Source of the DNA: Bacillota bacterium
GTDB taxonomy: Bacteria; Bacillota; Dethiobacteria; DTU022
Assembly (NCBI GenBank): GCA_018400435.1
Contig: JAGYMW010000019.1
Location: 1-36,291, forward strand
Length of the DNA stretch: 36,291 nucleotides
Direction of reading: 5' to 3'
In this document: positions 1 through 36,291 of the stretch, one piece after another
Position numbering within the stretch: position 1 is the first letter of the stretch
How the letters are laid out: the number at the start of each line of letters is the position of its first letter
The notes under the pieces: model-generated
What the model was told of the DNA's origin: nothing
Database searches by the model: none
Seen by the model: only the letters and a program-made list of their open reading frames with translations
Program-made: the position numbers and the translations under genes

Positions 1-471
1 TTTAAAACATTATAATTTTTAAGATATAATATATAAAATAAATAGTCGCAATAGTCATGCCAAATAATTTTATTCGGATGCTTTTAATTATTGGCTAATT
101 TAAATGACTAAGCCAACTATCTTACATAACTAGATGTTAATTAAAACAATTTCGTTGTGAACTATAGATTTCAAAATGTAATTCATATTGTAAACCACGT
201 TTATCTCTGAGCCCACCTGCACAACCTCAAACCAAACTTAAAAGGACCCCTGAAATTATACATCATCGAAGCCCCTTTGTTCTGGCAGACATATGAGAAA
301 GACCTAACCTGCAACACATGGTTTAGAAATGTACTGCTCTCTTTCGGGTTGCAGGAGCTTTTTTGCCGATTGATTAAGTAATGCTCGGATGAAGCACCTC
401 CGTCTCATCTGGCAGGATTGACAACTCCAGTGACAATATGCCTTTTATAGCCCTGCCTACTGAGATGATAA
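1..471. other. AT-rich non-coding stretch
   Basis: No open reading frame with a credible ribosome site was found on either strand. The first 200 bases are very AT-rich. The only clear structure is the hairpin near its right end (see 308-362). The stretch lies downstream of the minus-strand ferredoxin gene, so it may hold that gene's 3' end and part of a neighbouring unit outside the window. Confidence 0.5.
308..362 (+). terminator. Possible plus-strand intrinsic terminator or small structured RNA
   Basis: CCTGCAAC (308-315) pairs perfectly with GTTGCAGG (348-355), and AGC plus six T follow on the plus strand. The 32-base loop contains a smaller ACAT/ATGT hairpin. The T run implies a plus-strand transcript, yet no plus-strand gene precedes it, so this could end a small RNA or an upstream unit. 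I could not match it to a known riboswitch class. Confidence 0.35.
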
Positions 472-654
472 TTACTCCTCTTCGATCAAATCGATGGCTC
501 CCCGGCTGCATACTTCATAGCATTCCCCACACTGCTGACATTTATCCTGATCAATATAATAAAGAGGATACCCTTTCACAATCGCTCCTGAAGGGCAAAC
601 AGTTATACAGGTATCGCAAAAAACACATTTATCATTGATAACATATTTAGTCAT
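472..654 (-). CDS. 2x[4Fe-4S] ferredoxin
   Basis: A 60-residue bacterial-type ferredoxin, a soluble cytoplasmic electron carrier. Two CxxCxxCxxxC cluster motifs are visible: Cys 10, 13, 16, 20 (followed by Pro 21) and Cys 39, 42, 45, 49. The second cluster lacks the usual proline after its last Cys and has Ser-Arg instead. The length fits the family, with an acidic tail. The ATG is preceded by AAGGAG at a normal distance, which fixes the start. It is separated by about 40 bases from the next minus-strand gene upstream (693-944), so co-transcription is possible. The redox partner cannot be named from context; a short cluster-binding protein of this kind could serve many oxidoreductases. Confidence 0.9.
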   Translation of the reverse strand: MTKYVINDKCVFCDTCITVCPSGAIVKGYPLYYIDQDKCQQCGECYEVCSRGAIDLIEEE

Positions 655-692
655 TTTGCTTCTCCTTCTATCACCTGCAGTAAAAATATTAT

Positions 693-944
693 TTAGTTTA
701 AATTACAATTGCATAGGTTGGAAATGCTTATCGACAGGGCATATTTAAAACCCTGTCGATTCATTTTAGAAGCAATCTCTTCAAGTAACGAAAATATTTT
801 ACTACTCTCACCGAATACAATTGTCGACATGGCTCCCGTTTCATATTGAAGATCGCTGGCAACTATAGTCTTGAGCACTTCCTTTACCTCTTCATTAACC
901 CCGGTTGTGGCAAGGGGGTAATAACTCAACTGGCAGGAAATCAT
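693..944 (-). CDS. YkoF/MTH1187-like thiamine-binding family protein
   Basis: An 83-residue protein resembling the single-domain thiamine-binding (YkoF/YqgV, formerly DUF77) family. The visible features are the N-terminal strand MISCQLSYYPL and the family-typical stretch YETGAMSTIVFGE near the middle, followed by a helix. The start is set at ATG 944 because GGAG lies just upstream and the codon overlaps the methyltransferase stop as ATGA. An in-frame start further upstream at 1016 would lie well inside the methyltransferase and has no ribosome site. Known members bind thiamine or precursors in the cytoplasm, but many have no proven role. The C-terminus is slightly short and ends in a CNCN run. 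Translational coupling suggests it works with the methyltransferase; what they share is unknown. Confidence 0.65.
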   Translation of the reverse strand: MISCQLSYYPLATTGVNEEVKEVLKTIVASDLQYETGAMSTIVFGESSKIFSLLEEIASKMNRQGFKYALSISISNLCNCNLN

Positions 945-1663
945 TGTTTTATCTCCCATAAGATACAGAAAAAGCCTCCTCTCACCCGACCGGCTAACCT
1001 CTTTTCCTCTTCCCATGAAATTTCATCCTCCGGAGCATCCGGAGGAATGAAAAGGCATTCTTGTGTGGCCACAAGGTTGGGACGATCAATTTTTTCAAGC
1101 TCTTCGGGGATCCGTAAAATGGCATGGTGAAAAACCGAGGTTTCACTTCTACTCTGCTCTCTGTACAATTCTCCCCAGGTAGAATCACGGTTAATGGTTC
1201 CAATTAAAATTTTACCACCTGGTTTGACAACTCTTTTCATCTCCCGGTAAGCCCTCGTAAGATCGGGTACGAATTCAACAGCAGCCATTGATATGACGCC
1301 GTCAAAAAAATCATCTTCAAATTTCAAATCTATAACATTCTGCCTGTAGAAAAGAATATCAAATCCCCTGGCCGATGCTTTACGACGGGCTTTCTCCAGC
1401 ATCGGTTCCGCTACATCAACCCCGGTCACCCGGCAGCCTTTTCCAGCCAGTTTAATGCTAAAATTACCTGTGCCACAACCAACATCGAGGATTTTCTCTT
1501 TGGTAGACGGCTGGAAAAGTTCAAAACCGGTTTTCGTCTCTATTTCATCTACAATATTCCCTTTTTTGGTGTTATACCAGCAGTCATAATTATCCGCCTC
1601 ATGCGAATTGAAAACCAGTCTGTCTTCCTTTTCTGAATACGATTGCCACTTCTCTTCAGACAT
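941..1663 (-). CDS. Class I SAM-dependent methyltransferase
   Basis: A 240-residue Methyltransf_11/25-type enzyme. Motif I is ILDVGCGTGNFSIKL (about residues 58-72), motif II is the VTGVDVAEPMLEKAR segment with the acidic residue that holds the SAM ribose, and the post-II region FDGVISMAAVEFVPD and REMKRVVKPGGKILIG are typical of small-molecule methyltransferases. No substrate-specific motif is visible. The final codon overlaps the start of the YkoF-like gene (ATGA), so the two are translationally coupled. The ribosome site is a modest AAGGTGAGG about 10-15 bases before the ATG. The 457 bases upstream are non-coding. The substrate cannot be deduced. Confidence 0.85.
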   Translation of the reverse strand: MSEEKWQSYSEKEDRLVFNSHEADNYDCWYNTKKGNIVDEIETKTGFELFQPSTKEKILDVGCGTGNFSIKLAGKGCRVTGVDVAEPMLEKARRKASARGFDILFYRQNVIDLKFEDDFFDGVISMAAVEFVPDLTRAYREMKRVVKPGGKILIGTINRDSTWGELYREQSRSETSVFHHAILRIPEELEKIDRPNLVATQECLFIPPDAPEDEISWEEEKRLAGRVRGGFFCILWEIKQ

Positions 1664-1923
1664 ACTGCTAAAACCTCACCTTCAATCATTGTCATGCATT
1701 CCGGGACAGCAAATCTGTTTATAGTTCAAATATTTAATAATATTTTTCTTTCCACCCTAAATTTATTACCATATCCTTTTTTAATCTTACTAAGTCAATC
1801 TGGATCTCATCATTAGTCCTAACACTTACCCCTGCGTCAAGGTTTGATAGCCTTTGGTTCTTTATTTACGGATTTTAATAAATACAACGATGGGAAAATG
1901 CCTTTAAATATTTTAAATATTTA

Positions 1924-1943
1924 TTCTTTTAACGTTAAAAGAA
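1924..1943. promoter_or_regulatory. 20-bp perfect palindrome, candidate operator
   Basis: TTCTTTTAACGTTAAAAGAA is identical to its own reverse complement. It lies about 120 bases upstream of the UspA -10 element and is flanked on the left by TTAAATATTTTAAATATTTA tracts. A perfect palindrome with no loop suits a dimeric repressor or activator better than an RNA hairpin. The binding protein is unknown. Confidence 0.4.
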
Positions 1944-2058
1944 GTGTTCAAGTTTTATTATAACCAATTAACCATACAAATCAAAATAGCAGTTAATCCC
2001 GGTTATGTTTTTTCTTGTTGATTATCATACAAAAGTCTTTAAATAATTATCAATATTG

Positions 2059-2067
2059 TGTTATAAT
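2059..2067 (+). promoter_or_regulatory. Extended -10 promoter of the UspA gene
   Basis: TGTTATAAT is a TGn-TATAAT extended -10 element about 54 bases before the UspA start codon. No convincing -35 hexamer lies 17 bases upstream, which is usual for extended -10 promoters. The same TGTTATAAT element recurs before the T-box and, on the minus strand, before the FmdB/pyrG unit. Confidence 0.6.
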
Positions 2068-2120
2068 AGCAGTAGAAAGTTAGTAAATACTAACATCATA
2101 TTTAAAAGGAGCGGCTCACA

Positions 2121-2579
2121 ATGAAAATTTTGGCTTGTACGGACGGTTCAGAAAACAGTCGGAAAGCCCTGGAAAAAGCTTCATTAATCGCCGCCGGATG
2201 TAATGTCAGTGAAGTAGCAGTAATTCATGTTTACCAGCCAACCTTTAATTTTTCCACCAGCTGGGAAGGCAGACAACGTACCCTCACGGAAGAAGAGATA
2301 GAAACCCTTCGTAAGCTGCACGCTGAAGAAAGAGAAGAAAGAAAAGAAATTATGAAAGATGCTGTAGATTTATGTAAGGGAAAGAACATTATCCCTTGCG
2401 AAATAATGAAAGAAGGTCCCGTCGCTCACACTATTGTCACGACAGCCCGTGAAGAAGGTTTTGACACCATCGTGATCGGCAGCAGGGGACTGGGTGGATT
2501 GAAAAAATTATTCCTGGGTAGTGTAAGCAGCGCTGTAGTTCAGGAAGCACAAGATTGTTCCGTGCTGGTCGTTAAATAA
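2121..2579 (+). CDS. Universal stress protein, UspA family
   Basis: A 152-residue single-domain UspA protein. The N-terminal MKILACTDGSENS strand-turn and the ATP-binding signature G120-x2-G123-x9-G133-S134, followed by VSSAVV and the terminal strand CSVLVVK, place it in the ATP-binding branch of the family. Residues 55-80 form a charged helical insert rich in Glu, Arg and Lys. AAAGGAGCGG sits eight bases before the ATG. It is a single-gene unit with its own promoter and ends before a long inverted repeat. Family members are cytoplasmic and help cells survive starvation or stress; the specific signal is unknown here. Confidence 0.92.
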   Translation: MKILACTDGSENSRKALEKASLIAAGCNVSEVAVIHVYQPTFNFSTSWEGRQRTLTEEEIETLRKLHAEEREERKEIMKDAVDLCKGKNIIPCEIMKEGPVAHTIVTTAREEGFDTIVIGSRGLGGLKKLFLGSVSSAVVQEAQDCSVLVVK

Positions 2580-2630
2580 GCTCAATAAACACAGGGAAAC
2601 GGTTCTTTCAGGAATAACGATCATTGCCTG

Positions 2631-2680
2631 ATTAACCAGAAAGGGCCGACCTTCAACAGGGCCGGCCCTTTCTGGTTAAT
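2631..2680. terminator. Long perfect inverted repeat, likely bidirectional terminator
   Basis: ATTAACCAGAAAGGGCCG (2631-2648) pairs perfectly over 18 bp with 2663-2680 around a 14-base loop. It sits between the convergent UspA and rhodanese genes. The AAAGGG/CCCTTT ends of the stem could serve both directions, but no long T run follows on either side. The inner GGCCGACC/GGCCGGCC sequence resembles that of the terminator at 4193-4228. Confidence 0.65.
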
Positions 2681-2697
2681 TGATCAAAACAGGTTTA

Positions 2698-3507
2698 TTA
2701 TTCGGTAACAAGGGGAAGTCCTTCTTTTTCAACCCAGCCATCACGAATACCAAACTGCACTGAATAAGCATCAAAACCGAGCAGGCGAAGGACACCTATT
2801 GTCTGACCGGCGGTCTGGCCGGAATAGCAACCCACGGCAATAGGCCGGGTGCTGGGCAAATCTTCGAGCAGATTGCCCACTTCGCTCCAGGGGCTATGCA
2901 CAGAACCGGCAATATGGCCTGCAGCATAGTCATCGGCGGAGCGGATATCGAGCACATAGAATGAATTGGGATTGGCTTCCAAAGCATCATTAAGCTCCGG
3001 ACCGGGAATAATATTGTTATCCGAAGCCACCGCAGCGAAGAATTCTTTGGCCGCTTCCCAGATGATCTCTTCTTTTTCATCTGCCGGTGAAGATCCACTG
3101 TCCAGGTCGCCTGCAGCATTCATACCCGTTTCATCCAGGGGTAATCCGGCCGCTTCGACCCAGCCCAGGCTGATCCCAGACTGCAACGATTTAACATTGT
3201 CAAATCCGGCCATTCTCAGAACTGCAACGGTCTGACCGGCGGTCTGACCTGAATAGCAAGTCACCACTACCGGCTTATTCTGGGGAATCCGATCCATTAT
3301 ATTCCCTACTTCAGCCCAGGCGCTGTGAACTGCACCGGGGATATGTCCTGCCTCAAAATCTTCCGCACTGCGGATATCCAGAATAAAAATGGAATTTGGA
3401 TTGCTATCCAGCATCTCCTTAACATCTGCCGGAGGCATTATGTTGTTATCTGTAGCTGTTTTAGCAAAATAATCTTTTGCCGCTTCCAGCAAAACTGCTC
3501 CGGCATC
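2698..3507 (-). repeat. Paralogous double-rhodanese block, copy 1
   Basis: This block encodes 269 residues from DAGAVLLEAAKDYF to GLPLVTE. It aligns without gaps over equal length to 4248-5057, and most residues are identical. Each block is itself an internal duplication of one rhodanese domain. Confidence 0.85.
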
Positions 3508-3693
3508 GAGAGCCTCTTCAGGCTCATCAGTTTCCTCCTCGGGTTCTTCCACCGCCTCTTCATCTGCCTGTTCTTCATCTACTACCTCTTCTTCCGGCGT
3601 TTCGACAGCTTCTTCGGTTTCACAGCCAACCAGGCCGAAAACCATAACCCCCATGAATAATACGACAAGCAACAAACTAAAAAGCTTCTTCAT
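2698..3693 (-). CDS. Double-rhodanese lipoprotein
   Basis: A 331-residue exported lipoprotein. It has a basic, hydrophobic signal segment (residues 1-23) with lipobox LVGC (Cys 24), a Glu-rich acidic linker (about 25-62) and two rhodanese domains (about 64-188 and 207-331). Each domain keeps the active-site loop, VTCYSGQT with Cys 146 and VGCYSGQT with Cys 289, and the DIRSAxDxxxGHIxG motif. Rhodaneses carry sulfane sulfur as a Cys persulfide, so it probably handles thiosulfate, polysulfide or sulfur outside the membrane. GGAGGT precedes the ATG, and a strong promoter lies at 3756-3784. Residues 63-331 closely match the C-terminal half of the nearby cytochrome fusion, showing duplication. The physiological sulfur substrate is inferred only. 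Confidence 0.9.
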   Translation of the reverse strand: MKKLFSLLLVVLFMGVMVFGLVGCETEEAVETPEEEVVDEEQADEEAVEEPEEETDEPEEALDAGAVLLEAAKDYFAKTATDNNIMPPADVKEMLDSNPNSIFILDIRSAEDFEAGHIPGAVHSAWAEVGNIMDRIPQNKPVVVTCYSGQTAGQTVAVLRMAGFDNVKSLQSGISLGWVEAAGLPLDETGMNAAGDLDSGSSPADEKEEIIWEAAKEFFAAVASDNNIIPGPELNDALEANPNSFYVLDIRSADDYAAGHIAGSVHSPWSEVGNLLEDLPSTRPIAVGCYSGQTAGQTIGVLRLLGFDAYSVQFGIRDGWVEKEGLPLVTE

Positions 3694-3755
3694 AATTTTA
3701 CCTCCTTTATTAATATATCTTCTTAAAAACAGGTATTTTTGTTTTTAGCTTGTGT

Positions 3756-3784
3756 ATTGTAACTCATTATTTATGAACTTTCAA
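3756..3784 (-). promoter_or_regulatory. Promoter of the rhodanese lipoprotein gene
   Basis: On the minus strand TTGAAA and TACAAT are separated by exactly 17 bases, a good sigma-A type promoter. It lies about 60 bases before the ATG of the double-rhodanese lipoprotein, so this gene can be expressed separately from the cytochrome. Confidence 0.75.
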
Positions 3785-3950
3785 GATATTATTTTACATA
3801 TATCCTTTTAATCTATTATTTTCAGCTCACTAATATCAAGTCACTTATGGTATCAGCTTATAATTATACATGTTATACCTGGAATTTTTTAAAAATAGGC
3901 AGCAATTCTTAAACATAACTGCTGCCATCCCTGATTATAAATTTATCCTG

Positions 3951-4169
3951 CTATCCCCTGGCCATCAGGGTCCCACATTTGGGGCATTTAATCTGATTGC
4001 ATGGTGTTCCTGCCTGATGAGCAATGCGGTGACCGCAGTTCGGGCATACACATTCACCACCCACGCCAAACCCGGCTCCGCCCATGCGGGCTCTTCCACC
4101 ACCCTGACCGAGGCCACGGCCTGTTCCCGGCCCTTCTCCCCTCGGTCCGCTACCATCTCCTCTGGGCAT
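3951..4169 (-). CDS. Small Gly/Arg-rich protein with C-terminal zinc ribbon
   Basis: A 72-residue protein. The N-terminal MPRGDGSGPRGEGPGTGRG is the low-complexity start typical of small proteins often found beside NifX/NifB-type iron-sulfur or redox genes in anaerobes. The C-terminus holds CPNCGH and CPKCG, two CxxC knuckles of a rubredoxin-like zinc ribbon, plus two further cysteines. Function is not known. The start is placed at ATG 4169 because GGAGGT lies seven bases upstream; an in-frame GTG at 4178 falls within the ribosome site. It follows the cytochrome gene in the same direction, directly after a terminator. Confidence 0.75.
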   Translation of the reverse strand: MPRGDGSGPRGEGPGTGRGLGQGGGRARMGGAGFGVGGECVCPNCGHRIAHQAGTPCNQIKCPKCGTLMARG

Positions 4170-4192
4170 TATAATCACCTCCTCTTCAGGAT

Positions 4193-4228
4193 AAAAAGGC
4201 CGACCCCTTGTAAGGCCGGCCCCTTTTT
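4193..4228 (-). terminator. Intrinsic terminator after the cytochrome gene
   Basis: On the minus strand AAAAAGG pairs with CCTTTTT and CCGGCC with GGTCGG, with a two-base bulge and an eight-base loop, ending in a T run. It follows the stop codon of the cytochrome-rhodanese gene by about 20 bases and precedes the zinc-ribbon gene, so transcription should mostly stop here. Confidence 0.75.
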
Positions 4229-4247
4229 ATTAACTTGCCAAATATTA

Positions 4248-5057
4248 TTATTCAGTAACAAGAGGAAGTCCATCTTTTCCAATCCATCCGTTACTTATGC
4301 CAGACTGCACGGAATAAGCGTCAAAACCGAGCAAATGAAGAACGCCTATCGTCTGACCGGCAGTCTGACCGGAATAGCAACCCACAACGATGGGCTTGGC
4401 ACCGGGTAAATCTTCCAGCAGGTTGCCCATTTCAGCCCAGGCGCTGTGAATAGCACCAGCAATATGACCCTCAGCATAATCTTCGGCCGAACGGATGTCG
4501 ATTACATAGAAGGCATTTGGATTGGATTCCAGTGCTCCATGTAACTCCGGACCGGGAATTATATTATTACCTGAAGCCACAGCGGCAAAAAATTCTTTGG
4601 CCGTTTCCCAGATAATTTCTTCTTTTCCATCAGCCGGTGATGAAACACTGTCCAGGTCGGCAGCAGCGTTCATGCCAGTTTCATCCAAAGGCAGACCGGC
4701 CGATTCTAACCAGCCCAGGCTGATTCCCGACTGAATGGATTTGACATTTTCAAACCCGGCCATCCTCAGAACGGCAACTGTCTGAGCAGCGGTCTGACCA
4801 GAATAACAGCCAACCACTACCGGTTTGGTTCGGGGAATGCGGTCCATGATGTTACCCACTTCAGCCCAGGCACTGTGAACAGCACCGGGAATATGCCCCG
4901 CTTCAAAATCTTCTGCACTGCGGATATCCAGCACAAAAATGGAATTCGGGTTACTATCCAGCATCGCTTTAACATCTGCCGGAGGAATAATATTATTATC
5001 TGTAGCTACTTTGACAAAATAATCTTTTGCAGCTTCCAGCAATACTTCCCCGGCGTC
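4248..5057 (-). repeat. Paralogous double-rhodanese block, copy 2 (inside the cytochrome fusion)
   Basis: The last 269 codons of the cytochrome fusion match 2698-3507 in order and length. Active-site loops VGCYSGQTAAQT and VGCYSGQTAGQT are intact. The block appears to have been joined to, or copied from, a free-standing double rhodanese. Confidence 0.85.
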
Positions 5058-6431
5058 GATAGCCTCTCCCGACTCTTTGTCTTCTTGATCCGCCTCTTCA
5101 CCCGACGGTTCTTCCTGAACTATTTCTCTCAACACATCCACCTGTGGTATCGATCTGACAACCAGGTTCAGATTGGCCTTGCTGTCATTTTCTACTAAAT
5201 CGCTTTCCGCCAGGAAGAGGTATTCGTTACCGTGACAGGCTTCGCAGCTTTCGTTCTGCATGGTCAACCGCTGGACATTATGCATTGACGAATATTTCCA
5301 GTTAGGAATTTCGTCATAATTTTGCAGTTCACCATCAATTGCAGCCAGCGTATCCGGAGCTGTTGGAACATGACGCAGGGAAATATATTCATACGGACGT
5401 TCTTCGGTCCGATCGGGGTTCAACCCGATTTTAAACATAATCCTTTCATTGCCTGTGGTACTGGCTAGAGCTCCATCTTCAGTCATCATTACGTGGCAAT
5501 CATAGCAATTGTTATTAGCAGAACCATGGCAGACCTGGCAGTTCATTGTATCTTCAGAATGGGCTTTGTGAGCCAGAACATCGCTCTCTTCATAAACATT
5601 GCCATGGCAATCAGAGCAACTGGGCAAATCAGCTTCAAAGCGGTTATTTTCCGGCTCCCCGCTGCCGTGGAAGTTACTCTGGTCATGACAGTCGGTGCAG
5701 GTCATTCCCGCATCGAAATGAACATCCGATGTGTAGCCAACCAAACCCATAAATTCACCGGCTACACGGGCACCGTGGCATCCGTAGCATGTCTCTTCAA
5801 CCGGCGGGTTCTCGGCAAACATGTGCTCAGAATGAAGTCCCCCGGTGTAAACCTGCGGCCTGCTGACATGGCATGAGCCACATCCCGAATGGCAGTGAGA
5901 GCAGTTGTCATCAAAGGCATACTGATATGGGCTTCCTTCCTCCATAGTAGAACCGGTGTAGGTAAAGGCTTCCAGCCCCTCCCTCATGCCCTGGACTGTA
6001 TAATGGATAGACCCGGCAAAAGTAGCACCCTGTTCTTCGTGGCAGGTCGCGCAAAGAGCTCCCCCTCCCTCCGCGGAAGGTTGAGTAATCAACCCCTGGT
6101 GAGCTTCCTCCTTGTTGGTAACATTCTGTCCGCTGTGGCAGGTAATGCAACCAAGTTCGCCGTGGGCAGTTTCAACAAAATCAGGATTAACATAGAACAG
6201 TTCCTGACCCCCCAACTGGGGTCCGGCGACACCTCAACCGGCACCAGCAGATGCTTCAGGAATTTCGTACATCGATTCCATTGTTCCAGCATCCAGGTGA
6301 CAAGCCATGCAACCATCACTGGGTGTGGCTCCAAGAGCCGGAGCTGTATTAACATACCAGAGTACTGCTGCAAAAACTAAGACCACTGATGAAACCAAAA
6401 ATATTAATGATTCCTTTCTACGTTTTGCCAA
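4248..6431 (-). CDS. Undecahaem cytochrome c fused to two rhodanese domains, with an in-frame UGA
   Basis: Read as one frame this encodes 727 residues. An N-terminal membrane anchor (about 9-27) leads to CMACH (41-45). After a UGA at codon 66, ten more CxxCH haem sites follow (CITCH, CATCH, CSHCH, CGSCH, CYGCH, CTDCH, CSDCH, CQVCH, CYDCH, CEACH). From about residue 459 come two rhodanese domains with Cys 542 and Cys 685. The start is TTG 6431, six bases after GGAGGT. The part after the UGA has no signal sequence or ribosome site, so it makes sense only if the UGA is read through or is an error; otherwise the gene is broken. The frame is otherwise open with all motifs intact. It lies downstream of the ccm operon with its own promoter. 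Electron transfer to or from sulfur compounds is inferred from the fusion. Confidence 0.75.
6203..6236 (-). promoter_or_regulatory. In-frame UGA with SECIS-like hairpin
   Basis: The UGA is at 6236-6234. Sixteen bases later comes the six-base loop AGUUGG, closed by GACCCC/GGGGUC (6223-6218 with 6211-6206) and extended by CC/GG beyond one G-A mismatch. A stem with a loop 16-37 bases after UGA and a G in the first two loop positions is what published bacterial SECIS models require. The match is necessary but weakly specific, because G+C-rich stems occur by chance. Confidence 0.4.
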
Positions 6432-6538
6432 AACCCCACCTCCTCATGCTGTTTAAACGATACTACCATATTTTACATATGCCAGATTTAATTACACCTT
6501 ATAACTTACAATAAGATTCTTATTCATAACCGGTTTTT

Positions 6539-6547
6539 ATTATATCA
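6539..6547 (-). promoter_or_regulatory. Extended -10 promoter of the cytochrome gene
   Basis: On the minus strand TGATATAAT is a TGn extended -10 element about 108 bases before the TTG start of the cytochrome. No clear -35 is seen. It allows expression apart from the upstream ccm operon. Confidence 0.55.
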
Positions 6548-6623
6548 TAATCATGCCGGAGAGGCTATAAAAATGGTTATTAAAATTTCAAAGATAATAG
6601 GATATTTAATCCGTTTGATTCCC

Positions 6624-8780
6624 TCAGGTTGTGAAACGCCTCCAAACGGCAATCGCCGTTCCGGCAACCAGCAGAACCGCACCAATGGCAAGGATCGAAA
6701 TGAGTGGCTTAATTTTGACCTCGGCAATAAATATTTCTTCCTCTACAACACTCTCGCCACCCTCAAAGGTAAGCTGCACCATGCCATTATCAGCATCGAT
6801 CTTTTCCATGATAATTCTTTCCCCCCCGGGCAGGATAGCAGGATTATTGATTCGCTCCGCCGGATTCTGAACAATCGTAGGCATGTATTCGCGGAAACCA
6901 TCGCCACCATCCACATCCAGCAATGCACCCACCTCAATTACTTCGGCCTCGGAATGGGATGCAAAGGAAAAATCGCGGAACACTATCAGGTAATCTCCGA
7001 CCCGATATTGTTCATCTTTAGCCAGGACAAACGTTTCTCCGCCTCCGACAATTTGCAGCTCCATGGGGCTGATGTATAAATCACTTAAAATGTTGTGCTG
7101 AATTGCCGGTGAACGCATCACTTGCTCTCCAGCAGTATAAATATTGGGCCTGGCAATGATCACCCGGGTTCCGTCTTCGACCTGGACCACCGGATAGTTG
7201 TTTTCGCCCTCGACAGTGAGACCGAGATAGGTAAATTCCAGGCCCAATGCCTCTACCGGCTCACCCTTTTTGAGATTAAGAAGCTGCGACTCAGTGTAAA
7301 AAGTGGAAGCAAGGACCCCGATAAAAAGCAGAGCAAGGCCGACATGGGCCAGGTAGGCCCCACTAAATTTCAAGCCCGCCTTCACAGTCCTTACCAGCCA
7401 AACGACATTTACGGCAAGGGCCAGGGTCATTATCCCAATGAAAAGTAAATTAAAAAAAGAATTAACGCCGGCCAGGTAAGCAACAATCAATGCTGCAGGG
7501 AAAATAATGAGGATCTTTTTTAACCTGGTAAAGACAACTTTAAACACCTCGTTTTTCCAGCCCAGCAGCGGGCATACAATCAAAACAATAAAAAGAAGGA
7601 AAAATAAAGGGCTATTGGTCTGAAAATAAAACTGCTCATCTACACTGGCCGGGGAACCGAACAACCCGGTCAGAATAGGAGAAAGTGTGCCCAGCAGGAC
7701 CAGCAGAGCTGAAAGGCAAAGCACAACCATCGTTATTACGAAACTGCCCTGGCGGGAGAAAAATCCTTCTGAAGAGCTCTGAACCGGCAGAAATTTAAAC
7801 CTGGCTATATAAAGTGCCAGCCCCGGAACCAGATAGATGAGAACAAAGATTCCCAGTACATAGGTCAGGGCTGTTTCGGCAAAGGCGTGCACGGAATAGT
7901 CAGCCATAACCCCACCGCGAGTGAGGAAAGTAGCGGTAATTATAAGAACAAAAGTGATAATGGCCAGTAAAAGATTGCTTTTTACAAAGCGGCCTTTTTG
8001 CTTCTGGCCAACAAGCCCATGCACAAGAGCCGTAGCCGTCAGCCAGGGAACCAGGGATGCGTTTTCCACAGGGTCCCAGCCCCAGTAACCGCCCCAACCC
8101 AAAACCCGGTAGGCCCATGCCGCTCCGATAAATATTCCCGCTCCCAGGAAAAGCCATCCAGCTCCGGCCCAGGGAAGGGCGCGCAGGAAACCCACTGACC
8201 AGTCTTTTTTCCAGAGAGCAGCAACTGCATAGGCAAAAGGAATAGTAAGCAGGGCATATCCGATAAAGACAATCGGAGGATGGATAACCATCCACGGATC
8301 CATCAACAAAGGATTCATTCCCATACCGTCAGCCGGAACCCGGCCGAGGTCATAAAAAGGAGTTTCCAGGAAAAGAAAGATCATCAGGAATAACTGCCCC
8401 AGGAGAATAAAAGGCATCACCGCTGGCAGCAGCTCTTTTTCCTTTTTCATCAGCAAATAACCGGCCAGGGCAGCCATCAAAGCCCATAGCAGAAAAGTGC
8501 CTTCCTGGCCGGCCCAGAAAGAGGAGACCAGGTACTTTAAAGGCAATTCGAGGTTGGTATGTGCAAAAACATAGTAATACTGGAACTGGTGAGTCAGCAG
8601 GACATACATCAGGTAAACGGAAGCGATTATAATACCCGCCGTATGCAAATGGTAAAAGACATAGGCATAATCAATACCAGCCGATTTGCCGGATTGCGAT
8701 GAAATTGCTTTTTTTAAAAATAGTATTGCCGCCGCAAGGGCGGATCCAAAAGCAATCAGAATACCAATATTACCGATCAT
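6624..8780 (-). CDS. ccmF: Cytochrome c-type biogenesis protein CcmF
   Basis: A 718-residue multi-pass membrane protein. CcmF is the haem lyase core of System I: it accepts haem from holo-CcmE and joins it to apocytochrome CxxCH motifs outside the membrane. The WWD signature GWGGYWGWDPVENASLVPWL spans residues 229-246 or so, and conserved haem-ligand type histidines occur at His 167 (VIHPP) and in ALVHG. A C-terminal periplasm-like domain ends in a last membrane helix and RRFTT. The length is slightly above the usual 620-670. The ATG overlaps the ccmE stop as TAATG, with GAGG upstream. It is the last gene of the ccm run and is followed by the cytochrome it probably matures. Confidence 0.95.
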   Translation of the reverse strand: MIGNIGILIAFGSALAAAILFLKKAISSQSGKSAGIDYAYVFYHLHTAGIIIASVYLMYVLLTHQFQYYYVFAHTNLELPLKYLVSSFWAGQEGTFLLWALMAALAGYLLMKKEKELLPAVMPFILLGQLFLMIFLFLETPFYDLGRVPADGMGMNPLLMDPWMVIHPPIVFIGYALLTIPFAYAVAALWKKDWSVGFLRALPWAGAGWLFLGAGIFIGAAWAYRVLGWGGYWGWDPVENASLVPWLTATALVHGLVGQKQKGRFVKSNLLLAIITFVLIITATFLTRGGVMADYSVHAFAETALTYVLGIFVLIYLVPGLALYIARFKFLPVQSSSEGFFSRQGSFVITMVVLCLSALLVLLGTLSPILTGLFGSPASVDEQFYFQTNSPLFFLLFIVLIVCPLLGWKNEVFKVVFTRLKKILIIFPAALIVAYLAGVNSFFNLLFIGIMTLALAVNVVWLVRTVKAGLKFSGAYLAHVGLALLFIGVLASTFYTESQLLNLKKGEPVEALGLEFTYLGLTVEGENNYPVVQVEDGTRVIIARPNIYTAGEQVMRSPAIQHNILSDLYISPMELQIVGGGETFVLAKDEQYRVGDYLIVFRDFSFASHSEAEVIEVGALLDVDGGDGFREYMPTIVQNPAERINNPAILPGGERIIMEKIDADNGMVQLTFEGGESVVEEEIFIAEVKIKPLISILAIGAVLLVAGTAIAVWRRFTT

Positions 8781-9163
8781 TAGCGATTATCCTCTGCTTC
8801 TTCATATTTTGAGGGACATTTGACAAGAATTTTTTCGGCCTGGAACACTCCTTCGCAGTATTCTCCAACCACGACAACATTTTCCGAATGTTCCAGGTTA
8901 TTCGGTTTTACCCCACTGTAGGTAACGGAAGCCCTGGTTCCCTCTTCGTCAACCAGGTAAAAATGGAGTTCACCGGCAGTACTATCATATTGAATGGGCT
9001 CTCCCTTGACAAGGTAACCGAGCACCTGGACCTGCTGCAGTGTTTCCGCCGCTTCGGCAAATGAAACATAAGGATTGAGAGCAGAGCGAAATGAAAAGAA
9101 AGCAAAACTGGCAAAGACGATAATCACCGCCAAGCCGATTATCCATTTTGTTTTATTCTTCAT
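8780..9163 (-). CDS. ccmE: CXXXY-type haem chaperone CcmE
   Basis: A 127-residue haem chaperone with one N-terminal membrane helix (IIGLAVIIVFASFAFFSF) and a beta-barrel OB domain (VSFAEAAETLQQVQVLGYLVKG, VVVVGEYCEGVFQAEKILVKC). Classical CcmE binds haem covalently through His in an HxxxY motif; here the site reads CPSKY, the CXXXY variant known from archaea and Desulfovibrio, whose systems lack CcmH. The start is ATG 9163, nine bases after GGAG; upstream in-frame codons are not supported because ccmD is encoded there in another frame. It overlaps ccmD by 11 bases and ccmF by one. Confidence 0.93.
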   Translation of the reverse strand: MKNKTKWIIGLAVIIVFASFAFFSFRSALNPYVSFAEAAETLQQVQVLGYLVKGEPIQYDSTAGELHFYLVDEEGTRASVTYSGVKPNNLEHSENVVVVGEYCEGVFQAEKILVKCPSKYEEAEDNR

Positions 9164-9269
9164 CTTTTTTCTCCAACTTTCTGATCCGCAGATCAATCCT
9201 GAGCAGATAAAAGAAAATTCCACCCCAGGCAATCAGCGCAACAATGAGAACAATATACAGATCAGACAT
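9153..9269 (-). CDS. ccmD: CcmD, small membrane subunit of the haem exporter
   Basis: A 38-residue protein with one membrane helix (about residues 4-22, LYIVLIVALIAWGGIFFYLL) followed by a charged amphipathic tail, RIDLRIRKLEKKDEE. This is the standard CcmD plan, in which the protein helps release holo-CcmE from CcmABC. It sits exactly between ccmC and ccmE, overlapping the ccmC end by 8 bases and the ccmE start by 11. GGAAGGTGAAG precedes the ATG. Size, topology and position together make this call firm even though the sequence family is poorly conserved. Confidence 0.88.
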   Translation of the reverse strand: MSDLYIVLIVALIAWGGIFFYLLRIDLRIRKLEKKDEE

Positions 9270-9927
9270 TTTCTTCACCTTCCATTCCAGTTGTCACCGA
9301 GGAAATACGTGAAACAATATTTGCTATCCAAGCGTAAAGGCCAGTAAATCCCACCAGGGAAGCCATAAATACCTGGAACATTTTTGCGTCCATCTGGAAT
9401 CCTGATTCGACACTAATAATCGGATCGGGATGGAGCGTGGCATAGACCCTGGGGATGATGAAAACCAGAAAAGGGACGGAAATAAAAGCGATTATGCTAA
9501 AGACTGAGGCCATCCGGGCCCGTCTTGTTTCATCTTCCACTGCCGATCGCAGCACAAAATAGGCGCAGTAAATCAAAAGAAGAACAAAGATAGAACTCTC
9601 ACGGGGATCCCAGTTCCAGAACATTCCCCAGGTGTAACGGGCAAAAATTGACCCGGTTAACGTAGCCAGAACAGTAAATATTAATCCGATTTCGCCATTG
9701 AGAGCTGCCTTTCGATCATCGATCATCATTCCTTTTTTTAAATAACGAATGCTGTAAATCATGGATATGAGATAGGCCAGGACACTGACCCAGGCCAAAG
9801 GAACATGAAAAAATATTATCCGGGCCAGATCACCCAGGCCAAGGGCGGGCGGAGCATAAATAAAGGCGGCAATAGTGACAAGCGCCATCCATAGGGCAAT
9901 AATAATTTTCAGGACCAGAAAAACCAT
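9262..9927 (-). CDS. ccmC: Haem exporter membrane protein CcmC
   Basis: A 221-residue, six-helix membrane protein that presents haem to CcmE. The WWD-type motif WGMFWNWDPRES occupies residues 100-111, with His 41 (FFHVPLAW) and a later His in ATLHPDP as the expected haem ligands. The length is slightly under the usual 240. AAGGAG precedes the ATG. It overlaps ccmD, and an 83-base gap separates it from ccmB, which is the only larger gap in the operon. Confidence 0.95.
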   Translation of the reverse strand: MVFLVLKIIIALWMALVTIAAFIYAPPALGLGDLARIIFFHVPLAWVSVLAYLISMIYSIRYLKKGMMIDDRKAALNGEIGLIFTVLATLTGSIFARYTWGMFWNWDPRESSIFVLLLIYCAYFVLRSAVEDETRRARMASVFSIIAFISVPFLVFIIPRVYATLHPDPIISVESGFQMDAKMFQVFMASLVGFTGLYAWIANIVSRISSVTTGMEGEENV

Positions 9928-10010
9928 TTTTAAACTCCTTTATATTCCTTCACAAGAACCGCTGCAGATTTTTTCCGCTTTATATACTGTGCCACACCTT
10001 GCCGTTTTGG

Positions 10011-10697
10011 TCAATCCTCCCAGACAAAAGAAAAGAGCAAAAGTGAAGCGGTGACGATAATCACCAGGTAAGAAAAAAGAAAGGTCAGTTCGGACAAAAC
10101 ACTATCTGCATTTCCACCTGCCAGAGCAATGCTGGTCCCTCTAATGGCCGTAAGCAAAACGGGCAGCAGAACAGGGAAAGCAATCACGGGAAGCAGAGAA
10201 TTTTTCGCGCCAGCCCTGGAAACCATGGCTGCCAGGATAGTTGTCGCCCCGGCCAGGCAAACCGAGCCGAGAACAAGAAAGGCAACAACCAGCACATAGT
10301 TACTTCCGGGAGAAAGATTCATCAAAAAAATGTAAAGTGGGAAAACAACCACCAGCAGGCCAAGCAGGAGAAGTACATTATAGAGAAGCTTGCCGGTGAA
10401 AATGATCTCCGGGGAAGCTGAAAGCCGCAGAGCGGCAGCCGTCCCCTTTTCTTCTTCCTTGATAAAGCTGCGAGCCAGGGCCGACATGGACGAAAAAAAG
10501 ATGATTATCCATAAGAATGAAGCGTGCAATCCCGCATCCAGGGCAAAAATGCCTGTGGAGAAGCTGACCATCACCAGGGTAGTCAGGGCAAATAGACCCA
10601 TGGAAGTAATGGCATAGCGAGTGCGCAGTTCGTCTACCAAATCTTTTTTAACCAGGGCCCATACTCCCCGGAGCGAGTTGTAAAATATCCTGCCCAA
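10011..10697 (-). CDS. ccmB: Haem exporter permease CcmB
   Basis: A 228-residue ABC permease with six membrane helices. The N-terminal ALVKKDLVDELRTRYAI and the ARSFIKEEEKGTAAALRLS loop are typical of CcmB, which pairs with CcmA and CcmC in haem handling. The start is uncertain: no ATG is available; TTG 10697 gives 228 residues and a 50-base overlap with ccmA, while a later CTG or TTG lies closer to a GGGGAG site. The C-terminus FVWED ends 83 bases before ccmC. Confidence 0.9.
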   Translation of the reverse strand: MGRIFYNSLRGVWALVKKDLVDELRTRYAITSMGLFALTTLVMVSFSTGIFALDAGLHASFLWIIIFFSSMSALARSFIKEEEKGTAAALRLSASPEIIFTGKLLYNVLLLLGLLVVVFPLYIFLMNLSPGSNYVLVVAFLVLGSVCLAGATTILAAMVSRAGAKNSLLPVIAFPVLLPVLLTAIRGTSIALAGGNADSVLSELTFLFSYLVIIVTASLLLFSFVWED

Positions 10698-11283
10698 AGC
10701 GTTCTACCTCCGACGGTTCATTGGTGGCCATAAGAACAATGCCTTTGCTGACCTGATCTTCTATAATGCAGTTAACCAGATCCTTACCTGCCCGGTCGAG
10801 ATTGGTAAAAGGTTCATCGAGAAAGAGAAAAACAGGTTCGTGTAGGAGAGCAAAAGCAAACCTGAGACGCTGTTTCATACCTGAAGAAAAGGTAACAATG
10901 GGATGGTTCATTTCCTCCCCCAGCTGGACCTTCGCCAGCAGTTTCTGCAAAAAATCATTGCTCTTATCAAGCCCTCGCAAGACAGAAAAAAAAGCAAGGT
11001 TTTCCAGCGGCGAAAGCTGACCATAAAATTGCAAATCAGGGGAGACCAGTCCCATATTGCTGCGCAAACTGGACGGGCCGACAATATCTTCCCCAATATA
11101 GAAGGCTATTGTTCCGGCAGTCGGTTTTTCCAGGCCGCAGAGAAGACGGAGCAGGGTCGATTTTCCGGAACCATTTGGCCCGGTTACCACATAACTTTTT
11201 CCCTTTTCCAGCTGCCATGAAATATTTCTAAACACCTTTTTTCTCTGATAACTTTTCGCCAACCCTTTTATCTCTATGCGCAT
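10648..11283 (-). CDS. ccmA: Haem exporter ATP-binding protein CcmA
   Basis: A 211-residue ABC ATPase that powers release of holo-CcmE. Visible are Walker A GPNGSGKST, the Q-loop region, the signature FSSGMKQRLRFA and Walker B VFLFLDEP, with the D-loop TNLDRAG. The start is ATG 11283 (MRIEIKGLAKSYQ), which fits the family and has a GGGGAG site upstream; longer in-frame versions add 30 residues with no homology. It is the first gene of the ccm run. Genes for CcmG, CcmH and CcmI are not in the window. Confidence 0.93.
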   Translation of the reverse strand: MRIEIKGLAKSYQRKKVFRNISWQLEKGKSYVVTGPNGSGKSTLLRLLCGLEKPTAGTIAFYIGEDIVGPSSLRSNMGLVSPDLQFYGQLSPLENLAFFSVLRGLDKSNDFLQKLLAKVQLGEEMNHPIVTFSSGMKQRLRFAFALLHEPVFLFLDEPFTNLDRAGKDLVNCIIEDQVSKGIVLMATNEPSEVERFGQDILQLAPGSMGPG

Positions 11284-11482
11284 CTTCCCAATCTCCCCAT
11301 AAAATGCTCTTCTGTAAACCCTTTTTATCTTAATCATCCTTTTCTGAAGCGTCAAGCCGGCTTCAAATAACAATCCCTTCCCTGAATTGTTTAGGCCTTG
11401 AAACTGGCAAATACGGAAGAACGATTAATTCTAAACCTCTCGTAAAAACAGTGAATTTAAACCCTGTTTAGACAGCCTTAAA

Positions 11483-11491
11483 TGATATAAT
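11483..11491 (+). promoter_or_regulatory. Extended -10 promoter of rsmD
   Basis: TGATATAAT is a TGn extended -10 element about 50 bases upstream of the rsmD ATG. The -35 region is not recognisable. Confidence 0.5.
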
Positions 11492-11541
11492 TGATTAACC
11501 CGTTTAATTAATATACTCCAATGGCCGATGAAGGAGATCCT

Positions 11542-12084
11542 ATGAGAATCATTGCCGGTTCGAAAAAAGGAATGAAGCTGAAAACTCCCGGCGGAACATC
11601 TGTCCGTCCCACTGCCAACCGGGTCAGGGAAGCACTTTTCAATATCCTCGGCCCCCTGGTTAGGGATGCTGTTTTTATTGATCTTTACGCCGGCAGCGGC
11701 GCAGTGGGTATAGAAGCGCTGAGCCGCGGCGCCCGTCTGGCTATATTTGTAGAAAATAAACGAGACAATATTCCCCTGATCGGCGAAAATCTAAAAAAAA
11801 GCGGTTTTAAAGACAGGTCCTTGCTTTTGCACCGCGATGTCAACAGGGCTCTCCCACACCTGGCAGAGAAACAGTTCAGGGCGGACCTCATTTTCATGGA
11901 TCCGCCCTACCTCAGCAAAGAAATCCCCACCGTGATCAAAGCTATAAACGGGCTACCACTCCTCTCACCAGATGGCCTGATCATAGTAGAGCATGCCTGT
12001 TCCAACGGGGAATGGGCGGCAGTTTTTTCAAACCTTCGCCGGAAAAAGTACGGCCAAACCTGCCTGAGCATCATTAAACCTTAA
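11542..12084 (+). CDS. rsmD: 16S rRNA (guanine(966)-N(2))-methyltransferase RsmD
   Basis: A 180-residue class I methyltransferase that modifies G966 of 16S rRNA in the small subunit. It shows the family start MRIIAGSKKGMKLKTP, RPTANRVREALFNIL, the SAM motif FIDLYAGSGAVGIEALSRG and the catalytic DPPY (FMDPPYLS). The start is ATG 11542, after AAGGAG; an upstream in-frame ATG at 11521 would bury the ribosome site inside the gene. It stands alone, divergent from ccmA and convergent with hisC. In many Firmicutes rsmD precedes coaD, but that is not the case here. Confidence 0.93.
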   Translation: MRIIAGSKKGMKLKTPGGTSVRPTANRVREALFNILGPLVRDAVFIDLYAGSGAVGIEALSRGARLAIFVENKRDNIPLIGENLKKSGFKDRSLLLHRDVNRALPHLAEKQFRADLIFMDPPYLSKEIPTVIKAINGLPLLSPDGLIIVEHACSNGEWAAVFSNLRRKKYGQTCLSIIKP

Positions 12085-12141
12085 TTAATGCTTGACTAAG
12101 AACTGCCCCCTCCGGAAAGATCCACCAATCCGCCGGCAAGT

Positions 12142-13263
12142 CTAAGACTGTTCCGCCAGCACCTCTCCCAGGGCAGTTAAAAACCGTTCGTTCTGTTCTT
12201 CGGTACCGTAGGTTAACCTGATGTGAGTTGGTTGACCAAAAATGTCGCCGGTGCGGACAATTACCCCCTTCCTGAGCAAAGCCTGAAATACCTGCCGTGA
12301 ATCTGTTTTTACATCGATAAAGCAGAAGTTGGCCTGATCGGGAACCGGCTTGAGGCCCATTTCCCGCAGTCCCTCTTTTATCTGGAAACGTGCTCCCGCC
12401 ACCAAAAGGCGGCTGCGGACGACCTGTTCGTCATCGTCCAGCGCAGCCACCGCCGCTTTCTGAGCCATGGCATTGACGTTAAAAGGTTCCCGCACCCGGT
12501 TCAGGTCGGCAATTATTTCAGCGGGGGCAATTCCATAGCCAATTCGCAGTCCCGCCAGACCATATATCTTGGAAAAAGTGCGCAGGGCCACTACAGGATA
12601 ACCCTGTTTGATATAGTTCAATCCGGAAATTTGCTCCGGATCCTCACTGTACTCTATGTAGGCCTGATCGAGAATCAAAACAATATTATCCGGCAGGCGT
12701 TCAACAAAGCGTTCCATATTTTTTCTGTCCACTACTGAGCCCGTGGGGTTATTGGGATTGCATATAAAAATTAATTTTGTTTTCTCACCGATTACCTCAA
12801 GCATGGCATCCAAATCATAGATAAAGTTTTCTCCCCTGAGCGGTACCGTTTTCGGAATGCCTCCCTGCATGCGCATGGCAAATTCATACTCCGAAAAACT
12901 CGGCACCGGCATGACTGCCTCTTCTCCCGGGCTGACATAGGCCAGACACAACATGGCCAGAAGTTCATCCGAACCGTTGCCGAAAATTAACTGATTTGAA
13001 TCTACGCCAACCTTCCCGGCCAGTTTCTCTTTCAGGTAATAGTTATTGCCATCCGGATAAATATGCATTTTATCAACATTGTCACGCATCGCCCTTGCAG
13101 CGAGCGGCGAGGGTCCAAGTGGATTCTCATTGGAAGCCATCTTGATGACATTCTTTAAACCAAGTTCCCTTTCAACTTCTTCAACCGGTTTCCCAGGTTC
13201 GTAGGGTTTGATAAGCTGAAGGCAGTCACGTATTTCCGGTTTTTTCAATTTATATTCCTCCAT
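12142..13263 (-). CDS. hisC: Histidinol-phosphate aminotransferase HisC
   Basis: A PLP enzyme of about 368-373 residues converting imidazole-acetol phosphate to histidinol phosphate. Recognised features are IKMASNENPLGPSP, the PLP-phosphate region IFGNGSDELL, FICNPNNPTG, LDQAYIEY and the Schiff-base lysine in FSKIYGLAGLRIGYG. Start choice: ATG 13263 is followed at once by GGAGGAATATAAA and then TTG 13248; the GGAGG would serve that TTG, so the shorter form is likely. Longer in-frame versions to 13368 lack homology. It is a single gene, divergent from the T-box operon that carries hisH and hisF, so part of histidine synthesis is gathered here. Related HisC enzymes can also act on phenylalanine or tyrosine keto acids. 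Confidence 0.9.
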   Translation of the reverse strand: MEEYKLKKPEIRDCLQLIKPYEPGKPVEEVERELGLKNVIKMASNENPLGPSPLAARAMRDNVDKMHIYPDGNNYYLKEKLAGKVGVDSNQLIFGNGSDELLAMLCLAYVSPGEEAVMPVPSFSEYEFAMRMQGGIPKTVPLRGENFIYDLDAMLEVIGEKTKLIFICNPNNPTGSVVDRKNMERFVERLPDNIVLILDQAYIEYSEDPEQISGLNYIKQGYPVVALRTFSKIYGLAGLRIGYGIAPAEIIADLNRVREPFNVNAMAQKAAVAALDDDEQVVRSRLLVAGARFQIKEGLREMGLKPVPDQANFCFIDVKTDSRQVFQALLRKGVIVRTGDIFGQPTHIRLTYGTEEQNERFLTALGEVLAEQS

Positions 13264-13409
13264 ATTCTGTGTTAGATGTTGCCGGCAAATGTACCGGATG
13301 ATGATTAAAGTAGGTCCTTGGGAACCGTCTTGAAGAAAAACATCTTCAACCCGTAGAGATGAAATCACTTTTTTGATTATAATTTTATATATTTATTTTA
13401 CCATACCCC

Positions 13410-13438
13410 TTGTAATATCCTTTCAGGTCTGTTATAAT
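13410..13438 (+). promoter_or_regulatory. Promoter of the T-box operon
   Basis: TTGTAA and TATAAT are spaced by 17 bases, and TG precedes the -10 (TGTTATAAT). Transcription should start near 13445, just before stem I of the T-box. Confidence 0.75.
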
Positions 13439-13444
13439 TCCAAA

Positions 13445-13700
13445 ACAATAAGAGAATGAAAAAGGCTTTGATGGGGTAAAATACTTTAACTTCCCGCTCA
13501 GAGAGGGGCTTCACCGGCTGCAAAAGCCCCCGGCCCGTTAAAGGAATAAGCCGCCCCGGAGCTGCTGCGCTGAAAGTTTTCCAAACCTTTAAGTGCGGCC
13601 GGTTGCAAAACCGTTAGAGAGTTGAGAGGCCCCGGAAAGGGCAAAAAGAGTGGTACCGCGGGAATAAACCCGTCTCTTCCAGATAAGAGGCGGGTTTTCT
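13445..13700 (+). promoter_or_regulatory. T-box riboswitch (tRNA-sensing leader)
   Basis: All main parts are visible. Stem I: GGCT 13464-13467 with AGCT 13560-13563, a K-turn (TTGATG/GGA), GGGG/CCCC, a specifier loop (right strand GAATAAGCCG, 13544-13553), CTTTAAC/GTTAAAG, CAGAGAG and an apical GGGGCTT/AAGCCCC hairpin. The T-box core TGGTACCGCGG is at 13651-13661. The terminator pairs AAACCCGTCTCTT with AAGAGGCGGGTTT (about 13666-13697) before a T run. Uncharged tRNA should favour the antiterminator. The core reads UGGU, implying discriminator base A, which argues against His and Ser. AAG (Lys) and GCC (Ala) remain possible specifier codons. Confidence 0.92.
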
Positions 13701-13702
13701 TA

Positions 13703-13778
13703 TTGATCTAAAGTAATTACCACCAAAACCGGCCAGATAAGCTCGGACAGCCGGGATAAAAAATGTAATTTAGATCAA
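13703..13778 (+). repeat. Second inverted repeat between T-box and start codon
   Basis: TTGATCTAAA (13703-13712) pairs perfectly with TTTAGATCAA (13769-13778) and encloses a CCGGC/GCCGG hairpin. There is no T run, so this is not a terminator. It could stabilise the mRNA after T-box readthrough or affect translation of the aminotransferase. No known family was recognised. Confidence 0.4.
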
Positions 13779-13820
13779 CGGACTTACAGGGCTGCGGCAT
13801 CAATTAAGGGAGGGAAAAAG

Positions 13821-15065
13821 ATGAAAACGAAGTGGGATCAGCTGTTTGCAGAAAGAACCAGAAATATCTGCGGTTCACAGATCCGCCAGTATTTTGCCCT
13901 GACAGAAAGACCGGAGGTGATCTCCTTTGCCGGAGGGTTCCCCAGCAACGAATTCTTCCCAACCGCCGAAATCGCGGCAGCCGTGTCCGGACTGATGCAG
14001 GAAGAAGGAAATCAGTCCCTGCAGTACAGTTCAACGGAAGGCAGCATGGAGCTGCGTGCTCTTATTGCCGAAAAGATGAGCCGGCAAAATGCACAATGCA
14101 ATCCGGAAAATATTATCATAACCGATGGCTCCCAGCAGGGGATCGATCTGCTGAGCCGCATACTCATCAATCCGGGCGATCCAGTTCTGGTAGAGGAGCC
14201 ATCTTATATCGGGGGCACAAGCGCTTTCAGATCTCACGGGGGAATACCAGTAGGCATAAAAATGGACCAGGACGGCCCACTCCCTCTCTCAATGGAAAAA
14301 ACTATCAGTATGCTAATCACAGAAGGAAAACAACCGAAGATGTTTTATACGGTATCCAATTTCCAAAATCCCACCGGCGTAACCACCTCATATGAACGGC
14401 GGCTCGAGATATTGGAAATTGCTTCACGCCATAATATCATCATAGTTGAAGACAATCCTTACGGTGAACTTTGCTACGAAGGGGAAATACCACCTAGCTA
14501 CAAATCACTTGACAGGGAAGAACGAGTCGTCTACCTGGGTTCTTTCTCGAAGGTTCTCATACCCGGCATCCGGATAGGCTGGATGGCCGGCCCCGGCCCC
14601 CTGATCGAAAAAGCAATTTTAACCAAACAATCAACGGACCTTTGTTCCAGCTCACTTGGCCAGCAACTTGCTTACCGCCTTTCAAAGGAAGGCTTTGTGG
14701 AAAAACATACCCGTAAGCTGATCGATCTATATCGCCGGAAACGAGACGTCATGATCGAAGCAATAGATCATTACTTCCCTCCGGACGTTGAGTTTAATCG
14801 GCCCAGAGGAGGTTTCTTTATCTGGGTTAATTTCCCGTCTTCTTATCCCACCAGTAAAGAACTTCTCGAGCTGGCCCTGCAAAATAATGTTGCTTTTGTC
14901 CATGGAGAAGGATTTTCAAACAGCGGGGACGGCGGCACCCACAGCGCCCGTTTTTCCTTCAGCCAGCCCCCGCAGGAGCATATTAAAACAGGTATCAAGA
15001 CACTGGGAAACCTTTTCTGGGAAATCGAGACCAGGCAATCTCTAAAAGCAGTTGAAAAAGTATAA
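13821..15065 (+). CDS. PLP-dependent aminotransferase, class I fold (LysN/aromatic-type)
   Basis: A 414-residue fold-type I aminotransferase without the GntR DNA-binding domain of MocR proteins. Motifs: ISFAGGFPSNEFFP, LQYSSTEGSMELR, IIITDGSQQGIDLL, FYTVSNFQNPTG, IVEDNPYGELCYEG and the Schiff-base lysine in LGSFSKVLIPGIRIGW. This subgroup includes 2-aminoadipate (LysN-like), aromatic and branched-chain enzymes, so the substrate cannot be settled by motif. GGGAGGG precedes the ATG. It is the first gene after the T-box, and the operon continues into hisH-hisF-pdxS-pdxT. Its own cofactor, PLP, is made by the last two genes. Resolving the specifier codon would indicate the amino acid that controls it. 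Confidence 0.88.
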   Translation: MKTKWDQLFAERTRNICGSQIRQYFALTERPEVISFAGGFPSNEFFPTAEIAAAVSGLMQEEGNQSLQYSSTEGSMELRALIAEKMSRQNAQCNPENIIITDGSQQGIDLLSRILINPGDPVLVEEPSYIGGTSAFRSHGGIPVGIKMDQDGPLPLSMEKTISMLITEGKQPKMFYTVSNFQNPTGVTTSYERRLEILEIASRHNIIIVEDNPYGELCYEGEIPPSYKSLDREERVVYLGSFSKVLIPGIRIGWMAGPGPLIEKAILTKQSTDLCSSSLGQQLAYRLSKEGFVEKHTRKLIDLYRRKRDVMIEAIDHYFPPDVEFNRPRGGFFIWVNFPSSYPTSKELLELALQNNVAFVHGEGFSNSGDGGTHSARFSFSQPPQEHIKTGIKTLGNLFWEIETRQSLKAVEKV

Positions 15066-15124
15066 CAGAGTTTGCCGCATAATGTTATTCAAAACAGAGA
15101 CAGCTGATTTGAAAGGGAAATATT

Positions 15125-15757
15125 ATGCCCTCGCTGGTAATAATCGATAGTGAATGCGCCAATTTAAACAGTGTCTACCGGGCGACAGTAAAGGCTGGCC
15201 TGCAGCCGGTGATATCAGGGCATCCTGACGAAATTACAGGTGCCAAGGCAATTATCTTTCCCGGTGTTGGCTCTTTTACCCATGCCGCGCAGGTGTTATC
15301 GAAAAAGGGATTGGATAAAGTGATCATGAAAGTGATCTTAAAGGAAATCCCCTTTCTTGGTATCTGCCTGGGCATGCAGCTGCTCTGCAGCGAAAGCGAG
15401 GAAGCTGCCAATACAGCAATAAAAGGCCTGGACCTGATACCTGGTCGGGTGAAGCGTTTCCCCAGCGGATTACCCGTACCTCATGTAGGTTGGAACCGGG
15501 TCGTGCCGGTTGTTGATCACCCTCTATTCTCGGGATTGCCGGCAGGAAGCTATTTTTATTTTACTCATTCCTACTACGTTGATCCCTGCCATGCGGAAGA
15601 AACCCTTGCCCGAACCGCATATGGCTTCTCTTTTACTTCAGCGGTATTCAAAAATAATGTATTCGGGGTACAATTTCATCCCGAAAAAAGCGGCCCGGCA
15701 GGCTTGCGCCTGCTCAGCAATTTTGGTAAGATTATAGCCGGGCAGAGGCAAAAATAA
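15125..15757 (+). CDS. hisH: Imidazole glycerol phosphate synthase glutaminase subunit HisH
   Basis: A 210-residue class I glutamine amidotransferase that feeds ammonia to HisF. Nucleophile Cys 81 lies in [31 protein letters not shown] and the His/Glu pair in [11 protein letters not shown] are typical of HisH. The usual N-terminal YGxGN loop is changed to SECAN ([10 protein letters not shown]), an odd variation near the oxyanion region. A GAAAGGGAAA site precedes the ATG. It lies 59 bases after the aminotransferase and 23 before hisF. The remaining his genes except hisC are not in the window. Confidence 0.92.
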
Positions 15758-15780
15758 CCTGCAATTATAAGGAAATAATA

Positions 15781-16581
15781 ATGCTCGCCAAAAGAATAAT
15801 CCCATGTCTTGATGTCCATGAAGGTCGGGTCGTTAAAGGAACCCGTTTTATCAACATGAAAGATGCCGGAGACCCCGTTAAACTGGCCTCTTATTACGAT
15901 TGTGAGGGAGCGGACGAAATAGTATTCCTGGACATCACCGCTTCCATCGAGGGCCGGAAAGCTATTCTTGATGTGGTCAGACGAACAGCAGAAGCGGTTT
16001 TTATCCCCCTCACTGTTGGTGGAGGGATAGATTCAGTGGAATTGATGCAGGAACTGCTCCACTGCGGGGCTGATAAAATTTCTCTCAATACCGCCGCACT
16101 GCAGGATCCTTTACTGATCCGACTGGGGGCGGATCGCTTCGGCAGCCAGTGTATTATTGCCGCCATTGATGCCCGGAGAAAAAATATTACCGCGGAAGGC
16201 AATCCGGCATGGGAAGTGTATTCCCACGGGGGAAGAAGAGCAACCGGCCGTGATGCCGAAGAATGGGCGTTTGAAGCTGAAAAACTTGGCGCCGGTGAAA
16301 TTCTGCTTACCTCCATGGATGCAGACGGCACCAGGGAAGGTTATGATATCGATCTTTTAAAGGCTGTTACCGGAGCAGTTGATATTCCGGTGATTGCCTC
16401 CGGTGGCGCCGGAAAGATGGAACACATGCTGGAGGCCCTGACCGCCGGCGGAGCCCATGCCGTGCTGGCCGCTTCGATTTTGCACTACGGGACCTGCCGG
16501 ATTTCCGAAATAAAACAATATCTTGCCGAAAATGGTCTGCCGGTGAGACCTGTTACCGGCAATGAAGATTATGATTTGTGA
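15781..16581 (+). CDS. hisF: Imidazole glycerol phosphate synthase cyclase subunit HisF
   Basis: A 266-residue TIM-barrel cyclase. With HisH it turns PRFAR plus ammonia into imidazole glycerol phosphate and AICAR. The family start [12 protein letters not shown] carries catalytic Asp 11; the second catalytic Asp is in [10 protein letters not shown]. Phosphate-binding loops are seen as LTVGGGI and [11 protein letters not shown]. The length is close to the usual 250-255 with a short extra tail. AAGGAAAT precedes the ATG. The gene is 15 bases from pdxS, so the next glutaminase-barrel pair is read in the same operon. Confidence 0.96.
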
Positions 16582-16596
16582 GAGGAGACAGTTATA

Positions 16597-17481
16597 ATGA
16601 AAGAGCAGGGCACCTATCGGGTTAAAAAAGGAATGGCCCAGATGCAAAAGGGCGGTGTAATCATGGATGTAACCACCGTCGAACAAGCCAGGATTGCCGA
16701 AAATGCCGGGGCGGTTGCTGTAATGGCTTTGGAACGAGTTCCAGCCGACATCCGGGCGGCAGGTGGAGTTGCCCGGATGGCCGATCCCGAAATGATCTTG
16801 AAAATTATGGATGCAGTAACAATCCCGGTTATGGCCAAGGTCCGGATCGGCCATTTTGCCGAGGCACAGATAATTGAAGAACTAGGAGTCGATTACATCG
16901 ACGAGAGTGAAGTGCTTACCCCGGCTGATGAACAGTACCATATCAACAAGCACCTTTTCACGGTCCCCTTCGTCTGCGGGGCCAGGGATCTCGGCGAGGC
17001 ACTGCGACGTATCTCCGAAGGAGCTGCAATGATCCGCACCAAGGGCGAACCTGGAACAGGCAACGTGGTTGAAGCGGTCCGCCACATGCGCCGGGTAATG
17101 GACCAAATTCGCCAGGTCCTGAGCAAGAAAGAAGACGAGCTTGTCGATCTGGCCAAGGTGATGGGAGTTTCAGTTGAAATGCTAGAAGAGGTCCGCAAAG
17201 AAGACCGCCTTCCTGTGGTCAACTTTGCCGCCGGTGGAATCGCTTCCCCGGCCGATGCCTCCCTGATGATGCAACTTGGTTCCGATGGTATTTTTGTCGG
17301 CTCCGGCATTTTCAAGGCAGCCAACCCCGAAAAAGTAGCCGAAGCTATCGTCCAGGCTACCCTGCACTACGATGATCCAAAAGTTTTGGCTCAGGTTTCG
17401 AAAGGTCTGGGTGAAGCAATGCCCGGTGTGGAAATGTCGACACTGACCTCCGCCGACCGGATGCAGGAAAGAGGAATCTAA
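16597..17481 (+). CDS. pdxS: Pyridoxal 5'-phosphate synthase subunit PdxS
   Basis: A 294-residue TIM-barrel enzyme that makes PLP from ribose 5-phosphate, glyceraldehyde 3-phosphate and ammonia. The two catalytic lysines are at the standard positions, Lys 81 ([10 protein letters not shown]) and Lys 149 ([12 protein letters not shown]), and Asp 24 lies in [29 protein letters not shown] is the typical phosphate-binding end. Twelve PdxS usually assemble with PdxT. AGAGGAGA precedes the ATG. PLP is the cofactor of the aminotransferase at the front of the operon and of the nearby HisC. Confidence 0.97.
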
Positions 17482-17486
17482 AGTTA

Positions 17487-18071
17487 ATGAAAATCGGAGT
17501 TCTCTCTGTTCAGGGTGCCGTAACGGAACATCTGCGGCACCTTGAACAGTGTAATGTCGAAAGTATCGCCGTAAAAAACAGGGAAACCCTGCAACAAGTT
17601 AGCGGCCTGATTATCCCCGGCGGAGAGAGCACGACTATCGGTAAACTGATCTCCATCTTCGGCCTGGCCGATTCAATCAGGAAGCGAAGCAAGGAAGGCA
17701 ACCTTGCCATTTTCGGGACCTGTGCCGGCATGATCCTCATGGCCAGGGATATTTCAGACGGCCTGCCCGGACAGCCAAGCCTCAACCTGATGGATGTTCA
17801 GGTAAAACGCAACGCTTTCGGTCGCCAGCAGGAAAGCTTCGAGATGGAACTACAGTTTAATTCACTGGACCATCCCCTGACTGCTATATTCATCAGAGCG
17901 CCGATTATTGAAAAGACAGGGTCGGGAGTAACAATCCTGGCTTCTCTGCCCGAAGGCATTGTTGCAGCCAGACAGGACAACCTGCTGGCCACTTCATTTC
18001 ACCCGGAACTGGTAAAAGATCTGCGCATTCACCAGTATTTTATTGACATGTGCCACAGTTTAAGTTCATAA
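17487..18071 (+). CDS. pdxT: Pyridoxal 5'-phosphate synthase glutaminase subunit PdxT
   Basis: A 194-residue class I glutaminase that delivers ammonia to PdxS. It shows MKIGVLSVQGAVTEH, the PdxT-specific GGESTT loop, nucleophile Cys 79 in GTCAGMI and the catalytic His/Glu in SFHPEL. It starts only five bases after pdxS, and the pair forms the usual two-gene unit. A terminator follows at 18132-18167, ending the T-box operon. Confidence 0.96.
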   Translation: MKIGVLSVQGAVTEHLRHLEQCNVESIAVKNRETLQQVSGLIIPGGESTTIGKLISIFGLADSIRKRSKEGNLAIFGTCAGMILMARDISDGLPGQPSLNLMDVQVKRNAFGRQQESFEMELQFNSLDHPLTAIFIRAPIIEKTGSGVTILASLPEGIVAARQDNLLATSFHPELVKDLRIHQYFIDMCHSLSS

Positions 18072-18131
18072 AATGAAAGTGAACAACAAATCTACAGGTT
18101 ATTGCGGTTTAATAGTGATCCGTCTAAAGTT

Positions 18132-18167
18132 ATAGTCTGCCAATCTTCAATCAGAGCGGCGGACTAT
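18132..18167. terminator. Terminator between pdxT and guaA
   Basis: ATAGTCTGCC pairs with GGCGGACTAT (one G-T pair) around a 16-base loop, followed by TTATT on the plus strand. It lies between convergent pdxT and guaA and may serve both. Confidence 0.6.
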
Positions 18168-18174
18168 TTATTGC

Positions 18175-19755
18175 TTATTCCCATTCGATCGTTCCGGGAG
18201 GTTTTGAAGTAATATCATAAACCACCCTGGCCGCTTCGGGGATTTCACCGGTGATGCGGGCAGACACTTTTTCCAGAAGATCATGAGGCAGACGGGCCCA
18301 GTCCGCAGTCATAGCATCCTCGGAAACAACCGCCCGCAGGGCAATTACCGGGCCATAATGGCGGTCATCCCCCTTTACTCCCACCACATTAATCCCCGTT
18401 AAAACAGCAAAATACTGCCATAATTCTCCGTCTTGCTCAGCTTTGCCTACCTCTTCACGAAAAATAGCATCTGCTTTCTGCAGCAGGGCTAATTTTTCAG
18501 CGGTTATCTCACCGATTATGCGCACAGCCAGTCCGGGCCCCGGAAAGGGCTGTCTTTTCAAAATTGATTCGGGCAGTCCCAGTTCGACGCCCACCAGCCG
18601 GACCTCATCCTTGAAAAGTTCCCGCAGCGGTTCGATGAGATCAAAACCCAGTTCTTCAGGCAGGCCGCCAACGTTATGGTGCGATTTTATGACGGCGGCG
18701 CCTTTTACCGAACCGCTCTCGATAATATCCGGATATATCGTCCCCTGGGCCAGAAAAGAAATATCACCCATGGAAAGGGCCGTTTCCTTGAAAACAGCAA
18801 TAAATTCTGCACCGATGATTTTTCTTTTCTCCTCCGGATCAGTAACCCCGGCCAGCTTCTGCAAGAAGCGCTCCCGGGCGTCAATATGCATGAACCGACC
18901 ACGCAGCCTCTCACTGAAAAGCCTGCTTACCTGCCGGGCTTCATCAAGTCTGAGCAGTCCGTGATCGACAAATATATATTTAGCTCTCTCTCCAAGAGCC
19001 TGGTCGAGCATAAAAGCAACCACCGTCGAATCAACCCCACCGCTCAAAGCACAGACGACTTTATCCTTTTCGCCCACAGCCTGCCTGATCTCGAGTACGG
19101 CATCTTCGACGAAACTGCGTGCGCTCCAGGTTCGGCTACACCGGCAAACATTGTAAAGAAAGCTCTTCAGAATACTGCCCCCTCCCGGGGTGTGAAATAC
19201 CTCGGGGTGAAATTGAACACCGTAAATCTTTCGGTCATGATCACCGATGGCTGCAATGGCATCGTTTTCGGTGCGGGCCAGCACCGAAAATCCGTGAGGT
19301 GCTTCCAGGACTTCGTCCTGGTGGCTCATCCATCCATAGAGCGATTTCCTGTTTTTGAAAAGGTCATCTATAAAAAGTGGTTCAGCCTCGATTATCTCGA
19401 AAGTAGTCCTGCCAAATTCCGAACGGTTACCCTTTTTTACTGTTCCACCAAGATCCCGTGCTAACAGCTGCATGCCATAGCATATTCCCAAAACGGGAAT
19501 TCCTCCCTTATATATTTTGGGATCGCACTGCGGCGCATCGGGACCATAAACGCTGGCCGGACTACCCGAGAGGATGATGCCGGCCGGCTCAGCCTCTTCG
19601 ATTTTATTCCAGGGAGTATTGTGAGGCATCAGTTCGCAATAAACCCCGGCTTCTCTTATCCTGCGGGCTATGAGCATGCTATACTGACCGCCAAAATCAA
19701 GGATAATCACTTTCTCACGCATACTGGTTGATTTCTCGGACAGAAAATGTTCCAT
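18175..19755 (-). CDS. guaA: GMP synthase (glutamine-hydrolysing)
   Basis: A 526-residue two-domain enzyme converting XMP to GMP. The N-terminal class I amidotransferase has LDFGGQYS, LSGSPASVYG, nucleophile Cys 92 in GICYGMQ and QFHPEV. The central ATP pyrophosphatase domain has the P-loop ALSGGVDST and the C-terminal dimerisation domain ends GTIEWE. AAGGAG lies nine bases before ATG 19755; a second in-frame ATG at 19722 has no ribosome site. purF ends 22 bases upstream on the same strand, so the two purine genes form a unit. Confidence 0.97.
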   Translation of the reverse strand: MEHFLSEKSTSMREKVIILDFGGQYSMLIARRIREAGVYCELMPHNTPWNKIEEAEPAGIILSGSPASVYGPDAPQCDPKIYKGGIPVLGICYGMQLLARDLGGTVKKGNRSEFGRTTFEIIEAEPLFIDDLFKNRKSLYGWMSHQDEVLEAPHGFSVLARTENDAIAAIGDHDRKIYGVQFHPEVFHTPGGGSILKSFLYNVCRCSRTWSARSFVEDAVLEIRQAVGEKDKVVCALSGGVDSTVVAFMLDQALGERAKYIFVDHGLLRLDEARQVSRLFSERLRGRFMHIDARERFLQKLAGVTDPEEKRKIIGAEFIAVFKETALSMGDISFLAQGTIYPDIIESGSVKGAAVIKSHHNVGGLPEELGFDLIEPLRELFKDEVRLVGVELGLPESILKRQPFPGPGLAVRIIGEITAEKLALLQKADAIFREEVGKAEQDGELWQYFAVLTGINVVGVKGDDRHYGPVIALRAVVSEDAMTADWARLPHDLLEKVSARITGEIPEAARVVYDITSKPPGTIEWE

Positions 19756-19777
19756 AAGCGGGTCTCCTTCCTTTTAT

Positions 19778-21202
19778 CTAATGACCTTCATCGGGATAAT
19801 AACCCGTAAAACAGGCCGTGCAATAATTTTCCGCACCTCTGCCGGCAGAGCTGTACAGATCTTCCGCCCTGGCAAAGGTCACTGAGTCAGCCCCGATTGA
19901 AGCAGCAAGGTAAGACAGGCTTTCACCAGGCACTGCCAGATCAGATGCCACGGGAATATCAATACCATAATAACACGGGAAGCGATAAGGCGGTGAAGCT
20001 ATGCAGAGGTGAACTGTAGCAGCACCGGCAGCGCGGAGAAGTTCAATCAGCACCCTGGCCGTGGTTCCCCGCACCAGGGAATCATCAACAAGGGCTACCC
20101 GTTTGCCCCTGATTAAAGCATTAATTGGATTGAATTTCAAACGGACGGCCGCTTCACGCCAGGCCCTGGTGGGCTCAATAAAAGTACGCCCCAGGTATGG
20201 ATTACGGTGTATCGCCCATTCCAGAGGGACCCCCAATGCATCGGCCAGGCCGATCCCCGCCGATATTCCTGAATCCGGTGATGGAATAACCAGATCCACA
20301 GAAGCAGGAATGCGTTCGGCCAGTTTCCGCCCCACTTTTTTGCGGAAAATGTGAACGCTTACCCCGTCGATGATGCTGTCAGGCCGGGCAAAATAAACAT
20401 ATTCGAAGATACAGAGAGAAGCTTTCCCGGCCGCGGGAACAGAGAACGAACTTAAAACTCCGCCGACCGTGGAAACTATTTCCCCGGGTTTAATATCTCT
20501 CACAAAGGAGGCCCCCACCGTATCAAGAGCCGCCGTTTCAGAAGCAAAAACCGTGGCTCCGTTCAGTCTGCCGAGAACAAGAGGTCGAAACCCGCCAGGA
20601 TCGCGAAAAGCAACTACTTCCCGTCCGTCTGTGGCCACGGCAGCATATGCACCCTGAATAAGGGAAACCGCCTTGCGTACCGCCTCACCCAGTCCTTTGC
20701 GGCGATATTGAAAAATATAGGTCAGAATGATCTCACTATCCGAGGTGCTGTGAAAAATATGACCTTCTTCAAATAATTTTTGATGGAGTACGGCCGTATT
20801 GGTCAGGTTGCCGTTATGAGCCAGGGCGATTGCGCTCCCATCGCGGGAACGTGCCAGTAGCGGCTGGGCGTTGGCCGATTTGCTTGAACCGGTAGTGGAA
20901 TATCGAACATGGCCGAGGATCGTATCGGCCGTGATTGATGTAAGAGAGCTGCGGCGGAAAACCCGGTCAACCAGCCCCATGCCTTTCAGCAGAACCAGAC
21001 CTTCCGGACTACCATATGCCATGCCGGCGCTTTCCTGCCCCCGGTGCTGCAGTGCGAGCAATCCCAGGTAGGCAAGCATTGCCGCCCGTCCCGGACCCCG
21101 GTAACCGGCAAGGGCAAATATCCCACACTTTTCCCGCGGTTTTTCCGGGGCTTCTTTTACAAACCCGGCGTGATTATTTAAGGTTTTATCGATCTGCGGC
21201 AT
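19778..21202 (-). CDS. purF: Amidophosphoribosyltransferase PurF
   Basis: A 474-residue class II amidotransferase catalysing the first committed step of purine synthesis. The mature N-terminal nucleophile is Cys 26 after a propeptide ending PREK (CGIFALAGY). The PRPP loop is VALVDDSLVRGTT. Cysteines in LCIFEYVYFARPD, PPYRFPCYYGID and YCTACFTGYYP match the four [4Fe-4S] ligands of the Bacillus enzyme, so an oxygen-sensitive cluster is expected. No strong ribosome site precedes the ATG; GGGGA abuts it. It begins 31 bases after the GYF-propeller gene, so it may also be reached by transcription from 26013. Confidence 0.95.
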   Translation of the reverse strand: MPQIDKTLNNHAGFVKEAPEKPREKCGIFALAGYRGPGRAAMLAYLGLLALQHRGQESAGMAYGSPEGLVLLKGMGLVDRVFRRSSLTSITADTILGHVRYSTTGSSKSANAQPLLARSRDGSAIALAHNGNLTNTAVLHQKLFEEGHIFHSTSDSEIILTYIFQYRRKGLGEAVRKAVSLIQGAYAAVATDGREVVAFRDPGGFRPLVLGRLNGATVFASETAALDTVGASFVRDIKPGEIVSTVGGVLSSFSVPAAGKASLCIFEYVYFARPDSIIDGVSVHIFRKKVGRKLAERIPASVDLVIPSPDSGISAGIGLADALGVPLEWAIHRNPYLGRTFIEPTRAWREAAVRLKFNPINALIRGKRVALVDDSLVRGTTARVLIELLRAAGAATVHLCIASPPYRFPCYYGIDIPVASDLAVPGESLSYLAASIGADSVTFARAEDLYSSAGRGAENYCTACFTGYYPDEGH

Positions 21203-21233
21203 TCCCCAATCCGTAATCTCTTTTCAATAGTTT

Positions 21234-22547
21234 TTAAATACCCTGGTCAGCAAAGCTTCGACCCGAGCCATCCAATTTAATCTTGTACAATGTATCATCT
21301 TCGTCGTGATCAAGATAATAGATCCAATCACCGGCCACTACTATATATCGTACCGCTTCCGGGGTAACCTGTTCCAGGACGGTCCCATCAGTTCTTATCC
21401 TGGTCAGGGCAAAACCTTCATCTTCTGCAGCATAATAAAGCCAATCGCCCACCAGGTTGACAAACCAGGCCGGGTAATCAGTCAGCACTTCTTTGTCCGT
21501 TCCGTCAATACGAATCCTGTAAAGACGGGAATTATCATCCATATTGTTGTAATATATCCAACCGTCATCTGATACGTTTAACCCGCCGGATGGTTCAGTA
21601 TTAACCTGCTCCCTCTCCGTCCCATCAGTCTTCATCCGATAGATAGTTTCATTGTCGTCGACATTAACATAATAAAGCCAATCGCCAGCCGCATTGAGGA
21701 ACCAGGCTGCATCGTCTCCCAGGCGCACCTGAGAGCCACCGTCAGCACTGACACTGTAAATCCTGTTTTGATCATTTTCATTGAGATAAAAAAGTTGATT
21801 GTCAACAAGAGTGACAAACCAAGCCCCTCCGTCAGTCAGGGACGTGCGTTCACTGCCATCAGTCTTAATGCGGTAAAGACGGTTACCGTCGTCACGGTTG
21901 CTGTAAAAAACCCAGTTTCCGATGCTGTTGATAAACCAGGCGGAATCGGCGCTGAACAGACGGACACCGCCTGAATAATCGGCATGAGCCAAAGCCCCGC
22001 CCTCGTTGCTGCGGAAAATTATCCCATCTGCAACAGAAACAGCCAGGCCGCCGTTGGTAATATTACCGGCTGTATTCCCCCTGCCCGAAAGAAAGAGTAA
22101 ATTGCTTTCTTCGACCGGTTCCTCTAAGGGATCCCACGGAGATTCTTCAACCGTTTCCTCCACCTGAGTAACCGGGACTATATAATCCTCTTCAGCCTGT
22201 TCGGCGCCATTGTAAAAAACAAAAAAGTAGATCGCTCCCGCGGCAACCAGCAGGAATAGTACAATGGCAATAACGATAACAGGTGTCATGTTTTTCTTTC
22301 TGACAGAGTCCTTTCCTGCTGCCTTCTCCATCCCGGTTCCAGCAGGTGGAGGCGGTGCAGAGTTCACAAAATCGGGGATGCCGGTAAGCCCGGGCACATG
22401 ATCAGCCCTGGTCCAATCGCCAAGTGCCTGATGCCAGATCTTGTCAGCCGGCTCGATCTTGCCAGTCTTTGATTTCTCCCAGAGCTGTTGCCAGCTGAAA
22501 GGACCGCTCTGTTGATCGTCTTTATACAAATACCAGTCTTCAGTCAT
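21234..22547 (-). CDS. GYF_2-domain membrane protein with seven-repeat extracellular propeller (DUF5050-like)
   Basis: A 437-residue protein. Residues 1-60 form a GYF_2-type domain (WYLYKDDQQSGPFSWQQLW), followed by a Pro-rich linker, a membrane helix (about 91-113, TPVIVIAIVLFLLVAAGAIYFF), an acidic stretch and seven imperfect repeats of about 40 residues with the core AWFxNxxGDWLYYxNxDD and LYRIKTDGT. This resembles DUF5050 and TolB-like propellers, so a seven-bladed propeller outside the membrane is likely. GYF domains bind Pro-rich peptides, here on the cytoplasmic side. GGGAGG inside the 3' end of lgt precedes the ATG, and the genes abut, implying coupling. Function is unknown; a sensor or scaffold is inferred. 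Confidence 0.8.
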   Translation of the reverse strand: MTEDWYLYKDDQQSGPFSWQQLWEKSKTGKIEPADKIWHQALGDWTRADHVPGLTGIPDFVNSAPPPPAGTGMEKAAGKDSVRKKNMTPVIVIAIVLFLLVAAGAIYFFVFYNGAEQAEEDYIVPVTQVEETVEESPWDPLEEPVEESNLLFLSGRGNTAGNITNGGLAVSVADGIIFRSNEGGALAHADYSGGVRLFSADSAWFINSIGNWVFYSNRDDGNRLYRIKTDGSERTSLTDGGAWFVTLVDNQLFYLNENDQNRIYSVSADGGSQVRLGDDAAWFLNAAGDWLYYVNVDDNETIYRMKTDGTEREQVNTEPSGGLNVSDDGWIYYNNMDDNSRLYRIRIDGTDKEVLTDYPAWFVNLVGDWLYYAAEDEGFALTRIRTDGTVLEQVTPEAVRYIVVAGDWIYYLDHDEDDTLYKIKLDGSGRSFADQGI

Positions 22548-23372
22548 TTAAACCGCCTCCCGATTCTTTGTCGACCCTATGATTTTATATAACCAGCATG
22601 CAAATATCAATAAAGCCAGGCCGTAGACTAGAGGCCCGCGGATCAGGTTAGATAAATGGCTGGCCTGGGAAAAGTCGCGAAAATAATAAGTAATAAACCG
22701 TCCCATCGTAAAAACAAGACCGAATACGGCCGCCGCCACCCCGTCACCGGGCCTTCTCCGGTAAACCAGCCATGAGACCAGAGCTGCCAGCAGTCCAGCA
22801 GCCATTTCGTAAAGCTGGGTCGGATGAACAGGCTGCGGTATTAATAAAAAAGGTGATTCTGAAAAATAAACCTGGTTGATATGAACAGGCGAACCGATAG
22901 GGAAAACCACTGCCCAGGGTAAATCAGTTACTTTTCCGTAACAACAGCCGTTTAAAAAACAGCCAATTCTTGTTATCGCCGCTCCTATACCAACATGAGG
23001 AGCCAATCGATCGGTCAATTCCAGGAAAGGCAAGACCAATATTTTGGCTATCAGCCACCAGGCAAACATAGCGGCAGCAAGACCGCCAAAGAGAGTAAAA
23101 TTTCGAAAACTAACTCCACTCAACATGGCAGGATTGGCAATAATTTCCTCAAAATAAAGCAGTCCATAGAGCAATCGTGCCCCAATGAAAAAAGACGTTA
23201 TTAACACCACCAGAATGGCGGTTGTTTTAAACAATCCCAGGCGGCAATGGCGAAAATGGTATACTGCGGCCACGACCAGGTATAAGAGTGTCACCATCCC
23301 AAAAAAACGGTAGGCAGTGACGGGAATAACGCTGCCGTCACCCAGGCTGATAGTAAAAAGAACAGGGTGCAT
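22548..23372 (-). CDS. lgt: Prolipoprotein diacylglyceryl transferase (Lgt) or Lgt-like protein
   Basis: A 274-residue membrane protein with about seven helices. The Lgt signature is visible as AAITRIGCFLNGCCYGK followed by TDLPWAVVFP, and PVHPTQLYEM matches the other conserved loop. Lgt adds diacylglycerol to the lipobox Cys of prolipoproteins, such as the rhodanese lipoprotein in this window. The start is ATG 23372 with AAGGAG upstream; an in-frame TTG at 23414 has weaker support. Two GYF-domain genes flank it tightly, which is unlike usual lgt settings, so a specialised paralogue is possible. Whether another lgt exists in the genome cannot be seen. Confidence 0.85.
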   Translation of the reverse strand: MHPVLFTISLGDGSVIPVTAYRFFGMVTLLYLVVAAVYHFRHCRLGLFKTTAILVVLITSFFIGARLLYGLLYFEEIIANPAMLSGVSFRNFTLFGGLAAAMFAWWLIAKILVLPFLELTDRLAPHVGIGAAITRIGCFLNGCCYGKVTDLPWAVVFPIGSPVHINQVYFSESPFLLIPQPVHPTQLYEMAAGLLAALVSWLVYRRRPGDGVAAAVFGLVFTMGRFITYYFRDFSQASHLSNLIRGPLVYGLALLIFACWLYKIIGSTKNREAV

Positions 23373-23414
23373 TGATACTCCTTGGGCTGCCAAGAACAGC
23401 CCTTCCGGGACCAA

Positions 23415-25868
23415 TTACGGGCTGACTCGCTGAACCCGCCAGACTCCGGACATAACATCTGGTTTATTGTTGCCTGCAGGTACTGAAAAAGTACCACTCA
23501 GGGTATCCTTGCCACTCGGCTGGCCGGTAAAGATCATTTCCAGCCCTTCATCGGAAAAACTGAATCTAACCGTTCCATTCTCATAAACAGCCTCAATGTA
23601 ACGATCCTCCGATGCCTCAGCAGCATTTTCTTCCGGCAGAACTGCATCAAATTGAATCAAAGCTGAACCGGTATAGAAATTTTCTGTTTCTGTCTCCTGG
23701 AATTCCAGAACCATGGGAACATCATTATCCAGGAGGGTCTGCATTAATTCTTTAATCGCTTCGATCATCATCTGGAACATCGCTTCACCAAGATTTTCCT
23801 CGCAGCCATCCACTGCTTCTTCCGCTTCCGGTGAGGGGGTTGGACTATCCATTTCGAGAAAAGCGGAATAAGTGAGGGTCCAGTTCCCTTCCCACCTTCC
23901 GGCAAGCTCGGGTGCTCCCATATCAAAAACAACTTCAACCACTCCGCCAGGATCCGGAAGCTTCAGATCAACTTCCATCTCGTCTTCCCCATCTGGCCCG
24001 AGGCCGGAAAGAACCACTCTACCTGAAGGCTCGGCATTCATCAATCCCAAAAGGGTGCACTGCATTTCCCAGATCCCGTCTTCATCGGTAAATCCCGACC
24101 ACAGGTCCTCATTCTTTCCGACTTCAATAGCTACCGGGAGACCTTCAATTTTTACAGGTACTTCTGCTTCTTCCTCTTCTTCAGGCACAACCACCCTGAC
24201 TCTTATTTTATAAACACTGTTCAGCATGCGGGCTATCCGACGTGCTTCGTTATTGTAGAAACTCTCTGTCCGTTCATACCTGAGCTGGCGGGCCAAACGA
24301 CGAAATACCGGCTGTAATGAATTGACCAGCTCAGCCTTGTGGTTCTCAGCTATGCTTTTTTCCAGGGCAGGATTGTCACCACCCGAATAGCTAAAACCCT
24401 GCCCCATGTCGCCAAAGACAAAGCTCATGCCCTGGGAATCATTCCAGAAAGCATAGACATAGCTGTCAATCGCTTCGGCAATTTTCTTTTCGGCATCTTC
24501 GAATGAAGAAGAATCTTTAGTGATCCAGTAAAATGTTTTATACCAATCAACATTGTTTTTTACTTTAAAGCCGGGCAGAGTCGAGTATTTCGAGTTCCGG
24601 TAATAATACTTTTTGTAAGCATCAACGTACATCTGCTCACGGCCGGCAATAGCGGTGGTGGCAAATTTGTTGAGGCTGTAATCAATAGCAAAAACGCCTA
24701 CCGAAGCAATCTTCATTGCTGAAGTGCCCCATTTACCCAGGGCATAATTACCCAGATCCTTGGTAAACCCAAGAACAGCCGGTGCGGGATTGTCCTGATC
24801 GAGATTAATGGCCAGATTGACAAAGGCTAAACCGAGCCCCATCTCACCCATGGCACTATTGATGCTGTTAAGGGTGGAAACTTCAATTATTTCTTCCAGA
24901 AATGTAGACCCTGTCCCGATTATCCCGAACATATCAGTCGCCGAGTCCCAACCCATTTTGACCGCACCGTCGCCGGGAGTACCTCCTGAGCCCATTTCAG
25001 AAAGGAGCTCAGCAACTTCATCCGTTTCAAGACTGTAAGCACTTGCCGGTAAGAATATCGGCCGGCTTACCATGGCCATTGGCGAATCGGGATCACTCGA
25101 TGAGCGCTTCACTTTCGCAAAATCTGTCAGATGATAAGTATATAGGGTGAGGACATTTTTTGCCTGATCCAGATCATGAACTACCTGATCCCAGGTTCCG
25201 CTTTCCTCATTATAATAGAGGGCACCATAATAATGTTCAGCGTTTTCACCCTGGGGAATTTCCGACAGCTCATAGGGCATTTCAATCTCCAACACTCCGG
25301 GAAGTTCCTTATAATCACCCAGGGTTATGCTGTACACCTCTTCCAGATCTGCATCTGCAGGCGTTGCTTCGTAATCGCCGAGGAAGGTCACATTGAGATC
25401 GGTCGGCTCTTCAAGCATATCTCCGGGTATTTTGACCATCACAGAACCTTCGCGGCCAAAAATTTGTTCTTCTTCTGAAGGCTCTACAGTAGTGGAAATA
25501 AGAACTTTATCCCTTCCGCCAAAAGAAAGAAAAGGAAGATCAAGAAAGGTCACAACGAGAAAGAACAAAGCACCCAGCAGGATCACTCCCCCGCCGATCA
25601 AACCTATTGTCAACAGGGAATTTTTCTTTGGAACCTCTTCTGCCTGCCCGGTAATATTCGATTCAACCGGGTTGTGATCGGACGCAGGTAGAACAGTGGA
25701 ACCGGTAAGCTCCGGAATGCGGTCTGCCCGCTGCCAGCTGCCCAGTTTACTGCTCCAAAGATAATCGTCATCCTTGATATTGCCCGTATGATAAAAATAT
25801 AGAATTTCTTCCCAGCTGTAGGGTCCCTGTTTTTCCCCAGAACGACTGAAATACCATTGACCTGACAA
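23415..25868 (-). CDS. Large GYF_2-domain membrane protein with extracytoplasmic ZU5-like region
   Basis: An 817-residue protein. Residues 1-57 form a GYF_2 domain (WYFSRSGEKQGPYSWEEIL), residues 84-109 a membrane helix, and about 120-260 a ZU5-like beta region (VMVKIPGDML, WDQVVHDLDQ, LYTYHLTDFAKV). A long mixed helical segment (about 270-540) is rich in Gly and aromatic residues, then an Ig-like Pro/Glu-rich part and a C-terminal beta-barrel-like module starting LAGRWEGNWTLTY. The start is TTG 25868 with AAGG upstream. It is first in a three-gene unit with lgt and the propeller GYF protein, served by the promoter at 25984-26013. No catalytic motif was recognised; it is probably a membrane-anchored surface sensor or adaptor. 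Confidence 0.75.
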   Translation of the reverse strand: MSGQWYFSRSGEKQGPYSWEEILYFYHTGNIKDDDYLWSSKLGSWQRADRIPELTGSTVLPASDHNPVESNITGQAEEVPKKNSLLTIGLIGGGVILLGALFFLVVTFLDLPFLSFGGRDKVLISTTVEPSEEEQIFGREGSVMVKIPGDMLEEPTDLNVTFLGDYEATPADADLEEVYSITLGDYKELPGVLEIEMPYELSEIPQGENAEHYYGALYYNEESGTWDQVVHDLDQAKNVLTLYTYHLTDFAKVKRSSSDPDSPMAMVSRPIFLPASAYSLETDEVAELLSEMGSGGTPGDGAVKMGWDSATDMFGIIGTGSTFLEEIIEVSTLNSINSAMGEMGLGLAFVNLAINLDQDNPAPAVLGFTKDLGNYALGKWGTSAMKIASVGVFAIDYSLNKFATTAIAGREQMYVDAYKKYYYRNSKYSTLPGFKVKNNVDWYKTFYWITKDSSSFEDAEKKIAEAIDSYVYAFWNDSQGMSFVFGDMGQGFSYSGGDNPALEKSIAENHKAELVNSLQPVFRRLARQLRYERTESFYNNEARRIARMLNSVYKIRVRVVVPEEEEEAEVPVKIEGLPVAIEVGKNEDLWSGFTDEDGIWEMQCTLLGLMNAEPSGRVVLSGLGPDGEDEMEVDLKLPDPGGVVEVVFDMGAPELAGRWEGNWTLTYSAFLEMDSPTPSPEAEEAVDGCEENLGEAMFQMMIEAIKELMQTLLDNDVPMVLEFQETETENFYTGSALIQFDAVLPEENAAEASEDRYIEAVYENGTVRFSFSDEGLEMIFTGQPSGKDTLSGTFSVPAGNNKPDVMSGVWRVQRVSP

Positions 25869-25983
25869 CGGCCTTCAACTCCTTTGCCTGAAGGAATACT
25901 TAAGATTGAACTGCTTCATTGACATATTTAGCTCTGCACCACTTGCAGTTGCCAGAATGATCTTTTGTTTGGATTGATGTTTA

Positions 25984-26013
25984 ATCATAGCAACATTTTT
26001 CCGCTCCTGTCAA
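25984..26013 (-). promoter_or_regulatory. Promoter of the GYF-lgt-GYF operon
   Basis: On the minus strand TTGACA and TATGAT are 18 bases apart, with TGC before the -10. It lies about 116 bases upstream of the TTG start of the 817-residue GYF protein. purF and guaA downstream could also be read from it. Confidence 0.75.
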
Positions 26014-26115
26014 TTACCTCACTCGAGTATTTTTAATTATGATGCAACAGGTTACCAAATATTTCAAGGCAGTTAATGTTGCACTTTCCGAATGCCTATA
26101 AAAATAACTTTTTTG

Positions 26116-26144
26116 TTGACAAAAATTAAAACACCCTGTATACT
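26116..26144 (+). promoter_or_regulatory. Consensus-like promoter of glnA
   Basis: TTGACA and TATACT are spaced by exactly 17 bases. Transcription should start around 26150-26152, so the first antiterminator hairpin stands at or next to the 5' end of the transcript. Confidence 0.85.
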
Positions 26145-26150
26145 TTTTTT

Positions 26151-26182
26151 CGGGCAAAGGCGCCCGCTTGAACAGCATCAAG
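26151..26182 (+). promoter_or_regulatory. ANTAR-type dual-hexaloop antiterminator
   Basis: Hairpin 1 is CGGGC-AAAGGC-GCCCG (26151-26166). Hairpin 2 follows directly, CTTGA-ACAGCA-TCAAG (26167-26182). Both loops are six bases with A at position 1 and G at position 4, the signature bound by ANTAR domains. The bases also pair into the terminator at 26156-26202, so the two folds exclude each other. ANTAR binding should therefore allow transcription into glnA. Confidence 0.85.
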
Positions 26183-26202
26183 TGCTGTCAGCGGGCGCCT
26201 TT
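26156..26202 (+). terminator. Leader terminator of glnA
   Basis: AAAGGCGCCCGCT (26156-26168) pairs with AGCGGGCGCCTTT (26190-26202), and an inner ACAGCA/TGCTGT stem continues the hairpin. TTTACTTTTATT follows. It ends transcription about 40 bases before glnA unless the ANTAR-bound hairpins form. Confidence 0.85.
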
Positions 26203-26241
26203 ACTTTTATTATCATAATCTATTTGAAGGAGCTGTTAGTT

Positions 26242-27570
26242 ATGGGAATGACCAGAGACGATGTCCTGGCAATAGCCAGAAAAGCGGGAGTGAAGTTTAT
26301 CCGGCTGCAGTTTACCGACCTGGTAGGACAGTTAAAAAATGTGGCAATCACGAACGAACAACTGCCCAAGGCCCTTGACGGAGAGCTGATGTTCGACGGT
26401 TCATCTATTGAGGGCTTTGTGAGGATCGAAGAATCGGATATGTACCTGCGGCCGGATCTCGATACTTTTGCTGTTTTTCCCTGGAGCCCCCAGGAAAACG
26501 GTGTAGCGAGGCTGATGTGCGACGTTTATACCCCCGAGGGGGAACCCTTTGCCGGCTGCCCTCGCAGTCAGCTACAGAAGATGATTGCCCTGGCTGCCAA
26601 AGAAGGTTATACCATGAATTGCGGGCCGGAAGCAGAATTTTTCATGTTTCATACCGACGAAAACGGGGCTCCAACTCTCCATACTCACGACCAGGGAGGA
26701 TATTTCGACCTGGCGCCTACTGATCGTGGCGAAAGCGCCCGCCGGGATATGGTTCTCGGCCTTGAACAGATGGGCCTTGAAATTGAAGCTTCCCACCATG
26801 AAGTTGCTCCCGGTCAGCATGAAATTGACTTTAAATACAGCAATGCCCTGCGCACTGCCGACGATCTTTCAACGTTTCGGTTTGTGGTAAGGACAATTGC
26901 CCAGAGGCACGGGCTCTATGCCACCTTCATGCCCAAACCAATTGCCATGATCAACGGGTCCGGGATGCATACCCACCTTTCGCTATTTAAAAATGGGAAA
27001 AATATTTTTTACGACCCCTCCGCTCCCGATGAGATGAGCCAGGAGATGCTCTGGTTTATCGGTGGGCTGCTTAAACATGCCCGCGGTTTCACCGCAGTGA
27101 CTAACCCTCTGGTTAACTCATACAAACGGCTGGTTCCCGGTTATGAAGCTCCGGTATATATTGCCTGGTCACACCGCAACCGCAGCCCTCTTGTCAGGGT
27201 CCCGGCCAGGAGAGGAATCGGCACCCGGGTGGAACTACGCAGCCCTGATCCTTCCTGCAACCCTTACCTTGCTTTCGCCGTAATGCTGAGAGCCGGACTG
27301 GATGGTATCCTGAATAAAATTGAGCCGCCTGAGCCGATAAACCTGAATATTTACGAGCTGTCCGATGATGAAAAGATAGATCACAATATTGAAAGTCTTC
27401 CGGGGACCCTGCACGAAGCAATCCTTGAACTGGACAATGATATGATAATTCGGGAAGCGCTGGGAGAACACATATATGATCGCTTCCGCTATGGACGGGT
27501 GAAGGAATGGCTGGAATACCGTATCCAAGTCCACAACTGGGAAATTGAACATTACCTGGCCCGGTTTTAA
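26242..27570 (+). CDS. glnA: Glutamine synthetase, type I-alpha
   Basis: A 442-residue enzyme making glutamine from glutamate, ammonia and ATP. Motifs seen: FDGSSIEGFVRIEESDMYL, the metal-site CGPEAEFFMF, HEIDFKYSNAL, NGSGMHTHLS and the ATP/glutamate region RRGIGTRVELRSPDPSCNPYLAF. The GSI-beta adenylylation segment is absent (IYELSDDE instead), and Arg 61 matches the feedback-sensing Arg 62 of Bacillus GSI-alpha, so end-product inhibition is likely. GAAGGAG lies about nine bases before the ATG. Control is by the leader antiterminator, with the ANTAR gene 147 bases downstream. It supplies glutamine for the five amidotransferases nearby. Confidence 0.97.
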   Translation: MGMTRDDVLAIARKAGVKFIRLQFTDLVGQLKNVAITNEQLPKALDGELMFDGSSIEGFVRIEESDMYLRPDLDTFAVFPWSPQENGVARLMCDVYTPEGEPFAGCPRSQLQKMIALAAKEGYTMNCGPEAEFFMFHTDENGAPTLHTHDQGGYFDLAPTDRGESARRDMVLGLEQMGLEIEASHHEVAPGQHEIDFKYSNALRTADDLSTFRFVVRTIAQRHGLYATFMPKPIAMINGSGMHTHLSLFKNGKNIFYDPSAPDEMSQEMLWFIGGLLKHARGFTAVTNPLVNSYKRLVPGYEAPVYIAWSHRNRSPLVRVPARRGIGTRVELRSPDPSCNPYLAFAVMLRAGLDGILNKIEPPEPINLNIYELSDDEKIDHNIESLPGTLHEAILELDNDMIIREALGEHIYDRFRYGRVKEWLEYRIQVHNWEIEHYLARF

Positions 27571-27602
27571 CAGGCAGCGGGATAACTAATAAGTATCGGC
27601 CG

Positions 27603-27626
27603 AAAACCGCCCGTCGGGGCGGTTTT
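27603..27626 (+). terminator. glnA terminator
   Basis: AAAACCGCC pairs with GGCGGTTTT around the six-base loop CGTCGG, ending in a T tract. The loop lacks A at position 1, so it is an ordinary terminator rather than another ANTAR site. Confidence 0.8.
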
Positions 27627-27669
27627 CCTGCTGTCCGGACCGATTAATTCCCGTAGCTAATACTGACCA

Positions 27670-27678
27670 TGGTATAAT
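27670..27678 (+). promoter_or_regulatory. Extended -10 promoter of the ANTAR gene
   Basis: TGGTATAAT is a TGn extended -10 about 40 bases before the ATG. It gives the regulator a source of transcription separate from the attenuated glnA promoter. Confidence 0.65.
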
Positions 27679-27717
27679 ATAACAGTGAAAAACATCTTCC
27701 GGATGGAAAGGTAAATC

Positions 27718-28287
27718 ATGACCAGGCTTTATTACGATTTCTGTATCGGCACAGCCAACCAAAATTTAAAGAAGTCCCTCATTACCATACTGAATGAAAC
27801 GGGTTTTTACTCTTCCGGTGAAGGTAAAAATATACCTATCCTGTTGCGCTCTTTGCACACTGTTCAGCCCTGGCTTGTCGTTGTCGACACAGCTCTTCCT
27901 CCCGGCAATATTATCGAACTGGCCGACATAATAGAACAGGATTGCCTTGCAGCGGCTCTCTATGTAAATACAACCGGTATATCGATGAACAATTATGTTG
28001 TCTTGGAATGGCCTGTGAAAAGTTCAGTCCTGTCGGCGGTTGCCAAAGCCCTGTGCAGTGAATTTACCCATAAAAAAAAGCTACGTCGTGAAATTACAGC
28101 CCTGCGTGAAAAGCTAAGTGAACGGAAAATTATTGACCGGGCCAAGGGTATTGTAGCCCGCGTCTTTTCTCTGAACGAAGAAGAAGTTTACAATTACCTG
28201 CGTAAAAAAAGCATGGAACGCAGGATCACCATGGCCGAAATGGCCGCGTTGATTATTGCGAATCCCGATTCTTTTTATAAGCAATAG
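27718..28287 (+). CDS. ANTAR-domain antitermination regulator with receiver-like domain
   Basis: A 189-residue RNA-binding regulator. Residues 1-112 resemble a response-regulator receiver, with Asp 57 at the phosphoacceptor-like position ([12 protein letters not shown]) and Lys 101 (EWPVKSS), though the N-terminal acidic pair is reduced. A coiled linker (about 115-135) leads to the ANTAR domain (about 136-183), with [32 protein letters not shown] and the final helix. It lies next to glnA, whose leader holds the matching dual-hexaloop target, so it very likely controls nitrogen assimilation by antitermination. No histidine kinase is nearby, so the signal may be a ligand or glutamine synthetase itself. 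Its 3' end overlaps the convergent pyrG gene by 35 bases. Confidence 0.9.
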
Positions 28288-29869
28288 CCGCGCCGATAAA
28301 ATCCTTGAACAGAGGGTGAGAGCGGGTAGGCCGTGATTTGAACTCGGGATGGAACTGGACGGCAATAAACCAGGGATGATCTTTTAATTCGACCATCTCC
28401 ACCAGGTTATCCTCTTCATTGATCCCGCTAAAAACCATGCCGGCTTTTTCAAGAAGGGGAATAAAATCATTGTTGAACTCGTAACGATGCCTGTGCCGTT
28501 CGCTGACAATCTTTTCCCCGTAAGCTTTTTCAGCCAGGGTGCCGCTTTTGATCGTACAGGGATGGGCTCCGAGGCGCAGGGTCCCGCCAACCCGGGTTAT
28601 TTCTTTCTGACCGGGCAGGTAGTCAATAACCGGGCCGGGAGTATCGGGATTAAATTCGGTGCTATGAGCACCGGTTATCCCGGCCACATTGCGGGCGAAT
28701 TCGATCACCGCACACTGCATCCCGAGACACAAGCCGAAAAATGGTATTTTGTTTTCCCTGGCCAGGCGAACGGCATTGATTTTCCCTTCTATGCCCCGCT
28801 CTCCAAAACCACCCGGCACCAGGATGGCATCCATATTTTTCAATTGATCGCCGCCCTGACCCGATTCCAGGCTTTCAGCAGGAATGAGAACCGTTTTTAC
28901 ATTAACATTGTGGGCCAAACCGGCATGGGACATGGCTTCATTAATGCTGATGTAAGCATCACGCAGGGATACATACTTGCCGACAAGACCAACGTTTATT
29001 TCCTCTTCAAAATTATGGGCCTGATGGACCAGGTCTTCCCACCGCTGCATATCTGAGCGTTGACTGGAGAGATTCAGCTTCTCAAGAACCATCCGATCAA
29101 GATTTTGCTTTTGCAACAACAGAGGTACCTCGTAAATCACTTTCGTGCTGATATTCTCCATTACTTCATGCGGCTGGATATTGCAAAAAAGGGCTATTTT
29201 CTTTTTCAGTTCGTCCGAAAGGTTATATTCTGTCCGACAAACGATAATATCGGGCTGAATACCGATACTGCGCAGCTCCTTAACGCTGTGCTGCGTAGGT
29301 TTAGTTTTCAGTTCCCCTGACATGGGCAGGTAGGGGACAAGGGTCACATGGATAAAGATTACGTTTTCCCAGCCCAGATCATATCGAAGCTGGCGAATAG
29401 CTTCCAGGAAAGGAAGGCTTTCGATGTCGCCAACTGTTCCTCCGATTTCCGTGATAACCACCTCGAGGTCGCGATGGCGATCCAGCTTCGTAACACAGTT
29501 TTTTATTTCATCAGTGATATGGGGAATGACCTGAACGGTATTTCCATCGTAGAGACCATCCCTTTCACCCTGGATCACCGACCAGTAAATGCGACCAGCT
29601 GTGACATTGTTATCACGGGTAAGGTGCTCATCGATGAAACGTTCGTAGTGACCAAGGTCAAGGTCTGTTTCCGCTCCGTCTTCGGTAACAAATACTTCCC
29701 CGTGCTGATAAGGACTCATGGTCCCCGGGTCGTAGTTGATGTAGGGATCAAACTTCTGAATGGTCAGTTTTAATCCCCTGCTCTTCAACAGGCATCCCAG
29801 GGAAGCAGCAGTAATCCCTTTGCCCAGTGATGAAACAACACCGCCGGTAACAAAAATATACTTAGTCAT
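28253..29869 (-). CDS. pyrG: CTP synthase
   Basis: A 538-residue two-domain enzyme aminating UTP to CTP. The N-terminal synthetase has the P-loop-like [14 protein letters not shown] and [20 protein letters not shown]; the C-terminal class I amidotransferase has the GFGERG loop, nucleophile Cys in FFGLCLGMQ and FHPEFKSRP. The length is normal. AAGGGGG precedes the ATG. The stop lies inside the 3' end of the convergent ANTAR gene. It follows an FmdB-type gene on the same strand across a 73-base gap that contains no clear attenuator. Confidence 0.97.
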
Positions 29870-29942
29870 AAGCGCCCCCTTGCCGTAAGGATCCCCTTCA
29901 AACAGTATGGTCTGCTCAGCAACTGCTGGAGCTGCTCAACGA

Positions 29943-30125
29943 TCACCCACCACTGCTAACCGGGGAAGAAAAACTTCCACCGGAAGCTCCGCTGGTTCTG
30001 AAAGTGGAAAATACTCTTGCCGATTCTTTACCACAGTCAGGGCAACATGCTTTTTTAACAGAGCTGCTGCACAGCTCTTCAAACTTTTTATCGCACCTTG
30101 AACAATAAAATTCATATAGAGGCAT
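29943..30125 (-). CDS. FmdB/CxxC-type zinc ribbon protein
   Basis: A 60-residue protein of the FmdB (putative regulatory, zinc ribbon) family. MPLYEFYCSRCDKKFEEL is the family start, Cys 8/11 and Cys 28/31 form the zinc knuckles, and the tail is rich in Ser and Gly. Members are widespread small proteins with no firm function. The start is ATG 30125 because GAAGGAGGT precedes it; upstream in-frame codons are unsupported. It lies between the tiny basic protein gene and pyrG. Confidence 0.88.
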   Translation of the reverse strand: MPLYEFYCSRCDKKFEELCSSSVKKACCPDCGKESARVFSTFRTSGASGGSFSSPVSSGG

Positions 30126-30247
30126 GACTGCACCTCCTTCACTTTTTTTTATTGGTTTATCCAGGAATACCTGATACGCAATCCGGTAGAAAGGTTTCTG
30201 CAAACTGAATGAGAAACAACAATGCAGTTTCCACCGTTTTTATTCAA

Positions 30248-30340
30248 TTAAGTCCGGCCTTTCAATCTCTTTCTTTTTTTAGCCCGTCTTCTTTTTTTCC
30301 GTTGTCTTTTAAGTTGTTTTCTCGTTTTTTCATGTGCCAT
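30248..30340 (-). CDS. 30-residue very basic protein
   Basis: A tiny gene with 18 Lys or Arg among 30 residues (KRQRKKRRRAKKRKR in the middle) after MAHEKTRKQL. An AAGGAGGGG site lies 13 bases before ATG 30340; an alternative in-frame ATG at 30352 is about four bases from it and would add four residues (MLHT). Its composition suits nucleic-acid or ribosome binding. I do not recognise the family. It is transcribed with FmdB and pyrG from the same side. Confidence 0.5.
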   Translation of the reverse strand: MAHEKTRKQLKRQRKKRRRAKKRKRLKGRT

Positions 30341-30380
30341 AGTATGTAGCATTCCCCTCCTTTGCTTTGATTTCAGGTAT

Positions 30381-30386
30381 TATAAT
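30381..30386 (+). promoter_or_regulatory. Candidate -10 of the nrdJ promoter
   Basis: TATAAT lies about 172 bases before the nrdJ ATG. The surrounding ATTATAAT is nearly symmetrical and could also act on the minus strand. No strong -35 is seen. The leader that follows carries no recognisable cobalamin riboswitch, only a GAGTTA/TAACTC hairpin around 30445-30465. Confidence 0.4.
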
Positions 30387-30414
30387 GGCTGCAAAGCCTT
30401 AAAACCCATGTGTA

Positions 30415-30423
30415 ATTATAACA
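30415..30423 (-). promoter_or_regulatory. Extended -10 promoter of the basic protein-FmdB-pyrG unit
   Basis: On the minus strand TGTTATAAT is a TGn extended -10 element. The plus-strand sequence around it, GTGTAATTATAACAC (30410-30424), is an imperfect palindrome and could bind a regulator shared with nrdJ. Confidence 0.5.
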
Positions 30424-30557
30424 CTGCTTAGCCGGTGAAAAAAGAGTTATTTTTTTTAACTCGAAATACCATGTTATTTAGAAAGGAAAAAAAAGGCCAA
30501 CAGAGAAAGATTAATAATATAATCAACCATAACAGTAAAGCGGGGAGGAACAAGTTG

Positions 30558-33500
30558 ATGAAAATAAGCCAGAATGCCCGGATTACTTATGAAAAACGTT
30601 ATTTAATCAAAGATGAAAAGGGCAACCCGGTTGAAACTCCGGAAGATTTGCTACGCAGGGTGGCGTCCAATATTGCCCTGGTGGAAAAAGAATACGGGAA
30701 AAACGAAGATGAAATCAGGGCGATAGAAAAGAAATTTTTCACCATTATGTCCGAGGCTCTTTTTATGCCCAATTCTCCCACGCTGATGAATGCCGGCCGG
30801 GAGCTGCAACAACTCAGTGCCTGCTTTGTCCTCCCACTTGAAGATAGTATGGAAGGCATCTTCACTGCATTGAAAAATATGGCCCTGGTTCAAAAAACCG
30901 GCGGAGGGACAGGATTCTCCTTCGATCGCCTGAGACCCAGTAATGATATCGTCAAGTCAACCAACGGTGTGGCCAGTGGCCCCATATCCTTTCTAAAAAT
31001 ATTTGACGCCGCTACCGAAGCAGTCAAACAGGGCGGGACGAGACGCGGCGCTAACATGGGATCTCTGATCTACAATCACCCAAACATAATTGAATTCATT
31101 TGCTGCAAAGAAAAAGAAGATGAAGTCAACAACTTCAATTTATCAGTCACCGTATCCGATGAATTCATGCGCAAAGCAACCGGTGAAGATCCAGATCCCC
31201 TCTATACCCTGATCAACCCCCGTACCAAAGAGCCCTATCTCGATCCTGAGAGCGACAATGAGGTCCAGCTCGATGCCCGGGAAATCTTTGATCTGATTGT
31301 CCAGAAGGCATGGGGAAAGGGCGATCCAGGAATTATTTTTATTGAACAGATGAACCGCTTCAACCCCACCCCGCACATTGGCTTTTATGAAACAACCAAC
31401 CCCTGTGTTCCTGGCGATACCTTTGTCCTGACTGCAGAAGGCCCGAGGACGGTAAAAGAACTGACCGGGAAACAGGCTACCCTGATAGTCAATGGAAAAC
31501 CTTTCCATACCACAGAAGCAGGGTTCTTTTCAACCGGAACAAAACCGCTGCTATCAATTCAAACCAGGGAAGGATATACATTCAGGGCTACCGGTGATCA
31601 TCCGGTTTTAAAAGTGATGCGGAAAACAAGATACAGTATTAACCAGGAATGGGTTAAGGCTAAAGACCTGAAACAAGGGGACGAAATAATGCTCCACGAC
31701 CACCGGGAATATTCCGGCTGGAGCGGCCTTTACGGGGAAAAGGAAGGTTACCTGATCGGTCTACTTACAGGAGACGGTACCTTAAAAACTGATAAAGCTT
31801 ATCTATCTGTCTGGCAGGGTCAGGAAGATGCCTCCGGGATCATGTCTGCAGCCTATGAAGCTGACCGGTCCCTGCCCCACCGGAGAGATTTTTCTGGCTG
31901 GTGGAAAGTAAGAGTAAAAAATGAATACAGGATGAGTTCCGCGACAATTAAAAAAACTGCCCTCTCCCTCGGTATGCAGCCGAGGAGCAAAACAATTACG
32001 CCCTACCTGGAAACTAAAACCTCCTCAGATTTTGCCAGGGGTTTTTTGAGAGGTTTCTTTGATGCCGATGGCTCAGTTCAGGGTTCCCAGGAAAAAGGCA
32101 TTTCCATCAGGCTGGCCCAAAGCGATATTGAAAGGCTCCAGGCTGTCCAGCGCATGCTTGCCCGTTTCGGCATTGCCAGCTCCATTTATCCCAACAGGCG
32201 CAGGAATAGAGAAACACTTCTACAGGACAGAAAAAACGGAACCGCTGTCTATAAAACCAGGGCTCAACATGAGCTGATTATTTCCAGGGCTAATGTATCT
32301 GTGTTCGCAGAACGAATCGGGTTTTCGGATACTGCAAAGCAAAGCCGCCTCACCAAAGCACTTACTTCCTATCGCCGCAGATTAAATCATGAGAGGTTCA
32401 CCGCCACAGTTGAAGAAATAATTCACGGCGGCTGTGAAGAAGTATTTGACGTACAGGTCCCGGGAATCAACGCTTTTGATGCCAACGGCGTCATAGTCCA
32501 CAATTGCGGCGAACAGCCACTGCTTCCCTATGAAGCCTGCTGCCTCGGCTCCCTAAACCTGGGCAAATTCGTGAATAAAAATCGCCAGATCGACTTTGAA
32601 CACCTTGCCGAAATAGTCCAAATTGCCGTCCGATTTCTGGACAATGTAATTGATGCCAGCAATTATGTAATTCCAGAAATCGCTAAAATGCACAAGGAGG
32701 GCAACCGCAAGATCGGCCTGGGGATCATGGGCTGGCATGATATGCTGGTCCGCATGGGCCTTAATTACGATAGTGAAGAAGCGCTTGAAACAGCTGAAAA
32801 AGTCGTGTCTTTCATCAACAGCGAGGCCAAGAAAGAATCGGTTAAACTTGCTGCAGAAAGGGGCACATTCCCCAATTTCAAGAGCAGCGTATACGACACA
32901 GGTAGAGAAGAAGATCACGTTCGCAATGCGACCAGGACTACCATTGCCCCTACCGGGACTATTTCCATCCTGGCCGGAGCCAGCAGTGGTATTGAGCCTT
33001 ATTTCAGCATTGCTTTCATTCGTAAAAATATCCTTGGCGGAGTTGATTTACCCGAAGTCAATCCGCTATTCCTTGAAATAGCAGAAAAAGAAAGTTTCTA
33101 CAGTGATGAACTGATCCGCGAGATCGCCGTCAGCGGGAAAATACCCGCCGATGCCAATGTTCCCGAAAAATACAAGGACCTTTTCAAAACAGCCATGGAT
33201 ATCGATTACAGTTGGCATGTCAGACATCAGGCTATATTCCAAAAATATACAGATAATGCCGTCAGTAAAACAATCAACCTGAGCAAAGATGCTACGGTAG
33301 ATGATGTGAAAAATGCATACATAACAGCCTGGGAAGCCGGTTGTAAAGGTATAACTATCTATCGAGACACTTCGCGGACCAAGCAGGTGCTAAATGTTGG
33401 AGACGGCAACCCGGAAGATAACCTCAAACCGATCGAGCGGCCGAAAACCCTGAGCGGACACACCACAAGCATCCGGACAGCACTGGGCAATCTCTTTGTC

Positions 33501-33878
33501 ACCGTCAATACCGCCGATGGCAAACCTTTTGAACTCTTCGCCCAGATCGGCAAGGCAGGAAGCGATGTCATTGCTTTTACCGAAGCGATCGCCCGCCTCA
33601 TTTCGCTGGCCCTGCGTTGCGGTGTAAGCGTCGACGAAATTGTTACCCAGCTTGAAGGAATCGGCGGTGCCCGTTCAGTTGGATTCGGTCCGAACCGGAT
33701 CATGAGTGTACCCGATGCTGTTGGCCAGGCTCTCCAAAAACTGGCCAGCGCTGAAAGCAACAATGTTATTCAGGGTCACAGCGAAAATCGCGAAATCTGC
33801 CCTGAATGCGGCACATGCGCCCTCGTCAGAGTTGAAGGCTGCCTGAAGTGTGAAGCATGCGGTTACAGCGAATGTTGA
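30558..33878 (+). CDS. nrdJ: Adenosylcobalamin-dependent ribonucleotide reductase (class II) with intein
   Basis: A precursor of 1106 residues, giving about 739 after removal of a 367-residue intein. It reduces ribonucleotides for DNA synthesis using B12. Seen are SPTLMNAGRELQQLSACFVLP (redox Cys), KTGGGTGFSFDRLRP, KQGGTRRGANMG, the split active site TNP/CGEQ with the radical Cys at the +1 extein position, APTGTISILAGASSGIEP, a TSCPD-type domain (GGARSVGFGPNR) and a C-terminal zinc-ribbon-like CPECGTC/CEACGYSEC. The start is ATG 30558, nine bases after GGGGAGG; an upstream in-frame extension to 30435 lacks homology. Oxygen-independent chemistry suits an anaerobe. Confidence 0.95.
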   Translation: MKISQNARITYEKRYLIKDEKGNPVETPEDLLRRVASNIALVEKEYGKNEDEIRAIEKKFFTIMSEALFMPNSPTLMNAGRELQQLSACFVLPLEDSMEGIFTALKNMALVQKTGGGTGFSFDRLRPSNDIVKSTNGVASGPISFLKIFDAATEAVKQGGTRRGANMGSLIYNHPNIIEFICCKEKEDEVNNFNLSVTVSDEFMRKATGEDPDPLYTLINPRTKEPYLDPESDNEVQLDAREIFDLIVQKAWGKGDPGIIFIEQMNRFNPTPHIGFYETTNPCVPGDTFVLTAEGPRTVKELTGKQATLIVNGKPFHTTEAGFFSTGTKPLLSIQTREGYTFRATGDHPVLKVMRKTRYSINQEWVKAKDLKQGDEIMLHDHREYSGWSGLYGEKEGYLIGLLTGDGTLKTDKAYLSVWQGQEDASGIMSAAYEADRSLPHRRDFSGWWKVRVKNEYRMSSATIKKTALSLGMQPRSKTITPYLETKTSSDFARGFLRGFFDADGSVQGSQEKGISIRLAQSDIERLQAVQRMLARFGIASSIYPNRRRNRETLLQDRKNGTAVYKTRAQHELIISRANVSVFAERIGFSDTAKQSRLTKALTSYRRRLNHERFTATVEEIIHGGCEEVFDVQVPGINAFDANGVIVHNCGEQPLLPYEACCLGSLNLGKFVNKNRQIDFEHLAEIVQIAVRFLDNVIDASNYVIPEIAKMHKEGNRKIGLGIMGWHDMLVRMGLNYDSEEALETAEKVVSFINSEAKKESVKLAAERGTFPNFKSSVYDTGREEDHVRNATRTTIAPTGTISILAGASSGIEPYFSIAFIRKNILGGVDLPEVNPLFLEIAEKESFYSDELIREIAVSGKIPADANVPEKYKDLFKTAMDIDYSWHVRHQAIFQKYTDNAVSKTINLSKDATVDDVKNAYITAWEAGCKGITIYRDTSRTKQVLNVGDGNPEDNLKPIERPKTLSGHTTSIRTALGNLFVTVNTADGKPFELFAQIGKAGSDVIAFTEAIARLISLALRCGVSVDEIVTQLEGIGGARSVGFGPNRIMSVPDAVGQALQKLASAESNNVIQGHSENREICPECGTCALVRVEGCLKCEACGYSEC
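31404..32504 (+). mobile_element. LAGLIDADG-endonuclease intein in nrdJ
   Basis: The insert runs from CVPGDTFVLTAEG to VIVHN, 367 codons in frame. Block A starts with Cys 1, block B is TGDHPVL, and two LAGLIDADG-type motifs are present (LIGLLTGDGTL and LRGFFDADGSV). The end is block F/G FDVQVPGINAFDANGVIVHN with His-Asn, and the +1 residue is Cys. All splicing residues are present and both endonuclease motifs keep their Asp, so both activities may survive. Removal rebuilds TNPCGEQ, the RNR active site. Confidence 0.95.
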
Positions 33879-34049
33879 GAATGTGCAAATATTTAATAAT
33901 TATTCACGTATAAAAAAAGGAAATTTGACCTATATGTAGAATTACTGGTAATTGACAATGGAGATACTGCTTTTCAGTAATCAGACCGATGATCGGTTCG
34001 TAGCAACAAGCCGGATCTACCGACTGAAGTTTACTGCGGGGGAACTGCC

Positions 34050-34697
34050 ATGGCCAGTGAAAACGAGGATAAAGTCAGAAAAATTGAAGGGATTATTTCA
34101 CAAATCCAGGGAGTTGTGTCCGGACGTCTGGTTTGTGAAGATGACAAGATTGTAGAGATTCACGTTCTTGCCGATTCGACCAGGTCACCAAAACAGGTTG
34201 TCCGGGATATTGAATCGGCCGTTCTGATAAAAATGGGTATTGAGCTTGATCGTAAACAGATCAGCGTAGCCCAGCTGGAACCGGGAGTGGCTCCTCCTGC
34301 TTCCAGCGGGATCAGGCTCCTGCTGAAAAGCATTAATTACAAAACTGAGAACGGCCAGGCCACGGTGAATGTAGTAATAAGCAGCGAGGATGCCCAGTTT
34401 TCTGCAACGGCCGCCGGTCAAAACAACCGGCAGAATCGTCTGCGTCTGACAGCATCAGCGACGCTTTCGGCAATTGAACAATATCTTAAAGTGGACAACA
34501 TTTTATTTGTCGGTGACATTCAGGGAACTGCCCTGTACGGTTGTGAACTGGTTATCGTCGCCGTGTGCCTGCACCTGGATAACCGTGAGGAAATTCTGCT
34601 GGGTACAGCTCTGAACAGAGGTGACGATCTCGAATCGGCTGTCCGGGCCTCCCTGGATGCTATAAACAGAAGGCTCTCAGTCTTTAGCCAAAGTTAA
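34050..34697 (+). CDS. Conserved-looking hypothetical protein
   Basis: A 215-residue soluble protein. The N-terminal half (about 8-70, VRKIEGIISQIQGVVSGRLV and IEHVLADSTRSPKQVVRDIES-like pattern) suggests an ACT- or KH-like alpha/beta domain; the C-terminal half (about 85-212) alternates strands and helices with LRLTASATLSAIEQYL and a final RASLDAINRRLSVF helix. There is no signal peptide or membrane helix. A GGGGGAA site precedes the ATG. It sits 171 bases after nrdJ, and that gap shows no terminator or clear promoter. I do not recognise the family, and no function is offered. Confidence 0.7.
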   Translation: MASENEDKVRKIEGIISQIQGVVSGRLVCEDDKIVEIHVLADSTRSPKQVVRDIESAVLIKMGIELDRKQISVAQLEPGVAPPASSGIRLLLKSINYKTENGQATVNVVISSEDAQFSATAAGQNNRQNRLRLTASATLSAIEQYLKVDNILFVGDIQGTALYGCELVIVAVCLHLDNREEILLGTALNRGDDLESAVRASLDAINRRLSVFSQS

Positions 34698-34740
34698 AAA
34701 TTTGAAGCCGGCGGCAGTTATTACACAGGGATTATTTTTT

Positions 34741-34800
34741 ATACGAGCGAAATCATAGCGGAGCGTCGCCAGCGGCTATAGCGGAAAACCGCTGAGCACC
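34741..34800 (+). ncRNA. Structured leader before a 25-residue peptide
   Basis: ATAGC (34755-34759) pairs with GCTAT (34775-34779), and AGCGG-AAAA-CCGCT forms a second hairpin (34780-34793). ATAGCGGA occurs twice. It lies just upstream of the peptide gene at 34820. It lacks the conserved cores of c-di-GMP-I and c-di-GMP-II riboswitches, so no class is assigned; chance structure is possible. Confidence 0.3.
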
Positions 34801-34819
34801 TGGAAAAGGGGGCTATACC

Positions 34820-34897
34820 ATGAAGCTCACCCTGATAAAGGCGCTCATCGCACTGTCCGGCCTGATTCTCGCCGGTGCTGCGGTTTATAAGTGGTAA
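34820..34897 (+). CDS. 25-residue single-helix membrane peptide
   Basis: A tiny gene encoding MKLTLIKALIALSGLILAGA followed by AVYKW. It has Lys at both ends and a continuous hydrophobic helix between, so it should span the membrane. AAAAGGGGG sits about eight bases before the ATG, a good ribosome site. It lies between the hypothetical gene and the HD-GYP gene, 61 bases before the latter, and may be co-transcribed. It could act as a leader peptide, a small regulator of the membrane HD-GYP protein, or be non-functional. Confidence 0.5.
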   Translation: MKLTLIKALIALSGLILAGAAVYKW

Positions 34898-34958
34898 TAA
34901 GAGAAAATTAACTGCCGCCCGGCTTCAAATATATCATCAGCAGGAGAGTCTGATAACA

Positions 34959-36275
34959 ATGGATAATCATATTCCCGGAAAAGCTCAGATTTTTATCACG
35001 TTACTTGCAGGAAGCGCCGCTGCCATAATCGCATATGCTTCATCGGTAATGGACTGGAGCAAAGCAGAGTGGTTCCCCATTTTGGTTTTCCTGCTGTTAC
35101 TTATATTTTCTGATATTTTTCCCGTTACCCTTCCCCGCGGTGGCAGTGTAACGGTAAGTTTCGCCACAATTGCTGCTTCTATTCTTCTTTTTCAACCTTT
35201 GATAGTAATTGGAATTGCTGTTTCCTATGAATTATATTTATTAATGAAAGATAAACCCCGCATAAAACATATCTTTAATATTGCTCAACTGGCAACCTCT
35301 ACAGGGATTGCAGCATTGCTTTATCAACAGTTATCACCGACAACTTCCATTCTCTCTTTAAATCATTTCACCGCTTATATTGCTTCAGTAATCGTTTTTT
35401 TTATCTTAAACAGTACTTTCGTTACCCTGATTTTAGCACTTGTTCAGGAAGAAAAACCTTTTAATGTCTGGAGATTAAACCTAAAATGGAGTGCACTAAC
35501 ATTTTTGAGCATGGCTCCCCTGGGAGGGTTGATTGCTGTAATTTATATTAATATTGGTTTCTGGGGCCTGGTCCTTTTCCTGCTGCCTTTAATCCTGGCC
35601 CGCCATTCTTTCCAGTCATACATGAATATGAGACAGACCTTCCTTGACACCATCAAAAGCCTTTCTGTAGCAATTGATGCCAAGGATCCGTACACTAAAG
35701 GCCATTCCTCACGGGTAGCAGATTATGTTGTCTCGCTGGCCCGCGAACTGAAATGGCCGGAAGATCGGGTTGAATTCCTACAATATATATCGCTCATTCA
35801 TGATGTGGGCAAGGTAGCCGTTCCTGAAGACATCCTCAAAAAAACCAGCCTGTTGTCCAGGGAAGAATTTGCCGTGATGAAAACCCACAGTGAAGCAGGG
35901 GCTAATATACTTAAAGGGATTAAATATTTTTCCGCAGGTGTCGATATCATCAGGCATCATCATGAACGCTGGGATGGAAATGGCTACCCCGATAAAATCG
36001 CCGGAGAAGAGATTCCCGAAGGAGCTCGAATCCTGGCCGTGGCGGATGCTTTCGATGCCATGACCAGTAACCGACCCTATCGCAAATCGCTTGGCTACGA
36101 GGTGGCTTTGCGGGAACTGCAGGACTGCGCTGGGACCCAATTTGATCCTAAAATGGTCAATGCTTTCATTAAGATATACCCACAAATAAAAGATGACTTA
36201 CCTGAAAAAATTGCCGAAGAAAAATGTGAAGATTACCAGGAAACGGAAAATACCTGTACTAAAACCTATCATTAA
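34959..36275 (+). CDS. Membrane-bound HD-GYP domain protein, probable c-di-GMP phosphodiesterase
   Basis: A 438-residue protein. Residues about 10-215 carry some six to seven membrane helices (MASE-like sensor region), and 237-415 form an HD-GYP domain: HSSRVADY, His 281-Asp 282 (LIHDVGKVAVPEDIL), HHHERWDGNGYPD with the GYP motif, and ADAFDAMTSNRPYR. All metal-binding residues seem present, so hydrolysis of cyclic di-GMP (or a related dinucleotide) is likely. The start is ATG 34959 after CAGGAGAG; an earlier frame start at 34875 overlaps the small peptide and lacks a ribosome site. It is followed by only 16 bases of window. Confidence 0.9.
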   Translation: MDNHIPGKAQIFITLLAGSAAAIIAYASSVMDWSKAEWFPILVFLLLLIFSDIFPVTLPRGGSVTVSFATIAASILLFQPLIVIGIAVSYELYLLMKDKPRIKHIFNIAQLATSTGIAALLYQQLSPTTSILSLNHFTAYIASVIVFFILNSTFVTLILALVQEEKPFNVWRLNLKWSALTFLSMAPLGGLIAVIYINIGFWGLVLFLLPLILARHSFQSYMNMRQTFLDTIKSLSVAIDAKDPYTKGHSSRVADYVVSLARELKWPEDRVEFLQYISLIHDVGKVAVPEDILKKTSLLSREEFAVMKTHSEAGANILKGIKYFSAGVDIIRHHHERWDGNGYPDKIAGEEIPEGARILAVADAFDAMTSNRPYRKSLGYEVALRELQDCAGTQFDPKMVNAFIKIYPQIKDDLPEKIAEEKCEDYQETENTCTKTYH

Positions 36276-36291
36276 CAATCACCTTTAAATG

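Follow-up and report, generated by a model that had tools for sequence, protein, structure and literature searches.

Three haem-type selenoprotein families were listed in a 2026 review: ExtKL, GSU2204, and a TIGR04315 protein annotated with selenocysteine (Sec) (PMC13188914). ExtKL (NF040886, cyt_C_like_Sec), a candidate selenocytochrome of Geobacter, is a c-type multihaem protein with an in-frame UGA and five haems in its N-terminal part, and a rhodanese-like protein is encoded in the same cluster (PMC5877670). In 2007, no SECIS element was found for ExtKL, and no Cys homologues were reported, a situation that it shared with selenoprotein A and that was termed scarce (PMC1914089). The GSU2204 family (NF041027) has been described as an MtrB/PioB-type beta barrel (PMC13188914). 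The octahaem SirA/MccA sulfite reductase and the OTR tetrathionate reductase (TIGR04315) are exported multihaem proteins that handle sulfur compounds.

The window analysed here, a stretch of 36,291 nucleotides from a Bacillota genome, carries a multihaem cytochrome gene on its minus strand (Table 1). A preliminary description, made from the sequence alone, had noted a frame open except for one UGA, with an anchor and the first haem site before it, ten haem sites and two rhodanese domains after it, and neither a ribosome site nor a signal in the downstream part. All of these points held. Retranslation from the TTG at 6431 to the TAA at 4248 met only the single UGA at 6236-6234, which is codon 66; a hydrophobic N-terminal anchor lies upstream of the UGA, and the ten-haem part after it lacks both a signal sequence and a clear ribosome site. 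Both cytochrome c7 and rhodanese (PF00581) Pfam matches fall within this coding sequence, and its homologues align with the cytochrome over its whole length. The start is laid out as in the relative L052/G014, where GGGGGCGGTGGGGTT-TTG is found. We infer from the protein sequence that the cytochrome is exported with eleven c-type haems; it is membrane anchored, and lipoprotein-like in several relatives.

Table 1. Coordinates of the features at the cytochrome locus, numbered from the first letter of the window
Feature	Position	Strand	Detail
Sec undecahaem cytochrome CDS with two fused rhodanese domains (Sec very likely)	4248..6431	(-)	727 aa with UGA read as Sec; TTG start, TAA stop; from translation
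Ribosome binding site AGGAGGTGG before the TTG start	6436..6444	(-)	From sequence
Haem-binding motif 1, CMACH, residues 41-45	6297..6311	(-)	The only one before the UGA; in 16/16 full-length members
In-frame UGA, very likely selenocysteine 66	6234..6236	(-)	Alignment column: 17 genomes with UGA, one with TCA (Ser), none with Cys
SECIS-type hairpin GACCCC-AGUUGG-GGGGUC	6206..6223	(-)	Loop starts 16 nt past the UGA; in 17/17 UGA sequences
Haem-binding motifs 2-11	5232..6149	(-)	Start residues 95, 127, 177, 184, 215, 245, 272, 298, 309, 396
Rhodanese domain 1, residues 484-571, loop CYSGQTA	4719..4982	(-)	PF00581, two stretches, 8.5e-26 for the protein
Rhodanese domain 2, about residues 628-718, loop CYSGQTAG	4278..4550	(-)	Second PF00581 stretch; ChrE model 628-718
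75-aa ORF between the two rhodanese genes, DUF5320-like, zinc-ribbon-like	3951..4178	(-)	DUF5320 match below cut-off
Separate double-rhodanese lipoprotein, 331 aa	2698..3693	(-)	PF00581, 7.5e-27
ccmF, cytochrome c haem lyase, directly upstream	6624..8780	(-)	PF01578 and PF16327
ccmE, haem chaperone	8780..9232	(-)	PF03100
ccmC	9262..9927	(-)	PF01578
ccmB	10011..10697	(-)	PF03379
ccmA-type ABC ATPase	10648..11373	(-)	PF00005; named by its position beside ccmB

The genome to which the window belongs is a 1.97-Mb MAG-like assembly of 137 contigs (87% complete). It contains a tRNA-Sec with anticodon TCA (71.8 bits) and, in tandem on one contig (C45), selA and selB. The selD frame carries a UGA of its own in the context AAG-U-ASK, the usual Sec/Cys site of SelD. 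Because the Sec machinery is complete and SelD carries UGA at this site, UGA is used for Sec in this genome. selA was also present in all 21 other genomes that hold members or distant relatives of the cytochrome family, in one case as a fragment at a contig end.

Relatives were sought in the genome contigs, in the order, in the class, and in 399 genomes sampled from the phylum. The contigs gave one relative (L021, Peptococcaceae MAG M1_7_4); the class holds seven members, the window included, and further members lie outside it. Class searches around G211 and G201 yielded no additional members, and a plasmid search found no copies of the family. TGA stood at the same alignment column in 17 sequences, counting the window, from 17 genomes and about ten bacterial families, in the contexts AG-U-GVAGPQL, GG-U-GVAGPQL, GG-U-GAPPPPL, GG-U-GVSAPQL, GG-U-GAPGPQL, ES-U-AGPPPP, and EG-U-AGPPPP. 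Full-length identity of the relatives to the window protein ranges from 33 to 70%, with similarity running on unbroken across the UGA and the residues flanking it well conserved. The UGA is found in 17 of the 18 members that have the loop. The exception, G477, reads TCA (Ser) in an unbroken frame with the hairpin intact (L065 1597-1599, G477:C120). Because the tree places G477 as sister of a Sec member (support 100/100), the Ser looks like a recent loss of Sec in which the SECIS has been left behind; a base error in this 72% complete assembly is also possible. The whole Sec loop is missing from the distant relatives G134, G288, G397, and G467. No relative found in the order, the class, or the 399-genome phylum sample has Cys at residue 66. 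In one UGA member (L027 1471-1899, G024:C16), the frame breaks after the fifth haem site, and this is probably a decaying or truncated copy.

The preliminary description had kept a fresh nonsense mutation or a sequencing error as alternatives, to which a pseudogene can be added. The window does come from a MAG assembly, and the relative in G024 is broken further downstream. However, the same UGA recurs in 17 genomes, single-contig and near-complete ones among them, and explanations of this kind failed and are all but excluded.

The bacterial SECIS model asks for a hairpin directly downstream of the UGA with a G in the first two loop bases. The preliminary description had placed the beginning of a stem-loop, with loop AGUUGG and such a G, 16 bases after the UGA. 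This was partly correct: the distance of 16 nt fits the start of the loop AGTTGG (6217-6212), whose second base is the G, and the stem GACCCC/GGGGTC (6223-6206) starts after 10 nt. A hairpin satisfying our rule (a loop of 3 to 7 nt with G as its first or second base, within a limited range of distances) was present in every UGA sequence, and in every gene it scored above the mean obtained by synonymous recoding with that gene's own codons (joint z = 6.6, p ~0.001 or less). The scoring was chosen after a first look at the sequences, and the sequences are related, so this z is an upper value. A comparison of eight close members showed two-sided changes at three of the six base pairs of the stem, and the covariation score beat 500 of 500 shuffles and dropped when the register was slid. 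Plain folding energy over the 36 nt after the UGA showed a modest effect (mean z of -0.85 versus -0.12 in control windows, p 7e-4), weaker than the hairpin-rule test.

The UGA could alternatively be a real stop separating two cistrons conserved as a pair, the first for a short haem peptide and the second for a cytochrome, a possibility raised for ExtKL in the absence of a SECIS (PMC1914089). We regard this as very unlikely. The SECIS accompanies the UGA in all 17 sequences, the ten-haem part lacks the signal sequence and clear ribosome site of an independent exported product, conservation extends to both sides of the UGA, and one relative reads Ser in an unbroken frame. We conclude that UGA 6236-6234 very likely encodes selenocysteine in a genuine selenoprotein; there is no protein-level proof of Sec. 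The tRNA-Sec and SelB would decode this UGA as Sec, with the hairpin at 6223-6206 serving as the SECIS. The preliminary description had inferred Sec 66 and proposed checking it against the sel genes of the genome, residue 66 of the homologues, and a SECIS prediction at the hairpin. The first check recovered tRNA-Sec, SelA, SelB, and SelD; in the second, 16 relatives outside this genome proved to have UGA in the corresponding column; and the third gave a conserved rule-satisfying hairpin with compensatory changes. All refutation tests that were run favoured selenocysteine, and the inference is supported.

Eleven CXXCH motifs are present in 15 of the 16 full-length Sec members, and ten are present in the remaining one. 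Outside these motifs, nine His residues are invariant across the 16 (90, 111, 143, 203, 238, 255, 288, 291, and 384), and a tenth, His 354, is present in 13. Two members have nine nonmotif His in total; because they have 11 haem motifs, at least two of their haems must lack a distal His, and such haems, by inference, resemble those of catalytic multihaem enzymes. Residue 66 is the only invariant thiol or selenol outside the haem motifs of the full-length members. An AlphaFold model was of moderate quality (pLDDT of 68.6 overall) with the Sec loop unordered (pLDDT of about 36), and a fold search with this model against the PDB gave no useful match. Because of the low loop confidence and the lack of a fold match, the Sec-haem distance cannot be read from it. 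A sequence and profile search of the PDB returned NrfA-type chains only, and these very weakly.

A different role for Sec would be that of a distal haem ligand, or of a residue on the high-spin catalytic haem, in an octahaem-type sulfite, tetrathionate, or nitrite reductase, with the rhodanese as an auxiliary. In support of this reading, at least two haems have no conserved distal His, Sec alone among the conserved residues outside the motifs is a candidate ligand, and the authors of PMC10376724 placed a probable member of the family with SirA/OTR at 22% identity. However, the loop is Gly rich and predicted to be unordered, an unusual environment for a haem ligand, no SirA/OTR-type model scored above cut-off, and the NrfA-type matches are very weak. 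We therefore consider a haem-ligand role unlikely.

The family is associated with rhodanese. The PF00581 match of the window protein reached 90.8 bits against a gathering score of 22.2, with the catalytic Cys in the loop CYSGQTA, and both the fused C-terminal half and the neighbouring gene are clear members of the rhodanese proteins. The gene order in the window is ccmA-ccmB-ccmC-ccmE-ccmF, the Sec cytochrome-rhodanese fusion, the 75-aa ORF, and the separate double-rhodanese lipoprotein. The lipoprotein shares 79% identity with the rhodanese part of the fusion, from which we infer that the fusion probably arose by local duplication with loss of the cytochrome stop codon. Fusion of rhodanese to the selenocytochrome was seen in the window only; the relatives have a free-standing cytochrome, usually with a separate rhodanese as its neighbour. 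The two genes adjoin in G014, G076, G089, G086, G181, G201, G121, G211, G132, G167, G477, and M1_7_4, the rhodaneses of G086, G089, and M1_7_4 being called by sequence likeness only, and no adjacent rhodanese was seen at the G091 and G173 loci. A rhodanese is adjacent, or in the window fused, in nearly all cases. Other neighbours include ResB/CcsA-type cytochrome assembly genes (G167), cytochrome b561 with a hexahaem protein (G211), and a molybdopterin oxidoreductase (G121). At the G014 locus (L023 1501-1506, G014:C27), the cytochrome stop TGA is directly followed by TAG, a tandem arrangement near the point where the window gene runs on into its rhodanese part.

Like ExtKL, the family combines c-type multihaem character and an in-frame UGA with a rhodanese-like partner, and it has no known Cys homologue, which it also shares with selenoprotein A. 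In contrast to ExtKL, the family has 11 haems, the first two of which bracket the Sec, and a SECIS was found. Membership in ExtKL was rejected, as there was no family match to NF040886 (curated cut-off, 250 bits). With SirA/OTR the family shares export and multiple haems, from which it is set apart by its 11 haems, Sec loop, and rhodanese partner; TIGR04315 membership was rejected on the grounds of eleven rather than eight haems and of scores among which nothing passed the cut-off (one member at E 0.0037). Like GSU2204, the family consists of selenoproteins with CXXCH motifs, but the NF041027 model does not match it. By these model tests, the Sec undecahaem family is none of the three reviewed haem-type families. 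No curated NCBIfam model (June 2026) claims the cytochrome family, text searches for such a protein within a collection of papers found nothing else, and it is likely a new family that is absent from the lists searched.

The protein could still be a selenoprotein that acts in selenite or tellurite reduction, as proposed for ExtKL. The clustering of that multihaem candidate selenoprotein with the rhodanese ExtH and its link to selenite reduction (PMC5877670) speak for this, as does a weak similarity of the ExtM/ExtN models to the window family. However, the ExtKL model does not match the family genes, and the ExtM/ExtN models score far under their cut-offs, at a level that many multihaem cytochromes reach. 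No Ext-type cluster lay beside the Sec cytochrome at the loci examined, and we find this role unlikely.

The explanation that we prefer to these alternatives is a Sec protein forming a haem/rhodanese unit for sulfane sulfur, and taken as a whole it has a slight balance in its favour. Sec would sit on a flexible Gly-rich loop (GG-U-G..PxL) that lies between the first and second haems, and its selenol would take over, or be attacked by, the sulfane sulfur held as a persulfide on the rhodanese cysteine, while the haem chain would supply (or remove) electrons. The cytochrome-rhodanese pair may act as a noncanonical thiosulfate/polysulfide-type reductase or, in reverse, as an oxidase. What the data show is that the UGA is conserved, that the Sec machinery and a SECIS are present, that the protein has 11 haem sites, and that rhodanese is associated with it; sulfane-sulfur chemistry with the rhodanese could as easily prove wrong as right, its substrate, its direction, the Sec-rhodanese step, and thiosulfate or sulfane-sulfur reduction all being inferred.

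Published physiology bears on this proposal. Dethiobacter alkaliphilus AHT1 lacks canonical sulfur and thiosulfate reductases, and its DealDRAFT_1917 directly adjoins the rhodanese DealDRAFT_1918 (PMC5609068). DealDRAFT_1917, a multihaem cytochrome with 22% identity to SirA, is upregulated on thiosulfate (PMC10376724). In G076, the sole rhodanese gene adjoining a multihaem cytochrome is that of the Sec cytochrome locus, and we infer, without a named record, that G076 is D. alkaliphilus and that DealDRAFT_1917 is the post-UGA part of the Sec cytochrome. The DealDRAFT_1917 homologue of strain Z-1002 was detected during Fe(II) oxidation alone (PMC10376724), a pattern less easily reconciled with sulfur reduction. 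A bolder reading, which we offer tentatively and with the balance against it, is that this family without Cys counterparts, with a haem-wired swinging selenol arm that reduces (or oxidises) sulfane sulfur brought by a dedicated double rhodanese, is the missing thiosulfate/sulfur reductase of Dethiobacter-like bacteria in which the canonical enzymes are absent. If true, sulfur respiration would here follow a new design, one that joins eleven haems, a selenol, and the persulfides of rhodanese in a single unit. Thiosulfate and sulfur reduction by Dethiobacter-type bacteria without known enzymes becomes a testable question.

Selenoproteins without Cys homologues are rare. Standard gene finders split the gene at the UGA, so that a respiratory protein family of anaerobes is misread, and proteomic searches should include U at the position of residue 66.

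Elsewhere in the window, a 215-aa ORF at 34050-34697 (+) has no Pfam match. At 21234-25868 (-), the gene for prolipoprotein diacylglyceryl transferase (Lgt) is flanked by those for a 437-aa and an 817-aa protein, each bearing GYF_2 at the N terminus and one of them also DUF5050. The ribonucleotide reductase large chain at 30435-33878 (+) contains an intein carrying a LAGLIDADG domain (PF14890, PF14528).
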